In this document: positions 1-64,000 of the stretch, piece after piece
Position numbering within the stretch: the first letter of the stretch is position 1
Layout: each line of letters opens with the position of its first letter
DNA from: Turicibacter faecis
GTDB taxonomy: Bacteria > Bacillota_I > Bacilli_A > MOL361 > Turicibacteraceae
Length of the DNA stretch: 64,000 nucleotides
Direction of reading: 5' to 3'
Assembly (NCBI RefSeq): GCF_037076425.1
Contig: NZ_AP028127.1
Location: 960,001 to 1,024,000 of the forward strand
Position numbers and translations under genes: made by a program
Notes under the pieces: generated by a model
What the model was told of the DNA's origin: nothing
Seen by the model: the letters and a program-made list of their open reading frames with translations, nothing else
Databases searched by the model: none

Positions 1-391
1 TTTGAAGCTCTTCTAGACGCTCGATAATAAGAGGGTCTGTATAGTCGTTAAACGCAGATTTTAAATCAAACTGGCTAATTCGATGCATGGTACTCATCCC
101 AGTAATGATGTCAGCAAAATGGTACCGTTGAAACTCAATCCAAGCTTTATTTGTAAAGGTGATATCCATATTCACGACAATCCCCTTCGCAAACGAACAA
201 TGTCCACTATTTAACGGAGCGCGTAACAGCTTTAGAGCACGTCGGTAAGGGTGAGACTCCTTTGCATTCCCTTTTAAAGAATTCAGTTGTTGTAAAACAA
301 TTTCTTCCTGATAATCCTCAATCATCGCATACCCACTCGCAATAAGGGTCTCCTCTAAATCATAGACGCGTAAATGAGAAATAATCTCCAT
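1..391 (-). CDS. Conserved hypothetical protein, 3'-truncated by window edge
   Basis: An open minus-strand frame starts at ATG 391 and runs without a stop to base 1, so the C-terminus lies outside the window. A good GGAG ribosome binding site sits just upstream of the start (397-402 on the plus strand). The 130 visible residues are soluble, with the stretches LRAPLNSGHCSFAKGIVV and WIEFQRYHFADIITGMSTMH. This pattern recalls phage or bacterial proteins distantly related to flavin-dependent thymidylate synthase (ThyX), but the resemblance is from memory and weak, so no function is assigned. It is divergent from the glycosyltransferase gene at 544. Confidence 0.6.
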   Translation of the reverse strand, partial: MEIISHLRVYDLEETLIASGYAMIEDYQEEIVLQQLNSLKGNAKESHPYRRALKLLRAPLNSGHCSFAKGIVVNMDITFTNKAWIEFQRYHFADIITGMSTMHRISQFDLKSAFNDYTDPLIIERLEELQ

Positions 392-543
392 TTTTTCTCC
401 TCCTTTTTACAATTTAAGATTAAAATAACATGCGAAGAGATGAGGGAGCAAGGAAAAATAACAAATTTCTAATAATCGGTAGAAACGATGAACGATTTAT
501 TAGAAAATACATATAATAATAAAAAGGAAAGGAGTCGATCGAC

Positions 544-1140
544 ATGAGTCAAATAATTCCTAAAATAATTCATCAAATATGGTTAGGAGACGGTGATGTT
601 CCAATAAAATATTTATCGTTTATTGATTCGTGGAAGTCACATCATCCTGATTGGGAATATCACCTATGGACGGTGGACCATCTGATTCCCTTGAGAAACC
701 AAAGAAGTTATGATCAAACGACAGATGTCGTGCAAAAGACCAATATCGTTCGTTATGAAGTTCTTTATCAATATGGTGGAATTTACGTTGAATTAGATAC
801 AGCCTGTTTTAAAAATATTGAACCTTTATTGGATGATGTCGAATTTTTTGTGGAAACTAAAGATGATTTTTATTTTTCTAATGAATTGATGGGATGTACG
901 CCACATCACGAATTAATGGGCGAATTAGTGGAAGGAATTTCTCGTTCTTTACAGACAGAGGGCTTAGCCCCAATTGATGAGCAAAGCGGTAGCCTTTATA
1001 TGATGAAGTACCTTCTTTGGATGCCAGAGGTCACCATTTTGGAGGAGGCTATGTTCATTCCATCACATACCGAGTTGCTTCAGCCTGAGGATGGCTCATA
1101 CTGCTATCGTTCAGCGCGATTCGTCCCCTCTTTAGGATAA
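544..1140 (+). CDS. GT32-like sugar-transfer protein (DXD-type glycosyltransferase)
   Basis: This 198-residue protein opens with PKIIHQIWLG (residues 6-15), the signature start of the Gly_transf_sug / GT32 family (capsular and mannosyl-type transferases using a nucleotide sugar and a divalent metal). The second family motif, RYEVLYQYGGIYVELDTAC (70-88), is present, but the usual DxD is E83-L84-D85, a conservative change at the first acid. No signal peptide or membrane segment is visible, so it should act in the cytoplasm. An AAAGGAG site precedes the ATG. It is monocistronic, with no capsule cluster around it. The family call is firm; donor and acceptor are unknown. Confidence 0.8.
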   Translation: MSQIIPKIIHQIWLGDGDVPIKYLSFIDSWKSHHPDWEYHLWTVDHLIPLRNQRSYDQTTDVVQKTNIVRYEVLYQYGGIYVELDTACFKNIEPLLDDVEFFVETKDDFYFSNELMGCTPHHELMGELVEGISRSLQTEGLAPIDEQSGSLYMMKYLLWMPEVTILEEAMFIPSHTELLQPEDGSYCYRSARFVPSLG

Positions 1141-1320
1141 ATTGCTTTTTTTGACGCTTTACGAGTGCTTCTACTATAACATATGATAAGGCGTCATAGA
1201 TAGTCACCGTTTAAGAAAAAGAGAACGTAGTTTTTAAATCCAGGAAATACCCCTTGACATAGATAGACAAGTTCCTTACGAGTCGCATGTTAGACTAATG
1301 ACGATGAGAGGGGGATGCGG

Positions 1321-1893
1321 ATGAAAAATCCAAAATCGTTTACGACGTTTTTAGAAGGGTTTAACTTAGGAACCATTCTATCATTAATTTTATTGGGGAG
1401 CATTTTATTAAGTAGTCAATCTATTCAAGCATATAGTTTAATCTTAATTCTTATCTTAACGTGTGGTGTTGTCATTGGGGTGGTTAGGCAATACTTGCTG
1501 ATTCAATTAACATTAATGAAAAATATGAGCCATTCCTTTAAGCGCTCGCAAAATCAAATTCCAAAACGTTTATTAGAGATGAAAAATAATAAGTTACTCG
1601 ACGCCCTACATTTATTAGCAGGGATTAGCTTACGGTTGCGAATGAACATGGGGGGAGTTGCTTTACTCACCGTTCTTTTGTTAATGACGCTATTTTTACC
1701 AACCGTCTATACGTATTATTTTTCTTCGAAGATGTTGATTGTGAGTTTAATTTGGAATCTTGCCTTTATCATTTATACGTTTAAAATAGTAAGTGAAATC
1801 AAGGAAAATTATTACTATCTTCAAGATCAGATTAATTATTTATTAGAAGTTAATCAATTTAATCCGGCTCACATGGGGCAAAAACAAAGCTAA
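1321..1893 (+). CDS. Predicted four-helix membrane protein, unknown function
   Basis: About 190 residues, with two pairs of hydrophobic helices (roughly residues 15-35, 40-60, 112-130 and 138-158) separated by a basic cytoplasmic-looking loop. The C-terminus is soluble. I recognise no family. ATG 1321 is preferred over ATG 1315, because the AGAGGGGG ribosome binding site ends immediately before 1315 and gives normal spacing only to 1321. A TTGACA -35-like hexamer lies at 1254-1259 with only a weak -10. The ribosome binding region reads GGGGGATG (1310-1317), a sequence the small RNAs at 12.1-13.9 kb could pair with. Confidence 0.6.
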   Translation: MKNPKSFTTFLEGFNLGTILSLILLGSILLSSQSIQAYSLILILILTCGVVIGVVRQYLLIQLTLMKNMSHSFKRSQNQIPKRLLEMKNNKLLDALHLLAGISLRLRMNMGGVALLTVLLLMTLFLPTVYTYYFSSKMLIVSLIWNLAFIIYTFKIVSEIKENYYYLQDQINYLLEVNQFNPAHMGQKQS

Positions 1894-1901
1894 CCTTTGA
1901 T

Positions 1902-1944
1902 AAATAAGAAATGGACAAGTGCAAGACTTGTCCATTTCTTATTT
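1902..1944. terminator. Bidirectional intrinsic terminator
   Basis: A perfect 19-bp inverted repeat (1902-1920 and 1926-1944) with a 5-nt loop has A-rich and T-rich ends on both sides. It separates the convergent 1321 gene and exoA. The last codons of exoA lie inside the right arm. Confidence 0.9.
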
Positions 1945-2697
1945 TATTGTGAGTGTGAGACCAACTGGGCAGTGATCAGATCCTAAAATTTCTGGATAAA
2001 TAGTAGCTGTTTGTAAGCTTTCTTTTAGACGATTAGAAACAAGGAAATAATCAATGCGCCAACCCACGTTTTTAGCACGTGCATTTGCACGGTAAGACCA
2101 CCAGGAATAACATCCTTCTTGGTGCGGGAAAAAGTAGCGAAAGCTATCAATAAATCCTTCTGAGAGTAAATGGGTCATTTCCTCACGCTCTTCTTTTGTA
2201 AATCCTGCATTTTTTTGATTAGTTTTAGGGTTTTTTAAATCAATAGGTTGGTGGGCGACGTTTAAATCCCCACATAAAATAACAGGTTTTTTCTTGTTAA
2301 GTTCGACTAAATAATGGCGAAAGTCACGTTCCCAACTTAAGCGATACGGTAACCGGGCAAGTCCGTTTTGGGAATTTGGAGTATAGACATTTACGAGATA
2401 AAATTCATCGTATTCTAACGTAATGGTTCGTCCTTCTTGGTCGTGCTCCTCCAGGTTGATTCCATAAAAAACCGACGTCGGACGGTGTTTAGTAAAAATG
2501 GCTGTTCCGGAATAACCTTTCTTTTGGGCATAATTCCAGTATTGGTAGTACCCCTCGAGTTCTAAGTTGATTTGTCCTTCTTGTAACTTTGTTTCCTGAA
2601 TACAAAAAAAGTCAGCATCGATGGTTTGAAAAAAATCTAAAAATCCTTTTTTAACACAGGCGCGTAATCCGTTGACATTCCATGAGATAAATTTCAA
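1939..2697 (-). CDS. exoA: Exodeoxyribonuclease III / AP endonuclease
   Basis: This 252-residue Xth/ExoA-family enzyme cleaves DNA 5' of abasic sites in base excision repair and removes 3' blocking groups. The endonuclease/exonuclease/phosphatase fold is complete. WNVNGLRA (6-13) supplies the metal-ligand Asn, QETK holds the catalytic Glu35, GDLNVAH has Asp144 and Asn146, and GSDHCPV near the C-terminus has the Asp-His pair. Length matches B. subtilis ExoA (252). The start is TTG 2697 behind an AAGGAGG site. Its 3' end overlaps the shared terminator at 1902-1944. It is the first of three EEP-fold proteins in this window. Confidence 0.95.
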   Translation of the reverse strand: MKFISWNVNGLRACVKKGFLDFFQTIDADFFCIQETKLQEGQINLELEGYYQYWNYAQKKGYSGTAIFTKHRPTSVFYGINLEEHDQEGRTITLEYDEFYLVNVYTPNSQNGLARLPYRLSWERDFRHYLVELNKKKPVILCGDLNVAHQPIDLKNPKTNQKNAGFTKEEREEMTHLLSEGFIDSFRYFFPHQEGCYSWWSYRANARAKNVGWRIDYFLVSNRLKESLQTATIYPEILGSDHCPVGLTLTIK

Positions 2698-2891
2698 TTT
2701 TATTCCTCCTTTTTATGAAAGAAAGTTTATCGTACCTTGCGATAAAAGTCTACTAAAATGGACGATGTTTGAAAAAGATGTTGAAAAATGCAAAATCCTT
2801 TTTATAGGGGAGGGCACATAAAAGAAGCTAAAAAACATAAATTAATAGCATGATAGGGTTATGACTTTTTTGTAAGATGGGAGAGATCGAC

Positions 2892-4205
2892 ATGAACTTA
2901 TGTACAGATCATTGCCAATTAATTGAGAAACATAAGGGAGGAGACCCCTCTCATTTGCAAGCATCGTCTTCTTCAAAAAGGGAGAAAAATGAAAAAATCG
3001 TTGATTTTGAATGGGAGGTTAGGCTAACAAAGAATCAGCAAACGATTGGGGGGGTACAGCTTAAATCACTCCCTGATACAGTGAGCGTAGAGTTAGGGTA
3101 TGATAACTTAGAAGTTTTAAGGCAATTAAACGTTATCGAAGAAATTTTGAGAAAGTTAGTGGACTTTTCTTTTTTGACGTTAAAAGTTCCTCGATTGATG
3201 ATGATGGTTCGCTCGATTGATTTTGAGTTAACTAAAGTAGTAAAAAAACTTGGGATGAGGTTAGATGAGAAGGTAAGCATTGGGGGCGCTGTTTTCTCAA
3301 AATATAGTTTAACTCATCCGATAAATGAAAAAGTTCCTCTCTTAAAAATGCGTTCAAGTGCGCAAATCCAACGAGAGGTACTTGAATTTGTAAAACGTGA
3401 AGCGGAAATTCGTATTTTAATACAAACAGGATTACGATTAAATCGCGATGCTCCTCTTGATATTATGAGAGATTACCGCTTTTGTTTAGGGGTAAAAAGT
3501 GAAAAATTGCACCGTTATACGGAGGATTGTTCATGGATGGAGACATTTGGGGAATTGTTAGTCGTTAAAAAAAATAAGTTAACCCCGTCTCATCTTCTTT
3601 TTCAAATGCAATTTCAAGATGGAATTCGCCTTGATTTTGAATTCCTAACGCTCGATAGACTAAAGGAATATGTTATCTCAGAAACATTGTATCGAGTGAT
3701 TTTAGACAAGGATCATCAGTTGCCACTAAATACTCAGACTCATCTGTTTCCTAGCCGTGTTTCATGCCCGACGGAAGAGGAGTTTCAGGAGTTACTGAAT
3801 GACATTTGGTGGAATCAAATTGAGGTTGCTAAGGCATTGTATCGTGAAGAGGTGACGCTAGTTGGGTCACTTTATGAGAAACTTTTAACGGAGGGGCTAA
3901 CAACCCTATTAGGCTGGATGGTTGAAATTAAATATGATTGGAAGGTTGATTTAGGCCGAAAAAATAGGTGGTTAAAACGTTATTTATCAGATACTAGCTA
4001 TCAAGAGTATCTTTCACTGTATCCTAATCAAAGTTATGGGGGGATGTGGGAGCGTTTGTTTTTGATGAAGTTATTCGTTGAAAAATATGCGAAAAAAGTG
4101 GCAGGGGTTCTCGGATACACCTATGATGTTGAACAAGGGGAAAAAGTAGCTAAATTTTTACATCGAATCAATTCTTTACCAAGTAACGCCAGTGAATTTC
4201 ATTAA
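2892..4205 (+). CDS. Hypothetical protein, unrecognised (about 437 aa)
   Basis: No family was recognised. The N-terminus (MNLCTDHCQLIEKHKGG) carries two cysteines, then a Ser-rich linker. A segment around residues 40-140 has an alternating pattern (FEWEVRLTKNQQTIGGVQLKS, then VSVELGYDN and RQLNVIEEILRKLVDF) that could be a degenerate GNAT-like fold; that is a guess. The remainder is helical and charged, with a Trp-rich C-terminal third. It is soluble, with no signal peptide. ATG 2892 is preferred over ATG 2877, because GGGAGAG lies 7-8 bases before it. The 78-residue membrane protein at 4247 follows after 41 bp and may be co-transcribed. Confidence 0.6.
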   Translation: MNLCTDHCQLIEKHKGGDPSHLQASSSSKREKNEKIVDFEWEVRLTKNQQTIGGVQLKSLPDTVSVELGYDNLEVLRQLNVIEEILRKLVDFSFLTLKVPRLMMMVRSIDFELTKVVKKLGMRLDEKVSIGGAVFSKYSLTHPINEKVPLLKMRSSAQIQREVLEFVKREAEIRILIQTGLRLNRDAPLDIMRDYRFCLGVKSEKLHRYTEDCSWMETFGELLVVKKNKLTPSHLLFQMQFQDGIRLDFEFLTLDRLKEYVISETLYRVILDKDHQLPLNTQTHLFPSRVSCPTEEEFQELLNDIWWNQIEVAKALYREEVTLVGSLYEKLLTEGLTTLLGWMVEIKYDWKVDLGRKNRWLKRYLSDTSYQEYLSLYPNQSYGGMWERLFLMKLFVEKYAKKVAGVLGYTYDVEQGEKVAKFLHRINSLPSNASEFH

Positions 4206-4246
4206 TCATGACGTAAACGTCGGGCGAAAGTCAGGGGGAAATTAAG

Positions 4247-4483
4247 ATGGCAGAAATTATTTTATTAATAGTGATTGCTGGATTGGTTTTAGGGGGGCTT
4301 TGTTTGTTGTTTGTCGGATTAGGTGTCTTCCAATTGATGATGAAAGGGATAGCATTAACGAGGATTACCGTGATTTTTAGTTTAGGCGTCTTAGTTGTTC
4401 TTTTGTGTTTAACAGTTGGTCATGTTATAAGGGTGATAAGTTATTTTGAAGCCCTTTTAAAAGCAAAAACTCATGAAAGATAG
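4247..4483 (+). CDS. Small membrane protein, two predicted helices
   Basis: A 78-residue protein almost entirely made of two hydrophobic segments (about 4-30 and 38-66) with a short basic tail. The ribosome binding site GGGGG lies upstream of the ATG. It sits 41 bp after the unrecognised 2892 gene in the same direction, so the two may form an operon. No family was recognised. Confidence 0.55.
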   Translation: MAEIILLIVIAGLVLGGLCLLFVGLGVFQLMMKGIALTRITVIFSLGVLVVLLCLTVGHVIRVISYFEALLKAKTHER

Positions 4484-4570
4484 TCCCCCCTCCTTATCTT
4501 TAATACAAGGGTTCATTTGAGGAGGCAACAAAGGAAAAATAGGATAATGCATGATTGAGGGAGGAAGAGG

Positions 4571-5587
4571 ATGAAAAGTAGGAAGAGGATGATCGGTTGG
4601 ATTGTTTTAGGAGGAGCGCTTAGTTTGTTTCTTCCGTTGTTAGTGATTGGATGTTTGTATGAGAGGCAATATGGGGAAAGAAATGAGACTCCGGAATATT
4701 TAATGTATGACCTCTCAGTATTTTCAAATTTAGAACGTAGTCCTATTTCTTTTGAGTCTAATGACGGTCAATTATTAGCAGGATATGTATATACAAGTCC
4801 AGAGAATGACAACCCATTGGGGACCATTATTGTATCTTCAGGAATTGAAACGGGGCATAACGCGTATTTGCCAGAAATCAATTATATGGTAAATAGCGGG
4901 TATCGTGTTTTTGCCTACGACGGAACAGGGAATGATGAAAGTGAAGGAGAAAGTACCGGAGGCTACTTACAGGCAGCTATTGATTTGGATTATGCGATTC
5001 GTAAGGTGAAGGAAGATAAGCGGTATGGTGACTTACCGGTGATGCTATATGGTCATGGAAGTGGTGGATATGCGGTTGTATCTGTTTTAAATCATCATCA
5101 GGATATTACCGCTGTCGTCGAACAATCGGGCTTTTATGCTTCAACGGATGCGATGCCTTATCACTTTCAATGGTTAAAGCCTTATATTAAACTTTATGAG
5201 TATTTAAAATATGGAAACTATGCTCGGGAAGACCATTTAAATGTATTGATGCATACGAATAGTCATGTTCTTCTTCTTCATAGCGAAGACGATGAGGTGA
5301 CAAGTTATGAGCAATCCTTTTTTAAATATGAACCGTTGCTATCGGCCCATGATCATTTAACGTTCAGACGCTATCAAAATCGTGGCCATGATGTCGTTCT
5401 TGATCAACGACTTATAAAGACGTTAAAACTACAAGTGGATGCGGATTTAGCGGAAGAGAAGATGTCGCCCACACTAAAAAGGATGTATCAACGGGTTTTT
5501 TATGACGCGAAAAAAAATTTAGATGTTGCCGTAATGCAACAGATTATTGATTTTTATAATCAATGGATATATGCAGAATATGAATAA
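4571..5587 (+). CDS. Membrane-anchored alpha/beta hydrolase
   Basis: A 338-residue protein with one N-terminal hydrophobic helix (about 8-29), likely an uncleaved anchor with the enzyme outside the membrane. The hydrolase core has the nucleophile elbow G-H-G-S-G-G (Ser164), a likely acid in HSEDDEV (Asp240/241) and the catalytic His in RGHDVV (His273). This is the order of the prolyl oligopeptidase / BAAT-like serine hydrolases. Substrate is unknown; esterase or peptidase are both possible. The ATG follows a GAGGAAGAGG purine-rich site. A long-loop inverted repeat at 5628-5682 follows the gene. Confidence 0.8.
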   Translation: MKSRKRMIGWIVLGGALSLFLPLLVIGCLYERQYGERNETPEYLMYDLSVFSNLERSPISFESNDGQLLAGYVYTSPENDNPLGTIIVSSGIETGHNAYLPEINYMVNSGYRVFAYDGTGNDESEGESTGGYLQAAIDLDYAIRKVKEDKRYGDLPVMLYGHGSGGYAVVSVLNHHQDITAVVEQSGFYASTDAMPYHFQWLKPYIKLYEYLKYGNYAREDHLNVLMHTNSHVLLLHSEDDEVTSYEQSFFKYEPLLSAHDHLTFRRYQNRGHDVVLDQRLIKTLKLQVDADLAEEKMSPTLKRMYQRVFYDAKKNLDVAVMQQIIDFYNQWIYAEYE

Positions 5588-5627
5588 TCAGTGAAATTAG
5601 GATAAACCTCTATAGTTTCTCTTCAGC

Positions 5628-5689
5628 GGTAAAGGTCAATGGGCGATAGTAAAAAATGATGAACAAATTTCTGACCTTTACCTTCTATT
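5628..5689 (+). terminator. Possible long-loop terminator
   Basis: GGTAAAGGTCA (5628-5638) pairs perfectly with TGACCTTTACC (5672-5682), followed by a T-rich stretch. The 33-nt loop is long for an intrinsic terminator. Confidence 0.5.
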
Positions 5690-5768
5690 TTTAATGGAAT
5701 GATTGAACCCATCAAGTATTCAGTTTATAATACAAAAAGAGAAGTAAGAGGAAAGAAGGTAATGGTCG

Positions 5769-6053
5769 TTGGTTTTATATGATGTGTTAATGGTTATTTC
5801 TATTTTATGTGCACTTTTGGTCACAGGAATGATGATTTGGCTAATGAATCGTGCTAATAAGAAGATTGAGCGTCAAACGCGAGAGATTCAAGGAAAAGTT
5901 GAACAGTTAAGAGCAGTGCCTGATCGATTAAAGGTAGAGATTGGGGACAAATTGGAGGTAGTAAGGGGAAGGTTAAGAATTTGTTACAAGATGTTAACGT
6001 TTATTGGACGTAGAAGAAAACAAAAACGACTAAAAAAGAGATTGTTAAAGTAA
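5769..6053 (+). CDS. Small membrane-anchored basic protein
   Basis: A 94-residue protein with an N-terminal transmembrane helix (about 5-27), then a strongly basic, helical and possibly coiled-coil cytoplasmic part ending in a run of Arg and Lys. The start is TTG 5769 with AGAAGG about 8 bases upstream. No family was recognised. It is followed by the composite terminator at 6072-6156, shared with the convergent DedA gene. Confidence 0.5.
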   Translation: MVLYDVLMVISILCALLVTGMMIWLMNRANKKIERQTREIQGKVEQLRAVPDRLKVEIGDKLEVVRGRLRICYKMLTFIGRRRKQKRLKKRLLK

Positions 6054-6071
6054 AGTGTCTGTCTGTAAAAT

Positions 6072-6156
6072 AAAAAAACCTCAGCTTAATAGTGAACCAT
6101 AAGGGTTAGATTAAAAATTATATCGTTAAAGGTTCCTATTCGTTTGAGGTTTTTTT
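6072..6156. terminator. Composite bidirectional terminator with internal hairpin
   Basis: A perfect 12-bp outer stem (AAAAAAACCTCA at 6072-6083, TGAGGTTTTTTT at 6145-6156) encloses a second stem. In the inner stem AATAG-t-GAACC pairs with GGTTC-CTATT around a 32-nt loop. It lies between convergent genes and overlaps the last bases of the DedA gene. A similarly built element occurs at 25566-25656. Confidence 0.75.
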
Positions 6157-6649
6157 ATAAAGAGCAGGCGAAAATGTATCCGAGGAGAAGGAGAAGTGAA
6201 TTCCAAATCGCAATGCCCCCCATCGAGAACCACAGGTATGATTGAAAAGGGACCTGAAAGACACCTGCCATGAGTGAGATAAATGTGCGTACGGTTGGAA
6301 TTGTTCGACCAATTAAACAAGTGATGGCCCCATAGCGCTCACTCAACTCCTTCGCTTTGTCTAATCCCTTCTGAGTGGGTGGAAATTTATAATAGAAATA
6401 ATTGTACATGGGGCGACCAAATTTTAGAGCAATCAGATAATATAGAAGACATCCGCAAAGACTGCCAATAAAGGTTGTAAAAAAGATGGTAAGAAGATGA
6501 AATGAACTTTGCTTTGTCAAGTAACCGATCGTAGCTAAAATAAGATATGAGGGAATTCCGGTAAGGTTTAAGGCCTCTAAAAACATAATCACAAAAATAA
6601 GCAGAGGCCCATACTCATTAAAATAAGATAAGATCTGGGATATTGTCAT
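6155..6649 (-). CDS. DedA family membrane protein
   Basis: A 164-residue DedA/SNARE-associated (VTT domain) integral membrane protein. Family members act in lipid carrier recycling or flipping and proton homeostasis. The hallmarks E-x-x-x-x-x-G-x-P-S-Y (FLEALNLTGIPSYLIL), the G-R-(F/T) segment and IGRTIPTVRTFISLMAGVFQVP are present. ATG 6649 is chosen because AGGAG lies 9 bases upstream; a longer frame up to 6727 has no ribosome binding site. It stands alone between a convergent partner and a 500-bp intergenic region. Family certain, substrate unknown. Confidence 0.88.
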   Translation of the reverse strand: MTISQILSYFNEYGPLLIFVIMFLEALNLTGIPSYLILATIGYLTKQSSFHLLTIFFTTFIGSLCGCLLYYLIALKFGRPMYNYFYYKFPPTQKGLDKAKELSERYGAITCLIGRTIPTVRTFISLMAGVFQVPFQSYLWFSMGGIAIWNSLLLLLGYIFACSL

Positions 6650-7153
6650 GAGGTAGACTCCTAAATTTAATTTTTTAAATTTATTATACCATAAAGAAAA
6701 AAGTAAAAACAAGTTGGGTGAATCCACATCTCCTATTCAAAAGATCAGGTGTATTAGGCGAGAAAGTTTTATTAAAATGTGCTATGATGGGGGTGGAGAT
6801 AAGTGTGATTTGGTATAAATACCAAGGAGGAATCATAAGGTATAAATGGTTCAATCTTTTTAGAAGGACACCCCTTTTCATATAAGTGGGGAAAGCATCT
6901 AAGCCTGTCACTTAGTAGGGCTTCGTCATCTATATTTAGCAAGACTTAAAGGTTTTCTATGAAAAGATAATTTAGAATTTGTATGTACACCAACCGAAGG
7001 AACCATATATTTTATTAAACAGACTGAGTTGTTTAATCCATTCGGATTGGATGACGAATCATTAAATAGAGATGTGAGGAGATTTAAAGTGATCGTCTCG
7101 TACAAGTCGTATTGAAAAGGAATGGACGATTTGGGAGAGGAGGTAAAAAGGGA
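6650..7153. other. Intergenic region without a recognised gene
   Basis: About 500 bp between the divergent DedA and gshA genes. Only short frames are present. An AGGAGG followed by ATG near 6846 opens a frame that stops within a few codons. I see no tRNA or known riboswitch. It presumably carries the promoters of both genes. Confidence 0.4.
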
Positions 7154-8539
7154 ATGTTATTGGAATTGAAAGAAAAACTAACCGTTGAAGATTTATACCA
7201 CGGAAATTTTGGAATTGAACGAGAGGGACTGCGCGTGACACAAGAGGGGAAACTCGCAGATACCCCGCACCCAGAAGTGTTCGGTGATAAGTTGAAAAAT
7301 CCGTTTATTACAACCGACTTTTCCGAGAGTCAAATTGAAATGATTACCCCTGTTTGTCAGACGATTAATCAGGTGCATCGCTCCTTAGCTTCTCTTTACC
7401 ATCAGACAATAAAGGGGCTACAAAGGAAGGAATATTTATGGCCGCAATCGATGCCCTGTTTGTTAGAGGAGAAACAAGTAGTTGCAATTGCCCACTTTAC
7501 TAGTGATGAGGAAGGAAGGGCGCTCATGGCGTACCGAAAATTATTATTAGATAAGTATGGGGCTAAAAAACAATTGATTTCTGGGATCCATTACAATTTC
7601 TCATTTAGTGAAACATTGCTGAAAAAATTATTTTTAGAAAGAGGAGCTAGCCAATCTTATCAATTATTTAAAGATCAAGTATATCTTAAAATTGTCCGTC
7701 AATATTTGCGATACCGCTGGTTGCTTATTTATTTTTTAGGGGCTTCTCCGGTCATCGATACAAGTTATTTAAGTGAATGTAAAGCTCCGCTAAAACAAAT
7801 CGCGAGAGATAGTTTTTCGTATGAGGGAGCAATTTCCTTTAGAAATAGCTCAGATGGGTATCAAAATAAAGTCCCAATTTATGTTGATTACAAGGATGTA
7901 AAAAGTTACGTTCGCTCTTTACAGACGTATATTGATAAACAGACACTGTTCAGTTACAAGGAGTTTTATAGTCCGATTCGTTTAAAGGCACGGAATCCTC
8001 AACGTTTTATGGATTCATTAAAACAGGAGGGGATTTCCTATCTTGAAATACGCTCAATCGATCTTAATCCATTTGAACCACTAGGAATTTCTAAGACGGA
8101 TTTACAATTTATTCATTTGTTTATCTTATTTTTATTGGAGAGTGAGGAGGTCGAGGTGGAAAACTGGCAACAGGAAGCTAACTTCAATGCAGAGCAAATA
8201 GCAAGAGAAGGACGTTGTTCTTCACTTCGACTTAAGCGAAGGGATGAAGAGGTTTTAATGACTGAATGGGCATTAGAAATATTGAATAAAATGAAACAAA
8301 TTAATGATACATTTGGACTTTATCAGGAAGCAATGATGGATCAAAAGGTAAATCAGTTACGCTACCCGGAAGAAACAATTTCAGGGAAAATGGTAGAACT
8401 AATGAGGCGGAGTAGCTATCTCGATTTGAATTTAAGTTTAGCGCGTCGATATAAGGATAGTTTAAAACACCATTTGGTTTTAGGGAAAAGGGTAAAGACA
8501 GTGGATTTAGGCAAGGAAAATGAGACGTGTTTAAATTAA
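7154..8539 (+). CDS. gshA: Glutamate-cysteine ligase, single-domain
   Basis: A 461-residue enzyme that ligates Glu and Cys with ATP, the first step of glutathione synthesis. The N-terminal GNFGIEREGLRV with FITTDFSESQIEMITP is the substrate and ATP-binding core of the gamma-proteobacterial / GshAB-N type. ISGIHYNFSFS and the arginine-rich YLEIRSIDLNPFEPLGI also match. ATG 7154 is chosen over 7112 because GAGGAGG lies about 10 bases upstream. Many Firmicutes carry a bifunctional GshAB of about 750 residues with an ATP-grasp half. Here the protein ends after the ligase domain, so only gamma-glutamylcysteine synthesis is encoded locally. Confidence 0.88.
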   Translation: MLLELKEKLTVEDLYHGNFGIEREGLRVTQEGKLADTPHPEVFGDKLKNPFITTDFSESQIEMITPVCQTINQVHRSLASLYHQTIKGLQRKEYLWPQSMPCLLEEKQVVAIAHFTSDEEGRALMAYRKLLLDKYGAKKQLISGIHYNFSFSETLLKKLFLERGASQSYQLFKDQVYLKIVRQYLRYRWLLIYFLGASPVIDTSYLSECKAPLKQIARDSFSYEGAISFRNSSDGYQNKVPIYVDYKDVKSYVRSLQTYIDKQTLFSYKEFYSPIRLKARNPQRFMDSLKQEGISYLEIRSIDLNPFEPLGISKTDLQFIHLFILFLLESEEVEVENWQQEANFNAEQIAREGRCSSLRLKRRDEEVLMTEWALEILNKMKQINDTFGLYQEAMMDQKVNQLRYPEETISGKMVELMRRSSYLDLNLSLARRYKDSLKHHLVLGKRVKTVDLGKENETCLN

Positions 8540-8586
8540 AAATGAAGGAGAATTCTATTTTAAGGGGGTTCTCCTTCATTTTTTTT
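8540..8586. terminator. Bidirectional terminator between gshA and the 8585 gene
   Basis: AAATGAAGGAGAA (8540-8552) pairs with TTCTCCTTCATTT (8569-8581), with A and T runs on either side. It serves both convergent genes. Confidence 0.88.
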
Positions 8587-9406
8587 ATTGTGAAACCTGT
8601 TCAATTTCATCGAGAATTCCACTTAGGCGAAGGGCTAGTTCATCTAATTGAAGTTCTTTAAATTTTAAATCCTCCTCTGTTGCAAGTTGTTGTTGTTTAC
8701 TGCGTTTGAATTGAGATGTTTCATCATTCTCAACCGCAATATAATTTGCTTCAAACGCTTGCAACAGTTCTTGCGTTTCGTGTAAATCTAAAAGAATCAT
8801 CGTCTTGGTGTATCCTGATGTTAAAAACTCCGTAGCAACATTAAAGGCTGAGTTAACAGGGTGTTTAGTGAGTTGTTTATCAATTGCTTTGAAGGTTGTT
8901 TGAATGACTTTCGTATAATCAGTTTCATTTGGGTTATGAAGGTATTGCTCAACCGTGTGTACGGCTTCCGTCATTATTTTTAAAGAGGTTTCATAAAGCG
9001 AAGAGGTGTCCTGTGAAGACATATGTTTAGATAGCTTTTCTTTAAGGTTAGTTAAAGGTGTGAGAATTTGTTTAGAAAGAGTCTCAGTATAAGGTCCTGT
9101 TTCTTCGGCAAGAATATTACGTTGGGTTCGTAATTCTTTAATATTTGTTTGTAGACTTTGAATCTCGGACTCTAACATGCTACGTTCTTCATGAAGCATG
9201 GTTAGTTGAGAAGTGGCATTAGCAAGGGTAGGCGAATCTGCCTCTAGTAATTTGGAAACAGGTGTTGCTGTTGTTCGAGCTAAATCGAGTTTAATAGCAG
9301 ATGTTTGAATCTGTTCGGGTTGGTGTTGGGTAAAGCTTAGGAAGATTCCGCTGACGACTACTAATCCCCCAACTAAGCTAATAGGTATCATTTGTTTAAC
9401 GTTCAT
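8585..9406 (-). CDS. Secreted or membrane-anchored coiled-coil protein, unknown
   Basis: A 273-residue protein with an N-terminal hydrophobic segment (about 7-25) that can act as signal peptide or anchor. The exterior part is almost wholly helical. Heptad-like stretches lie around residues 65-105 (LHEERSMLESEIQSLQTNIK) and in the last 40 residues. It has no cysteines and no recognised domain. AGGAGG precedes the ATG. It is monocistronic and convergent with gshA. A cell-surface structural or adhesive role is possible but not shown. Confidence 0.6.
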   Translation of the reverse strand: MNVKQMIPISLVGGLVVVSGIFLSFTQHQPEQIQTSAIKLDLARTTATPVSKLLEADSPTLANATSQLTMLHEERSMLESEIQSLQTNIKELRTQRNILAEETGPYTETLSKQILTPLTNLKEKLSKHMSSQDTSSLYETSLKIMTEAVHTVEQYLHNPNETDYTKVIQTTFKAIDKQLTKHPVNSAFNVATEFLTSGYTKTMILLDLHETQELLQAFEANYIAVENDETSQFKRSKQQQLATEEDLKFKELQLDELALRLSGILDEIEQVSQ

Positions 9407-9580
9407 AATAGCCTCCTAAAAAACTAGTTTTTATTAGTATGTCCGTTTACAGGGGATTTTTACGATAAAATTCAAAATAATAGTAAATAAGAGAGATAAC
9501 TTTTTGGGGGAAGAAATGAAATTTCACTTAGAATTAGGCGAGAGATGATAGGCGATGGTAAAAAACATAGAGTATTGTCG

Positions 9581-9609
9581 TTGATTGTCAGAAGAGTTTT
9601 TAATATAAT
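9581..9609 (+). promoter_or_regulatory. Sigma-A promoter for the 9870 gene
   Basis: TTGATT (9581-9586), 17-bp spacer, TATAAT (9604-9609). The predicted start near 9616 leaves a leader of about 250 nt before the ATG at 9870. Confidence 0.6.
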
Positions 9610-9615
9610 AAGAGT

Positions 9616-9869
9616 AATATCAATCAGTTAGACTAAATCTAATTTCTAATCATTTGATGGGAGAAAAGCATTTAGACTGACTATAATCTGATTGGAAACA
9701 TCCCATCATTTCGTCGTTTAGTTACTAGAGTATATGTAAACAGTGGTTCCGTTTTTTGAAATGAAATTTCCTACTTGAAAAATAAATTTAGGATAAAGGA
9801 TTGATCCACGCAAAGATTAGTAGGGAAACGCCTAAAATGATGTAAATAACTAAGATAGGAGATGGAAAA
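9616..9869 (+). promoter_or_regulatory. Structured 5' leader, possible pseudoknot
   Basis: Two stems interleave in the leader. CAATCAG (9621-9627) pairs with CTGATTG (9688-9694), and TGATGGGA (9655-9662) pairs with TCCCATCA (9701-9708). The order 5'-A-B-A'-B' is that of an H-type pseudoknot, or of two mutually exclusive folds. It matches no riboswitch class I can recall. The rest of the leader up to the AGGAGATGG ribosome binding site shows nothing obvious. Confidence 0.4.
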
Positions 9870-11033
9870 ATGAACCAATCACGGAAACGGGTACGCTCTG
9901 TTAGTTTAGAAACCTTTATCTTTTTGGGAGTAACCCTTGGCATCTTTGGATATATCGCCAGTCAAATGGGTGTTGGAATCATGTTTAGTGTTATTATGAA
10001 GACGGCCCATGACCTATTACTACAAACTGTGTTTTTAATTATGGCATTGGCCGTGTTAGCTGGGGCGCTTAGTGCGCTATTATCGGAGTTTGGAGTCATT
10101 GCTTTAATCAATAAATTATTATCTAAGGTTATTCGCCCGCTTTACGGATTACCAGGAGCAAGTATTATAGGAGCGATTGCTACTTATTTATCGGATAATC
10201 CCGCTATTATTGCGTTTGCAAAAGATAAAGAATTTCAACGTTTTTTTAAAAAACATGAAATTCCAGTTCTTTGTAATTTAGGAACAGCGTTTGGGATGGG
10301 GTTAATTGTTACAACTTTTATGGTGGCATTGGGCCCAGATTACATTGTGCCAGCGTTACTTGGGAATGTTGGAGCCATTGTTGGGAGTATCGTCAGTGTT
10401 CGCCTCATGCTTTCCTACACAAAAAAATATTATGCGAATCAAGGAATTGAAGATTTTCAACAAGATGAGGTGATTGTTGTTGAAGACTATCGTGAGATTC
10501 GTGAAGGAAACCTGTTCCAACGTATTCTTGATGCCATGCTTGAAGGAGGAAAGAACGGGGTCGAAATGGGAATGTCAATCATTCCTGGAGTTTTGATTAT
10601 TTGTACACTTGTTATGTTGTTAACATTTGGTCCCTCAACGGATCCGCTGACAGGAGAGTCTGTTTATTTAGGGGTCGCTTATGAGGGGGTAGCTCTTCTT
10701 CCAGCCATAGGTGAAAAGCTCATGTTTTTGTTAAACCCATTATTTGGATTTACTAATGCGCAAGCTATTGCGGTACCTGTCACTTCCCTAGGGGCTGTCG
10801 GAGCAGCGATGTCGCTAATTCCACAATTTATTACTGAAAATATTGTAACGCCTAATGATATTGCAGTATTTACTGCGATGGGAATGTGTTGGAGTGGATA
10901 TTTAAGTACCCATGTTGGAATGATGGATGCACTTGGGGTAAGACAATTAAGTAGTAAGGCAATTATGGCCCATACAATTGGAGGAATCGTTGCTGGAATG
11001 GTTGCTCATTTCCTATACATATTTTTTATTTAA
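9870..11033 (+). CDS. Gate-domain (nucleoside-recognition-like) membrane protein
   Basis: A 387-residue integral membrane protein with about 9-10 hydrophobic helices and two copies of the Gate / nucleoside-recognition fold seen in SpmA, SpmB and YjiH-type proteins. A conserved-looking segment, SDNPAIIAFAKDKEF (about 108-122), precedes a Gly-rich helix, and a second Gly-rich repeat occurs near 290-330. It resembles the CD0519/CD1768 family of clostridial membrane proteins; that name is from memory. Substrate is unknown. It is a single gene with its own promoter, a long folded leader and a terminator, so leader-based control is likely. Confidence 0.75.
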   Translation: MNQSRKRVRSVSLETFIFLGVTLGIFGYIASQMGVGIMFSVIMKTAHDLLLQTVFLIMALAVLAGALSALLSEFGVIALINKLLSKVIRPLYGLPGASIIGAIATYLSDNPAIIAFAKDKEFQRFFKKHEIPVLCNLGTAFGMGLIVTTFMVALGPDYIVPALLGNVGAIVGSIVSVRLMLSYTKKYYANQGIEDFQQDEVIVVEDYREIREGNLFQRILDAMLEGGKNGVEMGMSIIPGVLIICTLVMLLTFGPSTDPLTGESVYLGVAYEGVALLPAIGEKLMFLLNPLFGFTNAQAIAVPVTSLGAVGAAMSLIPQFITENIVTPNDIAVFTAMGMCWSGYLSTHVGMMDALGVRQLSSKAIMAHTIGGIVAGMVAHFLYIFFI

Positions 11034-11059
11034 AAAGTTACCGCGAGGTAACTTTTTTT
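11032..11059 (+). terminator. Intrinsic terminator
   Basis: AAAAAGTTACC, GCGA tetraloop, GGTAACTTTTTTT immediately after the stop codon at 11033. Confidence 0.9.
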
Positions 11060-11239
11060 GGAATAGCAACCACACAAATGAAAAGAATAGTTAAGGAATA
11101 TACTTCAGATGAGGATAGTTTTATTTAAGAGATGTTGGAAAGTAGGAGTGGTAAAGAAATAAAACGGTAGAATAAATTTTATAAAGTAAATAAATATTCT
11201 CATGAATGAAGAGTAAAGGATCGAAAGGAGGAGTAATAG

Positions 11240-12028
11240 GTGAAAATTATGACATTTAATCTCCGTTCTGATTCAGTTTTAGATGGTAAAAATCGTTGGC
11301 GTCATCGGAAGGAGATTGTGTGTGATATTTTAGAAAAATATAGTTGTGACATTATTGGTCTTCAAGAAGTAACCGTCAAGATGCGGGCAGACCTAGAAAA
11401 AAATTTGAAAGGATATCAGATTATCGGAAGGCCAAGGAGTAAACGATTCTTTATTGAGCATAATAATATCCTTGTCTCAACCAAGCATACGATTTTAAGC
11501 CAGGAGACATTTTGGTTATCTAGAAATCCTCAGAAAGTTGGAAGTTCCGTATGGTATTCTATTTTTCCGCGAATTTGTACAACAGCAAAAATCAAATTAA
11601 GCACGGGAGAAGTAGTGAGGGTGTATAATACACATTTAGATTGTTATCTATCTCCTGCAAGACAGTATGGGTTGAAAAAAATTATGCGCTATATTGAAAA
11701 GCAGCATGCTTTAGAAAAACTACCCGTGATTCTTATGGGAGACTTTAATGCAAATCCCCATCACCGTGTCATTCAAACAATCTTTGGTGAAAAATACAAT
11801 ACGCAACAATTGGTTGCTGTGCAGGAAAAAGATCCGAAAATTTATCATCAGGCAACAATGGGACGGTTTAAAGATCGTGAGCGTGGAATGCATTTAGATT
11901 ACATCTTTGTTTCCCCTGAGTATGAAGTTGAGCGAACACAGATTATCAAAGATAATCAAAATGGAAGATTTCCATCGGATCATTATCCATTAGTAGCAGA
12001 TATTTGTTTGCAAAGAGGTAATGGATAG
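11240..12028 (+). CDS. Endonuclease/exonuclease/phosphatase (EEP) family hydrolase
   Basis: A 262-residue soluble protein of the EEP fold. It shows MTFNLRSDS (metal-binding Asn), IIGLQEVT (catalytic Glu), YNTHLDC, MGDFNANP (Asp and Asn) and HLDYIFVS followed by FPSDHYPLVADI (Asp-His). It lacks the DNA-binding insertions of ExoA. Relatives act on phosphoesters of sugars, lipids or nucleotides, so the substrate is open. GTG 11240 is the start, with AAAGGAGG about 9 bases upstream. It is the last protein gene before the small-RNA array. Confidence 0.85.
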   Translation: MKIMTFNLRSDSVLDGKNRWRHRKEIVCDILEKYSCDIIGLQEVTVKMRADLEKNLKGYQIIGRPRSKRFFIEHNNILVSTKHTILSQETFWLSRNPQKVGSSVWYSIFPRICTTAKIKLSTGEVVRVYNTHLDCYLSPARQYGLKKIMRYIEKQHALEKLPVILMGDFNANPHHRVIQTIFGEKYNTQQLVAVQEKDPKIYHQATMGRFKDRERGMHLDYIFVSPEYEVERTQIIKDNQNGRFPSDHYPLVADICLQRGNG

Positions 12029-12097
12029 AAAAAGTTAATATCCAATTTTGACACGGAAAGAACACATCTTATTTAAACAAGTGTGCCATAATAGAAA

Positions 12098-12235
12098 TTG
12101 TCTTGAAGAACAGGACACTACCCCAACAAAAATATTATAAAGTTCTCCCCAAAAAAAACTTTATAATATTCTCTCTTTTCATCCCAATATTTATAAAGCA
12201 TCCCCAAAAAGAAATCTTATTTGATTTCTTTTTTT
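12098..12235 (+). ncRNA. Small RNA, array unit 1 (divergent)
   Basis: The -10 is CATAAT 12087-12092. Hairpin 1 is GTCTTG/CAGGAC, where a G-U wobble replaces a pair of the other units. Hairpin 2 is AATATTATAAAG / CTTTATAATATT around a CTCCCC loop; its C-G pair has become T-A on both sides relative to the others. The CTCTCTTTTCATCCC linker is identical. The terminator is unrelated to the rest (AAAGAAATC/GATTTCTTT, 12208-12235), so the RNA body and the terminator evolve independently. Ends are predicted, about 138 nt. Confidence 0.82.
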
Positions 12236-12458
12236 ATTTGTTAAAACTGAGGGGGGGAAGAGACACAAGTTTTTATATGGCAATAATGCGGTAGAAGATA
12301 AAGGATCATCTTAAGAATTAAACATCTTTCGAGGAAAGGAAGAGCCGTTAGCCTGTATTAACTAGACGCCTGCGGTTATTTAGCCCTAACTATTCGACAG
12401 TATAAAACAAAAAACACAAAAAAACACATTTCAAAGTGCAAATATGCTATAATAATAA

Positions 12459-12598
12459 ATGTCTTGAAGAACAAGACACTACCCTAATTAAAAAATTACG
12501 AAGTTCTCCCCAAAAAAACTTCGTAATATTCTCTCTTTTCATCCCAATATTTATAAATCATCCCCTGTTTTAAGAGGCTCGTAAGAGCCTCCTTTTTT
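12459..12598 (+). ncRNA. Small RNA, array unit 2
   Basis: The -10 is TATAAT 12448-12453. Hairpin 1 is GTCTTG-AAGAA-CAAGAC (12461-12477). Hairpin 2 is ATTACGAAG / CTTCGTAAT with loop TTCTCCCC plus an A run. The single-stranded linker contains CATCCC and CATCCCC. The terminator GAGGCTC/GAGCCTC with a U tract is at 12574-12598. About 140 nt. Confidence 0.87.
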
Positions 12599-12745
12599 TA
12601 TCATGCTTGAGATAGTAAAGAAGGAGTTCGTGTGTGGAACTTTATCATAACAAGGCTGCTTATTTACTCTCAACGTTTATCGACAATAAAAGAGAAAAAA
12701 CACAAAAAAGACACATTTTGAAATGTAAATATGCTATAATAATAA

Positions 12746-12882
12746 ATGTCTTGAAGAACAAGACACTACCCTAATTTAAAAATTACGAAGTTCTCCCCAA
12801 AAAAACTTCGTAATATTCTCTCTTTTCATCCCAATATTTATAAATCATCCCCTGTTTTAAGAGGCCTTAGGGCCTCCTTTTT
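12746..12882 (+). ncRNA. Small RNA, array unit 3
   Basis: The -10 is TATAAT 12735-12740. Hairpins 1 and 2 and the linker are nearly identical to unit 2. The terminator has a shorter stem, GAGGCC-TTAG-GGCCTC (12861-12876), and U tract. About 137 nt. Confidence 0.87.
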
Positions 12883-12944
12883 AATTGGTAGAATAAAACA
12901 CGAAAAAGACACAACAATAGATAGAGAGTATGGCATAATAGTGA

Positions 12945-13084
12945 ATGTCTTGAAAGATAAGATACTATCCTAATTTAAGAAGTTATGAAGTTCTCCCTAA
13001 ACAACTTCATAATATTTTCTCTTTTCATCCTGATAGTATAAATCATCCCCTGTTTTAAGAGGCTCATAGGAGTCTCCTTTTTTT
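12945..13084 (+). ncRNA. Small RNA, array unit 4 (variant)
   Basis: The -10 is CATAAT 12934-12939. Hairpin 1 is changed to GTCTT/AAGAT and keeps pairing with a G-U. Hairpin 2 is GTTATGAAG / CTTCATAAT, with a C-to-T and G-to-A paired change. The loop is CTCCCT instead of CTCCCC, and the first linker motif is CATCCTG rather than CATCCCA, so two of three C-rich motifs are weakened. The terminator GAGGCTC/GAGTCTC is at 13059-13076. It may target a different set. Confidence 0.84.
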
Positions 13085-13158
13085 GTAGAGAAGATTGAAA
13101 AAGGGCGAAAAAACACAAAAAGGACACATGGTATCAAAGAGTTGTGTTATAATAATAA

Positions 13159-13294
13159 ATGTCTTGAAGAACAAGACACTACCCTAATTAAAAAGTTATG
13201 AAGTTCTCCCAAAAAACTTCGTAACATTCTCTCTTTTCATCCCAATATTATAAATCATCCCCTGTTTTAAGAGGCCCGAAGGGCCTCCTTTTTT
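13159..13294 (+). ncRNA. Small RNA, array unit 5
   Basis: The -10 is TATAAT 13148-13153. Hairpin 2 is GTTATGAAG / CTTCGTAAC, with a terminal A-T changed to G-C on both strands and one G-U. The loop is CTCCCA-like and the linker is conserved. The terminator is GAGGCCC-GAA-GGGCCTC (13271-13287). About 136 nt. Confidence 0.86.
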
Positions 13295-13457
13295 GTGTGA
13301 AAAAATGAAACCGATGGGTAAGTTAAGAAGAGAGGCGATCATGATTAGACGATATTGTTGTTTCATTATTGTAGAATCTAGCTATAATGGTGATAAAAAA
13401 CGACAAAAAAAACACAAAAAGGACACATTGTGTAAAAGGATTGTGTTATAATAATAA

Positions 13458-13597
13458 ATGTCTTGAAGAACAAGACACTACCCTAATTAAAGAATTACGA
13501 AGTTCTCCCCAAAAAAACTTCGTAATATTCTCTCTTTTCATCCCAATATTTATAAATCATCCCCTGTTTTAAGAGGCTCGTAAGAGCCTCCTTTTTT
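13458..13597 (+). ncRNA. Small RNA, array unit 6
   Basis: The -10 is TATAAT 13447-13452. The body is essentially the same as unit 2, including CTCCCC, CATCCC and CATCCCC. The terminator GAGGCTC/GAGCCTC is at 13573-13597. About 140 nt. Confidence 0.87.
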
Positions 13598-13816
13598 ATG
13601 TAGGTAAGAAAAATTTCCAATTTTAAAAATAATATTTAGGTTGAAATGTGAAATGATTGGTATGGGACTAAGACCTGTGTTTACCATGGGAAGTTTAATG
13701 ATAGGTATGTGGGGATAGAGTGATCGTTTCTTATAACGAATTAATCTTTTTTGATAAAAAGCGACAAAGAACACATGAAAGACACATTTTGAAGTACAAA
13801 TATGCTATAATAATAA

Positions 13817-13955
13817 ATGTCTTGAAGAACAAGACACTACCCTAATAAAAAGTTACGGAGTTCTCCCCAAAAAAACTTCGTAATATTCTCTCTTTTCATC
13901 CCAATATTTATAAATCATCCCCTGTTTTAAGAGGCCCGAAGGGCCTCCTTTTTTA
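13817..13955 (+). ncRNA. Small RNA, array unit 7
   Basis: The -10 is TATAAT 13806-13811. Hairpin 2 is GTTACGGAG / CTTCGTAAT, retaining pairing through G-U. The linker is conserved. The terminator GAGGCCC-GAA-GGGCCTC (13931-13947) ends about 75 bp before the M32 peptidase start, so read-through would reach that gene. About 139 nt. Confidence 0.86.
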
Positions 13956-14030
13956 TATTTGAAAAAACCCCAACCAAAAATAGAAAAATATGGTAAAATA
14001 TTTAAATAGAAGAAAAGAGGGGGAATGATC

Positions 14031-15533
14031 TTGGATAGAGAAAAAGCATTGAGGTTTTTAAAGGAACAAAGAAAACTCATGAATTATATGAATTCGACGT
14101 TAAGTGTTGTGTCGTGGGATACTGAGGTAATGGCTCCTGAGGAAGCAATCGATTATCGAAGTGAAGTGATTGGGTACTTATCGTCTAACTATCATCAGTT
14201 AACAACGGATTATAGAATTGAGCAAGCTCTGGGTGTCTTATTGAGTGAAGAGGATAAATTTAATCTGTATGAGCAACGCTTGATTGAAGAGTTTTATAAT
14301 ATTTATTATAAAAATAAAAAAATACCGGAATCCCTGCAAAAGGAATTATCGATGGCGACAGCGATAAGTAATAAATCTTGGAAAAGGGCGAAAGAAAAAG
14401 GTGATTATGAACTTTTTAAACCCCATCTTGCGCGTGTTATTGATTTGTTAAAACAGCAAGCAGTATGCGTGGGGTACGAGGGGCATATCTATAACGCCTT
14501 TTTAGATAACTTTGAAAAAGGGATGACAGTAGAGGAGTTGGACGAGATTTTTGCTGACCTTAAAGAGGGGCTTGTTAAACTTTTAGCGGAGTTAAAGGAG
14601 GCAAAGCAACTGTCATTCCGTCGGCCTAAAGGGCCATTTTCAAAAGAATCGCAATCTCAGTTGGCGTTATATATACTCAACCAAATGGGATATCGCATCC
14701 ATGAAGCAGGGCGACTTGATGAAACAGAGCATCCTTTTACAGCTTTTTTAGGGCCCAAAGATATAAGGATTACCACACATTATTATGAAAATTCAATTGA
14801 AGGTGCGTTGTTTAGCACGATTCATGAAGGCGGGCATGCTATTTATGATCAAAATATGCCTCATGATTGGGCAGAATATGGGGTGAATGAAGCGCCATCG
14901 ATGGGACTTCACGAATCTCAATCGCGTTTTTACGAAAATATAATTGGGAGAAGTTTACCATTTTGGAGAGCTTATTTTCCAAAATTACAAGAGTTTATGC
15001 CGTCTTATCAGTCGGTTTCTTTAGAGGAGTTCTACCAAATGATAAATGAGGTATCTCCTTCGCTTATTCGGACGGAGGCAGATGAGATAACCTACTCGTT
15101 ACACATTATTATTCGCTATGAAATTGAAAAATTAATGGTGAGTGGAGAGGTTGGCATTGACGAACTTCCAATGATTTGGAATCAAAAGTATAAAGAGTAC
15201 TTAGGCGTGGAGCCGAAAAACGATGCAGAGGGATTAATGCAAGATGTCCATTGGGCTGAAGGGATGATCGGTTACTTTCCAAGCTATGCGCTAGGAAACC
15301 TATACGGCGCTCAGTTTTATCATCAGATGAAAAAGGAACTTCCACAACTTAAGGATGAGATAGAATCAGGGAATTTATCAATTGTTTTTGAATGGTTGAA
15401 GCAAAATGTTCATTCGTATGGAAAGGTGTATACCCCTGGACAATTGGTTGAACATGTGACCAAAGAGCCGCTTAATCCTAAGTATTTCTTAGATTATTTG
15501 CGTGAAAAATATCTAAATTTATATCATCTATAA
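14031..15533 (+). CDS. M32 family metallocarboxypeptidase (carboxypeptidase Taq type)
   Basis: This roughly 500-residue cytoplasmic zinc carboxypeptidase removes C-terminal residues from peptides. The zinc motif HEGGH is at about residues 265-269, followed by the conserved GLHESQSRFYEN segment (third ligand Glu) and IRTEADEITYSLHIIIRYEIEK. Length equals B. subtilis YpwA (501). TTG 14031 fits the AGAGGGGG site better (7 bp) than ATG 14025 (1 bp); they differ by two residues. It is a single gene with a terminator behind it. It may recycle peptides imported by the Opp system. Confidence 0.93.
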   Translation: MDREKALRFLKEQRKLMNYMNSTLSVVSWDTEVMAPEEAIDYRSEVIGYLSSNYHQLTTDYRIEQALGVLLSEEDKFNLYEQRLIEEFYNIYYKNKKIPESLQKELSMATAISNKSWKRAKEKGDYELFKPHLARVIDLLKQQAVCVGYEGHIYNAFLDNFEKGMTVEELDEIFADLKEGLVKLLAELKEAKQLSFRRPKGPFSKESQSQLALYILNQMGYRIHEAGRLDETEHPFTAFLGPKDIRITTHYYENSIEGALFSTIHEGGHAIYDQNMPHDWAEYGVNEAPSMGLHESQSRFYENIIGRSLPFWRAYFPKLQEFMPSYQSVSLEEFYQMINEVSPSLIRTEADEITYSLHIIIRYEIEKLMVSGEVGIDELPMIWNQKYKEYLGVEPKNDAEGLMQDVHWAEGMIGYFPSYALGNLYGAQFYHQMKKELPQLKDEIESGNLSIVFEWLKQNVHSYGKVYTPGQLVEHVTKEPLNPKYFLDYLREKYLNLYHL

Positions 15534-15567
15534 TATTGAATTAATGCTTTAGCCCTTTGTGGCATAT

Positions 15568-15603
15568 AATCCAACGAGGTTTCCGATCGTCGTTGGATTT
15601 TTT
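15568..15603 (+). terminator. Intrinsic terminator after the M32 gene
   Basis: AATCCAACGA (15568-15577) pairs with TCGTTGGATT (15590-15599), followed by a T run. Confidence 0.85.
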
Positions 15604-15621
15604 GTATAATGGGGGGATAAA

Positions 15622-16104
15622 ATGAAAGTAAAAGTGAGGCGGATGAGCGAGATAGATGCGTTAAAAATATTGGTATGGCATTACGCTCCTCCTTATAGTT
15701 GGTATGATTTTGAACAAACAAACTCAGATTTTCACGTGTTGTTAAAAGATCAGTATTATTGTGTAATTGGTGAAGAAGGTGAGTTAATAGGTTTTTTTTG
15801 TTACGGAACGGCTGCACAAGTTTCTTTAGGAGTAGAGCAAGGGTTTTATCGGGATCAGGATTATTTAGATATTGGGTTGGGGATGAATCCCCTGCTGTGT
15901 GGTAAAGGTTACGGGGCTCGCTTTTTTTTAATAGGAATGGACTACGCAAAACATCAATTTGGTTTTAGTAAATTTCGGTTAACTGTAGCCTCGTTTAATC
16001 AACGGGCAATTAAAATGTATTTAAAGGTAGGTTTTGTAGAGATAGGTAGATTTATTGTTTCGACTTATGAATTTATTGTAATGATTTATGAGAGGGAATC
16101 TTAA
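15622..16104 (+). CDS. GNAT family N-acetyltransferase
   Basis: A 160-residue single-domain acetyl-CoA-dependent transferase. The acetyl-CoA pyrophosphate loop is GMNPLLCGKGYGARFF (about 92-107), matching Q/R-x-x-G-x-G/A. The C-terminal strand-helix FRLTVASFNQRAIKMYLKVGFVEIGRF is typical of the family. The ribosome binding site is GGGGGG upstream of ATG 15622. It is single, between two terminators. Substrate cannot be told from sequence. Confidence 0.88.
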   Translation: MKVKVRRMSEIDALKILVWHYAPPYSWYDFEQTNSDFHVLLKDQYYCVIGEEGELIGFFCYGTAAQVSLGVEQGFYRDQDYLDIGLGMNPLLCGKGYGARFFLIGMDYAKHQFGFSKFRLTVASFNQRAIKMYLKVGFVEIGRFIVSTYEFIVMIYERES

Positions 16105-16124
16105 AAGGAAGGTTCCTTTTTTTG
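16103..16124 (+). terminator. Short intrinsic terminator
   Basis: AAAAGGAA and TTCCTTTT arms overlap the end of the GNAT gene and are followed by a T tract. Confidence 0.6.
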
Positions 16125-16156
16125 TTTAAAATATAGTAAAATTTTAATAAAAAAGG

Positions 16157-16211
16157 TTGATAAAAAAATAAAGTTATTATAAAATAGAATCATAAGTAAA
16201 ACGCTTTTAAA
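16157..16211 (+). promoter_or_regulatory. Promoter and LacI-type operator of the GH32 gene
   Basis: TTGATA (16157-16162), 17-bp spacer, TAAAAT (16180-16185). Just downstream lies a near-palindrome centred on CG, GTAAAACGCTTTTAAA (16196-16211), where a LacI-family sucrose repressor or CcpA could block the promoter. It matches the catabolite-responsive element consensus only partly. Confidence 0.5.
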
Positions 16212-16257
16212 AAAGAGTGTTCTTAAAGAAATGGGAAATAGAAGGAGTGAAGGCTTC

Positions 16258-17754
16258 GTGTTAATGGAAAAAGAATTGTTTATTCAGGGAACAAGTGAAC
16301 CGTTACAGCAGGCACGTGAATATGTGGAAAAGAAAAAAGACGAGATTATTTCTTTAAAGGATAGAAATAGATTTCATCATATGCCGGAAGTTGGGTGGAT
16401 GAATGATCCTAACGGATTTTCAGTTTATGATGGGGAGTATCACCTGTTTTATCAATACTTTCCTTACGATGTTAAGTGGGGGCCGATGCATTGGGGGCAT
16501 GTGAAGAGTAAAGATTTAATCAAGTGGGAATACCTTCCGGTTGCTTTAGCGCCAGATCAATCTTATGAAACAGGAGGATGTTTCTCAGGAAGTGCGTTCG
16601 AGGTGGATGGAAAACATGTATTAATGTATACCGGACACACTAATCCTAATCCAGAAGATGAATCGTATGTTAGACAGGTTCAATGTTTAGCAGTTGGGGA
16701 TGGGGTAAATTATCAAAAATATATTCAAAACCCAATCATTAAAACAGAGGAAATGCCTCCGCATTCTAGTTTAACAGACTTCCGTGATCCAAAAGTTTGG
16801 AAAAAGGGAGAGACATACTATTGTATCTTAGGAAGCAAGAGTGATGAAAATAGTGCTCGTGTTTTACTATATAAGTCAGAGGATTTAATTCACTGGACAT
16901 ATGTTGGTTTAGTCGGAGAAAGTAATCATGAGTTTGGTTACATGTGGGAGTGTCCAGACTTCTTCCACTTAGATGGAGAAGACGTCTTAATTATGTCGCC
17001 ACAAGGGGTACCTGAAGATGAGTTTAGACATAAAAATACGAATACAACGGTTTATTGTTTAGGACATTTAGACTATGATTCCGCACATTATGATTTCCGT
17101 AAGATGGAAGAACTTGATTATGGATTAGATTTTTATGCACCTCAAACAACAGAAAGTTTGGATGGGCGCCGTTTAATGATTGCTTGGATGCAATCTTGGC
17201 ATCGCAATATGCCAACTGATAAGCAAGGTTGGGTGTCATCGATGACGCTTCCGCGTGAATTAACGGTAAAAGATGATATTTTATATCAGTGGCCTGTTCG
17301 TGAAATCGAAAACTATCGTACTAATTTAGTTCGTTTTGAGGACTTGTTAGTGACAGGTGTTCAACAGTTAGCAGGCGTAGAGGGGCGTCATATCGATATG
17401 GACTTGACAGTAGAGTTAAACGATGCTCAACGTTTTGAAATAAAAGTGATGAAGGGCGAAAATCAAGAGACAACAATCGCTTACGATGTTGATCGTGAGG
17501 TGCTAAGTTTTGATCGTCGTCAAAGCGGAAGTGGCATTGAGGGACTTAATTATCGTGAAATGCCTGTTCCATTAAAAGATGGAAAATTATCACTCCGTAT
17601 CTTAATGGATACTTATTCAGTTGAGTTGTTTGCGCAACAAGGGGCGCATACGATGACATCAACTGTATATGCGGATTTAACATCAACACAAGTGGAATTT
17701 GCAAGTGATAAAGAAGTTAAATTAACCATTAATAAATGGGATTTAGCCGTATAG
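16258..17754 (+). CDS. GH32 beta-fructofuranosidase (sucrose or sucrose-6-phosphate hydrolase)
   Basis: A 498-residue glycoside hydrolase family 32 enzyme. It splits fructose from sucrose, sucrose-6-phosphate or short fructans in the cytoplasm (no signal peptide). The three catalytic motifs are present: WMNDPNG (nucleophile Asp50 from the chosen start), DFRDPK (transition-state Asp177) and WECPDFF (acid/base Glu231). A C-terminal beta-sandwich follows. GTG 16258 gives 9-bp spacing to AAGGAG; ATG 16231 and ATG 16264 are alternatives. No sucrose PTS or fructokinase is adjacent. The upstream palindrome suggests sugar-dependent repression. Confidence 0.9.
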   Translation: MLMEKELFIQGTSEPLQQAREYVEKKKDEIISLKDRNRFHHMPEVGWMNDPNGFSVYDGEYHLFYQYFPYDVKWGPMHWGHVKSKDLIKWEYLPVALAPDQSYETGGCFSGSAFEVDGKHVLMYTGHTNPNPEDESYVRQVQCLAVGDGVNYQKYIQNPIIKTEEMPPHSSLTDFRDPKVWKKGETYYCILGSKSDENSARVLLYKSEDLIHWTYVGLVGESNHEFGYMWECPDFFHLDGEDVLIMSPQGVPEDEFRHKNTNTTVYCLGHLDYDSAHYDFRKMEELDYGLDFYAPQTTESLDGRRLMIAWMQSWHRNMPTDKQGWVSSMTLPRELTVKDDILYQWPVREIENYRTNLVRFEDLLVTGVQQLAGVEGRHIDMDLTVELNDAQRFEIKVMKGENQETTIAYDVDREVLSFDRRQSGSGIEGLNYREMPVPLKDGKLSLRILMDTYSVELFAQQGAHTMTSTVYADLTSTQVEFASDKEVKLTINKWDLAV

Positions 17755-17792
17755 AAGATGTAGATCGTCTTAAAAAAGAGTTCCCCCCCTAT

Positions 17793-17842
17793 AAAATGGT
17801 AGATAAAGTAAAAACAAACTTTATCTACTTCTCTTTTTTATT
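17793..17842 (+). terminator. Intrinsic terminator after the GH32 gene
   Basis: GGTAGATAAAGT pairs with ACTTTATCTAC across a short loop, followed by a T-rich tract. Confidence 0.8.
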
Positions 17843-17968
17843 GTAATGAAAGCTCATAAAATATCTAACTGTGTTGATTTTTTTAGATTGAAATAAATGG
17901 AATTTTAAAAATAAAGGTGATAGGATAGGATTATGCCTAACTAGAATCATGAAATGAGGGTGAATGGT

Positions 17969-18379
17969 TTGAATTTAAATGTTGCATTAATCGCACATGA
18001 CCGAATGAAGGATCAAATGGTGAATTTTTGTTTTGCATATGAATCTATTTTAGAAAAATATGGATTGTATACAACAGGAACGACGGGAAAGCGTATTGAA
18101 GAGGGAACGTCACTAAAAGTAAATAAATTAGCTTCAGGTCCGCTTGGAGGTGACCAGCAAATTGGGGCGATGATTGTCACAGAGGAGATTGATTTAGTCA
18201 TCTTTTTGAGAGATCCTTTAACGCCACAACCTCATGAGACGGATATTTTAGCATTAATTCGTTTATGCGATGTCCATGCTGTTCCTATTGCAACAAATTT
18301 AGCATCGGCAGAGATCTTTATTAGAGCACTTGATCAGGGTGATTTAGATTGGCGAACATTAAGAAAAAATAATAAGTAA
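17969..18379 (+). CDS. mgsA: Methylglyoxal synthase
   Basis: A 136-residue enzyme converting dihydroxyacetone phosphate to methylglyoxal and phosphate, an overflow bypass of lower glycolysis. The N-terminal [10 protein letters not shown], the phosphate-binding [19 protein letters not shown] and the catalytic region [15 protein letters not shown] match MgsA closely. TTG 17969 gives the usual short N-terminus with GAGGGTG about 8 bases before it; ATG 17954 would add five residues inside the ribosome binding site. The GNAT gene follows after 28 bp, probably on the same transcript. Confidence 0.95.
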
Positions 18380-18407
18380 TGGCTATAGTTTTATAGGGGG
18401 AGAACGT

Positions 18408-18869
18408 ATGTTAAAAGTTGTAAAGGTTAAAAAAGATTCTGCTGTGAAGGAATCGGCTATTCCATTTATTGAGGAGACTTGGAAACAAAATAGTAATTCC
18501 TCGGATGTTTATCTGAAGGAAAACGGTGTTAAATACTCTGAAGATCGATTAGAAAGTTTTTTTGTTTTAATTCAGGATGATCAAATCATTGGTTATTGTG
18601 ATTTTATTGAAAATGCTCCGTTAACGGATACAATTGAAGGTCCTTGGGTGAGTTCAGTGTACATGAAAATAAATGATCGCGAAAATAACTATGGGCAGTT
18701 ATTAATTAATCACGTCCTTCATTACGCCCAATTGCAGGGATATTCTAATGTATATTTATTAGCGAATTCGGGTGATTATTACCGGGAGCAAGGATGGACG
18801 ATTTTAGAAAATAACGTTAAACAAGGAAGCCAACAAATTTTGATAAAAGAATTAACTGAGAGATGTTAA
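18408..18869 (+). CDS. GNAT-like N-acetyltransferase
   Basis: A 153-residue protein with the GNAT arrangement. A strand pair FVLIQDDQIIGYCDFIE (about 45-65) is followed by WVSSVYMKINDRENNYGQLLINHVLHYAQLQGYSNVYLLAN and YYREQGWTIL near the end. The pyrophosphate-loop residues are degenerate (RENNYG instead of RxxGxG/A), so CoA binding is likely but less certain. It starts at ATG 18408 behind GGGGGAG. It is probably co-transcribed with mgsA. Confidence 0.75.
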   Translation: MLKVVKVKKDSAVKESAIPFIEETWKQNSNSSDVYLKENGVKYSEDRLESFFVLIQDDQIIGYCDFIENAPLTDTIEGPWVSSVYMKINDRENNYGQLLINHVLHYAQLQGYSNVYLLANSGDYYREQGWTILENNVKQGSQQILIKELTERC

Positions 18870-18889
18870 TTATTTTTTAATGCCACTGA

Positions 18890-18931
18890 GTAACCGGTTA
18901 CCGATTTTTTATTCTTGAGGTAACCGGTTAC
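18890..18931. promoter_or_regulatory. Pair of 12-bp LacI-type palindromes
   Basis: Two identical perfect palindromes GTAACCGGTTAC lie at 18890-18901 and 18920-18931, 30 bp apart (about three helical turns). The second sits in the spacer of a weak promoter (TTCTTG 18912, TATAAC 18935). Related sites occur before the GH13 genes at 54.4 and 61.3 kb. No sugar gene lies directly downstream. Confidence 0.6.
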
Positions 18932-18979
18932 TTCTATAACAAAAGGAAGGGGAATCGTCCCCTTCCTTTTGTTATAGAA
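18932..18979. terminator. Perfect 22-bp hairpin
   Basis: Arms 18932-18953 and 18958-18979 pair without mismatch around a 4-nt loop (ATCG). No U tract follows on either strand, so it may be a processing or stability element rather than a normal terminator. It overlaps the putative -10 at 18935. Confidence 0.6.
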
Positions 18980-19217
18980 AGCTAGAATAGAATTTTTTAA
19001 AATGTTGAAGGCGTATGAATTTGATGGCGCGGCATTAAAAGCTCTTTATTCTATATATTAATATGGGGGGGATAAAAAGTGTTAATTAAGAATAAAGTTT
19101 TAAGGATGAGTCGTCGTGGGGAGGTAGTCAAGGAAGGTTTTTTCGTGATATAATGCACATAAAACAACATAGAAGCTAAATAAAATTTTAGATGCCTAAA
19201 GTGTAGGAGAGGTTAAC
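18980..19217 (+). other. Intergenic region upstream of murI
   Basis: Contains no supported gene. A TATAAT-like hexamer at about 19148 (GATATAATGC) probably belongs to the murI promoter. Confidence 0.35.
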
Positions 19218-19997
19218 ATGAAAATTGGATTTTTTGATTCAGGTATTGGAGGGTTAACTGTTTTAAGCGAAGCTTTAAAACGCCTTCCTCATCATGAATA
19301 TCTATATTATGCAGATACTGAACATGCACCTTATGGGAAAAGACCTAAAGAAGAAGTGTTAATGTATGTGTTAGAGGCCGTTGACTTTTTAGTTCAACAA
19401 GGAGCACAAATGATCGTTATTGCTTGTAATACAGCGACAAGTATCGCTATTACAACGCTTCGTGAGAAGTATGATATTCCTATCATTGGGATGGAACCGG
19501 CGGTAAAACCAGCCATAGAGTGTGTGAGTGACGGTTCGAAGCGGGTCTTAGTCACTGCAACACCGTTGACATTGAAAGAAGAAAAGATGCATGAACTGAT
19601 TCAGCGAATTGATGGGAAACATCAAACGGACTTACTTCCATTACCCGATTTGGTTCGTTTTGCCGAGGCGCTAGATTTTTCAGATCGAACAGTGCTTCCG
19701 TATTTAGAAAAATGTTTAAGTCCGTTGGCGGTGAACCAGTATGGAGCCGTTGTTTTGGGATGTACTCACTTTCCACTTTTTCGTGCTCAGTTTGAAAAAT
19801 TGTTTGAATCGACGGTTCATATCGTTGACGGAAGTTCGGGGACAGTTTCACGTTTAGAACAATTAATGCGAGAAGAAAAAGCAATAGAATCAAGTGATCC
19901 AAAGGTGAAATTTTATCAGTCAGGGAAAGAGGTTCAATCAGAAAAGGATTTAGTGAAATTTACACGTATTCTCGCTCAATTAGATGGAAGTAAATAA
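19218..19997 (+). CDS. murI: Glutamate racemase
   Basis: A 259-residue cofactor-independent racemase making D-glutamate for peptidoglycan. FFDSGIGGLTV, YYADTEHAPYG, IACNTATS with catalytic Cys70 and GCTHFPL with catalytic Cys182 are all intact. Length matches B. subtilis RacE (272) and MurI. The ribosome binding site GGAGAGG precedes ATG 19218. The unknown gene at 20082 follows in the same direction after 84 bp. Confidence 0.96.
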   Translation: MKIGFFDSGIGGLTVLSEALKRLPHHEYLYYADTEHAPYGKRPKEEVLMYVLEAVDFLVQQGAQMIVIACNTATSIAITTLREKYDIPIIGMEPAVKPAIECVSDGSKRVLVTATPLTLKEEKMHELIQRIDGKHQTDLLPLPDLVRFAEALDFSDRTVLPYLEKCLSPLAVNQYGAVVLGCTHFPLFRAQFEKLFESTVHIVDGSSGTVSRLEQLMREEKAIESSDPKVKFYQSGKEVQSEKDLVKFTRILAQLDGSK

Positions 19998-20081
19998 AAA
20001 GAGTACATTTAGTCATATGAAGGAACGTTTAATCATAGATTAAGGTGAGAGATCAGATTACTTGAAAAATGTGGTGATACT

Positions 20082-20528
20082 ATGGATTTTCAAAACGTGA
20101 ATCCCGAGTTGTTCATCGTGGTCGGTGAGTTGCTGGGTAACGTTCTTTCAAATGAGTTACCATTTAATGTACAAAATGCCGTGGGCAACTGGTTACAACT
20201 TGTTGGACAAGCGATTGAAACGTATAATGCGCAGCAGCAATATTATCAGCAAGGACCCGGGCGATATTTTACACCAGATAGTTTTAATGTAGATAATCCT
20301 CATTGTCAAAATAAACAGGGAAGTTCTAATCAGACTTCCTCCAATCAAGGGGCTTCATCTGAAGATGACGTATTGCCTAAATCTTCAAGAGCGTCGACTG
20401 ACTCAGGTTCAACACCAGACATTGAACATCTTGTGCGCTTACAGGAAACGGTTGAATTACTAATGTCACGTTTAGAACAATTAGAAAAAGAAATAAAAAC
20501 TTTAAAAGAGATGGATAGGGGAAAATAA
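20082..20528 (+). CDS. Hypothetical protein with Gln/Ser-rich linker and C-terminal coiled coil
   Basis: A 148-residue protein. An N-terminal helical part (residues 1-45, LFIVVGELLGNVLSNELPFN) is followed by a Gln/Tyr/Asn and Ser-rich low-complexity linker (48-110). A C-terminal heptad coiled coil (113-145, VRLQETVELLMSRLEQLEKEIK) ends the protein. No signal peptide is visible. The layout is reminiscent of small spore-associated Firmicute proteins, but I recognise no family. A terminator follows. Confidence 0.6.
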   Translation: MDFQNVNPELFIVVGELLGNVLSNELPFNVQNAVGNWLQLVGQAIETYNAQQQYYQQGPGRYFTPDSFNVDNPHCQNKQGSSNQTSSNQGASSEDDVLPKSSRASTDSGSTPDIEHLVRLQETVELLMSRLEQLEKEIKTLKEMDRGK

Positions 20529-20566
20529 ACTCGTGTTAAATGGATTTTTAACATGAGTTTTTTTGT
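20527..20566 (+). terminator. Intrinsic terminator
   Basis: AAACTC-gt-GTTA pairs with TAAC-at-GAGTTT, followed by a T tract, right after the stop at 20528. Confidence 0.8.
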
Positions 20567-20602
20567 TTTGGGTATATTAATAACTGTTGGAGGTGATTAT
20601 TC

Positions 20603-20806
20603 ATGAAACATTGTAGTCATCAAGGGTTAAAAGGTGGAAATCAATTTTCTGATGTTGAGTTTGCGTCTGAGTTTGCCTCAAAAGAATCATGTTTAGATCA
20701 AGAGGCACAACATGCCTTTTTATCAGCTAAAGCTGGCGGAATGATTACGAAACGATTAGTAGAAGTCGGAGAAAAGATGCTAATGAATCAACAAAAAACG
20801 AAGTAA
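20603..20806 (+). CDS. Divergent alpha/beta-type small acid-soluble spore protein
   Basis: A 67-residue protein. VEFASEFASKESC aligns with the SASP segment YEIASEFGVNLG, which contains the GPR protease site (E-[IF]-A/S-E). AGGMITKRLVEVGEKML aligns with GGEITKRLVQMAEQQL, the DNA-binding C-terminal helix. The middle is divergent (CLDQEAQHAFLSAK in place of GADTTSRANGSV). SASPs coat and protect spore DNA and are digested on germination. GGAGGTG precedes the ATG. The alignment is from memory, but the two motifs in the right order make it likely. Confidence 0.7.
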   Translation: MKHCSHQGLKGGNQFSDVEFASEFASKESCLDQEAQHAFLSAKAGGMITKRLVEVGEKMLMNQQKTK

Positions 20807-20826
20807 CGTCTGTTGAATGAAAAAAT

Positions 20827-20868
20827 AAAGGACAGAATTCCGTTCATTGTAACGGTTGTCCTTTTTTA
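20827..20868 (+). terminator. Intrinsic terminator
   Basis: AAAGGACA and CCGTT pair with AACGG and TGTCCTTTTTT. Confidence 0.8.
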
Positions 20869-20869
20869 T

Positions 20870-21151
20870 TTGTCCATAGATGTTAAGAGCTAGGAATGGG
20901 GAAACATGAATTTTGACGAAAGGTTTAACAAAAAATATGAAAAAATGCTATCGTATTTGGTATAAAATAATAAAAAAATTATAAGTAGAAAAGGGGTTGA
21001 ACGGGGGAATAGCTACAGGTAGGGGTCGGTTTTTTAGGGCCTTTCAAACATCCGTCAATGAGAGCTTGGCAGGATGATAACTGGGTAAAGGGTGATGATC
21101 ATCAAGCTGGATGACTCAGTTTAAATAAAAGGTGAAGGGGGAGAAAGCTGA
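20870..21151 (+). promoter_or_regulatory. opp operon promoter region and leader
   Basis: An AT-rich promoter segment (20930-20985) is followed by an unusually GC-richer leader of about 150 nt. Inside it AACTG and CAGTT flank the self-complementary TGATGATCATCA, and an imperfect direct repeat (AGCTTGGCAGGATGA, later AGCTGGATGA) occurs. No known riboswitch was recognised. The leader probably folds and may regulate oppB. Confidence 0.4.
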
Positions 21152-22642
21152 GTGAGACGATATTTAATTAAAAGATTTTTAAGATCATTGTTGTCGATTT
21201 TTATTGTTATGACGATTGTTTTTACGCTTGTTTATTCGGTAGTCCCTCGTGATCGAGTCTTTTTTTCAGATGTAAATATAGAAAAGTTGCAAAAAAGACC
21301 GGATGATTACTTGAATTATAAATATATTCAATGGGAAAAGTTGGGTTACTTGAAGTATGAGACGATTCAAGATTATTGTAGAGGACTTTACGGCGACGCG
21401 AATGGAGAGTATGTTCGTTGTTTATTACCGGACTCAAGTGAAACAAAAGAGTTTGTATCTTCTAAACAAGAGGAAGGATGGGAAGTATCCTTTTTTGAAG
21501 AATCCGGACAGGCTTATTCATTTGAAGAGATTTCACCGTTAAAACGTGCACTTAATTGGTGGGCCAACTTAATTCAAATTGATTCGCCTAATCGGGTAAA
21601 AAGTGAAGAGGCGATCCTAAAACGCCAAATTTATGTTGGAAAAGATTTTAATGATCGTCTGGCATTGATGTGTTCGGGGTGCGAAAATAAATACTTAATA
21701 TATTTTGATCAAAAGTTTCCGTTTATCCATCAAAATATAGTCAAACTAAATTTAGGAGTTTCTTATCCAACGTATAGTGGACAGGAAGTATTAGAGGTCA
21801 TTACGAGTTCTCAGGGAGAAAAGGTGAAACAGGAGCTTAAAGAACCTATTAATGGCCAAGAAGCTAGTTCGATTAATTATTACACGTGTCGATATAAGGA
21901 AACGTTGGATGCCCTAGAGAAGAAGAACTTCAGTGATCATTATGCAGATTGCGATGCCATTCGAACGGATCCATCCATGATGAAGATTTCGTTTATTATG
22001 GGATTTATCTCGCTTGTGTTGACTTATGTGATTGGCTTGCCGCTTGGGGTTTATATGGCGCGCCATCAAGGTCGGTGGGGAGATCGTTTGGGGCAGTGGT
22101 ATATCATCTTCATGAATGCCATTCCTGGTCTTGCTTATATTGTTTTTATTCGCTTTATCGGTGGAAAATATTTTGGCTTACCTTCGATGTTCCCGATGTT
22201 AGGGGCAGAAGATCCAAGGTCCTACATTTTACCTATTTTGTCGTTAACTTTAGGTGCTACAGCTAGCCGCATGATGTGGATGCGCCGCTATATGATTGAC
22301 CAAAGCCAGATGGATTATGTCAAATTTGCACGTGCAAAGGGACTTTCAGAGCGCGAAATTTTTTCAAAACACATTTTTAGAAATGCGATCATTCCTATGG
22401 TTCATGGAATCCCTGCAGCCATCATTTTTTGTATTTCTGGCGCCTTAATTACCGAAGGGGTTTATGGAATTCCAGGAATGGGTAAAATTTTACCCGATTC
22501 TATCTCGATTTATAATAATTCGATGGTGGTAGGGCTAACGTTTATTTTTACAACTTTAAGTATTCTATCGACATTTTTAGGGGACTGGTTATTGACTAAA
22601 ATTGATCCACGGATACGTCTTGAAGATAAGGGAGGGAATTAA
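21152..22642 (+). CDS. oppB: Oligopeptide ABC transporter permease, OppB/AmiC type
   Basis: A 496-residue inner-membrane permease. The first helix (8-30) is followed by a large extracytoplasmic insertion of about 240 residues. Five further helices then carry the permease signature EYVKFARAKGLSEREIFSKHIFRNAIIP-like segment, seen here as DYVKFARAKGLSER then HIFRNAIIPM. The length matches streptococcal AmiC (about 498) rather than ordinary OppB (about 310). GTG 21152 follows AAGGGGGAG. It is the first gene of oppBCDF. Confidence 0.92.
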   Translation: MRRYLIKRFLRSLLSIFIVMTIVFTLVYSVVPRDRVFFSDVNIEKLQKRPDDYLNYKYIQWEKLGYLKYETIQDYCRGLYGDANGEYVRCLLPDSSETKEFVSSKQEEGWEVSFFEESGQAYSFEEISPLKRALNWWANLIQIDSPNRVKSEEAILKRQIYVGKDFNDRLALMCSGCENKYLIYFDQKFPFIHQNIVKLNLGVSYPTYSGQEVLEVITSSQGEKVKQELKEPINGQEASSINYYTCRYKETLDALEKKNFSDHYADCDAIRTDPSMMKISFIMGFISLVLTYVIGLPLGVYMARHQGRWGDRLGQWYIIFMNAIPGLAYIVFIRFIGGKYFGLPSMFPMLGAEDPRSYILPILSLTLGATASRMMWMRRYMIDQSQMDYVKFARAKGLSEREIFSKHIFRNAIIPMVHGIPAAIIFCISGALITEGVYGIPGMGKILPDSISIYNNSMVVGLTFIFTTLSILSTFLGDWLLTKIDPRIRLEDKGGN

Positions 22643-22644
22643 CG

Positions 22645-23562
22645 GTGCAAGATTCACGTTTTGAATTTGTCGCAGTAGATGCACGGGTAGCTGAAGAGAT
22701 TGAGGCCCCATCTTATTCATATTGGCAGTCTGTTTCAAAGCAATTTTTTAAAAAGAAGAGCACGGTTATTTTGTTATTACTGATGGTCGTTATTATACTT
22801 GTTGCCTTAATTCAACCAGAATTATCAGGCTATGATCCGATGAATTCCCCTAATATTAATCGTCCAGAAATGAGATTTCGAGGGATTTCATTACAATATC
22901 CTTATGGAACAGATGGGGTTGGAAACTCAGTTTGGGATGTTGTTTGGGCGGGGACTAGAACCTCGTTATTAGTTGGATTTATTGTTGCTTGTATTAATAC
23001 ATCGATTGGCGTTGTTGTAGGGGCCGTCTGGGGATTTTCAAAGGCCATTGATAAAGTGATGATTGAGGTCTTTAATATTATTTCAAGTGTTCCTTATATT
23101 TTAATTGTCACTGTTCTTTTGTATACGTTTGGAAGGGGATTTTGGCAATTAATTTTAGCCATGTGTTTGACGGGCTGGTTATCGACGGCTTATTTTATTC
23201 GAACACAAGTGATGATTATTCGTGATCGCGAATATAATCTCGCTTCATCTTGTCTTGGGACACCGATGTTGCGTTTAGTTAGTCGTAATATTTTGCCATA
23301 CTTGCTATCCGTTATTATGACGAATGTATCTCTAGAAATTCCAGCGGCTATTTCAACAGAAGTCACGTTATCATTTTTAGGAATTGGTTTGAACGTGGCT
23401 GTTCCGTCTCTTGGAAGAATGATTAACCAATATGCCAATTATTTTAATGGATATCCCCACTTATTTTGGGCTCCTGTTTTAACATTGGCGTTAGTGACGA
23501 TTTCTTTATATGTCATTGGTCAAACATTAGCAGACGCTTCAGATCCAAGGACACATCGATAA
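22645..23562 (+). CDS. oppC: Oligopeptide ABC transporter permease, OppC/AmiD type
   Basis: A 305-residue second permease, six helices, with the N-terminal OppC extension before helix 1 (about 37-57). The conserved cytoplasmic EAA-like loop is NLASSCLGTPMLRLVSRNILPYLL. The C-terminal LSFLGIGLNVAVPSLGRMI is typical of OppC. Starts at GTG 22645, two bases after the oppB stop, with GGAGGG inside the end of oppB, so translation is coupled. It pairs with OppB to form the channel. Confidence 0.93.
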   Translation: MQDSRFEFVAVDARVAEEIEAPSYSYWQSVSKQFFKKKSTVILLLLMVVIILVALIQPELSGYDPMNSPNINRPEMRFRGISLQYPYGTDGVGNSVWDVVWAGTRTSLLVGFIVACINTSIGVVVGAVWGFSKAIDKVMIEVFNIISSVPYILIVTVLLYTFGRGFWQLILAMCLTGWLSTAYFIRTQVMIIRDREYNLASSCLGTPMLRLVSRNILPYLLSVIMTNVSLEIPAAISTEVTLSFLGIGLNVAVPSLGRMINQYANYFNGYPHLFWAPVLTLALVTISLYVIGQTLADASDPRTHR

Positions 23563-23574
23563 GGGGGATGAGTT

Positions 23575-24678
23575 ATGAAAGGTAGGGACACTATTTTATC
23601 CATTCGAGATTTAGAGGTCACCTTTAAAGTGCGAGACCGCCAACTTAAAGCTATTCGCCGCATTTCATTTGATTTGTATCGCGGGGAAACACTTGCAATT
23701 GTTGGGGAATCTGGATCTGGAAAGTCTGTGTTAATGAAGTCGCTAACAGGAATGTTGGAATCTAACGGGACGGTTAGCGGTGGAAGTATTCGTTTTTTCG
23801 GTGAGGAGCTTGCTCAAAAGAAAAAACCGCGGGAATGGGAGTCGATTCGCGGGGCTAAGATTGCGACCGTTTTTCAGGATCCGATGACCTCACTTAATCC
23901 GGTTCGTACGATTGGATCGCAAATTGTAGAGGTGATGATGAAGCATCAACGTTGTTCACGAAAGTGGGCGAAACAGTTGGCGATTGAGCTAATGGAACGT
24001 GTCGGAATCTCAGAAGCTGCCGAGCGATTTGATGCGTATCCTCATGAGTATTCAGGCGGAATGCGCCAGCGGATTGTGATCGCGATTGCGTTAGCTTGCC
24101 GTCCACAAATTTTAATTTGTGATGAACCAACAACGGCTTTAGATGTGACCGTGCAAGCCCAAATTTTAAATTTAATTAAACAATTACAACAAGAGGAAGG
24201 GTTTACCACCATTTATATTACGCATGATTTAGGGGTAGTGGCCAATGTGGCTGATCGGGTAGCTGTTATGTATGCAGGACAAATTGTAGAGTACGGAGAG
24301 GTAGAGGAGATTTTCTATGAATCGGCTCATCCGTATACGTGGGCGTTGCTTTCTTCGCTTCCACAATTAGGTCAAAAGGGAGAACGTTTATTTTCGCTTC
24401 ATGGGACACCGCCTTCTTTATATCATGACATTGTCGGGGATGCATTTGCTCCACGTAATCAGTATGCGATGCGTATTGATTTTGAAGAAGAGCCGCCTTT
24501 TTTTGAAATTACACCGACTCATTATGCAAAAACGTGGCTATGTGATCCGCGAGTTCCATTTTTTAAACGCCCAAAAGCGATTGAAGGGCTTCATCAGAAG
24601 ATGGTAATGATTTATCAAGGAGGAAATGTTAGTGGGAACAGAGAAGAAAGAAGTTTTAGTTTCAATCCGCGATCTTGA
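23575..24678 (+). CDS. oppD: Oligopeptide ABC transporter ATP-binding protein OppD
   Basis: A 367-residue ATPase. Walker A is GESGSGKS (about 49-56), the Q loop is [12 protein letters not shown], the ABC signature is YSGGMRQR, Walker B is [12 protein letters not shown] and the switch is ITHD. A C-terminal oligopeptide-transporter domain follows, but the usual Cys cluster for an iron-sulfur site is reduced to a single WLCDPRVP. The ribosome binding site region reads GGGGGATG (23563-23570), perfectly complementary to the CATCCCC motif of the small-RNA array. Overlaps oppF by about 47 bp. Confidence 0.95.
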
Positions 24679-25564
24679 AATTAAATTTGATGAGTACGTC
24701 GCTGTATCAAATGTGAATTTTGATATTTATAAAGGAGAGACATTTTCGCTTGTTGGGGAATCCGGTTCAGGAAAAACGACCATTGGTCGGGCTTTAATGC
24801 GTATTCATGAGACATCGAAAGGGGATATTTTCTTTAAAGGAAAAAAGATTAATCAAAAGGTGGGGGCGCGTCTTCATAAAGAACTCATCAAAAAAATGCA
24901 AATGATTTTTCAAGATCCCGCTGCTTCTTTGAATGAACGAGCGACTATTGATTATATTGTATCTGAAGGGTTGCGAAATTTTCGTCTTTATAAAAATGAA
25001 ACAGAGCGTCAACAAAAAGTTCGTGAGGCGCTATTGTCTGTTGGTCTCTTGCCTGAACATTTAACGAGATATCCTCACGAGTTTTCGGGAGGACAACGCC
25101 AACGGATTGGAATTGCCCGTGCGATGGTGATGGAACCTGAGTTTATTGTAGCTGATGAACCGATTTCCGCACTTGATGTTTCCATCCGCGCGCAAGTTTT
25201 AAATCTGTTAAAGAAGCTCCAACAAGAAAAAGAGTTAACTTATTTATTTATTGCGCATGATTTATCGGTTGTGCGTTTCATTTCCGATCGGATTGCTGTG
25301 ATTCATAAAGGTAAAATTGTGGAGTTGGCAGAAGCAGAAGAATTATTTTTAAATCCGCTTCATCCGTATACGAAATCATTACTTTCAGCGATTCCGATTC
25401 CAGACCCACGCCTTGAAAAAAATAAAAAATTAGTGGTCTATACAGGGGAAGAACATGATTATTCAGAGGATTTACCGAAATGGAAGGAAATAAAAGCGGG
25501 TCACTTTGTATGGGCAAATGATGCGGAAGAAAAAAGATATAGAATGCAAATGAAGATAGGATAA
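24632..25564 (+). CDS. oppF: Oligopeptide ABC transporter ATP-binding protein OppF
   Basis: A roughly 310-residue ATPase partner of OppD. Walker A is GESGSGKT, the signature is [15 protein letters not shown], Walker B is [12 protein letters not shown] and the switch is IAHDLS. GTG 24632 fits the AAGGAGG site (8 bp) better than ATG 24626 (2 bp). The start lies inside the 3' end of oppD. It is the last gene of the operon, followed by the composite terminator at 25566. No OppA binding protein gene is present nearby, so binding proteins must be encoded elsewhere. Confidence 0.94.
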
Positions 25565-25565
25565 T

Positions 25566-25656
25566 AAAAAAACCGATTGAAACACGTGGTAAACCCAATA
25601 GGTTAGAATTTTTAACTAACGTATCGGGATTGTTGCGAAAAATCATCGGTTTTTTT
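25566..25656 (+). terminator. Composite terminator with internal hairpin
   Basis: A 12-bp outer stem AAAAAAACCGAT / ATCGGTTTTTTT (25566-25577, 25645-25656) encloses CCCAATA-g-GTTAG / CTAAC-g-TATCGGG. It is built like the element at 6072-6156, also with an inner GGTTAGA. Confidence 0.75.
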
Positions 25657-25707
25657 GTTTTAATTCTACAGGAGTGGAATAAGGTATAAAGAGGGGAGGA
25701 GTAAGGC

Positions 25708-26226
25708 ATGCAACTAAAACGTTACAACCGACAAAAGGCTATTGATTATGCTAGAAAGTGGGCGCTTGATCGTAATAGTGTTTATCACGATTATGAAAAT
25801 TACGGTGGGGATTGTACGAATTTTATTTCACAGTGCTTACGGGCAGGAGAAATCCCGTTTGATGAATCAGGAAGTGATTCGACTAAGAAATGGTATTGGT
25901 ATAGTGATGCAAAGCGGACACCTTCCTGGACGTCAGCTAAACCATTTGAAACTTATTTGATTGGCAATAATAAACAGGGAACGAAAAACTATGGTGTTTA
26001 TGCCACGTTTTGTCGTTATGAGGAGTTAGAACTTGGGGACCTTGTGCAAAAGCGCATTAATGGTGTCCTTACCCACACGATGATTGTGACTTCAAAAGTT
26101 TTCGATGTGGACGGTGAGTTAACAGATTACTTAATCTGTCAACACTCGTATGATTTGAAAGACTTTCCACTCTCTCAAAAAGATGGCGTGCATAGCTACA
26201 TTAAAATTCATGGGTATTATGCTTAA
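25708..26226 (+). CDS. Amidase-domain (Amidase_6-like) cell wall hydrolase
   Basis: A 172-residue protein that begins with YNRQKAIDYARKWALDRNSVYHDYENYGGDCTNFISQCL. This is the hallmark of the putative amidase domain family (PF12671), with the candidate catalytic Cys in GGDCTNF and a His in THTMIVTSK. No signal peptide is visible, yet the family usually acts on peptidoglycan. Several members are sporulation-associated, so mother-cell or spore-cortex action is plausible. GGGAGGAG precedes the ATG. It stands alone downstream of opp. Confidence 0.85.
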   Translation: MQLKRYNRQKAIDYARKWALDRNSVYHDYENYGGDCTNFISQCLRAGEIPFDESGSDSTKKWYWYSDAKRTPSWTSAKPFETYLIGNNKQGTKNYGVYATFCRYEELELGDLVQKRINGVLTHTMIVTSKVFDVDGELTDYLICQHSYDLKDFPLSQKDGVHSYIKIHGYYA

Positions 26227-26316
26227 CTCATTTATCTAAAGGTATCATGCATAGTTTCGATGAAATATCGCACACTACTAAAGTCAGAATTCGACAAGAA
26301 AGTGAGGCGGTATTTG

Positions 26317-26511
26317 ATGAGTTGTAAATGTAATGGAAAATGCCATGAAAAAGGAAAAAAAGCTAAAAAATCGGAAGCAAATAATCAATGGTGTGGAGCG
26401 TCTGCCGTTGGAAATACAGATGACCATCAAATGAAAACCGAATTTAGTAACGAATGGGCTTCAACCAATAAAATGGGAGCCGTCAATCAGGAAACTAAAA
26501 AATCTCATTAA
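26317..26511 (+). CDS. Small Cys-rich protein, possibly spore-associated
   Basis: A 64-residue protein. MSCKCNGKCHEKGKKAKK gives an N-terminal Cys/Lys cluster (CxCxxxC). Then follows KTEFSNEWASTNKMGAVNQETKK, which resembles the TEFASET-Q-N repeats of gamma-type small acid-soluble spore proteins with a possible GPR cleavage region. ATG 26317 has GAGGCGG upstream; a longer frame from 26260 lacks a site. The spore assignment is tentative. A terminator follows. Confidence 0.5.
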   Translation: MSCKCNGKCHEKGKKAKKSEANNQWCGASAVGNTDDHQMKTEFSNEWASTNKMGAVNQETKKSH

Positions 26512-26515
26512 GACG

Positions 26516-26540
26516 AAAAGGCCCCAACAGGGGTCTTTTT
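26516..26540 (+). terminator. Intrinsic terminator
   Basis: AAAAG-g-CCCC-AACA-GGGG-t-CTTTTT. Confidence 0.85.
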
Positions 26541-26744
26541 ATAAACGTTTGAACGAGGTAAGGTTTGTTTTTAGGACGCCTATACACGTTAGGTGAGAAA
26601 TGATTAGATGTTAACATAGAAGGTGATAAGGCCTATTGTCGCACGAGGTATCAGAAACTTGTCATAAAATAAGAGGATTTTTCTTGGTGTCTGATAGCTT
26701 TTTTAGTATAATTAAAATTAACAACATGAAGGAAGGGTGAGGAC

Positions 26745-27581
26745 ATGGAGTTATTTGTTTCGGATTTAGATGGGACATTATTAAACAAATCGAGTCAAGT
26801 CTCATCAAAAAGTCGTGAAATCATTAATGACTTAATGAAAAAAGGGGTAAAGTTTACGGTTGCAACCGCACGTACGCATGCGACGGTGATTGATTTACTT
26901 GAAGGATTAGAAATTAATATGCCGATTGCGATTATGAACGGCGTAGGAATTTATGATTTAAAAAATAGAAAATACCTTGAAATTGTTGATATGGATAAAC
27001 AAGCAGTTAAGGAAGCGATCACGATCTTTGATCAATGTCACTTAGAACCGATGATTTACGGAATTTGTGAGGATCAATTATCCGTTTTTTATCGTCAACT
27101 TCCAAACATTGCAGCACAAACATTTTATCATCAACGTAAAGATGCGAAATTAAAAACATTTAAACAAGTTCATTCGTTCGAAGAGGTCATTCAAACGAAT
27201 AAAATCGTAAATATGCTTGTTTTTGATCGATTAGAAATCATTGAGGAAGCCTATCGCCGTGTCCAATCCATCGACGGAATCAGAGCGACCTACTATCGTA
27301 CGCGTGAAGAAGGATACGGGTATATGGAGCTTTATAGTACCAATGCTTCAAAGGCAAATGGAATTAAGGCGTTAATGAAATATGCTGACTTTGAGAAAGT
27401 CATTGGATTTGGTGATAATCTAAATGACCTCCCGATGTTTGAGTTAGCCGACGAGGCGTATGCACCTGAAAATGCGGTTGACGAAATTAAAAAAGTTGCA
27501 ACGGGTGTTATTCGTCACCACGATGATGATGCGATTGCACTGTATTTACAAGAACGTTACGAAGATCGCCAAAAATCGTAA
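26745..27581 (+). CDS. HAD superfamily Cof-type sugar phosphatase
   Basis: A 278-residue Cof/IIB phosphatase of the HAD fold. The nucleophile motif DLDGTLLN (7-14), a Thr-containing motif II (FTVATART), a cap domain, and the terminal GFGDNLNDLPMFELADEAYAPENA are complete. Substrates are typically sugar phosphates or flavin precursors. GAAGGG upstream of ATG 26745. Single gene with its own terminator. Confidence 0.92.
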   Translation: MELFVSDLDGTLLNKSSQVSSKSREIINDLMKKGVKFTVATARTHATVIDLLEGLEINMPIAIMNGVGIYDLKNRKYLEIVDMDKQAVKEAITIFDQCHLEPMIYGICEDQLSVFYRQLPNIAAQTFYHQRKDAKLKTFKQVHSFEEVIQTNKIVNMLVFDRLEIIEEAYRRVQSIDGIRATYYRTREEGYGYMELYSTNASKANGIKALMKYADFEKVIGFGDNLNDLPMFELADEAYAPENAVDEIKKVATGVIRHHDDDAIALYLQERYEDRQKS

Positions 27582-27653
27582 AGTTTTTGATGACTCAGGT
27601 GAAAGGCTCCCCTTATTCATTAGAGGTTTTATAGAACGAATGGCGCTATATTT

Positions 27654-27704
27654 AAAAAGACACCGATGTACGTCCCTTTGCGGGTAAACATCTGTGTCTT
27701 TTTC
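27654..27704. terminator. Intrinsic terminator
   Basis: AAAAAGACAC-c-GATGT pairs with ACATC-t-GTGTCTTTTT over an 18-nt loop. It lies between the convergent HAD gene and feoB. Confidence 0.8.
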
Positions 27705-27779
27705 TTTTTTCGTGCGTGTGATTTAAAGGGGGAATTTTTTAAAAGCGCGACTTCTAGGGCATGAGTGAGGGTCCTCCTC

Positions 27780-29912
27780 TTACACCCAACCAAAGAGTTG
27801 AAAAATGAGCGTATTGATGAAACAGAGTAAAAATCCAATAAGCGTTGGAATGAGGAAAGCAAGAATCGCCCATTTATATCCACCCGTTTCTTTTTTGATT
27901 GTCATGAGGGTTGTCGAACATGGCCAATGGCAAAGCGTAAAGAGTAAAACATTGATCCCGGTCAGTAATGTCCATCCATGCTCAGTTAAAATTTGGCTAA
28001 GGGAAAGAATGCTATCAAATTCAACCATCACGCCACTCGATAAGTAAGACATGAGTAGAATAGGAATGACAATTTCATTTGCAGGAATCCCTAAGATAAA
28101 CGCCATTAAAATAAATCCATCAAGTCCAATTAACGTCGCAAAGGGATTGAGAAAGTTTGCGATATGGGTTAAAAGACTCAAATCGTTAACATAAAGGTGA
28201 TTTAAGCACCAAATCATGATCCCCGCTGGAATGGCGATCATCACGGCACGTCCTAAGACGAAAAGTGTTCGATCAATAATAGACGTGTAAAGAATCCGAC
28301 CAAGTTGGGGTGTACGATAGGGAGGTAATTCAAGGGTAAAAGAGGAAGGGACGCCTTTAAGAATGGTTTTTGATAGAAGGTAGGAGACGCCTAAAGTGAT
28401 GAAGACGCCTAAAATAACAATCAGACCTACAACGAGGGCACTCGCAAGTGTTCCATTGATGGGACCAAGGTCCACATTTAAAAGGAGGACACTCGCGATG
28501 GCGATAATGGTCGGAAAACGTCCGTTACAAATCATAAAGTTATTCGTTAAAATGGCGATTAGTTTTTCACGAGGGGATTCGATAATCCGGCAACCAATGA
28601 TCCCGGCGGCGTTACAGCCAAACCCCATACACATAGTCAGGCACTGTTTTCCATGAGCACACGCTTTTTTAAATAAATGATCTAAGTTAAAAGCGACGCG
28701 TGGTAAATAACCTAAATCTTCAAGGGCTGTAAATAGCGGAAAGAAGATGGCCATAGGGGGGAGCATCACAGAAATAACATTGGCAAGTGTCTGATAAACA
28801 CCGTTTAAAAGCAATTCATATAACCATTGGGGGGTGTGAATGGCCGTTAAAAAATGGCTGATGTAACGGCCGAGGAACGCAAAAAAGTTAGATAGAAGTT
28901 CGGATGGAATATTGGCTCCTGCAATCGTTAGCCAAAGAATTCCTAGTAAAAGCAAGAGCATTAAAGGAATGCCAAAGCGCTTAGAGGTAATCCAGGTATC
29001 AATTTTTAAATCCCGCTCACGTGCTAACTGTTGTTTGTCGAGTAAATAAACATAATTTCGTTTGATTTCTTCGGCTTTAGCGTAACTGATCTCGGTCAAG
29101 TGATCTCGAATTTCATCTTTAGCTAATGATCGAGGTAATGTTTTTTCAATTTGAATTAATTCATCCGCTTCCTCTGGACTTAAATAGCGGTTCATAGATT
29201 GGTAAATACTTTCGTTTCCATCGATCAGACGAAGGGCGAGCCATCTGGGATTGAGATTTTTATAGTTGTTAGCGAGAAGGGGAAGGAGTTGGTGGATATG
29301 ACGCTCTGTCTCTTCGTTATATGTAAGGGGTTGGTAATCGAAGGGGTAGTTATTGTTAATGATTTGATCAAGGGTTGTGGTCAGTTCATCAAGTCCTAAT
29401 TTACTGCGGGCTGAGGTTAAAACAACAGGGACTCCTAGTTCTTGTTCAATGGCACGACGATCGACAACGATTCCTTTTTTTTCTGCCTCATCAATCAGAT
29501 TGATGCATAAAATGACTCGGGTCGTGAGTTCCATTATTTGAAAGGCAAGGTGTAAATTGCGTTCAAGGGCAGTGGCATCCGTGACAACGACAACTGCATC
29601 GGGTTGTCCAAAACAAATGAAATCTCTTGCCACTAACTCTTCTTCCGATGTGGCGAATAAAGAGTAGGTTCCAGGTAGATCAACAAGCACGTAATCATGC
29701 TCCTTCGTTTTAAATTCTCCCCGGGCATTTGTCACCGTTTTTCCAGGCCAGTTTCCTGTGTGTTGGTGTAGCCCTGTCAAAGCATTAAAGACAGTACTTT
29801 TACCGGTATTTGGGTTACCTGTAAGGGCAATGACGAACTGATCTTCGGTTTTATCGATGGCGAATAAATCTTGTAAGGCTTCCCTTTTGGTTGAACGATA
29901 GGTTAATCCCAT
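27780..29912 (-). CDS. feoB: Ferrous iron transport protein B
   Basis: A 710-residue Fe(II) transporter. The N-terminal G domain has G1 GNPNTGKST (32-40), G3 DLPGTYSL and G4 NLID. A helical GDI-like domain is followed by a C-terminal membrane half with two Gate regions, including CMGFGCNAAGI. Full length. AAGGAGG precedes the ATG. The start is 15 bp after the feoA stop, so the two form an operon. It imports iron under reducing conditions, fitting an anaerobe. Confidence 0.97.
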   Translation of the reverse strand: MGLTYRSTKREALQDLFAIDKTEDQFVIALTGNPNTGKSTVFNALTGLHQHTGNWPGKTVTNARGEFKTKEHDYVLVDLPGTYSLFATSEEELVARDFICFGQPDAVVVVTDATALERNLHLAFQIMELTTRVILCINLIDEAEKKGIVVDRRAIEQELGVPVVLTSARSKLGLDELTTTLDQIINNNYPFDYQPLTYNEETERHIHQLLPLLANNYKNLNPRWLALRLIDGNESIYQSMNRYLSPEEADELIQIEKTLPRSLAKDEIRDHLTEISYAKAEEIKRNYVYLLDKQQLARERDLKIDTWITSKRFGIPLMLLLLLGILWLTIAGANIPSELLSNFFAFLGRYISHFLTAIHTPQWLYELLLNGVYQTLANVISVMLPPMAIFFPLFTALEDLGYLPRVAFNLDHLFKKACAHGKQCLTMCMGFGCNAAGIIGCRIIESPREKLIAILTNNFMICNGRFPTIIAIASVLLLNVDLGPINGTLASALVVGLIVILGVFITLGVSYLLSKTILKGVPSSFTLELPPYRTPQLGRILYTSIIDRTLFVLGRAVMIAIPAGIMIWCLNHLYVNDLSLLTHIANFLNPFATLIGLDGFILMAFILGIPANEIVIPILLMSYLSSGVMVEFDSILSLSQILTEHGWTLLTGINVLLFTLCHWPCSTTLMTIKKETGGYKWAILAFLIPTLIGFLLCFINTLIFQLFGWV

Positions 29913-29927
29913 ACAAATTCCTCCTTA

Positions 29928-30164
29928 TCAATCATGAATTGGTTGAACCATAATCAAGCTTCCCTCCTCCTCGCGCAAGGCAATCATTGCACCTCTAATG
30001 TTATAGACCGTTAAATTATTTTTAGGGCCTTTTTTTATCACATCAATTAAAGCCCCAGTTGTGACACCAAGGGCCAGTAATCGCTCACGTAAAACACCTG
30101 TTGCGATAAGTTTAGCGACTTTAACCGTTGTTTGGCATTCAACTTCGCTTAATTTTTTCAGCAT
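29928..30164 (-). CDS. feoA: FeoA domain protein
   Basis: A 78-residue SH3-like FeoA protein, the cytosolic accessory of FeoB. LSEVECQTTVKVAKLIATGVLRERLLALGVTTGALIDVIKKGP and VYNIRGAMIALREEEGSLIMV match the family. ATG 30164 is chosen because GGAG lies 8 bases before it; GTG 30173 overlaps the site. The expected iron-responsive operator may be the palindrome at 30278. Confidence 0.93.
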   Translation of the reverse strand: MLKKLSEVECQTTVKVAKLIATGVLRERLLALGVTTGALIDVIKKGPKNNLTVYNIRGAMIALREEEGSLIMVQPIHD

Positions 30165-30277
30165 AGTCATCACTCCATTACTTGATTTAATAGGGCTAAC
30201 GTTTATCTAAAAGGAAATCGATCCAAAAGGATTAACTATTTCTTTCACGAGTCATTAAATAGGGGGGGGGATAAATT

Positions 30278-30291
30278 TTAGCCGCGGCTAA
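30278..30291. promoter_or_regulatory. 14-bp palindrome TTAGCCGCGGCTAA in the feoA / asp23 divergent region
   Basis: A perfect palindrome, GC-rich in an AT-rich interval, about 115 bp upstream of feoA. Its TTAG-CTAA ends resemble DtxR/MntR-family operators. It could control feoAB or the divergent gene at 30460. Confidence 0.5.
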
Positions 30292-30459
30292 CAGATGAAA
30301 GGCTAGTCGGTATAGTATATGAAGCTTCATCAAATGGGTGATAGTAAATGGACATTCTTCTCATTTACAGTTTTTTCTTTCCTGCAGGGATAGTATTTGC
30401 ACAACGGTTCAAACTATAGTATTATTATAGTAGTTGCATATGATTGGAGGAGAATGGTG

Positions 30460-30831
30460 ATGGCTGTTTCAAAGTATTATCGTATTGACGAAGCAAATCA
30501 AGAAATTGGGAATATCGAAATTCATTCACAGGTTTTTGAAGTGATTGCTCACAATGCGACAGCAGAAATTGATGGAGTTTCAAAAATGTTTGAAAGTATT
30601 TCACAATCAATTGCCGATACATTTAACAGTAAAAAACATCGAAATGGTGTTGAAGTTGAGTTTGATGAGAATGGATTAGTTGTAGATGTTTATGTGAGTA
30701 TTAAAGTGGGATACGCAATCAATGAAGTTGCGGAAAAAATCCAAAAAAATATTCACCAAATGATCTATCATATGACAGCAGTTAAAACATCAGAAATCTA
30801 TGTTCATGTCGTTTCAATTGATTTTGAATAA
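30460..30831 (+). CDS. Asp23/Gls24 family protein (YqhY-like)
   Basis: A 123-residue Asp23/Gls24 envelope-stress family protein, with GNIEIHSQVFEVIAHNATAEIDGVSKM and a C-terminal amphipathic VHVVSIDF strand. Its position directly upstream of nusB matches B. subtilis yqhY, which is linked to acetyl-CoA carboxylase control. ATG 30460 has GGAGGAG 7 bases upstream; earlier starts have none. No accB/accC genes precede it here; instead feoAB is divergent. A terminator separates it from nusB. Confidence 0.9.
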   Translation: MAVSKYYRIDEANQEIGNIEIHSQVFEVIAHNATAEIDGVSKMFESISQSIADTFNSKKHRNGVEVEFDENGLVVDVYVSIKVGYAINEVAEKIQKNIHQMIYHMTAVKTSEIYVHVVSIDFE

Positions 30832-30868
30832 AAATAAACCACTTTCAGTGGTTTATTTTTATTTTTTT
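30832..30868 (+). terminator. Intrinsic terminator
   Basis: AAATAAACCACT, TTC loop, AGTGGTTTATTTTT followed by more T. Confidence 0.88.
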
Positions 30869-30929
30869 CGGCAAAATTTTAATAAATATGATAACATATA
30901 TAATTGAAACTTGAAAAAATAGTATACAA

Positions 30930-31081
30930 TATAAATATGTCCAGATGAATTTATCAGTTAGAGTTGGACCAAAGGGTTTGAGTGATAAGAAAACGACGTG
31001 GGTTTTCTAACTCATGAACCATTTATTTGTTAGTTGATAAATTGAACAACTTAGAAGATTTGAATAGAAAGAGGGATTTGT
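30930..31081 (+). promoter_or_regulatory. Structured 5' leader of nusB
   Basis: AATTTATCA and TGATAAATT can close a domain holding nested stems: GGTT with AACC, GAGT with ACTC, and AGAAAAC with GTTTTCT around GACGTG. A TTGAAA and TACAAT-like promoter lies just upstream (about 30904-30930). No known leader class was recognised. Confidence 0.4.
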
Positions 31082-31561
31082 GTGATTCGTCATGTATTAC
31101 GTCAATTTGCAGTACAAACATTATACCAAATGGAAGTTGGGAAGATGACTAAAGAAGAAGCCATCGAAAATGTTGAACTAGTAGTTGAAGGATTAAAGGA
31201 AGAAGCGCTAGAGCTTGTAGCAGAAGAGGTTACACCACATCAAATTCTTGAAATTGAACGTCAATTTAAGTTAGAAGATTTTTATTTTGAATTGGTTGAA
31301 GGTGTATTGGCTCATCAACAAGAGTTAGATGAATTAATTGAGGCTAACTTAAAAGGATGGAGCTTTTCACGTTTAAATAAAGTAGACCGCGCGATTTTAC
31401 GCTTAGCTGTTTATGAAATGAAATTTTGTCAGGAGACTCCTCATAAAATTATTATGGATGAGGCCGTTGAATTAACGAAGGAATTTTCAGATACGGGAGA
31501 TGGAAAAGCCCGTAGTTTCAATAACAAAGTATTAGATCAAATAAGTAAGCATTTAGCTTAA
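31082..31561 (+). CDS. nusB: Transcription antitermination factor NusB
   Basis: A 159-residue all-helical RNA-binding factor for rRNA antitermination, working with NusE/S10 at boxA. RHVLRQFAVQTLYQME at the N-terminus and LNKVDRAILRLAVYEM with HKIIMDEAVELTKEFSDTGDGKARSFNNKVLD at the C-terminus are diagnostic. GTG 31082 is the start. It begins the nusB-xseA-xseB-ispA-dxs-tlyA run; folD, normally between nusB and xseA in Bacillus, is missing. Confidence 0.96.
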   Translation: MIRHVLRQFAVQTLYQMEVGKMTKEEAIENVELVVEGLKEEALELVAEEVTPHQILEIERQFKLEDFYFELVEGVLAHQQELDELIEANLKGWSFSRLNKVDRAILRLAVYEMKFCQETPHKIIMDEAVELTKEFSDTGDGKARSFNNKVLDQISKHLA

Positions 31562-31577
31562 GTAGGATGTGGGATGG

Positions 31578-32927
31578 ATGGAGCAAAGGCAACCCTTAAC
31601 CGTTAAAGCGTTAACGAAGTACATTAAGTTAAAGTTTGATTATGATAAGAATCTGCAGCATCTCTTACTTAAGGGGGAGTTATCGAACGTTAAACGGCAT
31701 TCACGTGGGCATCTTTACTTCACGCTAAAAGATGACGAGGCACAAATCAATGCCGTAATGTTTGCGAGTGCCGCCTCACATTTAGAATTTGTTCCAACGG
31801 AAGGGATGCAGGTCATCGTGAAGGGGCACATTACCGTTTATGAAGCGGGAGGAACCTATTCGCTATACGTAAAAGAGATGACCGAAGATGGAATCGGAAA
31901 TCTCTATGTCGCCTATACCCAACTAAAGGAAAGACTAGCAACAGAAGGCTTATTTGATGCTCGCTTTAAGCAAAAAATCCCTGATTATCCTCAGGCAGTA
32001 GGTGTCATTACTTCTCCAACAGGGGCGGCAATCCGAGATATTATATCGACCATCAAGCGAAGATTTCCAATGGTCACCATTTATGTTTATCCTGCCCTCG
32101 TTCAAGGAGAACAAGCAGAGGCCTCAATTATTTCTTGTATTAAACAGGCCAATGCGATGAATCTAGTGGATACATTAATTGTCGGTCGTGGAGGCGGGTC
32201 CATTGAGGATTTATGGGCCTTTAATAAGGAAGGAGTCGCACGGGCCATTTTTGAGTCAAAGATTCCTATTATTTCGGCGGTCGGGCATGAGACAGATTTT
32301 ACGATTGCAGACTTTGTTGCCGATCATCGCGCTCCAACCCCAACCGGCGCGGCGGAGTTAGCAGTTCCTAATTTACCAGACGTTTTAAAACATTTAAATC
32401 AGCTAAACGCACGCTTAAATCACAACTTTAATTTGCAGTTTAAACAGAAAAAGGATTATCTTACTCAACTTTGCAATCATTATATTATGAAAAATCCCGC
32501 GGCGTTATTTGAACAGAGGCTGATGTATGTGGATCAGTTGAGTGAAAAGTTGAATTATGTGTTGCAGGATCAACTGACAAGAAATCAAACAAAATGGTGG
32601 ACGTTGCATCATCGACTTCTCCAATTAGATCCTAAAGCTAGCGTTGACCAAGCCAAGCAGTCCTTACTCCTTCAAGATCAAACATTGCGGCAATTAATGC
32701 TTCAACACCTTTCTCAATCGAAACAAGATTATACGGTTTTACTAACTAAACTTGAGTTACTAAACCCCTTATCCATTTTAAAAAAGGGGTACACCGTCTT
32801 GACGAATGATAAAGATGAGATGGTTACGACTGTTCAAGATATTTCTGTGGGACAGGACCTCTTAATTTCATTAGATGATGGAAGGGTAAGAGCATCCGTG
32901 AAGGAAATTGAAACAAGTGAAAGTTAA
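31578..32927 (+). CDS. xseA: Exodeoxyribonuclease VII large subunit
   Basis: A 449-residue large subunit of the single-strand exonuclease. An N-terminal OB fold (LTVKALTKYIKLKFDYDKNLQHLLLKGELSN), the catalytic domain with GVITSPTGAAIRDI, GRGGGSIEDLWAFN and VGHETDFTIADFVADHRAPTPTGAAE, then the coiled-coil stalk that binds many XseB copies. ATG 31578 gives better spacing than GTG 31569 and matches the family N-terminus. Starts about 16 bp after nusB; xseB follows 18 bp downstream. Confidence 0.95.
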   Translation: MEQRQPLTVKALTKYIKLKFDYDKNLQHLLLKGELSNVKRHSRGHLYFTLKDDEAQINAVMFASAASHLEFVPTEGMQVIVKGHITVYEAGGTYSLYVKEMTEDGIGNLYVAYTQLKERLATEGLFDARFKQKIPDYPQAVGVITSPTGAAIRDIISTIKRRFPMVTIYVYPALVQGEQAEASIISCIKQANAMNLVDTLIVGRGGGSIEDLWAFNKEGVARAIFESKIPIISAVGHETDFTIADFVADHRAPTPTGAAELAVPNLPDVLKHLNQLNARLNHNFNLQFKQKKDYLTQLCNHYIMKNPAALFEQRLMYVDQLSEKLNYVLQDQLTRNQTKWWTLHHRLLQLDPKASVDQAKQSLLLQDQTLRQLMLQHLSQSKQDYTVLLTKLELLNPLSILKKGYTVLTNDKDEMVTTVQDISVGQDLLISLDDGRVRASVKEIETSES

Positions 32928-32945
32928 TAAAGAGGTGATGCAAAG

Positions 32946-33173
32946 ATGAGTGAAACAAAATTAAACTTTGATGAGGCGTTGCGCCAATTAGAACAAGTGG
33001 TTCGTCAATTAGAAGCAGGGAACTTGCCATTAGAACAGTCAATCGATCTTTATAAAAAGGGGATGTTACTGTCTGGTGAGTGTCATCAAAAGCTGCAACA
33101 AATTGAATCGGAGGTTGCAAAGCTTGTCGATCCAACCGGAGCCATGACTGATTTCGAGGTATCGGGGGAATAG
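32946..33173 (+). CDS. xseB: Exodeoxyribonuclease VII small subunit
   Basis: A 75-residue helical small subunit with NFDEALRQLEQVVRQLEAGNLPLEQSIDLYKKGM, the standard XseB signature. GAGGTG precedes the ATG. Its stop is followed two bases later by the ispA start, so translation of the two is coupled. Confidence 0.96.
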   Translation: MSETKLNFDEALRQLEQVVRQLEAGNLPLEQSIDLYKKGMLLSGECHQKLQQIESEVAKLVDPTGAMTDFEVSGE

Positions 33174-33175
33174 GG

Positions 33176-34051
33176 ATGTTACAACAATATATAAATTCTC
33201 ATCGAGAATCCTTTAATGCGTATATGATGGGATTAATTGAAAAAGAAAATATTCCGAATGAATTGAAGGAGTCGATGCTCTATTCGTTATCTGTTGGTGG
33301 AAAGCGATTAAGGCCGATTATTTTATTCGCCGTTTTAGAAACATTAGGGTTGGATGCAAAAAAAGGATATCCAACAGCGGCCGCCCTTGAAATGATTCAT
33401 ACGTATTCATTAATTCATGATGATTTACCCGCAATGGATAATGATGATTTTAGAAGGGGCAAGCCGACTAATCACCGAGTATTTGGGGAGGCGATTGCTA
33501 TTTTGGCGGGTGATGGTCTATTAACACACGCTTTTCGTATAATTTGTCAAGATAACGGGCTGACTGACATGCAAAAACTACAGTTAATTGCTCATCTATC
33601 TGAGGCAGCTGGTCCGACGGGGATGGTTGCTGGCCAAGTACTTGATATGGAAGCTGAACAAAAACAATTGACGCTTGACCAATTAAAAGAGGTCCATTTA
33701 CATAAAACGGGATGTCTCATTGAATTTTCAGTTGCGGCTGCAGGAATTATCGCCGGTATCTCACAGGAGCTGCTACAGGATTTAAGACAATTTGCAAAAC
33801 ATATCGGTCTTGCTTTTCAAATCAAAGACGATATCCTAGACGTTGAGGGAGAGCGTGAACTTATTGGAAAAGATGTAGGTAGTGACATGGAAAATGGTAA
33901 AAATACGTATGTCTCTTTAGCAACATTAGCTGGGGCTAAAACATTGTTAGATGAGGAGATAAATGCATCGTCTGTCATTTTGGATAAAATCCCATATGAC
34001 ACGACACTACTTATGGCCATTGCACGATTCATTAAAGAACGTCAAAGTTAA
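33176..34051 (+). CDS. ispA: Farnesyl (or geranylgeranyl) diphosphate synthase
   Basis: A 291-residue trans-polyprenyl diphosphate synthase condensing IPP with allylic diphosphates. First Asp-rich motif HDDLPAMDND (Asp82, 83, 86/88), the RRGKPTNH segment, and second motif FQIKDDILD are intact, as is GGKRLRP. Its place beside xseB and dxs matches B. subtilis ispA (yqiD). The start context is GGGATG (33173-33178), overlapping the initiator. A terminator follows at 34055. Confidence 0.95.
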   Translation: MLQQYINSHRESFNAYMMGLIEKENIPNELKESMLYSLSVGGKRLRPIILFAVLETLGLDAKKGYPTAAALEMIHTYSLIHDDLPAMDNDDFRRGKPTNHRVFGEAIAILAGDGLLTHAFRIICQDNGLTDMQKLQLIAHLSEAAGPTGMVAGQVLDMEAEQKQLTLDQLKEVHLHKTGCLIEFSVAAAGIIAGISQELLQDLRQFAKHIGLAFQIKDDILDVEGERELIGKDVGSDMENGKNTYVSLATLAGAKTLLDEEINASSVILDKIPYDTTLLMAIARFIKERQS

Positions 34052-34054
34052 TAG

Positions 34055-34087
34055 CGGGGGCGATTATTCATAATCGCCTTTTATTGT
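34055..34087 (+). terminator. Intrinsic terminator after ispA
   Basis: GGGGGCGATTA and TAATCGCC around TTCA, followed by TTTTATT. Confidence 0.75.
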
Positions 34088-34336
34088 GAGGCTATAGGAT
34101 AGGGGATGCCGTGATAGCTTCTTGAGGCCTGTTTCTGTTGAAGGCGTGAGGAGACTCCACCCAATCGTTTATCTCGCCATCAAAAAAAGAGGAGTGTTCG
34201 TTTCTTGATGAAATAGTAAGTCCAAAGCCCAAACGAGGGCTACGATAGAAAAAGAGGTCCCGAGATAGGAATAAACGTCGAAATATGATATGATATAAAG
34301 GATTAGATAAAGATTAATAGATGGAACAAGGTTGGA

Positions 34337-34345
34337 GTGATTAGG
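34337..34345 (+). promoter_or_regulatory. dxs ribosome binding site deciding the start
   Basis: TTGGAG just upstream gives 8-bp spacing to ATG 34346 but overlaps GTG 34337. This excludes the earlier codon. Confidence 0.6.
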
Positions 34346-36217
34346 ATGTACGACATCAACAAGATTACGGATCCTTCATTCATCAAGAATTTATCCATTC
34401 AGGAAATGCAAGTTTTATGCGATGATGTTAGAACATTTTTGATTGATTCTTTATCACAAACTGGGGGACATGTGTCCTCAAATCTTGGGGTAGTCGAGTT
34501 GACAGTTGCGATGCATAAAGTTTTTAATACGCCAGAAGATAAATTCATTTGGGATGTTGGACACCAAGTATATACTCACAAAATACTAACAGGGAGAGCT
34601 CAACGATTTAATACGTTAAGACAGTATAAAGGATTATCAGGGTTTCCAAAGCGCGAGGAGTCACCTCATGATTGTTGGGAGACAGGACATGCCTCAACCT
34701 CGATTTCTGCGGCGGTTGGAATGGCTTACGCCCGGGATTTAAAGAAAGAAAATTATCATGTAGTGGCTGTCATTGGAGATGGATCATTAACAGGTGGAAT
34801 GGCTTACGAGGCACTGAATCATATTGGACATACTAACCGAAGACTTATTGTTATTATCAATGATAATGAGATGTCTATTTCTCAAAATGTCGGAGCCCTG
34901 CATAATATTTTTGGAAATTTACGCACAAATGCCTCTTATTTAAAAACGAAACATCGCGTGAAGCGTTTATTGAAAAATTCCGTGGTGTTAAAACGTCTCA
35001 TGTCGCGCGCTAAAGTGCGGGTCAAACGTTTTGTAATCGGTGAAAGTTTATTTGATGCAATGGGGTTTAAATATTTAGGGCCGATTGATGGACATAATTT
35101 AGAGGAACTCATTAAAAATTTAAATGTAGCGAAAACCGTAGATAAGCCGGTTATTATTCACGTGAAAACTAAAAAAGGAAAAGGTTACACTTACGCAGAG
35201 CAAGATAAACAAGGAATATGGCATGGAGTTGGGAAGTTTAATAAGGAGACGGGATCGATTTGCGCGGTTCGGGATCAAGAACGCATCTCTTGGAGTCAAC
35301 ATATTTGCAATATTTTAATTGAGCTATCGAAACATGATTCTCGTGTTGCTGTGATAACGCCAGCGATGATTAATGGTTCAGCGTTAAATGATTATCAAAA
35401 GTTGTATCCTGATCGATTAATTGATGTCGGAATTGCGGAAGAGCACGCGGTGACGATGGCAGGTGGAATGGCCACGCAAGGGATGAAGCCTTTTGTCTCG
35501 ATTTATTCTACGTTTTTTAAACGTGCCTTTGATCAAGTTCACCACGATATTGCCCGTCAAAAATTAAATGTTGTTTTTGGTGTGGATCGTGCGGGGATTG
35601 TAGGTGCTGATGGGGAGACCCATCAGGGAATTTATGATATTCCAATGTTAAGGCCTGTTCCAAATTTAGTCATGATGATGCCTAAGGATGCGAAGGAAGC
35701 TGGGGATTTAATGTATACCGCTTATCAGATAGAGGGGCCAGTTGTTATTCGTTATCCACGTGGTGAGGTTTTAAAAGTCGATGTTAATTATGAGTCGCTT
35801 CAATGTGTTCGAGTGGGATCATGGTCTACGTTGAAAGCAGGGGGAGATGCCTATATTATTTCAATGGGACCTATTTTAGATGAGTTTGTAGGACTCGCTC
35901 AACAATTAGACGACGAACTTGGAATGAAAGTCGGCGTGATTAATGCCCGTTTTATTAAGCCGCTAGATACGAAATTGCTAGATGAATTGGCACTTAAAAA
36001 GGTTCCGCTTATTGTTTATGAGGAATCAGCAGTCATTGGTGGTTTAGGAACGGCCATTTTGGAATATTATAATCAGACAAAACAAGAGGTTGATGTAAGA
36101 AGGTTAGGAATTCCTGACCTTTATGTTCAACACGGAAGCGTTAAAGAAATTTTAGAAGAGTTACATCTTAGTTTACAAGACGTGAAACAGGAAATTAAGC
36201 AAGTCATTAATAAATAG
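34346..36217 (+). CDS. dxs: 1-deoxy-D-xylulose-5-phosphate synthase
   Basis: A 623-residue thiamine-diphosphate enzyme joining pyruvate and glyceraldehyde-3-phosphate, entry to the MEP isoprenoid pathway. GGHVSSNLGVVELTVA, GDGSLTGGMAYEALN (ThDP motif), NDNEMSISQNVG, the pyrimidine domain RLIDVGIAEEHAVTMAGG and the C-terminal transketolase domain are all complete. A 290-bp region with a terminator separates it from ispA, so it probably has its own promoter (TATGATATAAAGG near 34290). tlyA follows in 17 bp. Confidence 0.97.
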   Translation: MYDINKITDPSFIKNLSIQEMQVLCDDVRTFLIDSLSQTGGHVSSNLGVVELTVAMHKVFNTPEDKFIWDVGHQVYTHKILTGRAQRFNTLRQYKGLSGFPKREESPHDCWETGHASTSISAAVGMAYARDLKKENYHVVAVIGDGSLTGGMAYEALNHIGHTNRRLIVIINDNEMSISQNVGALHNIFGNLRTNASYLKTKHRVKRLLKNSVVLKRLMSRAKVRVKRFVIGESLFDAMGFKYLGPIDGHNLEELIKNLNVAKTVDKPVIIHVKTKKGKGYTYAEQDKQGIWHGVGKFNKETGSICAVRDQERISWSQHICNILIELSKHDSRVAVITPAMINGSALNDYQKLYPDRLIDVGIAEEHAVTMAGGMATQGMKPFVSIYSTFFKRAFDQVHHDIARQKLNVVFGVDRAGIVGADGETHQGIYDIPMLRPVPNLVMMMPKDAKEAGDLMYTAYQIEGPVVIRYPRGEVLKVDVNYESLQCVRVGSWSTLKAGGDAYIISMGPILDEFVGLAQQLDDELGMKVGVINARFIKPLDTKLLDELALKKVPLIVYEESAVIGGLGTAILEYYNQTKQEVDVRRLGIPDLYVQHGSVKEILEELHLSLQDVKQEIKQVINK

Positions 36218-36234
36218 GTCGGTGTCAAAAAAAT

Positions 36235-37041
36235 ATGAAAAAAGAACGAATTGATGTATTATTAACCCAATTAGGATATTTTAGTTCCCGCGAAAATGCT
36301 AAACGGGCGATTATGGCGGGATTAGTTCTAGTCAATCAAGAACGAGTGGATAAGCCAGGGGAAAAGGTTCCTGTGGAGGCAGTTATCACGGTTAAGGGAA
36401 ATGTGTGTCCGTATGTTAGCCGTGGGGGATTAAAGTTAGAAAAGGCACTTCAAATTTTCCCTATTGATTTAAAAGATAAGATTATTATCGATATTGGTGC
36501 TTCTACGGGTGGTTTTACGGATTGCGCGTTACAAAATGGGGCGAAATTGTCATATGCAGTTGATGTGGGTTATAATCAGTTAGATTGGAAGATGCGTCAA
36601 GATGAACGCGTTATTTGTATGGAACGTACAAATTTTAGATATATGACGCCGGAGGATTTAGCATACGGTGCACCACAATTTGCTTGCATCGATGTTTCGT
36701 TTATCTCATTGAAAATTATTTTCCCGGTTTTAAAGCAGTTATTAGAAAAGAATGGTGAGGTTGTTGCGCTGATAAAACCTCAATTTGAGGCTGGAAAAGA
36801 CCAAGTCGGTAAAAAAGGAATTGTTCGTGACCCGAAGGTTCATGCAAAAGTAGTGAAAGAAATTTTGGATTTTATTACGGCGTTAGAGTTAAGTGTACTC
36901 GGATTAACGTATTCACCGATTAAGGGGGGCGAAGGAAATATCGAATTCTTAGCCTATATTAAATATCAGGATGAGGTTTGCACGTCAATTGATGAAAAAG
37001 AAATTGAACGGATTGTAGCAGATGCGCATCAACAACTTTAA
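36235..37041 (+). CDS. tlyA: TlyA family RNA 2'-O-methyltransferase
   Basis: A 268-residue protein. The S4 RNA-binding domain (1-60, RIDVLLTQLGYFSSRENAKRAIMAGLVLVN) is fused to an FtsJ-like methyltransferase with the SAM motif DIGASTGGFTDC, DVGYNQLDWKMR, IDVSFISL and LIKPQFEAG. In Bacillus this is yqxC, upstream of ahrC and recN; here no argR/ahrC gene intervenes. Closely coupled to dxs. Target is probably rRNA. Confidence 0.93.
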   Translation: MKKERIDVLLTQLGYFSSRENAKRAIMAGLVLVNQERVDKPGEKVPVEAVITVKGNVCPYVSRGGLKLEKALQIFPIDLKDKIIIDIGASTGGFTDCALQNGAKLSYAVDVGYNQLDWKMRQDERVICMERTNFRYMTPEDLAYGAPQFACIDVSFISLKIIFPVLKQLLEKNGEVVALIKPQFEAGKDQVGKKGIVRDPKVHAKVVKEILDFITALELSVLGLTYSPIKGGEGNIEFLAYIKYQDEVCTSIDEKEIERIVADAHQQL

Positions 37042-37072
37042 TTTCAGTCATGATAAAGCATGGTTGAACGAT

Positions 37073-37105
37073 AAAAAAGCATTCATATCATGAATGCTTT
37101 TTTTA
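37073..37105 (+). terminator. Intrinsic terminator after tlyA
   Basis: AAAAAAGCATTCAT, ATC loop, ATGAATGCTTTTTTT. Confidence 0.9.
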
Positions 37106-37254
37106 TTTTGATAAGATGAAAGCGCGCGTTTTCTAATGTTTTTGAAAAATAAAAGAATCTCTTAAAGTGTGACTTGAAATCCCGGTATTATCTATGATAA
37201 GATTAAATTATCGAACAAATGTTTAGGAATAACCCCTTAGAGTAGGTGATGAAT

Positions 37255-38940
37255 ATGTTATCGCATTTAAGTATAAAAAACATGGCAATTATTGAACATT
37301 TAGAATTAGATTTTAAAAAAAATATGACGGTGTTGACTGGTGAAACAGGAGCAGGAAAGTCGATTATTATTGATGCTATCTCTTTATTATTAGGGGATCG
37401 TGCGTCAACGGACCTTATCCGTCATCACGAAGAGGCAGCGGTGATTGAGGGAATTTTCGAAGTCACAGAAAATAAACCTGTAAAAAAATATTTATCCGCG
37501 TTGGGAATCGAGGTTGAAGATCAACTACTGATTAAACGAATCGTGAAACGAGTAGGGAATGGTCAAATTCGAGTGAATGGAGAACTGTTGTCTGCTACTC
37601 AATTAAAGGAAATAGGTCAATATCTCGTGGATATTCATGTTCAACATGATACACACCGTCTTTTTCAAAATGAGTATAATTATCAATTAATCGATCATTT
37701 GGATTTAACGAGTGAGGCGGCTGAAAAAAATAGAGCTTATCAATTAGCTCTTGCAACTTATAATCAGGCTAAACAAGAATATCTTTCTTTTAAGCGTAAT
37801 GCGGAAGAGACCCAACGCCGAATGGATTTAATGATTTTCCAAAAAAACGAGATTGAGAAGGCCCAATTAAAATCTGGAGAATTTGAAGAGCTTGAGGAGA
37901 GACGAAATCTTATTTTAAATTCGGATAAGCTCCATAAAACATATAGTCAAATTTTACAATCTTTAACGAGTGATGGTGGAGCCTTAGAACGGTTATATCA
38001 CGCCTATACGTCAACACAAAACCTTTCTTCGATAGATGAAACCTTGACCCCGGCTGTAGGGCAAATGGGTGATATCTATTATGGATTAGAGGATTTTGTA
38101 AATGTTATTTCATCCAAATTAGATGAACTTAATTATTATCCTGAAGAACTTGAAGAAATTGAAATGCGTTTAAATGAACTTCAACAATTAAAACGTAAAT
38201 ATCGTCTTGAAATTAATGAGATTATTCATTATTATGAGCAACTTGTGAATGATTTATCACTGTTTGAGGATGCCGGACATTATGAGGAAACATTATATGC
38301 CGCGGTAGAACAAGCGTATCATGTCGTTATTTCAAAGGGTGAAGAACTAAATGAAAGGCGAATGGAAGTTGCCGATGGAATTAAGGAACAGCTAGTGAAA
38401 GAATTAAAAGACTTACAATTATTTAACGCGCAGTTCGATGTAGAATTTAAACGCTTAGCTATAGAAGATAGATTAGAGACGATTTTTTTTACACACGGAA
38501 TTTATGATATTCAATTTTTATTAAGCGCAAATAAGGGTGAGCCATTAAAGCCTCTCAATAAAATTGCCTCTGGTGGAGAGTTATCACGAATCATGCTTGC
38601 CCTAAAAACTATTTTGCATCGTGGTCAGTGTATTTCAACTATTATTTTTGATGAAATTGATACAGGTGTAAGCGGTCAGGTTGCTTCAAGTATTGGAGTA
38701 AAAATGAAAGACATTTCTAAGGAGAAGCAAGTATTATGTATTTCTCATTTGCCTCAAGTTGCTTCACTTGCTGATCATCATCTTCACGTGAGTAAACATG
38801 AAAAAAATGGACGTACTGTTACGCGGGTGAAAGAATTATCCTTTGAGGAGCGAATGAAAGAGATTGCTCGAATGTTAAGTAGTGATAATATTACGGAATC
38901 AGCACTCCTTAATGCTGAACAATTGCTTTTACAAAAATAA
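37255..38940 (+). CDS. recN: DNA repair protein RecN
   Basis: A 561-residue SMC-like ATPase for double-strand-break repair. The N-terminal LSIKNMAIIEHLELDF with Walker A TGETGAGKS (28-36), a long coiled-coil middle, and the C-terminal signature IASGGELSRIMLALK with Walker B TIIFDEIDTGVSG and ISHLPQVA are present. ATG 37255 is chosen; GTG 37246 and ATG 37249 lie in the AGGTG site. Followed by a terminator and spoIVB. Confidence 0.96.
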   Translation: MLSHLSIKNMAIIEHLELDFKKNMTVLTGETGAGKSIIIDAISLLLGDRASTDLIRHHEEAAVIEGIFEVTENKPVKKYLSALGIEVEDQLLIKRIVKRVGNGQIRVNGELLSATQLKEIGQYLVDIHVQHDTHRLFQNEYNYQLIDHLDLTSEAAEKNRAYQLALATYNQAKQEYLSFKRNAEETQRRMDLMIFQKNEIEKAQLKSGEFEELEERRNLILNSDKLHKTYSQILQSLTSDGGALERLYHAYTSTQNLSSIDETLTPAVGQMGDIYYGLEDFVNVISSKLDELNYYPEELEEIEMRLNELQQLKRKYRLEINEIIHYYEQLVNDLSLFEDAGHYEETLYAAVEQAYHVVISKGEELNERRMEVADGIKEQLVKELKDLQLFNAQFDVEFKRLAIEDRLETIFFTHGIYDIQFLLSANKGEPLKPLNKIASGGELSRIMLALKTILHRGQCISTIIFDEIDTGVSGQVASSIGVKMKDISKEKQVLCISHLPQVASLADHHLHVSKHEKNGRTVTRVKELSFEERMKEIARMLSSDNITESALLNAEQLLLQK

Positions 38941-38997
38941 AAAAAAGAATTCCTTATTTTTGTTTACATAAACAGAAAATTGGAATTCTTTTTTTTA
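38941..38997 (+). terminator. Intrinsic terminator after recN
   Basis: AAAAAAGAATTCC pairs with GGAATTCTTTTTTT over a loop with an inner weak stem. Confidence 0.85.
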
Positions 38998-39067
38998 GAT
39001 ATTTGTTATTTAAATAGCCATAATAGTAATGTAGTTCGTGTCGAAGAAAGTTGAAAGGAGGCGCAAT

Positions 39068-40246
39068 ATGAATCAAAAAATAAATAAAAATAGGTTTTTA
39101 ATTCATACGATATTAATATTTGTCTTCTCTTTATTAAGTATTAGCGCTCCAGCACAAACATATGTATGGGCCCAATCTAATAATGACCAACTTTTACATA
39201 TTGATGAAAAGCGAAAAATATATGAAGTCTCGACGAAGCAGGCAGAAAGAACGGCTTCTAAAAAGCAAAATCAAAATCGTTATATGTTAATTCCTGGAGG
39301 CGATGCCATAGGAATTAAGATTCAAACAGATGGATTAGTCGTTGTCGATACCTACCTTGTGAATACGGAAGGTGGAACTATTAACCCGGCTAAGGAAGCG
39401 GGGGTTATGAAAGGAGATATGATTTTAGCAGTTAATAATCAAAAGATTTCTACAATTGAGGAATATAAAGAACAGTTGATGTTAGCGAAAGAAAACAATC
39501 AAATGATATTAACGATTAACCGCCAAGGTAAAACAGAAAATATCACCGTTCATCCGGTGATTTCGACCGAAGGTGTTTGTACGACAGGGCTTTATTTACG
39601 TGACAAATTAGCCGGTATAGGGACATTAACCTTTATCGATCCTAATACGAATAAGTATGGAGCATTAGGGCATGAAATTATTGATCAGGACACTAACCAG
39701 TTAGTTAATATAAAAAATGGTGAAATTATCAACTCTAATGTTCTATCTGTGAGAAAGGCGACGACAGGAAAGCCCGGGGAAAAGGTTGCGGACATCTTAT
39801 TTGATGAAAAATTAGGAACATTAGAAAAAAATAATAAATACGGTGTTTATGGATTGATGCAATCTAATGAGATGAGCCAAAAAGACTTAATTCCAATGGC
39901 TTATATCAATGAGGTGAAAAAGGGTCCAGCACAAATTTTAACGGTCTTAAACGGAAATAAAATCGAAGCGTTTGACATTGAAATTACAGAAGTAAATGTT
40001 CAAAGTGAAAAGGCAATTAAGGGAATTAAATACACAGTGACAGATCCTCGTTTATTAGAAGAAACGGGGGGGATTGTCCAAGGAATGAGTGGGAGTCCTA
40101 TTATTCAAGACGGGAAAATAATTGGTGCAGTTACCCATGTCCTTGTTCATGATTCGACGCTCGGCTATGGAATTTTTATTGAATGGATGTTGCAAGAAGT
40201 AGGAATTGAATATCCAGCTCAAAAAATGGTCACAAAAGTAGCTTAA
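39068..40246 (+). CDS. spoIVB: SpoIVB serine peptidase
   Basis: A 392-residue S55 family sporulation protease secreted from the forespore to trigger pro-sigma-K processing. An N-terminal signal anchor (about 10-30), a PDZ domain (about 105-175, PAKEAGVMKGDMILAVN), then the peptidase domain with ALGHEI (His) and GMSGSPI (Ser343 nucleophile). ATG 39068 has AAAGGAGG upstream. Gene order recN-spoIVB-spo0A equals Bacillus. Confidence 0.96.
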   Translation: MNQKINKNRFLIHTILIFVFSLLSISAPAQTYVWAQSNNDQLLHIDEKRKIYEVSTKQAERTASKKQNQNRYMLIPGGDAIGIKIQTDGLVVVDTYLVNTEGGTINPAKEAGVMKGDMILAVNNQKISTIEEYKEQLMLAKENNQMILTINRQGKTENITVHPVISTEGVCTTGLYLRDKLAGIGTLTFIDPNTNKYGALGHEIIDQDTNQLVNIKNGEIINSNVLSVRKATTGKPGEKVADILFDEKLGTLEKNNKYGVYGLMQSNEMSQKDLIPMAYINEVKKGPAQILTVLNGNKIEAFDIEITEVNVQSEKAIKGIKYTVTDPRLLEETGGIVQGMSGSPIIQDGKIIGAVTHVLVHDSTLGYGIFIEWMLQEVGIEYPAQKMVTKVA

Positions 40247-40263
40247 TGACGTATTAGTCTTTT

Positions 40264-40344
40264 TTCGACATTATTTGACACAAGAGCGTGAAAAGGGTTT
40301 AAAAAGAAATAAAAGACAAAAGATGATAAAAAAAATTTGTCGAA
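40264..40344 (+). promoter_or_regulatory. Two Spo0A boxes upstream of spo0A
   Basis: TTCGACA (40264-40270, reverse orientation) and TGTCGAA (40338-40344, forward) match the 0A box core. The second overlaps the -35 TTGTCG of a promoter whose -10 TATAAT is at 40361-40366. This arrangement suggests autoregulation. Confidence 0.65.
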
Positions 40345-40453
40345 TAGGTTTAAGAAATTTTATAATCTCACAAAAAATATAAAGTAATTATTGAAAAATG
40401 TAAGGAAGTGTAATTTAATAGATATATAACCGGAAAAATTAGGGGGCCAAAAA

Positions 40454-41266
40454 ATGAGTAAATTAAAAGTTTTATTAGCAGATGATAATAAAGAACTAAT
40501 CACTGTATTATCAGAATACATTTCATTACAAGAAGATATGGAAGTTGTTGAGGTAGCAGGAAACGGGAATGAGGTCTTATCTGTTTTAAGACAGCGCGAC
40601 ATCGATATTTTATTATTAGATGTGGTGATGCCAGACTTAGATGGAGTAAGTGTGTTAGAGGAATTAAAAGATAATCCAACTTTATATAAACGTCCACGCC
40701 ATATTATTATGTTTACAGCATTCAACCAAGAGAAAATTATGATGCGTGCTGCGGAATTAGGAGCTTCATATTTTATTATGAAACCATTTGAAATCAATAA
40801 AATCGTAAAAATTATTCGTGATATTAATGTTCGTTTTGATACGACTGAAGTTTCAAAGCCAATTAATAATTTATATACAAACCAACGTCCTGTGGTTAAA
40901 GAGTTTGATTTAGAATCAGAAATTACAAATATTTTACACGAGATGGGTGTACCGGCACACATCAAGGGATATTTATACTTACGCGAGTCGATTAATATGG
41001 TTTACAATGATATCGAATTACTTGGATCAATTACAAAAGTTTTATATCCAGATGTTGCGAAAAAATATAAAACAACAGCTTCACGTGTTGAGCGTGCTAT
41101 TCGCCATGCAATCGAAGTGGCATGGAATCGTGGAAATATTGAAGCTATTTCAAACATCTTTGGTTATACAGTAAGCGTATCAAAATCAAAGCCAACAAAC
41201 TCAGAGTTTATTGCGATGATTGCCGATAAATTACGTTTAGAACATAAAAATAAAGCTGCATCATAA
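40454..41266 (+). CDS. spo0A: Sporulation master regulator Spo0A
   Basis: A 270-residue response regulator. The receiver domain has acidic pocket Asp10/Asp11, phospho-acceptor Asp56 in LLLDVVMPD, a Thr in MFTAF and Lys in IMKPF. The C-terminal Spo0A DNA-binding domain includes [19 protein letters not shown] and the recognition segment [29 protein letters not shown] precedes the ATG. It shows that the organism can enter sporulation. Its own boxes lie upstream. Confidence 0.98.
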
Positions 41267-41276
41267 AACAAGATTT

Positions 41277-41308
41277 AAAAAAAGCATCGGGTTTCCGGTG
41301 CTTTTTTA
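41277..41308 (+). terminator. Intrinsic terminator after spo0A
   Basis: AAAAAGCATCGG, GTTT loop, CCGGTGCTTTTTT. Confidence 0.9.
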
Positions 41309-41422
41309 CGTTTAAGTTGGATGAACCTCTCATGATGAATGTGCATATATTAATTCAGAATGGAACTTCCTAAAAGGGAGTTAAATGCGCTGTGAGAGGA
41401 GGAAGGGGAGATTAGAAATACG

Positions 41423-41482
41423 ATGCTTTCTAATCTTCTAAATTTAAAATGGGAAATGATAAAATTCATCTATATAAGTTAA
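41423..41482 (+). other. Short upstream reading frame overlapping the GHL10 start
   Basis: ATG 41423 has a strong AGGAAGGGGAG site and encodes 19 residues (MLSNLLNLKWEMIKFIYIS) before a stop at 41482, out of frame with the downstream gene. It may be a translational control peptide or the trace of a frameshift. Confidence 0.35.
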
Positions 41483-43266
41483 CTTGTAATTGTCCATATT
41501 GCCGACAGTTACGGTTTTTAAATGAACGCATGTTAGCGGAAGGGAAGGTGGAATTAAATACGCCGGAGGAGATAAGAAAAGAGGTTACTCCTTCGAGAAA
41601 AGAGTTAACAAATAAGGTGGTTTTTGAGCCGATAGCAAGTGGAGGTAAAACGGTATACACCCCCACCTCGATCGTTTCTAAGAAAGAACAGTTTCGAGGC
41701 GTTTGGATTACCACAGTTAGGAATAATGACTTTCCGTCTACATCGGTCTATGAAAACGGATTTAATGTGGAACAATTTAAACAGGAATTTTTGGCTATTC
41801 TTAAACGATGCAAAGAATTAAAATTAAATGCAATCTTCTTTCAAGTTCGACCGGAAGGAGATGCTTTTTACGAGTCGGGTGTTAATCCATGGAGTGTTTA
41901 TTTAACAGGCGAACAAGGAGTCAAACCAAATTGGGGAGAATTTGATCCGTTGGCTTGGATGATTAATGCGACACATCACGTAGGAATTGAATTCCATGCT
42001 TGGTTTAATCCATTCCGCTTAACACCGACAGGTCCAAGTGATTCGACGAAAGAGAGTCTGTTACGGACACTTAGCGACACGCATTATGCGAGACGTCACC
42101 CGGATTGGGTTTATTATTTTAATCGACAAATTTATCTTAATCCAGGGATTCCTGCGGTTCGAGAATTTATTGTGCAGACGGTCATGGAAGTGACAGAAAA
42201 GTATGAAATTGATGCCGTTCATTTTGATGACTTTTTTTATCCATACTCTTATCAGGTGGAAGAAAACGGAGTGATTAAAGTTATCAGTTTTGCCGATGAA
42301 AGTCCAGACTATCAAACTTACGAGACTTATCATCTTCCCCATCAAACGATTTTCCAATGGCGTGAGTCAAACATCAATGAAGTTATTCGAACGCTATCAG
42401 AGGCCATTAGTGAATACAACCGGTTAGCTAAAAAAAGTGTGGCCTTTGGAATTAGTCCTTTCGGTATATGGGCTTCGGCTGAGGAAACGGGAGGTATTGG
42501 TTCACAAACATCACCTAATCAACTTTCCTCATTAAGCGAGTTTGTTAATTCAAAACTATGGATTGACGAACAGTGGATAGATTATATCGTTCCTCAAAAT
42601 TATTGGTCATTTATTGATCCACTTTCAACATTTGCTGATGTTTCCGATTGGTGGAATAAGATTGTGATAAATTCTAAAACGCAACTTTATATGGGGATAG
42701 GGTTATATCTTTACAATGAAGATGCACAAAATCCTGCGTGGCAGAATAAAGAAGAGATCGTTAATCAAATTCGATATCTTTCGCATCTCGACCATGTCGA
42801 TGGATATGCCTTTTTTACATATCATAATTTATTAATTTCACACCATCATCTACCGGGGCAAGAAGTATTGAATCAGGCCATTGTGAGTTTAGAAAATGAG
42901 GTTTTAACGAATTATGCACTCATCCCTTCTCGACCATGGCTACAACAAGGAGAAACATTCCCTGTCAGTCAGTTAAAGGTTACTCCTTGTGATGAAGGAT
43001 GTGTATTGGTTCAATTTGAGGATATGCCAGAGAATTATAGTGAATATTACGTGATCTATCGTGCTCCGAAATCGAGTCAGCGGGATGTAATCGACTTTAA
43101 TGATGCCGCGTCTATTCTTGATGTGGTAGGAAAAAATAAAAAGTCGCTCATTCAACATTATACGGATTCAAGTGCGAATCCAAATCAAACCTATACTTAT
43201 GCGGTTAGTGCTTTATCTCAGGCACAAGTTGAATCCGATCCTGTTTCAGTTGTATATGTTCCGTAA
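41449..43266 (+). CDS. GHL10 family glycosyl hydrolase-like protein
   Basis: A 605-residue protein of the glycosyl-hydrolase-like 10 family (YngK type). FRGVWITTVRNNDFPS starts the TIM barrel, followed by LNAIFFQVRPEGDAFY, GIEFHAWFNPFRL, AVHFDDFFYPY (the conserved acid pair) and IVPQNYWSF. A C-terminal Fn3-like domain follows. The first 50 residues hold a CNCPYC cluster and no signal peptide, unlike secreted relatives. ATG 41449 has no ribosome binding site of its own (in-frame TAA at 41431), which suggests coupling or a mutation upstream. Confidence 0.87.
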   Translation: MGNDKIHLYKLTCNCPYCRQLRFLNERMLAEGKVELNTPEEIRKEVTPSRKELTNKVVFEPIASGGKTVYTPTSIVSKKEQFRGVWITTVRNNDFPSTSVYENGFNVEQFKQEFLAILKRCKELKLNAIFFQVRPEGDAFYESGVNPWSVYLTGEQGVKPNWGEFDPLAWMINATHHVGIEFHAWFNPFRLTPTGPSDSTKESLLRTLSDTHYARRHPDWVYYFNRQIYLNPGIPAVREFIVQTVMEVTEKYEIDAVHFDDFFYPYSYQVEENGVIKVISFADESPDYQTYETYHLPHQTIFQWRESNINEVIRTLSEAISEYNRLAKKSVAFGISPFGIWASAEETGGIGSQTSPNQLSSLSEFVNSKLWIDEQWIDYIVPQNYWSFIDPLSTFADVSDWWNKIVINSKTQLYMGIGLYLYNEDAQNPAWQNKEEIVNQIRYLSHLDHVDGYAFFTYHNLLISHHHLPGQEVLNQAIVSLENEVLTNYALIPSRPWLQQGETFPVSQLKVTPCDEGCVLVQFEDMPENYSEYYVIYRAPKSSQRDVIDFNDAASILDVVGKNKKSLIQHYTDSSANPNQTYTYAVSALSQAQVESDPVSVVYVP

Positions 43267-43273
43267 AAATAAA

Positions 43274-43306
43274 AAAAACATTTACGTAAAGTAAATGTTT
43301 TTCTTT
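43274..43306. terminator. Bidirectional terminator
   Basis: AAACATTTAC pairs with GTAAATGTTT between convergent genes. Confidence 0.85.
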
Positions 43307-43308
43307 TA

Positions 43309-43452
43309 TTAAAAGAATGGCATATCGCGTAAGCCGATGATGCTGATGATTAATGAAATAACAGGAACAACAACAAATGATAAAGCGAGAATTAATAATA
43401 AAATTTTTGTTCCCTTCATTTTGTTTAAATTATGCGGAGCCTTTTTAGCCAT
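43309..43452 (-). CDS. Small single-helix membrane protein (47 aa)
   Basis: ATG 43452 behind GAGGTG opens a 47-residue frame: MAKKAPHNLNKMKGTKI, then a hydrophobic helix of about 25 residues, ending LRDMPFF. The basic N-terminus, single transmembrane segment, good ribosome binding site and shared terminator support a real gene. Function unknown. It is divergent from dinB. Confidence 0.65.
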   Translation of the reverse strand: MAKKAPHNLNKMKGTKILLLILALSFVVVPVISLIISIIGLRDMPFF

Positions 43453-43547
43453 ATTTAATTCACCTCATAGACAACTTTTGCTATAATGTTATGTGTAACT
43501 GAATCTATTATAATATATATATCTAAAAAAAGGAAGAGGATTTACCG

Positions 43548-44750
43548 TTGGAAAAGCCTATATTTAGAATTATCTTCCATATTGATTTAAATGCTTTTTT
43601 TGCTTCTTGTGAAATAGCGAGGCGTCCAGAGTTAAAGGATGTCCCCGTAGCGATTACGGGAGAAAAGTCATCAAAGCGTGGGATTGTAACGACTGCTAAT
43701 TATGTCGCGAGAAAGTATGGGGTGAGCAGTGCGATGCCACTTGTTCAGGCCAAAAGGAAGTGTCCTAATTTAGTGGTTATTGCCGCAAATTTTAACTTGT
43801 ACAAACAGGTTTCAAGGCAATTTCTTGATCTTCTTCACACGTATACCGATCAAGTTGAGAAAGCTTCGATTGATGAGGCTTATTTAGATGTGACGGCTCT
43901 TTTTCAAGAAGGTGGGGTGCATCCTGTGCAGTTAGCATTGCAAATGCAGCAACGTATTTTCAATGAGTTAAAGATTGGGTGTAGTGTAGGAATTGGACCG
44001 AATAAGTTTTTAGCGAAAATGGCGTCGGATATGAAAAAACCAAATGGGATTACGGTCTTAAGAAAGCGGGATTTACCACAACTGTTATGGCCACGGCCTA
44101 TTGAAGAGATGTTTGGTGTTGGGAAAGCTTCGGCTCCAAAATTAAAACAACTTGGAATACAGACGATTGGGGATCTGGTTCATTTTCATGAAGTTGAACG
44201 ATTAGAGTGGTTGTTTGGAAGTCAGGCCTTGAAATGGATAGAGCATGCGAGGGGGGAGGACTTGAGTATTGTTGATCCACAGCGATATGAAGTTCCGTCA
44301 AGCATTGGTCATTCGACGACGTTTTCTAAGGATTATTATTTTGAACGTGAAATTAAAGAAGAAGCGAAAAAAATGTGTTTGAAAACCGCCAATCGTTTAA
44401 AAAAGTATGGTCTCTATGCAAAAACAGTGTCACTACAACTCAAGGATACACACTTTAAGCAGATGACGCGTAGTTTAACTGTATCGAAGCCTATCCAGCA
44501 TATGAATGAATTATACCCGCTTGTTGAGGGATTGTTTGATGATCACTGGGAGGGGCAACCGTTACGGTTAATCGGGGTATATACCTCCAATTTAGTGCAT
44601 ACTAATAAAACAACTGAGCCTTTAAACTTATTTAATTATCAGTCATTTGTCGGGGAAGGGAAAATTAGGAAGACTATGGAAGAGATAAAAAATAAATATG
44701 GGGCGGATTTGATTCAAAAGGGAATTCAGAAAGGAAAGAAAAACGAATGA
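43548..44750 (+). CDS. dinB: DNA polymerase IV (Y family)
   Basis: A 400-residue translesion polymerase. HIDLNAFFASCE (metal Asp13), the SIDEAYLD catalytic motif (Asp109, Glu110), the GIGPNKFLAKMASDMKKPNG thumb segment and the HhH region MFGVGKASAPKLKQLGI are intact. The little-finger domain follows. TTG 43548 is the start, behind GGAAGAGGA. Its stop overlaps the nudF start (ATGA, 44747-44750), so they form an operon. In B. subtilis polYqjH lies in the same neighbourhood. Confidence 0.95.
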   Translation: MEKPIFRIIFHIDLNAFFASCEIARRPELKDVPVAITGEKSSKRGIVTTANYVARKYGVSSAMPLVQAKRKCPNLVVIAANFNLYKQVSRQFLDLLHTYTDQVEKASIDEAYLDVTALFQEGGVHPVQLALQMQQRIFNELKIGCSVGIGPNKFLAKMASDMKKPNGITVLRKRDLPQLLWPRPIEEMFGVGKASAPKLKQLGIQTIGDLVHFHEVERLEWLFGSQALKWIEHARGEDLSIVDPQRYEVPSSIGHSTTFSKDYYFEREIKEEAKKMCLKTANRLKKYGLYAKTVSLQLKDTHFKQMTRSLTVSKPIQHMNELYPLVEGLFDDHWEGQPLRLIGVYTSNLVHTNKTTEPLNLFNYQSFVGEGKIRKTMEEIKNKYGADLIQKGIQKGKKNE

Positions 44751-45292
44751 AAAATTTAACTGAAAAACAACTAACAACGAAGGAATATTATCGTAATTCA
44801 TTTTTGAGTGTGACAGAGGATGAGGTGCAATTACCTAATCAATTAGAAGCGAAGCGCGTCGTCGTCAATCATCCGGGTGGGGTGAATTTAATTGTTTTAG
44901 ACGAGGAACGTCGTTTAATTCTTGTCGAGCAATACCGTTATCCTGTTGGAAGGCTAACACTTGAAACTCCCGCAGGAAAGATTGAAAAAGGTGAGTTAAC
45001 GTCTGTGACGGCTAAGCGAGAGCTAGAGGAGGAGACGGGTTATACGTGTGATTCATTAAAAATGATTGGACGTTTTGCAACGTCGCCTGGTTTTTGTAAT
45101 GAATATATTGAAAATTATTTAGTTATGAATCCCAAAAAATTAGAGCATCCTGTTCAGGGAGATGAGGATGAATTTTTAAATGTCTACCACTTATCAAAAG
45201 AGGAGGCGTTAGCTGCCGTTGAAGAGGGGCGAATTTGTGATTTTAAAACGGTCTATGCAATTCAATATTTAATGTTGACGCAACGTTGGTAA
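44747..45292 (+). CDS. nudF: ADP-ribose pyrophosphatase, Nudix family
   Basis: A 181-residue Nudix hydrolase cleaving ADP-ribose to AMP and ribose-5-phosphate. The Nudix box is at 77-99 (GX5EX7REUXEEXGU satisfied: Gly77, Glu83, Arg91, Glu92, Glu95, Glu96, Gly98). An upstream PGG and downstream ATSPGFCNEYIENYLV fit the ADPRase type. In B. subtilis nudF is followed by yqkK and spoIIM; here an insertion follows. The 3' 188 bases of the gene are repeated at 47264. Confidence 0.95.
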   Translation: MKNLTEKQLTTKEYYRNSFLSVTEDEVQLPNQLEAKRVVVNHPGGVNLIVLDEERRLILVEQYRYPVGRLTLETPAGKIEKGELTSVTAKRELEEETGYTCDSLKMIGRFATSPGFCNEYIENYLVMNPKKLEHPVQGDEDEFLNVYHLSKEEALAAVEEGRICDFKTVYAIQYLMLTQRW

Positions 45293-45298
45293 GAAGGC
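45105..45298 (+). repeat. Left copy of 194-bp direct repeat (nudF 3' end)
   Basis: Matches 47264-47457 with one difference seen (A at 45259 against G). It includes the last 62 codons of nudF plus 6 bases beyond the stop. It marks the left boundary of an insertion. Confidence 0.9.
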
Positions 45299-45807
45299 GA
45301 GGCTTTGCTAGCAATTTTTTATACGAACGTCAGTTAAATCACGGATCGCAACGTTGAAAGGTGTCCATTAATGAACGTTGTGACCTATGCTATTTTCAAT
45401 TTTATCTTTGTTAAATTTAGCGACAGGCCGCTTAACTGGGGCAACTGTATTGTTTGAGACTAAACTAACGTGTTGCCTTCGTCAATTGATGAGTAAAACG
45501 GGATAAAGTTGACGGGGGACTATCAAGTAAAGTGGTTAATAAAGGGTCAAATTGTAATTCATCCGTATCATCAGTACCATGAGAAGTAGTAATCGTTTAG
45601 TAATTTTTTTGAGATAAAGGTTGTGATTTGTAGGGATTCACACCAACTGATTAGTCTTTAAACAAATGGATTATTTTAAGAGTTCTGAAAACTTCATGTG
45701 ATGCATAAATTCTTAGATTAATAATGGTCCTGCATCGGATGTTAAATCTTCTTTGGAAAATAAGTTTCATTTTTTATTGAAATGATATTGTCCTGGATGT
45801 GTCATAA

Positions 45808-45854
45808 AATGTAAAAAGCGTTAATCCCACTAAGGGTTTAACGCTTTTTACATT
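45808..45854. terminator. Bidirectional terminator in inserted segment
   Basis: GTAAAAAGCGTTAA-t-CCC pairs with GGG-t-TTAACGCTTTTTAC. Confidence 0.85.
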
Positions 45855-46061
45855 TTTATGGTGAATGAGTTAGGGTTAAAATTATTTAAGATTTCCAATA
45901 AGCCTTACGAAAAGATCACTCTAAACCGTGCGGAGAGGGAAGGAATATTTTTGAGACAACGTATCAATAGGCAGAGTTTATTTAGAGGACCAAAACACGC
46001 CAGTATCAATGCCAATTGAATAACACTGATTGACATCTTTACATGATCGGTTCACAAAAAA

Positions 46062-46089
46062 ACTTCACGACACACTTTGGTCGTGAAGT
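46062..46089 (-). terminator. Terminator for the minus-strand pseudogene
   Basis: ACTTCACGAC pairs with GTCGTGAAGT, followed by T7 when read on the minus strand. Confidence 0.8.
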
Positions 46090-46136
46090 CCCGCCGATAA
46101 GAAAAATTACAAAAAATTAGATAGTAGAACCCGTTT

Positions 46137-46553
46137 TTAGCTTGTTTTTTTCGATAAATAAATTAATCCTATACACATCCAAATATTCGGAATGAAATAG
46201 AAAACTTCATGATTTATTAAAATAGATAGTTTGAGTAGAAACAAAGATAGTAGTACAAATAATAAAATCTTTTTCCTATCCTTATCTAAATGATTAAATT
46301 TTCTAAAAATAAAAAACGGTACTCCAAGACTAAATATTACTATAAACGACATCAAATAAGCCCCCCAAACTAAAGCACTTGCCATGGCTGCTAAACATAG
46401 TAGACAGTCAGTTCCTAAAGTTACTGCACAAAGCACACCACAACCTGTTACAATTTTAACAGCTAATTCAGTAGTAATTTCTATAAAATCAGTTCAAGAA
46501 CCAAGAACTGGACGTGATGTTATTGCCTGATTACGAACCTCTGAAACTGTCAT
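46137..46553 (-). pseudogene. Cys-rich hydrophobic (bacteriocin-like?) membrane protein with in-frame TGA
   Basis: Read from ATG 46553, the frame continues for 138 codons but has a TGA at 46494-46496 (codon 20). After it come TDFIEITTELAVKIVTG, a C-x3-C-x7-C-x2-C cluster, then three hydrophobic helices ending YLSKKTS. Short leader, cysteine cluster and helices could represent a bacteriocin precursor fused or coupled to an immunity-like protein; that is a guess. A second start at GTG 46436 could still give 99 residues. A terminator follows at 46062. Confidence 0.45.
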
Positions 46554-47219
46554 AAAAGTCTCTTGAGTATCTATAGAAACAACGTTTTTTTATTTGCATA
46601 CATCCTTACCGTCATATTTCCCTCAGTGTTTTTTATAACATGTCATTTGTTAACAGTAAGTCATTCACCTTCTTTTGAAAACATAACTGTAACATTATTT
46701 AATTCATGATTACCGATCGTTCTTTATAGAATTACAATGGAATGATAAGTTTAATCCTCTGATTATGCCCCCATTCATTATTTATTTTCTCCATCAATCT
46801 TATCTTGTGAAACACGAATTAATGATTCATCACCTACTTAAGCTTCGATTATTTCCCCTAAAGGTAGCTGAAGCAATTTTACAGGCGCTAGGTCTTTATT
46901 TATTACTGCATAATTTTTTAACGTTGATAAATTGTTACTTTTTGTTTTTTGTGGATGAAGTATTAGAGGAATAAATTTGTTAGGTGTCAACAATGCAGGC
47001 AAAGACTAAAGGCAATTTAATAAAAAAGAATCCCTTTTTAGGTTAATAAAGTACAAAGTTATATCCCTCTATTATGTTTCTATAAACTAAACTCATATAT
47101 AGCTTACAACATATCCTTTGTTTGTTACACAAACTGGTGTGAAATTTCTATTTATTTTTATTTTCACGTTTAATTTTATTGTCAAAAGAAAGAGTTTATC
47201 TTCTTTTTGAAAAGAAATT

Positions 47220-47260
47220 AGTGTTTTGTAGTTGATAAATTAAATTTTCAACTACAAAAC
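47220..47260. terminator. Hairpin at the right edge of the insert
   Basis: GTTTTGTAGTTGA pairs with TCAACTACAAAAC around an AT-rich loop, ending 3 bp before the right repeat copy. Confidence 0.6.
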
Positions 47261-47263
47261 ATA

Positions 47264-47457
47264 ATATTGAAAATTATTTAGTTATGAATCCCAAAAAATT
47301 AGAGCATCCTGTTCAGGGAGATGAGGATGAATTTTTAAATGTCTACCACTTATCAAAAGAGGAGGCGTTAGCTGCCGTTGAAGAGGGGCGAATTTGTGAT
47401 TTTAAAACGGTCTATGCGATTCAATATTTAATGTTGACGCAACGTTGGTAAGAAGGC
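47264..47457 (+). pseudogene. Duplicated 3' fragment of nudF
   Basis: The right copy of the 194-bp repeat encodes only the last 62 residues of NudF, with no start. It is nearly identical to the intact gene end, so the duplication is recent. It lies where the original nudF end would be expected before spoIIM. Confidence 0.9.
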
Positions 47458-47617
47458 AACGCTAGAGGGCACCATTCATGAAAAGGGAATGGTGTTTTTT
47501 GATGAAGAAGTGACGTGGTGATGTTAGACTGAATGAAATAAATAAAAAAATTAAACTCATTTAGGCATAATCCTGAGTCTTCTTTCATAAGGTTGAAGAA
47601 GAAGGGGGGAAGTGCTC

Positions 47618-48340
47618 ATGGTCGCACAAAAACGTCGCAAAAAATCGTTCTCGTATGTCTTATATGTTTTATATGTCTTACTACTACTCGTCATAATTGG
47701 TGATATTATTGGGGCTTCACTTTACGTTAAACTGGAACAATCATCCCAAAGTTTAATGGCGAACTATGTAAATGAAAATGTTAATGTTTTTAATCAGGAA
47801 AGTTGGTCATTTAATCAACTATTTTATAAACAGTTTATGTATCAAGGAAGTATGTGGGTATTAGGATTAACTGGAGTGGGAGTTATCGTAAACTTGTTTT
47901 TAGTCTTTTTAAAAGGGGTTATTGCAGGATTTAATGTCTTCTTTATTTTTCAGGCATTATCACCATTTCAGGCCATTTTAACAAGTCTTCTTTGGTTAAT
48001 TCAATATTTGTTAATTTTAGGGGTTACCATCTTAAGCGGTTACTTCAGTGTCCGTTTTGTCATTATGGCGGTAAAGATTTTATTCTTTAAGAAGAATAAA
48101 TTATTATTGAAAAAGCATTTGTTATACTATTTCTATCAATTAGTAATCATTACGGTGCTAACGCTGTTGACTGCAGGTGTCACTTACCTCATTCAGCCTG
48201 TTGTTTACCAACAATTTGAGAAGGCTGGAAAGTCTGAAACCATTCAACAATCAGCAGATGATTTTATTTCAACTTCATCGGATGCAACTTCACACTTAAA
48301 CAAGCAAATAAATATTAATTTTGAAAGAGAAGTGTTATAA
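47618..48340 (+). CDS. spoIIM: Stage II sporulation protein M
   Basis: A 240-residue SpoIIM-family membrane protein (DUF95) of the engulfment DMP complex that remodels septal peptidoglycan. There are about five helices: 13-38, 80-107, 115-150 region and 170-195. An extracytoplasmic loop follows helix 1 and a Ser/Asn-rich C-terminal tail closes the protein. ATG 47618 has AGAAGGGGGG about 8 bases upstream; GTG 47612 is too close. Position before fur and xerD equals Bacillus. Confidence 0.85.
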   Translation: MVAQKRRKKSFSYVLYVLYVLLLLVIIGDIIGASLYVKLEQSSQSLMANYVNENVNVFNQESWSFNQLFYKQFMYQGSMWVLGLTGVGVIVNLFLVFLKGVIAGFNVFFIFQALSPFQAILTSLLWLIQYLLILGVTILSGYFSVRFVIMAVKILFFKKNKLLLKKHLLYYFYQLVIITVLTLLTAGVTYLIQPVVYQQFEKAGKSETIQQSADDFISTSSDATSHLNKQININFEREVL

Positions 48341-48381
48341 TAAATTATAACAAAATTTAGATTTAGCAAGATGGTGAAATT

Positions 48382-48849
48382 ATGACACAACTTTCAACAT
48401 ATGAAACGATGATAATGAAATCAGGATCAAAGCTAACCAAACAACGCAAACAGATATTAAAAGTCATTATTGATCATCCGCATGAACATTTTTCAGCCGA
48501 AGCACTTTATGATTTAGTGAAACATATCGATGACTCGATTGGAATTGCAACGGTTTATCGAACATTAGAACTTTTTGAGAAGTTAGGAATTGTTCGAAAT
48601 GTAAAAATAAAAAATGATGGTGTGAACTATTATGATGTTGTTGATTTAGACGAGGAAAATCATTTTCATCATCATTTAATTTGTACAAATTGTCGTCGAA
48701 TTATAGAGATTGCAGATGAACTTGAATCGTATGAGACCTTTATTGAACAAAAGTACGGGTTCCAAGTTAAGGATCATGATCTAACACTATATGGCATTTG
48801 TTCAGACTGTCAATCGTTAGAGAATAGTGAAAAACCTCTACAAAAGTAG
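48382..48849 (+). CDS. fur: Fur family metal-responsive repressor
   Basis: A 155-residue Fur-type regulator. The winged helix is SKLTKQRKQILKVIIDHPHEHFSAEALYDLVKHIDDSIGIATVYRTLELFEKLGI. Then HFHHHLICTNCRRIIEI supplies the His cluster and first CxxC, and CSDC the second (structural zinc). Sequence cannot fully separate Fur from Zur or PerR, but the synteny (spoIIM-fur-xerD) favours Fur. Candidate target feoAB lies at 27.8-30.2 kb. Confidence 0.9.
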   Translation: MTQLSTYETMIMKSGSKLTKQRKQILKVIIDHPHEHFSAEALYDLVKHIDDSIGIATVYRTLELFEKLGIVRNVKIKNDGVNYYDVVDLDEENHFHHHLICTNCRRIIEIADELESYETFIEQKYGFQVKDHDLTLYGICSDCQSLENSEKPLQK

Positions 48850-48866
48850 GGGTTTTTCACTATTAA
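48822..48866 (+). terminator. Terminator overlapping the fur stop codon
   Basis: AATAGTGAAAAACC pairs with GGTTTTTCACTATT; the stem begins within the last fur codons. Confidence 0.85.
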
Positions 48867-49092
48867 AAAACGTGAGCGGATCATTTGAAGGGTTGGTGTT
48901 GAAGTCATCATCAAACCTAGCGATGGAAAGAGGGGAGTTATGGGCTATTTAGTTTAGAAAGAGAGGAGGGATTGCCACTAGACCGGATGCGATCAATCGA
49001 TTTAAAGGGGCTCAAAGCTGTTTGTTTCGTTTGTTGGTTTTTAAACGAGGATGTACCATTCCATCGATTGATATCAAGAGATCGAGGTTTAA

Positions 49093-50025
49093 GTGGCAGA
49101 ACAGGTGATAAAAGAAAGAGAATTGGAAAATTTTTTAACCTATCTAACCATTGATCGCGGGCTAAGTTTGAATACAAAAGAAAATTATGCACGTGATTTG
49201 GGAGGTTACCTTACTTATCTAGAGCAGCAATCCATTGAGCATTTTAATCAGGTTAAGCGTGAACACATTCAAACGTATTTGATTGAGCTTTATGGACGGG
49301 GTCTAAATACTAAAAGCGTTGCGCGTCACTTATCCGCCATACGTACCTTTCATCAATATTTGATGATTGAGCGCCTATGCTCGCAAAATCCATGTGATCT
49401 TATTGAAAGCCCGAAATTAAGTCGAGATTTACCGGAAGTTTTAAGCGTGGCTGAGGTGGAACGACTTTTAGAAAGTTTTACTGAAGAAACGGCAGCTGAC
49501 TTGCGCAATCACGCCATGGTCGAATTGTTGTATGCCTCAGGTCTTCGAGTGAGCGAGTTGCTCGCCTTAAACATTGTCGATATTCATTTATCGATGCAAT
49601 TTATTAAGTGTCGTGGGAAGGGAGATAAGGAACGGATTGTCCCAATTGGGGAAGTTGCCTCTGACGTTTTAACGCGCTATTTAGAAAAAGCACGTCCACA
49701 GTTATTAAAGAAATCGACGGATGTCTTATTTTTAAATCGCTTTGGTGATCCTATGTCGCGGCAAGGATTTTTCAAAATATTAAAAAAGCAAGCCCAGATG
49801 GCGGGGATTACTAAAAATCTTTCGCCCCATAAATTAAGACATTCATTTGCCACGCATTTAATTGAAAATGGGGTGGATTTAAGGTTGGTGCAAGAGATGT
49901 TGGGGCACTCAGATATTTCGACCACTCAAATTTATACGCATATGAGTAAGGAGCATTTAAAGGAGTTGTTTGAGCATACACATCCGCGAGCTCAGGCGCT
50001 GAAAGAAAGAGACTCCACAAGTTAA
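49093..50025 (+). CDS. xerD: Tyrosine recombinase XerD
   Basis: A 310-residue site-specific recombinase that resolves chromosome dimers at dif. An N-terminal SAM-like domain (1-95) precedes the catalytic domain. Its residues are Arg in ASGLRVSELLAL, Lys in CRGKGDKER, HKLRHSFATHL (His and Arg), His in LGHSD and Tyr in TQIYTHMSKEHL. GTG 49093 is the start. The deoB neighbour and upstream fur match Bacillus ripX, so it is the housekeeping enzyme, not an integrase of the insert. Confidence 0.94.
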   Translation: MAEQVIKERELENFLTYLTIDRGLSLNTKENYARDLGGYLTYLEQQSIEHFNQVKREHIQTYLIELYGRGLNTKSVARHLSAIRTFHQYLMIERLCSQNPCDLIESPKLSRDLPEVLSVAEVERLLESFTEETAADLRNHAMVELLYASGLRVSELLALNIVDIHLSMQFIKCRGKGDKERIVPIGEVASDVLTRYLEKARPQLLKKSTDVLFLNRFGDPMSRQGFFKILKKQAQMAGITKNLSPHKLRHSFATHLIENGVDLRLVQEMLGHSDISTTQIYTHMSKEHLKELFEHTHPRAQALKERDSTS

Positions 50026-50105
50026 AAAAAATAACATATAATAAATATGGATAGATTGTTAAATACTAATAAAGATTTAGTTGTCGTTAAGAAAGGACGT
50101 TAGAT

Positions 50106-51287
50106 ATGAAATATAATCGTATATTTTTAATTATCATGGATTCAGTAGGTGCCGGAGAATTACCGGATGCTAAAGATTATAATGATCAAGGAGCAAATAC
50201 GTTAAAACATATCGCACAAGCTGCTAAAGGATTAAATATGCCTCATATGCAGTCGTTAGGATTAGGAAATTTAACTGAAATACAAGGGGTTGACCCGCAT
50301 CAACCAGAAAAGGGATATTATACAAAATGTGAAGAATTGTCTGTAGGAAAAGATACGATGACTGGTCATTGGGAAATTATGGGGCTTAAAATTACGGAAC
50401 CGTTTAAAACCTTCACAGAGACTGGGTTTCCACAGGATTTAATCGATGAATTAGAAAAACGTACAGGTCGCAAAGTAATTGGGAATAAGTCAGCCTCAGG
50501 AACTGAGATTTTAGATGAACTTGGGGAAGAACATATGAAAACGGGGGCTATTATCGTTTATACGTCAGCAGATTCTGTATTGCAAATTGCAGCACATGAA
50601 GAAATTGTTCCGATTGAAGAACTTTGGAACATGTGTAAAATGGCGCGTGAGATTACGATGAAAGAGGACTGGAAGGTCGGACGTATTATTGCGCGTCCAT
50701 TTATTGGAGACAAAAAAGGAGCGTTTAAACGCACGCCAAATCGTCACGATTATGCCTTAAAACCTTTTGACAGAACCGTTTTAAATGAATTAAAAGATGC
50801 AAAAAAAGATATCATTGCTATTGGTAAAATTAATGATATTTATGTAGGAGAAGGGATTACAGAAGCCATTTTAACGAAATCAAATGAGGATGGAATGAAC
50901 CAATTACTTCAGGTGATGGATCAGCCATTTGAAGGGTTAGCCTTTTTAAATTTAGTAGACTTTGATGCGTTGTATGGTCATCGTCGAGATCCACTTGGAT
51001 ATGCGAAATGTTTAGAAGCGTTTGATCGTCAATTAGGTGATGTTTTAACGAAGATGAAAGAAGACGATTTACTGATTATTTCAGCGGATCACGGAAATGA
51101 TCCAATTGCCTCAGGAAGTGACCATACGCGTGAGTATATTCCAGTCATTATGTATTCTCCATCTATGGTAGCAGGAGGAGAATTACCTATTGGGAAAACA
51201 TTTGCTAATATTGGGGCAACGGTCGCTGAAAACTTTGGAGTTAAGGCACCACTTATTGGAGAGAGTTATTTAAAACAAATGAAATAA
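50106..51287 (+). CDS. deoB: Phosphopentomutase
   Basis: A 393-residue alkaline-phosphatase-superfamily enzyme interconverting ribose-1- and ribose-5-phosphate (and the deoxy forms) in nucleoside salvage. [14 protein letters not shown] with metal Asp, [13 protein letters not shown] (phosphothreonine), and [23 protein letters not shown] are complete. AAAGGACG precedes the ATG. Follows xerD as in Bacillus (ripX-drm). Terminator at 51300. Confidence 0.97.
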
Positions 51288-51299
51288 CAAGAAGAGATG

Positions 51300-51332
51300 A
51301 AAAAGGGATGAAATGATTCATCCCTTTTTTTG
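51300..51332 (+). terminator. Intrinsic terminator after deoB
   Basis: AAAAAGGGATGA pairs with TCATCCCTTTTTTT. Confidence 0.9.
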
Positions 51333-51434
51333 GTATTTGTGCTTCTGAAAGATTCGTTGTTTTAAAATCGACGTATAATAAAGGAAAAACTGGGAAGACT
51401 ATTGAATAATGTTATAATTTAAAAGGTGATGAAT

Positions 51435-52826
51435 ATGAAGAGATGGTCTCTGTATCTTTTGATTTGTTTGATCTTGGTCGGAGCGTGGTGTCTTTTTAAT
51501 CAGTTAGAGTCAACAGACACGGAGTTATCAGTGTTTGGATTCAAAATAGAATTGCAACAAGAGAAGGTATCGGGACAGGTCATTGATGAGGATGGGAAGC
51601 CCCTGGTCGCGGAAATTCGTTTTTTTGATTCGGAAGGTGGCCTTGTTAAACGAATTCAAACGAATCTAAAAGGGGAGTTTGGAATTCATCTAGATGAAGG
51701 ATATTATACGATCGAACTATCGAGGGGATATGAGTATGAACGAAAATCAATTCCTGTGGAGGTTCGTCAGGGACAGCCTGTTCAGGTTAAACCTACGATT
51801 CTTACCCGACTGATTGACTGGAGAGCAAAGGATTATTATGGTGGTGATTTTAATCAACACTCCCATTTTAGTTCAGAGGGACAAAATACGGTTGAGGAAG
51901 TTTTGACGGCTAATTTAGCAAATGGGCTAAGTTATGGGGCATTGGCCGATGAAAATACCGTTGATGGTAATGATGAGTGGAATGCATTGGCGGATCAGGT
52001 CCATTATCTTGCACTGTCAGGTCAAACAGTCATGCATCGTCAACAACGATATGTGGCCGTAAATGTTCCAAAACAACTAACGCTTGATTCAGAAGCTTCG
52101 ATCGATTCGATTAATCAATTAGGCCACCAAATTCATGAATCAAACGGAATCCTACTCACCGATGCTTTAAATGATTCAATTAAGTCCTTATTAGAGGGGA
52201 AAGGAATCGATGCAATTGAAATTTGGAATGGCCAACAAGTGCCTCCAATTAGAAGCTTAGAAGGGTTAGAGAAAAAAATGACCGCTAACGTTTTACGAAG
52301 AGAGAAATGGTTTGAACTGTTAAATCAAGGAATGAAAATAACGGCAGTGGCTAATTCAAATAACTATGATATTAATGGAGCCCTTATAGGTGAAGGAATA
52401 ACGAAAAACGAGCACTATAATCGATGGTTAGCAGATGGAGGATCCGTCGGAGAACCACGGAATTATATTAAGGCGGATGAGTTAACGGTAGCAGGAATAT
52501 TAAAAGGAATAAAAGAAGGTCATGTTTTTATGACCAATGGGCCTTTAATGGATATTACGATAAATGATAAAACATTCGGTGATGAAATAAGTGGGGTAAC
52601 GGATGCTGAGATTGCGTATTTAGTAACGTCAAACCAGTCTGAATTAATGCAGTTAAATATTATTGCAGATGGAGAAATTATACAGGAAGTTCCATTAGCA
52701 AAAAATGTCCCCAACCTAGGAACATTGAATTTGAATTTATCAGATTATCAATGGGTTGCATTTGAGGTGTTAACGACATCCTATGAATATGCGCTCTCTA
52801 ATCCGATTTATTTGAAAGCGGATTAA
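51435..52826 (+). CDS. Membrane-anchored CehA/McbA-type PHP-fold metallohydrolase
   Basis: A 463-residue protein. A signal anchor (about 5-22) is followed by a carboxypeptidase-regulatory-like beta domain (about 45-125, VSGQVIDEDGKPLVAEIRF). The PHP-like domain begins with YYGGDFNQHSHFSSEGQNT (His-x-His metal pair) and holds GLSYGALADENTVDGN. The expected later GH-type His motif is less clear (ITAVANSNNYD), so activity is uncertain. ATG 51435 is chosen because AGGTGATG overlaps GTG 51426. Extracytoplasmic location likely, substrate unknown. Confidence 0.75.
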   Translation: MKRWSLYLLICLILVGAWCLFNQLESTDTELSVFGFKIELQQEKVSGQVIDEDGKPLVAEIRFFDSEGGLVKRIQTNLKGEFGIHLDEGYYTIELSRGYEYERKSIPVEVRQGQPVQVKPTILTRLIDWRAKDYYGGDFNQHSHFSSEGQNTVEEVLTANLANGLSYGALADENTVDGNDEWNALADQVHYLALSGQTVMHRQQRYVAVNVPKQLTLDSEASIDSINQLGHQIHESNGILLTDALNDSIKSLLEGKGIDAIEIWNGQQVPPIRSLEGLEKKMTANVLRREKWFELLNQGMKITAVANSNNYDINGALIGEGITKNEHYNRWLADGGSVGEPRNYIKADELTVAGILKGIKEGHVFMTNGPLMDITINDKTFGDEISGVTDAEIAYLVTSNQSELMQLNIIADGEIIQEVPLAKNVPNLGTLNLNLSDYQWVAFEVLTTSYEYALSNPIYLKAD

Positions 52827-52913
52827 AAATCATACAAACGCCGTCGAACTATTGAATAATATGTCGTTTTTCAGTAAAATAAAGATAACAAGCAAAGAGA
52901 TGGAGGTCTAACA

Positions 52914-53216
52914 ATGGTTAAACATATTGTGATGTGGAAAATTAAAGAAACAAATGGATTAACAAAAGAACAAACAGCGCAACAAATTAAAGAAGCTTTA
53001 GAAGGATTAAACGGAAAAATCGAAGGTCTTCGTCATTTAGAAGTAGGAATTGATTTCTTACAATCGGATGCATCTTATGATGTCGTATTATATTCAGAGT
53101 TAGAAGATAAAGCTGCTTTAGAATATTATCAGGCACATCCATTACATGTGAAAGTGGCAACAGAAATTGTAAAACCTGCGGCAACTTCACGCGTTGTTTC
53201 TGATTACGAGTTATAA
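52914..53216 (+). CDS. Dabb (stress-responsive alpha/beta barrel) domain protein
   Basis: A 100-residue ferredoxin-like dimeric alpha/beta barrel protein. MVKHIVMWKIKE at the start, LRHLEVGIDFLQSDASYDVVLYSELEDKAALEYYQAHPLH in the middle and the terminal VVSDYE are family hallmarks. Function of the family in bacteria is mostly unknown. GGAGG precedes the ATG; a terminator follows. Confidence 0.9.
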   Translation: MVKHIVMWKIKETNGLTKEQTAQQIKEALEGLNGKIEGLRHLEVGIDFLQSDASYDVVLYSELEDKAALEYYQAHPLHVKVATEIVKPAATSRVVSDYEL

Positions 53217-53223
53217 GAATGGG

Positions 53224-53258
53224 GCAATAACATTTTTGTTATTGCTTGTTTTTATTAG
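53224..53258 (+). terminator. Intrinsic terminator
   Basis: GCAATAAC, ATTTTT, GTTATTGC, then TTGTTTTTATT. Confidence 0.85.
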
Positions 53259-53345
53259 AAAGTTAGTAGATGAATTGATTTATTTTATGATAAATGATAC
53301 CAATTAAATGGCTTTATTTTTAACTAAAGGGAGAGGCTAACAAGC

Positions 53346-54299
53346 ATGAAAAACAATCACGATGCGTATAATTTAGTTTTTGGAATATCCATTTACGATA
53401 TTTTTGGATTTACGGCTCACAATTACCGTTCTCATGACTCAAATCCGGGGCGTGTGAAAGTATCTTTTGGTGGCGTATGTCGTAATATTGCTGAAAATAT
53501 GGCAAGAATGGGAGCAAATACAAAATTTATTTCCGTTCTAGGTAATGATGAAAAAGGAAAAAGCATTTTAAAGCACTCTGAATCAATCAACGTTGATATG
53601 TCTGATTCACTGATTATTGAAGGGGCCTCAACACCAACTTATGTTGCCATCCTTGATGAAAAGGGTGAAATGGTCTCTGCTATTGTTGATATTGATGTAG
53701 AGCATCATCTCACAGAAGAATTTATTGATTCGAAATCAGATGTGATTGAAGGTTCTGAATATATGTTCTTTGGAGCAGATAATCCGAAAATTTTAGAATA
53801 TATTGTGAAGAAATATAACAAGAAAACAAAGTTTGTATTAGATCCTGTTTCTGCAGCAAAAGCAGCAAATATCAAAGATTTATTGCCATACTTTCACACC
53901 GTGAAACCTAATCGTCATGAAGCAGAAGTATTATGTGGGTTTAAATTAGAAACAGTTGAAGATGTTCGTCGCGCAGGAAAATATTTTCTTTCGCTCGGAA
54001 TCCAAAATATTTTTATTAGTTTAGATGCAGATGGTGTTTATTACTGTACCCCTGTAGAAGAAGGTATTGTGAAGCCGAACAAGGTAGACGTGATAAACGT
54101 AACGGGAGCGGGAGATTCTTTTATTGCAGGTGTTGGCTATAGTTATTTAAATCAACTATCTATTTTAGATACAGTGAAGTTGGCTCAGGCAATGTCGATT
54201 ATTACCATTTCACATGAAGAGACGATTCATCCGGAGATGGAACTTAATCGTGTAAAACAAAAAATTAATGAAATTGAATGGTCTATAACTACGTTTTAA
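53346..54299 (+). CDS. PfkB family carbohydrate kinase (pseudouridine kinase-like)
   Basis: A 317-residue ribokinase-fold kinase. HNYRSHDSNPGRVKVSFGGVCRNIAENMARMG is the substrate-side signature. FVLDPVSAAKA and VKPNRHEAEVLCG lie mid-protein, and the ATP site is VINVTGAGDSFIAGVGY with the catalytic Asp. The N-S-N-PG-x-V-x-x-S-x-GG-V-x-RN-I pattern fits pseudouridine or nucleoside kinases (PsuK, YeiC) best. No pseudouridine glycosidase lies adjacent. GAGAGG precedes the ATG. Confidence 0.85.
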   Translation: MKNNHDAYNLVFGISIYDIFGFTAHNYRSHDSNPGRVKVSFGGVCRNIAENMARMGANTKFISVLGNDEKGKSILKHSESINVDMSDSLIIEGASTPTYVAILDEKGEMVSAIVDIDVEHHLTEEFIDSKSDVIEGSEYMFFGADNPKILEYIVKKYNKKTKFVLDPVSAAKAANIKDLLPYFHTVKPNRHEAEVLCGFKLETVEDVRRAGKYFLSLGIQNIFISLDADGVYYCTPVEEGIVKPNKVDVINVTGAGDSFIAGVGYSYLNQLSILDTVKLAQAMSIITISHEETIHPEMELNRVKQKINEIEWSITTF

Positions 54300-54322
54300 C
54301 CTTTCGATTTCCGACAAAACGA

Positions 54323-54354
54323 GGAGCTTTTTTGTGAAAAAAGCTCCTTTTTTT
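54323..54354 (+). terminator. Intrinsic terminator after the PfkB gene
   Basis: GGAGCTTTTTT, GTG loop, AAAAAAGCTCC, T7. Confidence 0.9.
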
Positions 54355-54370
54355 GTCTTATTGCGGAACT

Positions 54371-54499
54371 GGAACCGATTACGGAATCGTGGGGTATTGT
54401 GTCGGATAAAGTGTTACCGGTTACATGAGAATTATACATTGTATTAATTTTATGAAAACGATATAATCAAGTTGTAGCAAAAAGTAATGCGTTTACTTT
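54371..54499 (+). promoter_or_regulatory. Promoter and operators of the alpha-glucoside operon
   Basis: LacI-type sites GGAACCGATTAC (54371-54382) and GTTACCGGTTAC (54413-54424) are 42 bp apart. They lie upstream of TTGTAT (54439) - 17 bp - TATAAT (54462-54467). A further palindrome AAAGTAA-TGCGT-TTACTTT (54481-54499) lies just after the start point. Two kinds of operator suggest a specific repressor plus a second sugar or CcpA-like control. Confidence 0.6.
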
Positions 54500-54588
54500 G
54501 GAGATTCTTAACAGGTATAACACGAAGAATGGGGAGAAACACTAACGAAAAGAGACAGCAAGAAAAAGAAAAAGGAGTCGGACACACG

Positions 54589-56253
54589 ATGAATAAAGTA
54601 TGGTGGAAAGAAGCCGTGGCATATCAAATCTATCCTAGAAGTTTTATGGATTCAAATGGTGATGGAATCGGTGATCTTAATGGAATTATTACGAAATTAG
54701 ATTATCTAAAATCACTTGGAATTGATGTGATTTGGATTTGTCCATTTTATAAGTCGCCTAATGATGATTGTGGTTACGATATTAGCGACTATAAAGATAT
54801 TATGGATGAATTTGGAACGATTGAAGATTTCGATCGTTTACTCAGTGAAGTTCATAAGCGAGGAATGAAATTAATTGCTGATTTAGTTATTAATCATACG
54901 AGTGATGAACATCCATGGTTTATCGAATCTAGGTCTTCATTAGATAACCCCAAACGTGACTGGTATATTTGGCGAGACGGGATTAATGGAAAAGAGCCAA
55001 ATAACTGGGAAAGTATTTTCAGTGGATCCGCTTGGGAATATGACGAAGAAACGAATCAATATTACATGCATCTATTCTCTAAAAAACAACCTGATTTAAA
55101 TTGGGAAAATCCAGAGGTTAGAGAAGCTTTATACGAGATGGTTAACTGGTGGTTAGATAAAGGAATCGATGGATTCCGAGTTGATGCCATCAGCCATATA
55201 AAAAAGGAAGAAGGATTGGCGAATATGCCGAATCCTCAACAACTCAAATATGTTTCATCGTTTGATAAACATATGAATGTGAAAGGAATTCATCCGCTAC
55301 TGGCTGATTTGAAAGCGAATACTTTCGATCATTATGATATTATGACAGTAGGGGAAGCAAATGGGGTTAAACCTGAAGATGCTCACCTATGGGTGGGAGA
55401 AAAAGAAGGAAAATTTAATATGGTTTTCCAATTCGAACATCTTGGACTGTGGAAGGATAATGGAAGTGAAAAACTAGATATCCGTCAGTTAAAACAAATC
55501 TTAACCAAGTGGCAAAATGGCTTAGAAGGTGTTGGATGGAACGCGCTTTATATTGAGAATCATGATTTAGCGCGAATTGTTTCTACCCTTGGAGACGATG
55601 AACACTATTGGAAAGAAAGTGCGACATCGCTTGGCATGATGTACTTCATGATGAAGGGAACACCATTTATTTACCAAGGGCAAGAAATTGGAATGACCAA
55701 TGTGCACTTTGATAAGGTTGAGGATTATCAAGATGTCCAAAGTACGGGGCTTTACTATTCTAAGCTCGATCAGGGAATGGAGCATGATGACATTATGGAG
55801 ATTATTCGTGCAACAGCCCGTGGGAATAGTCGAACACCGATGCAATGGAATAACGAAGCGAATGCAGGATTTACAACGGGGGTACCTTGGTTAGCAGTTA
55901 ATCCAAACTATAAAGAGATTAATGTGCAAAAACAGGAGGAAGATCCGGAATCAATTCTTAACTTCTATAAAGATATGATTGCATTAAGAAAATCGGATGA
56001 TGTCTTTATTTACGGAAAATACGAATTGATTCTTGAAAATCATCCAAATGTTTACGCGTACTTACGTATCTTGGATGGGAAAAGTGCCTTAGTATTGTGT
56101 AATCTAACGGACACTGAAACGATGGTTGATTTAGGTCAATTATCAGTATCGGCAGAACAATTATTACTTGCAAATATGCCTGTTGAGGATCACGCAATTG
56201 TAACTGAATTGGAATTGAAGCCGTTTGAAGCTCGCATCTACAGCTTAAATTAA
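54589..56253 (+). CDS. GH13 alpha-glucosidase (oligo-1,6-glucosidase / trehalose-6-P hydrolase type)
   Basis: A 554-residue cytoplasmic family 13 hydrolase. WWKEAVAYQIYPRSF, the QDxD-like NHTSDEHPWF, nucleophile Asp199 in GFRVDAI, acid/base Glu256 in GEANG and Asp326 in ENHDLAR are intact. ATG 54589 has AAAAGGAG upstream; the frame extends earlier without a site. A PTS permease follows in 36 bp, so the substrate is probably a phosphorylated alpha-glucoside or its product. Isomaltose, trehalose-6-P and sucrose-6-P cannot be told apart from sequence. Confidence 0.9.
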   Translation: MNKVWWKEAVAYQIYPRSFMDSNGDGIGDLNGIITKLDYLKSLGIDVIWICPFYKSPNDDCGYDISDYKDIMDEFGTIEDFDRLLSEVHKRGMKLIADLVINHTSDEHPWFIESRSSLDNPKRDWYIWRDGINGKEPNNWESIFSGSAWEYDEETNQYYMHLFSKKQPDLNWENPEVREALYEMVNWWLDKGIDGFRVDAISHIKKEEGLANMPNPQQLKYVSSFDKHMNVKGIHPLLADLKANTFDHYDIMTVGEANGVKPEDAHLWVGEKEGKFNMVFQFEHLGLWKDNGSEKLDIRQLKQILTKWQNGLEGVGWNALYIENHDLARIVSTLGDDEHYWKESATSLGMMYFMMKGTPFIYQGQEIGMTNVHFDKVEDYQDVQSTGLYYSKLDQGMEHDDIMEIIRATARGNSRTPMQWNNEANAGFTTGVPWLAVNPNYKEINVQKQEEDPESILNFYKDMIALRKSDDVFIYGKYELILENHPNVYAYLRILDGKSALVLCNLTDTETMVDLGQLSVSAEQLLLANMPVEDHAIVTELELKPFEARIYSLN

Positions 56254-56289
56254 GCTATGATGATATAAGAATTATTAGGAGGAATAGTT

Positions 56290-57936
56290 GTGAAAAAGTC
56301 AGGGTTTATGTCGTTTGATTTCTGGCAAAAGTTTGGAAAGGCCTTAATGGTCGTTATCGCTGTAATGCCAGCAGCGGGGATTATGATTTCTTTAGGTAAA
56401 TTAGTTGCAATGTCAGGTGGAGATATTGCAGTAATTGCTACAATCGCTAAAATCATGGAAGAAATCGGTTGGGCGATTATTGGTAACTTACATGTTTTAT
56501 TTGCCGTTGCTATCGGGGGATCTTGGGCAAAAGAACGTGCGGGTGGAGCATTTGCCGCTTTAATCGCATTTATCTTAATTAACCGTATTTCAGGAGCAAT
56601 CTTTGGAGTAACAGCTGATATGTTAGCTGATCCAACAGCAACAGTTAAATCACTGTTTGGAGCAGACATGATTGTTGCAGACTACTTTACTGAAATTTTA
56701 GGATCGCCAGCCTTAAACATGGGGGTATTCGTAGGGATTATCTCTGGGTTCTTAGGGGCAGCTATCTTTAATAAATATTACAACTTCAGTAAATTACCAC
56801 AAGCATTAGCGTTCTTCAATGGTAAACGTTTCGTACCATTCGTTGTAATCGGGGGATCAGTTGTAACTTCATTAATCTTATCAATCATTTGGCCATTCGC
56901 TCAAGGTGCATTAAACAACTTTGGTCAATGGATTGCAACTTCTCAAGATACTGCGCCAATCCTTGCACCATTCGTATACGGAGCTGGTGAGCGCTTATTA
57001 TTACCATTTGGTTTACACCACATGTTAACTATTCCTATGAACTATACTGAATTAGGTGGAACATATGAAGTTTTAACAGGTGCAAACGCAGGACAAATCG
57101 TTGCAGGACAAGAGTCTTTATGGTTAGCATGGGTAACTGACTTAAATAACTTAAAAGCAGCTGGAGATATGGAAGCCTATAACACATTATTAAATTCAGT
57201 AACACCAGCACGCTTCAAAGCAGGACAAGTTATTTTATCAACTGCTTCATTAATGGGGGCTGCTTATGCAATGTTCCGTAATGTTGACAACGATAAAAAA
57301 TCAGCTTATAAATCAATGTTCGTTTCTGCAGCATTAGCAACATTCTTAACAGGTGTATCTGAGCCATTAGAATTCATGTTCATGTTTATTTCACCAGTTT
57401 TATACTTATGCTATGCTATCTTAGCAGGTGCGGCGTTTGCTTTAGCTGACTTAATCAACTTACGTATTCACTCATTTGGTATTATCGAATTCTGTACTCG
57501 TATTCCAATGATGGCGAATGCTGGATTAACAGGAGATATGATTAACTTCGTATTAGGATGTTTAGGATTCTTCGCATTAAACTTCGGTGTATTCAACTTT
57601 GCTATTAAAAAGTTCAAAATTGCGACACCAGGACGTTTAGGAAACTACAATGAAGAAGATAACACTGCGGCGGATTCAAACGTAACAGCTGGAGGAAGCC
57701 AATTAGCAAATGATATCATCTTATTATTAGGTGGAGCAGAGAACATCTTAGACGTAGATGCTTGTATGACTCGTTTACGTGTAACAGTTAAAAATGCAGA
57801 TAATGTATCAGATCAACCAAACTGGAAAGCAACTGGTGCATTAGGATTAATCATTAAAGATAATGGAATCCAAGCAATTTACGGACCAAAAGCTGATGTA
57901 TTAAAATCAGAAATTCAAGATATCTTAGGTTTATAA
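56290..57936 (+). CDS. PTS alpha-glucoside transporter EIICB (MalX/PtsG type)
   Basis: A 548-residue phosphotransferase permease. The EIIC part (about 10-425) has roughly ten helices with GKALMVVIAVMPAAGIMISLG and PFGLHHMLTIPMNYTELGGTYEV, the glucose/maltose-type segment. A C-terminal EIIB follows with the phospho-acceptor Cys492 in DACMTRLRV. No EIIA domain is present, so a separate EIIA-Glc must serve it. GTG 56290, with TAGGAGG before it. Forms an operon with the GH13 gene and the EEP gene (16 bp downstream). Confidence 0.93.
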   Translation: MKKSGFMSFDFWQKFGKALMVVIAVMPAAGIMISLGKLVAMSGGDIAVIATIAKIMEEIGWAIIGNLHVLFAVAIGGSWAKERAGGAFAALIAFILINRISGAIFGVTADMLADPTATVKSLFGADMIVADYFTEILGSPALNMGVFVGIISGFLGAAIFNKYYNFSKLPQALAFFNGKRFVPFVVIGGSVVTSLILSIIWPFAQGALNNFGQWIATSQDTAPILAPFVYGAGERLLLPFGLHHMLTIPMNYTELGGTYEVLTGANAGQIVAGQESLWLAWVTDLNNLKAAGDMEAYNTLLNSVTPARFKAGQVILSTASLMGAAYAMFRNVDNDKKSAYKSMFVSAALATFLTGVSEPLEFMFMFISPVLYLCYAILAGAAFALADLINLRIHSFGIIEFCTRIPMMANAGLTGDMINFVLGCLGFFALNFGVFNFAIKKFKIATPGRLGNYNEEDNTAADSNVTAGGSQLANDIILLLGGAENILDVDACMTRLRVTVKNADNVSDQPNWKATGALGLIIKDNGIQAIYGPKADVLKSEIQDILGL

Positions 57937-57952
57937 TTATAGGAGCGTTTTT

Positions 57953-58741
57953 ATGAAAGTATTAACCTTAAATTGTCATGCTTGGCAAGAAGAAAATCAA
58001 CTTCAAAAAATTAAACACTTAGCCGAAGTCATTAAAGAAAAAAACTATGATGTGATTGCCTTGCAAGAGGTCATGCAGTTAGTAGACCCAAGTGATGATG
58101 AAAAGGTCAAAAAAGACAATTATGCGGTTGTATTACTTCATGAGTTAATGAAGTTAGGGGTAACAGATTATCAATTCGTATGGGACTTTGCTCACATCGG
58201 ATTTGATATCTATGAAGAGGGGTTAGCGGTGCTAACCCGTCTCCCTATTAAAAAGGCCGATTCATTTGTTATCACGAATCAAGATGATATTCATAATTTC
58301 CGCACACGTCGTGTTGTGGGGGTTGAGGTGATGAACGGGGATCAACCGATGAGCATTTATTCATGTCATTTAGGTTGGTACCATGATGAAGAGGAACCAT
58401 TTAAAAATCAGGTTGACCGCCTAGTTGCCAAGTTACCACAAAATCAATTAGCCCTTGTTATGGGAGACTTCAATAATGATGCTAATATCCGTGATGAGGG
58501 ATATGACTACCTTTTAAGTAAAGGGTTAGTCGATACGTATACGTCGGCTGAAGAGAAGGATAGTGGTATGACGGTTGTTGGAAAAATTGATGGATGGTCG
58601 AACAATAAAAAAGACTTACGCATTGATTTAGTTTTAGCTAACCAAAATATCAAAGTTAAATCATCCCATGTTATTTTTAATGGCCAACATAAAGAAATTG
58701 TTTCTGATCATTTCGGTATTGAAGTAGAGTTAGATTTATAA
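57953..58741 (+). CDS. EEP family hydrolase in the PTS operon
   Basis: A 262-residue endonuclease/exonuclease/phosphatase-fold protein. LTLNCHAWQEEN, VIALQEVMQ (Glu), MGDFNNDA, DLRIDLVLAN and VSDHFGIEVEL are present. Streptococci and enterococci have similar EEP genes beside sugar PTS operons, so a sugar-phosphate or lipid phosphoesterase role is more likely than DNA cleavage. AGGAG precedes the ATG. Last gene of the operon, followed by two terminators. Confidence 0.88.
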   Translation: MKVLTLNCHAWQEENQLQKIKHLAEVIKEKNYDVIALQEVMQLVDPSDDEKVKKDNYAVVLLHELMKLGVTDYQFVWDFAHIGFDIYEEGLAVLTRLPIKKADSFVITNQDDIHNFRTRRVVGVEVMNGDQPMSIYSCHLGWYHDEEEPFKNQVDRLVAKLPQNQLALVMGDFNNDANIRDEGYDYLLSKGLVDTYTSAEEKDSGMTVVGKIDGWSNNKKDLRIDLVLANQNIKVKSSHVIFNGQHKEIVSDHFGIEVELDL

Positions 58742-58743
58742 AA

Positions 58744-58780
58744 ATTAACCCCTCTAAAGATTTTCTTTAGAGGGGTTAAT
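58744..58780 (+). terminator. Hairpin after the EEP gene
   Basis: ATTAACCCCTCTAAAGA (58744-58760) pairs perfectly with its complement (58764-58780). Confidence 0.85.
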
Positions 58781-58795
58781 GATATAGAAGATAAA

Positions 58796-58832
58796 GAAAA
58801 AACAACTAATTTTTTTATTAGTTGTTTTTTCT
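58796..58832. terminator. Second, bidirectional terminator
   Basis: GAAAAAACAACTAAT pairs with ATTAGTTGTTTTTTC; also serves the minus-strand gene ending at 58837. Confidence 0.88.
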
Positions 58833-58836
58833 TTTA

Positions 58837-59487
58837 TTATTCTGTTTCAAGTTCCTTAAGTTCGAGGTTTTGACGGCGATTATCTAAAGGGTTTTTGTTA
58901 ATATGATAAACGTAAAATCCCGATTGTGGTTTTGCTAAGAATGCATCGAGATAAAGTGGACCAGATGGGGTATGAGCAAGAACATACGGTTGACCATTAG
59001 GTTTCTTTTTCGAAATCCAAGTATATTGTTCATTTACGACACCATCTAAATCCTCGGCGGAAATAAGTGCTTTGTTCACGATGTTTCCATAGCGATCTTT
59101 TAAATGAATAGCAATATCCCCATTATCTAGACGTTCGTAACTATTGATTTGTTGGCGATTGTATATTTCAAGGTTTGATTTACGGTTATCTAGAAGATCT
59201 CCGTTAATATGTCGGATAGGTGCGTTTTTACTTGTACCTAAGACAACTGATTGTAAGGTTGGTTTGAGGTAGCGAACTTTTCCGTTTTGATTTATTTTTG
59301 TTTTTGTTTCAATAATATAGCAATTAAAATCTTTATGCCATTGAGCGTACCAATAAGAATAGTTCTTTACTTTTTCTAAATCCTCTAGATCAAATTGAGC
59401 AACGAATGATTTTCCTTTTTTATTAAAAACAGTTAAGTTAACAACGTCTCCGACGATGTCATATTGGTTTTTATGTTGAGTTGTCAT
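58837..59487 (-). CDS. Protein with two HNH-like repeats
   Basis: A 216-residue protein made of two related halves. Each has a DL(E)D(L)-type segment with aromatic residues (EDLEKVKNYSYWYA; EDLDGVVNEQYTWIS). Each ends in an HNH_3-type motif: His93-Ile-Asn then LDNRKSNLE, and His195-Ile-Asn then LDNRRQNLE. Such units occur in free-standing homing or phage HNH endonucleases with AP2-like DNA-binding parts. No phage or intron lies nearby. GAGGTG precedes the ATG. Nuclease activity is inferred only. Confidence 0.75.
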   Translation of the reverse strand: MTTQHKNQYDIVGDVVNLTVFNKKGKSFVAQFDLEDLEKVKNYSYWYAQWHKDFNCYIIETKTKINQNGKVRYLKPTLQSVVLGTSKNAPIRHINGDLLDNRKSNLEIYNRQQINSYERLDNGDIAIHLKDRYGNIVNKALISAEDLDGVVNEQYTWISKKKPNGQPYVLAHTPSGPLYLDAFLAKPQSGFYVYHINKNPLDNRRQNLELKELETE

Positions 59488-59685
59488 TTAGAATCACCTC
59501 TAGTCATTTATCTTCTTTATTCATTATGCCATTATAACAAAAGATAATGTATTTTTCTACCTATAAAAACAAATCTTATCTTAATTTGCTACTATTGATA
59601 AACGCATATTCAAAAGAAGCGGATAGGGAATAAATTAAGGTGTAGTTGAAATTCTAACAAATGAAGTAAAAGGAGATATAGAACT

Positions 59686-60180
59686 ATGTGCACTAATGGT
59701 ATGAATAACAATCAATTCAATGAAAATTCAATTTTTAATTTTGAACCTCAACAACAAAATCGCTGTCGATGCCAAAGCGAGGAAATGCGCCCACAACGCC
59801 CTTGTCGAAATTCGAATCAAGCGGATCAGACTTGTGTTTCACAAAATGTATTTTTAACAGGTGATTTGTATCAAATTAAAGATGCAGATACAGTTGTTAC
59901 GAATGATGTGCAGTTAAATGGGATTAGCCAGATGGGGCGTCAGGGAAATAATAACTGTAGAGTTCGACAAGCATATATGCAGGGCTATCGTCAAGGCTGT
60001 ATGAAAGGGTGTCGTCAAGGTTATCGTAAAGGATTTAGAGATGGGTATTGCCAGGGGGTTAGAACAGCTAACTGCTTTGGATTAGGGAATAACTGTTGCA
60101 ATAAGGAAGCAGAACTTAACACAAGTCTTTCAAATTCAACTACAAACTCCGTAGCTAATGAAGATTTCTTTTTGTTTTAA
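59686..60180 (+). CDS. Cys/Gly-rich repeat protein, possible spore coat component
   Basis: A 164-residue protein. The N-terminal 50 residues are rich in Asn, Gln, Arg and Cys (RCRCQSEEMRPQRPC). A middle segment FLTGDLYQIKDADTVVTNDVQLNG follows. Then seven consecutive tetrapeptides of form (Y/C/F)-x-(Q/K/D)-G occur at residues 97-124 (YMQG, YRQG, CMKG, CRQG, YRKG, FRDG, YCQG). A Ser/Thr/Asn tail ends FFLF. Eleven or more cysteines, high Tyr/Gly/Arg and no signal peptide recall cross-linked coat or exosporium proteins; no family recognised. AAAGGAG precedes the ATG. Confidence 0.65.
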   Translation: MCTNGMNNNQFNENSIFNFEPQQQNRCRCQSEEMRPQRPCRNSNQADQTCVSQNVFLTGDLYQIKDADTVVTNDVQLNGISQMGRQGNNNCRVRQAYMQGYRQGCMKGCRQGYRKGFRDGYCQGVRTANCFGLGNNCCNKEAELNTSLSNSTTNSVANEDFFLF

Positions 60181-60200
60181 AAAGCTACGTAAAGCGAAAT

Positions 60201-60230
60201 AAAAAAAGGCAGGATATCCTGCCTTTTTTT
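60201..60230. terminator. Bidirectional terminator
   Basis: AAAAAAAGGCAGG, ATAT, CCTGCCTTTTTTT between convergent genes. Confidence 0.9.
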
Positions 60231-60241
60231 AATAGCTATTA

Positions 60242-61087
60242 TTATTTTGTTTCTAACGCTTTTTTAACTAAATCTAAGTAAGAAGCAACTTTAATAGAAA
60301 CACCTGATACAGCATCTGTGTGTCCATCTTCATCTGTTAATGTAACTTTTGTTACATCAAAGTTATTAGCAACGATGAAGTCTTCTAATAAGTCCATTTG
60401 CTCATGCCATGCTAATTCTCCACCCATGTCATAAGTTCCTTCTTCTGATGCAGCACGTTTTGATGTTCCATCTTCTTGGATCATATCGATATTTAAGTTA
60501 ACAGCTTTTCCGTTATCATAAACAACTTCAATCACATCTGTTCCTGATTTAGCTGGAAATTCCGATTTTTTAATTCCACTGAATCCAAATTCAGTTTCAC
60601 CTTTTGCAACTGAATCCATTAATTCTTGAACTAATTTTACATATGAACCGACTTTCATTGAAACGCCTGTTAATGAGTCTGTATGTCCATCTTCATCAAT
60701 AAGATTGATTTTTGTTGTATCAAAATTATTGTCTACTAATGCTTTTTCTACTGCAGCAATTTGTTCATGCCATTGTAAAGCACCTTCTTCTTTACTCATA
60801 ACATATCCACCACTAGCAGCTAATTCTTTTTTTGATGTTCCGTTTGTTAATACATCAATTGATACTGAAGTCGGCTTCCCATCTTTGTATTCCATAACAA
60901 TTGAAGCAACGTCAGTAGAAGCTCCTGTAGGATCAACTAAACGGTTGTATGTTACCGTTCCAGTGTATGTTCCCGCTACTTGTTCAGTTTTTTGTGTTTC
61001 AGTTTTTGGTGCTTCTGCGTCATTTGAGCAAGCTCCTAAAAATAAGACTGCTGAAGCTAACGCGATTAAAAGTTTACCTTTTAACAT
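60242..61087 (-). CDS. Lipoprotein with two FMN-bind-like repeats
   Basis: A 281-residue lipoprotein. The signal peptide ends in lipobox L-G-A-C (Cys20), then a short linker and two homologous repeats (about 40-160 and 175-278). Each contains WHEQ, NNFD-T/V-TK, DEDGHTD, a S/TGVS-x-KV segment and SY-x-x-LV. This resembles PplA-type surface lipoproteins whose FMN-binding repeats take part in extracellular electron transfer, but the flavinylation motif D-G/S-x-T/S-G-A/S-T is altered (DEDGHTD..TGVS, DAVSGVS). GGGGG precedes the ATG. Confidence 0.72.
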   Translation of the reverse strand: MLKGKLLIALASAVLFLGACSNDAEAPKTETQKTEQVAGTYTGTVTYNRLVDPTGASTDVASIVMEYKDGKPTSVSIDVLTNGTSKKELAASGGYVMSKEEGALQWHEQIAAVEKALVDNNFDTTKINLIDEDGHTDSLTGVSMKVGSYVKLVQELMDSVAKGETEFGFSGIKKSEFPAKSGTDVIEVVYDNGKAVNLNIDMIQEDGTSKRAASEEGTYDMGGELAWHEQMDLLEDFIVANNFDVTKVTLTDEDGHTDAVSGVSIKVASYLDLVKKALETK

Positions 61088-61403
61088 GTGTTTGTACCCC
61101 CTACGGCTAAATATTATCTCTAAAAGACAAGCTATATTCTAACAATAAACCTCTTTCATATCAAGGTTTTTTTGTGTTTTTTTTAACAAAAAGCATGAAA
61201 AAATGAATAAAGAAAAAATAAAGGGGAAAAATAATAGAATTTTTTTGCATAAGAGAGAGGAAAAAATAGAAAAGTAAGATTATTCCTGTGTATCTATAAC
61301 ATGGAATCGATTACAGTCAGAATTTAGTAGGTTTGTCAGATTACACTATGATAAAATATGTGTTGTGAAGAACAAGTAGACTATTTATAGGGGGATGACA
61401 TAG
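61088..61403 (+). promoter_or_regulatory. Intergenic region with LacI-type site before the second GH13 gene
   Basis: Divergent promoter region. GGAATCGATTAC (61303-61314) is a relative of the operators at 54371 and 54413. The gene's own ribosome binding region is GGGGGATG (61390-61397), another match to the array RNAs' CATCCCC. No open frame is supported here. Confidence 0.5.
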
Positions 61404-63113
61404 ATGACAGAAGTAGCACGTAAATGGTGGAAGGAAGGCGTAGGTTATCAAATCTATCCAAAAAGTTTTTGCGATAGTAATGGGGACGGAATTGGTGACT
61501 TACAAGGAATTATTAGTAAATTAGACTATTTAGCCCATTTAGGGATTAATATTATTTGGTTATGTCCTGTTTACCAATCACCAATGGATGATAACGGATA
61601 CGATGTGTCAGATTATTATCAAATTGCAAAAGAATTTGGTAGTATTGAAGACTTTAAAATTTTATTAAATGAAGCTAAAAAGCGTGGAATTAAAATTGTA
61701 ATGGACCTTGTATTAAATCATACGAGCGATGAACATCCTTGGTTCGTTGAGGCGCGTCAATCAGTAGATAGTCCATACCGTGATTATTACATTTGGCAAA
61801 AAGGGAAAACCGATGAGTGGGGAAATGAAACTGAGCCAACGAACTGGGCTTCATTTTTTACACCTTCATGTTGGGAAAAAGACGAACAAACCAACGAGTA
61901 TTACATGCACATCTTCTCTCGTAAAATGCCAGACTTAAACTGGGCAAATGATAAGATGCGTGAATCATTATATGAAATGGTTAAATGGTGGTTAGAGTTA
62001 GGAATTGATGGCTTCCGTGTAGATGCTGTAGCCCATTTAGATCGCGACTTCTCATTTACTGATTCACATATGCCAAGTCATGGGAAATATAAAGAAGATT
62101 GGTCAAAATTCTCTAACATGCCACTTGTTCATACTTACTTAAAAGAGTTAAATGAAAAAGTGTTATCTCATTATGATATTTTTACAGTTGGTGAAGTTGG
62201 CGGAGGAGCGGATGTTAATGAGGCGCTTAAATACGCGGCGTATGATTCAAAAGAATTAGACATGGTATTTACGTTTGATCACTGCTGGGCAAACAATGGA
62301 TATGACTCATTAAATGAAACATGGACTAATCGTGTGAACTTATATGACTTAAAACAAGTGTTTAAAAAATGGCAATTAGGATTACAAAATCGTGCTTGGA
62401 ATCCACTTTATTGGTTAAACCACGATCATCCGCGTGTGATGTCACAATACGGTGAGGCAACACATTACCATAAAGAATCAGGAAAAATGTTAGCGACGTC
62501 ATTATTAATGATGTGGGGAACACCATTTATCTATAACGGTGAGGAAATTGGGATGACAAACGCGGATCATTTAACATTTGATGATTATCATGATGTTTCG
62601 ACAATTGAAAAAATTAAGAAATTATTAGGGGAAGGGCACCCAACGGAATTGATTGAACGTTATATTAAAGTGACTTCTCGTGATAATGCGCGAACACCAA
62701 TGCAATGGGATCAAACGGAAAATGGTGGGTTTACAACGGGAACACCATGGATGAAAGTTAATCCAAATTATCAAACGATTAATGTGGCTTCACAATTAGA
62801 GGACGAAGATTCATTATTTAATCACTATCGCCGTTTAATTGAGTTAAGACGTTTTAGTGACTATAAAGATATCATCGTTTATGGGGATTACCAGTTAGTA
62901 GGTGAGCATCATCCAAATGTATACGCATATGTAAGAACATATGGGGATCGTCGATTATTAATCGTATCAAACTTCTTTGAAAAACCAACAACTATTTGTT
63001 TACCAGATTTAACAGCTAAACAAATGGTCATCTCAAACTATAAAGATTCATCAATGCATTTACCATGTTTAGAGTTAAGAGCTTATGAATCAATTGTTTT
63101 TGAATTAGTTTAA
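61404..63113 (+). CDS. GH13 alpha-glucosidase, second copy
   Basis: A 569-residue paralogue of the 54.6-kb enzyme. WWKEGVGYQIYPKSF, NHTSDEHPWF, nucleophile Asp207 in GFRVDAV, Glu264 in GEVGG and Asp341 in LNHDHPRV are intact. It differs by a longer loop after the nucleophile and the LNHDHPR motif, which is typical of oligo-1,6-glucosidases and trehalose-6-phosphate hydrolases. No permease is adjacent on this side. A related operator upstream suggests co-regulation with the 54.6-kb operon. Confidence 0.9.
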   Translation: MTEVARKWWKEGVGYQIYPKSFCDSNGDGIGDLQGIISKLDYLAHLGINIIWLCPVYQSPMDDNGYDVSDYYQIAKEFGSIEDFKILLNEAKKRGIKIVMDLVLNHTSDEHPWFVEARQSVDSPYRDYYIWQKGKTDEWGNETEPTNWASFFTPSCWEKDEQTNEYYMHIFSRKMPDLNWANDKMRESLYEMVKWWLELGIDGFRVDAVAHLDRDFSFTDSHMPSHGKYKEDWSKFSNMPLVHTYLKELNEKVLSHYDIFTVGEVGGGADVNEALKYAAYDSKELDMVFTFDHCWANNGYDSLNETWTNRVNLYDLKQVFKKWQLGLQNRAWNPLYWLNHDHPRVMSQYGEATHYHKESGKMLATSLLMMWGTPFIYNGEEIGMTNADHLTFDDYHDVSTIEKIKKLLGEGHPTELIERYIKVTSRDNARTPMQWDQTENGGFTTGTPWMKVNPNYQTINVASQLEDEDSLFNHYRRLIELRRFSDYKDIIVYGDYQLVGEHHPNVYAYVRTYGDRRLLIVSNFFEKPTTICLPDLTAKQMVISNYKDSSMHLPCLELRAYESIVFELV

Positions 63114-63139
63114 TTAATACTATTAATGTGCAAAACTAC

Positions 63140-64000
63140 TTCCAATTAATTTCCAGCTATAAAATACCAGTAAAAAAAGAAAAAACATTAACTTAAATCC
63201 CTGTATAATTAAGTCTCCTACAACCAATTAACGAGGGGGAATTAAGTTAATGTTCATGGATAGTATTATATCAGATTCAAATTCAATTTTCAAATTTTTA
63301 AAACAACTTGATTTAGATTTATTCTTATCTAAACCTCAGTTTAATCATGTTAACCAGTTTCTAAACTTGATGATTCAGGAAAATTATCAGGGGAAAATCT
63401 CTGCCGTTAAACACTGTCATCGGACAAGTTTTGGACGATTTTTAACGGATAGTCCTTGGGATGAGGAGGCGATCAGTCACCAGATTCAAACCTATGTTTT
63501 ATCCTGTATCTATCAGCGTTCTTATCAAACTCAACAACCTATTTACGTGATGGTTGATGATACGACTTGTGTTAAAACTAAACCTTCGTCACGGGCAACA
63601 CATCCTATTCAAGGATGTAGCTGGCACTTTTCTCATCTTCATCATCAACACGTTTATGGTCATCAATTTGTCGCCTTGATGCTTCAATGTGAGGATTTAA
63701 TTCTTCCTTATCAAATCATTCCCTATGAAAAAGAGAAACAGAGTAAAATCGAACTCGTTCGAAGAGCTCTGATGGAATTACCCAAACCTCCCTATAAAGG
63801 CTATGTCTTAGCGGATAGTTGGTATACGTGTGAAGCTCTCCTTCAAACGGCTAAGCAAGTCGGGTTTCATTATTTAGGAGCGATTAAAACGAATCGAATC
63901 ATTCTTCCTAAAGGTTACCGTCCCAACGGAATTCAACTGAAACAATTTGCGAAAACATTATCCCTTCATGATCTCGACTTAGTGACCGTCGGATCTGAGC
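63140..64000 (+). mobile_element. Partial insertion sequence at the right edge
   Basis: Defined by the transposase frame. The left terminal inverted repeat must lie between 63114 and 63249 but cannot be confirmed without the right end; the left boundary given is approximate. Confidence 0.6.
63250..64000 (+). CDS. IS transposase (IS4/IS701-like DDE), cut by window end
   Basis: ATG 63250 opens a frame of 250 codons that runs off the window. YVMVDDTTCVKTKP supplies the first catalytic Asp region. GCSWHFSHLHHQHVYGHQFVALML and YVLADSWYTCEALLQ (second Asp) are typical of the DDE_5 / IS701-IS4 transposases. The third acid and the right end are outside. GAGGGGG lies upstream. The insertion follows the GH13 gene without disrupting it. 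Confidence 0.85.
   Translation, partial: MFMDSIISDSNSIFKFLKQLDLDLFLSKPQFNHVNQFLNLMIQENYQGKISAVKHCHRTSFGRFLTDSPWDEEAISHQIQTYVLSCIYQRSYQTQQPIYVMVDDTTCVKTKPSSRATHPIQGCSWHFSHLHHQHVYGHQFVALMLQCEDLILPYQIIPYEKEKQSKIELVRRALMELPKPPYKGYVLADSWYTCEALLQTAKQVGFHYLGAIKTNRIILPKGYRPNGIQLKQFAKTLSLHDLDLVTVGSE

Follow-up and report, generated by a model that had tools for sequence, protein, structure and literature searches.

Several small RNAs (sRNAs) of low-GC Gram-positive bacteria carry UCCC motifs that pair with Shine-Dalgarno regions, including LhrC (PMC4132741) as well as RsaE and RNAIII (PMC3861533). The LhrC1-5 RNAs of Listeria monocytogenes, together with Rli22 and Rli33-1, are present in several near-identical copies under the control of LisR, and each contains three redundant CU-rich UCCC sites, located in a loop, in a single-stranded segment and in the terminator loop, that act by Shine-Dalgarno pairing (PMC4132741, PMC5880928). 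Hfq is not needed for the regulation of lapB by LhrC, and oppA is among the further targets (PMC4132741, PMC5880928). The streptococcal csRNAs are likewise multicopy and possess the CiaR direct-repeat site TTTAAG-N5-TTTAAG (PMC8186281), whereas RsaE/RoxS of Staphylococcus and Bacillus contains a C-rich UCCC motif that pairs with ribosome-binding sites and has opp3A and opp3B as direct targets (PMC3861533). Regarding Turicibacter, no report on sRNAs was found in the literature searched, which consisted mostly of non-subscription papers.

The seven-unit array and its relatives

The window, that is the whole stretch of 64,000 nucleotides of Turicibacter faecis DNA that was analysed, contains seven head-to-tail units on the + strand at 12051-13954, flanked by genes encoding an Exo_endo_phos protein (11240-12028) and the carboxypeptidase Taq of family M32 (14025-15533), both assigned by Pfam. 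The list of open reading frames contains no credible ORF between these genes, in agreement with the initial annotation, which had described the array as free of protein genes. According to a whole-genome DNA search, these seven units (E values of 6.5e-102 to 2.8e-36) are the only copies of the family in the 2.43-Mb genome, which consists of one contig. Each unit is composed of an ACACA-N6-ACACA repeat, an extended -10 region, hairpin 1, the motif CUACCC, hairpin 2, a linker and a terminator, with an RNA body of about 140 nt. The same annotation had proposed seven units at this place, each with a promoter, two hairpins, a C/U-rich linker and a terminator, and this layout was recovered by the genome search, the folds and the terminator scan; the transcripts that it foresaw are predicted ones. 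The positions of the units in the window are as follows:

12051..12092, + strand: unit 1 promoter, ACACG...ACACA box and extended -10 (TGCCATAAT); pattern match
12096..12235, + strand: unit 1 RNA body, divergent, with its own A/T-rich terminator; covariance model 128.2 bits, fold z -5.95
12414..12453, + strand: unit 2 promoter box (half-sites 10 bp apart) and extended -10; pattern match
12457..12599, + strand: unit 2 RNA body; covariance model 180.5 bits, fold z -6.56
12700..12740, + strand: unit 3 promoter box and extended -10; pattern match
12744..12882, + strand: unit 3 RNA body; covariance model 167 bits, fold z -4.83
12898..12939, + strand: unit 4 promoter box and extended -10; pattern match
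12943..13084, + strand: unit 4 RNA body, divergent, weaker fold; covariance model 147.6 bits, fold z -2.16
13113..13153, + strand: unit 5 promoter box and extended -10; pattern match
13157..13294, + strand: unit 5 RNA body; covariance model 168.3 bits, fold z -4.93
13412..13452, + strand: unit 6 promoter box and extended -10; pattern match
13456..13597, + strand: unit 6 RNA body; covariance model 178.5 bits, fold z -6.19
13771..13811, + strand: unit 7 promoter box and extended -10; pattern match
13815..13954, + strand: unit 7 RNA body; covariance model 169 bits, fold z -4.31

The array region contains 21 terminator-like sites on both strands compared with 0.9 expected, and six of the seven units score in the scan of the + strand. 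The A/T-rich terminator of unit 1 lies outside what the scan counts; this unit ends with a different hairpin, AAAGAAAUC...GAUUUCUUU, in the same role as the terminators of the other units.

With respect to RNA structure, the folds of six of the seven bodies are much more stable than those of dinucleotide shuffles (z -4.3 to -6.6), with a weaker value for unit 4 (z -2.2). The stem of hairpin 1 is GUCUUG/CAAGAC, the loop of hairpin 2 is CUCCC and the linker reads CUCUCUUUUCAUCCCAAUAUUUAUAAAUCAUCCCC. In an alignment of 17 distinct rows, which was fitted to the covariance model and leans towards structure in this respect, the named pairs are formed in 97.7% of the cells (39.6-47.0% in controls with slid partners), and nine pairs are changed on both sides, a number reached by none of 500 shuffles. 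Compensation is also seen in the raw copies of hairpin 2, with UAUAAAGUU/AACUUUAUA in unit 1 versus UACGAAGUU/AACUUCGUA in unit 2, and hairpin 1 reads GUCCUG/CAGGGC in the genome G006, which belongs to another genus of the family. Variation is lowest in hairpin 1 and in the unpaired C/U-rich linker (46 columns, of which 28 are invariant, with a mean identity of 96%). In most units, the predicted structure leaves four C-rich sites unpaired, namely CUACCC, the CUCCC/CCCCC loop of hairpin 2, UUUUCAUCCC and AUCAUCCCC. The covariation in the relatives thus confirms the structure predicted from the sequences, and the promoters, structure, terminators and covariation across six genomes support the assignment of the locus as an array of structured multicopy sRNAs.

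The covariance-model search of genomes that the initial annotation had suggested yielded matches only in the five Turicibacter genomes examined, including the present one, and in G006. In addition to the seven copies described above, three copies each were detected in G001, G003 and G004 and at least two in the draft genome G002, the latter being a lower bound as copies are cut by runs of N and contig ends; G006 contains one copy. Two further members of the Turicibacteraceae (G005 and G007) have neither the array RNA nor the second sRNA described below, no further covariance-model match occurred under stricter filters in 395 genomes sampled from the class, and plasmids gave no match to the array family. 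Matches to the linker pattern in Flavobacteriaceae, Hyphomicrobiales, Streptococcus devriesei and one viral contig were rejected, being unsupported by the covariance model. Among the genomes sampled, the family is confined to Turicibacter and a single close relative.

The same Exo_endo_phos gene precedes the array in each of the five Turicibacter genomes. The seven bodies of T. faecis share pairwise identities of 66-98%, and its spacers of more than 60 nt show no significant mutual similarity. The proposed contrast between conserved bodies and unrelated spacers holds in this genome but not in G001 and G004, where whole units of 232-233 bp are nearly identical, spacers included; on the basis of these repeats the copies therefore appear to be renewed locally. 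The copies cluster by genome in three relatives, but the resolution of the unit tree is too low for a proof of gene conversion.

The promoter box and a second sRNA

One promoter per unit had been annotated, and one was found; it does not contain a -35 hexamer, however, but an extended -10 region (TGnYATAAT) and an ACACA-N6-ACACA direct repeat near -40 (about -47 to -32). Only three sigma-70-like sites are present in the region compared with 7.6 expected, none of them at a unit. The half-sites of the box are 10 bp apart in unit 2 and 11 bp in the other six units, and the first half-site is variable at its fifth base. A strict pattern, ACAC-N6/7-ACACA-N18/20-YATAAT, detected 15 sites in the five Turicibacter genomes, all of which are sRNA promoters (12 at array units, three at the promoters of a second sRNA in G001, G003 and G004), and the reversed control gave none.

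This second, unrelated sRNA is a single-copy, C-rich RNA of about 220 nt under the same promoter box. DNA searches located it in all five Turicibacter genomes, at 1,581,517-1,581,770 in that of T. faecis, where its promoter is one mismatch away from the strict pattern. It is also present in G006, with a perfect box, and its pattern of presence and absence equals that of the array family. Its fold has a z value of -9.1, and its C-rich sites comprise a run of C7-8 in the first loop, a C-rich terminator loop and the single-stranded motifs CAUCCCC, in the linker, and UUCCCC. Since the array RNAs and the second sRNA have this control element in common, they probably answer the same signal.

Looser searches revealed further box-like sites. 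A gene for a small lipoprotein with no Pfam domain is preceded by a ACACAAAAAGWACAA-type box and a -10 region in three Turicibacter genomes (L095:979-1661, L096:1029-1739 and L097, site 3091 on the - strand), and it may represent a protein-coding gene of the same regulon. Moreover, a perfect ACACA-N6-ACACA box with a poor -10 region and no ORF just downstream occurs at C1:1179747-1179787, in the genome of T. faecis only.

In promoters controlled by OmpR/PhoB-type activators, an extended -10 region is usually preceded by an 11-bp direct repeat at about -47 to -32. The CiaR site TTTAAG-N5-TTTAAG provides an example (PMC8186281). None of the ten loci that encode OmpR-type regulators has a well-placed box, and a convincing case of autoregulation was not found among them. 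An inverted box-like site (ACACAAGAAAAACATAA), which may be due to chance, is located just upstream of an OmpR-type regulator gene (L088:964-980). A PhoP/PhoR-like two-component operon has its own promoter with a TTAACA-N5-TTAACA direct repeat that is conserved in all five Turicibacter genomes (L101-L105); this site upstream of the PhoP-like regulator does not consist of ACACA repeats.

The promoters also contain 0A-box-like elements, and control by Spo0A instead of an OmpR-type regulator would make the RNAs part of sporulation control. The window includes a spo0A gene at 40454-41266, about 27 kb downstream of the array. In 11 of the 16 array promoters, CGACA occurs no more than 30 nt upstream of the box, compared with an expectation of 0.019 for each, several of these promoters being near-copies of one another, and TTGTCGAA is kept in the promoter of the second sRNA in all five Turicibacter genomes. 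However, the position of CGACA varies and the element is missing from the other five array promoters, in G006 the ACACA box is retained at the two loci and TTGTCGAA is not, and the CGACA element may serve the same regulator as an additional half-site. Spo0A control is regarded as unlikely on these grounds; it concerns the regulator only and is compatible with Shine-Dalgarno pairing of the RNAs.

Proposed mechanism and candidate targets

We consider it fairly probable that the array specifies Hfq-independent, multicopy, trans-acting sRNAs that are switched on by a response-regulator-type activator and repress mRNAs by pairing of their C-rich motifs with Shine-Dalgarno regions. We infer that each copy would be transcribed separately from its own extended -10 promoter, with an activity depending on an activator bound at the ACACA-N6-ACACA repeat, the position and geometry of which are those usually seen with OmpR/PhoB-type response regulators. 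The single-copy C-rich sRNA would be under the control of the same activator. Base pairing of the four unpaired C-rich sites with G-rich Shine-Dalgarno regions of mRNAs would prevent translation in an Hfq-independent manner, and the several copies would provide dose and a fast response. A Pfam profile that detects Hfq in control genomes including E. coli and B. subtilis found none in the genome of T. faecis, and the action of the RNAs would therefore be independent of this protein.

Pairing was evaluated with 347 start regions taken from the window and a 380-kb genome sample. The linker and the hairpin-2 loop pair more stably with these start regions than with gene interiors, and GGGG-type Shine-Dalgarno sites are common (66 of the 347 starts). 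The preference for start regions did not exceed that of dinucleotide shuffles of the same RNA segments, and the pairing therefore indicates compatibility and not target specificity. Candidate targets were ranked among 40 ortholog groups from syntenic neighbourhoods, a set smaller than the whole genome, and the following feature ranked first:

21152..25564, + strand: opp operon (oppB, oppC, oppD, oppF), candidate target; top of 40 ortholog groups, genes assigned by Pfam

For the hairpin-2 loop the top group is oppB, with -15.3 to -17.3 kcal/mol in four of four genomes, in which its Shine-Dalgarno sequence reads GGGGGA; for the linker it is oppD. As LhrC represses oppA in Listeria (PMC5880928) and RsaE represses opp3 genes in Staphylococcus (PMC3861533), we infer from the pairing rank that the oligopeptide permease operon is the best candidate target among the 40 groups.

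Alternatively, the RNAs could titrate an RNA-binding protein or present a site for it, with the linker as the protein site and the copy number as capacity. RsmY and RsmZ act as a sponge for RsmA in this way. Such a role would fit the many copies, the almost invariant long linker across two genera and a pairing specificity at start regions that is not above shuffles. Against it, the motifs of the array are C-rich and do not correspond to the GGA of CsrA/RsmA sponges, and in low-GC Gram-positive bacteria it is established that UCCC-type motifs pair with Shine-Dalgarno sequences (PMC4132741, PMC3861533), so that we judge a sponge to be quite improbable. It is very improbable that the units encode small peptides or act as dual-function RNAs: short open frames exist, for instance ORFs of 61-63 amino acids with TTG or ATG starts at 12103 and 13387, but changes of 1-2 bases in linker length break the frame between copies and genera, and coding potential was rejected because no frame persists throughout the alignment. 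A non-expressed repeat or mobile element, as might be suggested by the tandem repetition and the nearly identical whole units in two relatives, can practically be dismissed in view of the compensatory changes, the conserved promoters and terminators, the constant location behind the same gene in five genomes, the lack of copies elsewhere in the genome and of plasmid matches, and a single viral-contig pattern match that the covariance model does not support.

Returning to repression by Shine-Dalgarno pairing, we suggest tentatively, and with rather less than even confidence, that Turicibacter possesses a regulator with RNAs as its main output, which acts through one box on a seven-copy sRNA and an unrelated C-rich sRNA that repress envelope and transport genes such as opp. 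If true, one regulator would govern a two-class RNA regulon in an Hfq-lacking gut genus.

Comparison with known sRNA systems

No Rfam family reached its gathering score in the array region, and LhrC and RsaE/RoxS are absent among the 23 Rfam matches obtained at E values up to 10. The best weak match is SQ1002 of Clostridioides difficile (RF03533), which was hit by four units with at best 25.3 bits (E 0.0076) against a gathering score of 128 bits. SQ1002 resembles the array RNAs in its CCC motifs and broadly similar layout, but a large part of the model was skipped and the resemblance is one of layout only. These results agree with the earlier statement that a family with this consensus is not known to have been described.

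The array shares with LhrC the several copies, the accessible, conserved and unpaired UCCC-type motifs and a response-regulator-like promoter. However, the LhrC RNAs comprise 111-114 nt, whereas the array RNAs have about 140 nt with two hairpins before the terminator; the array belongs to a different genus and has no sequence match to LhrC, in line with the differences in body sequence and hairpin layout noted by the initial annotation. LhrC carries a C-rich motif in the terminator loop, whereas the motifs of the array RNAs are found in single strands and in the loop of hairpin 2; their terminator loops are variable and not C-rich. The second sRNA does possess a C-rich terminator loop. The parallel to LhrC drawn in that annotation, with tandem copies and UCCC-type motifs, stands as an analogy and, as far as these sequence comparisons indicate, not as homology. 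With the csRNAs the array has in common the multicopy sRNAs and a direct-repeat site of the response-regulator type with an 11-bp period, but its promoters all contain ACACA-type repeats and none TTTAAG-N5-TTTAAG, no RNA sequence is shared, and all seven copies, unlike those of the csRNAs, are located in one tandem array. RsaE/RoxS resembles the array in the C-rich UCCC motif, in the pairing with ribosome-binding sites, which is predicted for the array, and in opp genes as candidate targets; it differs in structure, the array is multicopy, and the array region contains no Rfam match to it.

The extended -10 region combined with the ACACA-N6-ACACA box and the second C-rich sRNA under the same box are new here, and the least ordinary part is this box common to both RNAs in a genome without detectable Hfq. 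The array thus provides a sharply defined RNA family with a promoter code, a probably co-regulated partner RNA and a candidate target, all of them testable, and an apparently independent case of the low-GC Gram-positive design of many copies, C-rich anti-Shine-Dalgarno motifs and a response-regulator-type promoter, found in this case where Hfq is not detectable. We rate the array RNA as an uncatalogued family that would work like LhrC and the csRNAs and, by the comparisons described above, belongs to neither.
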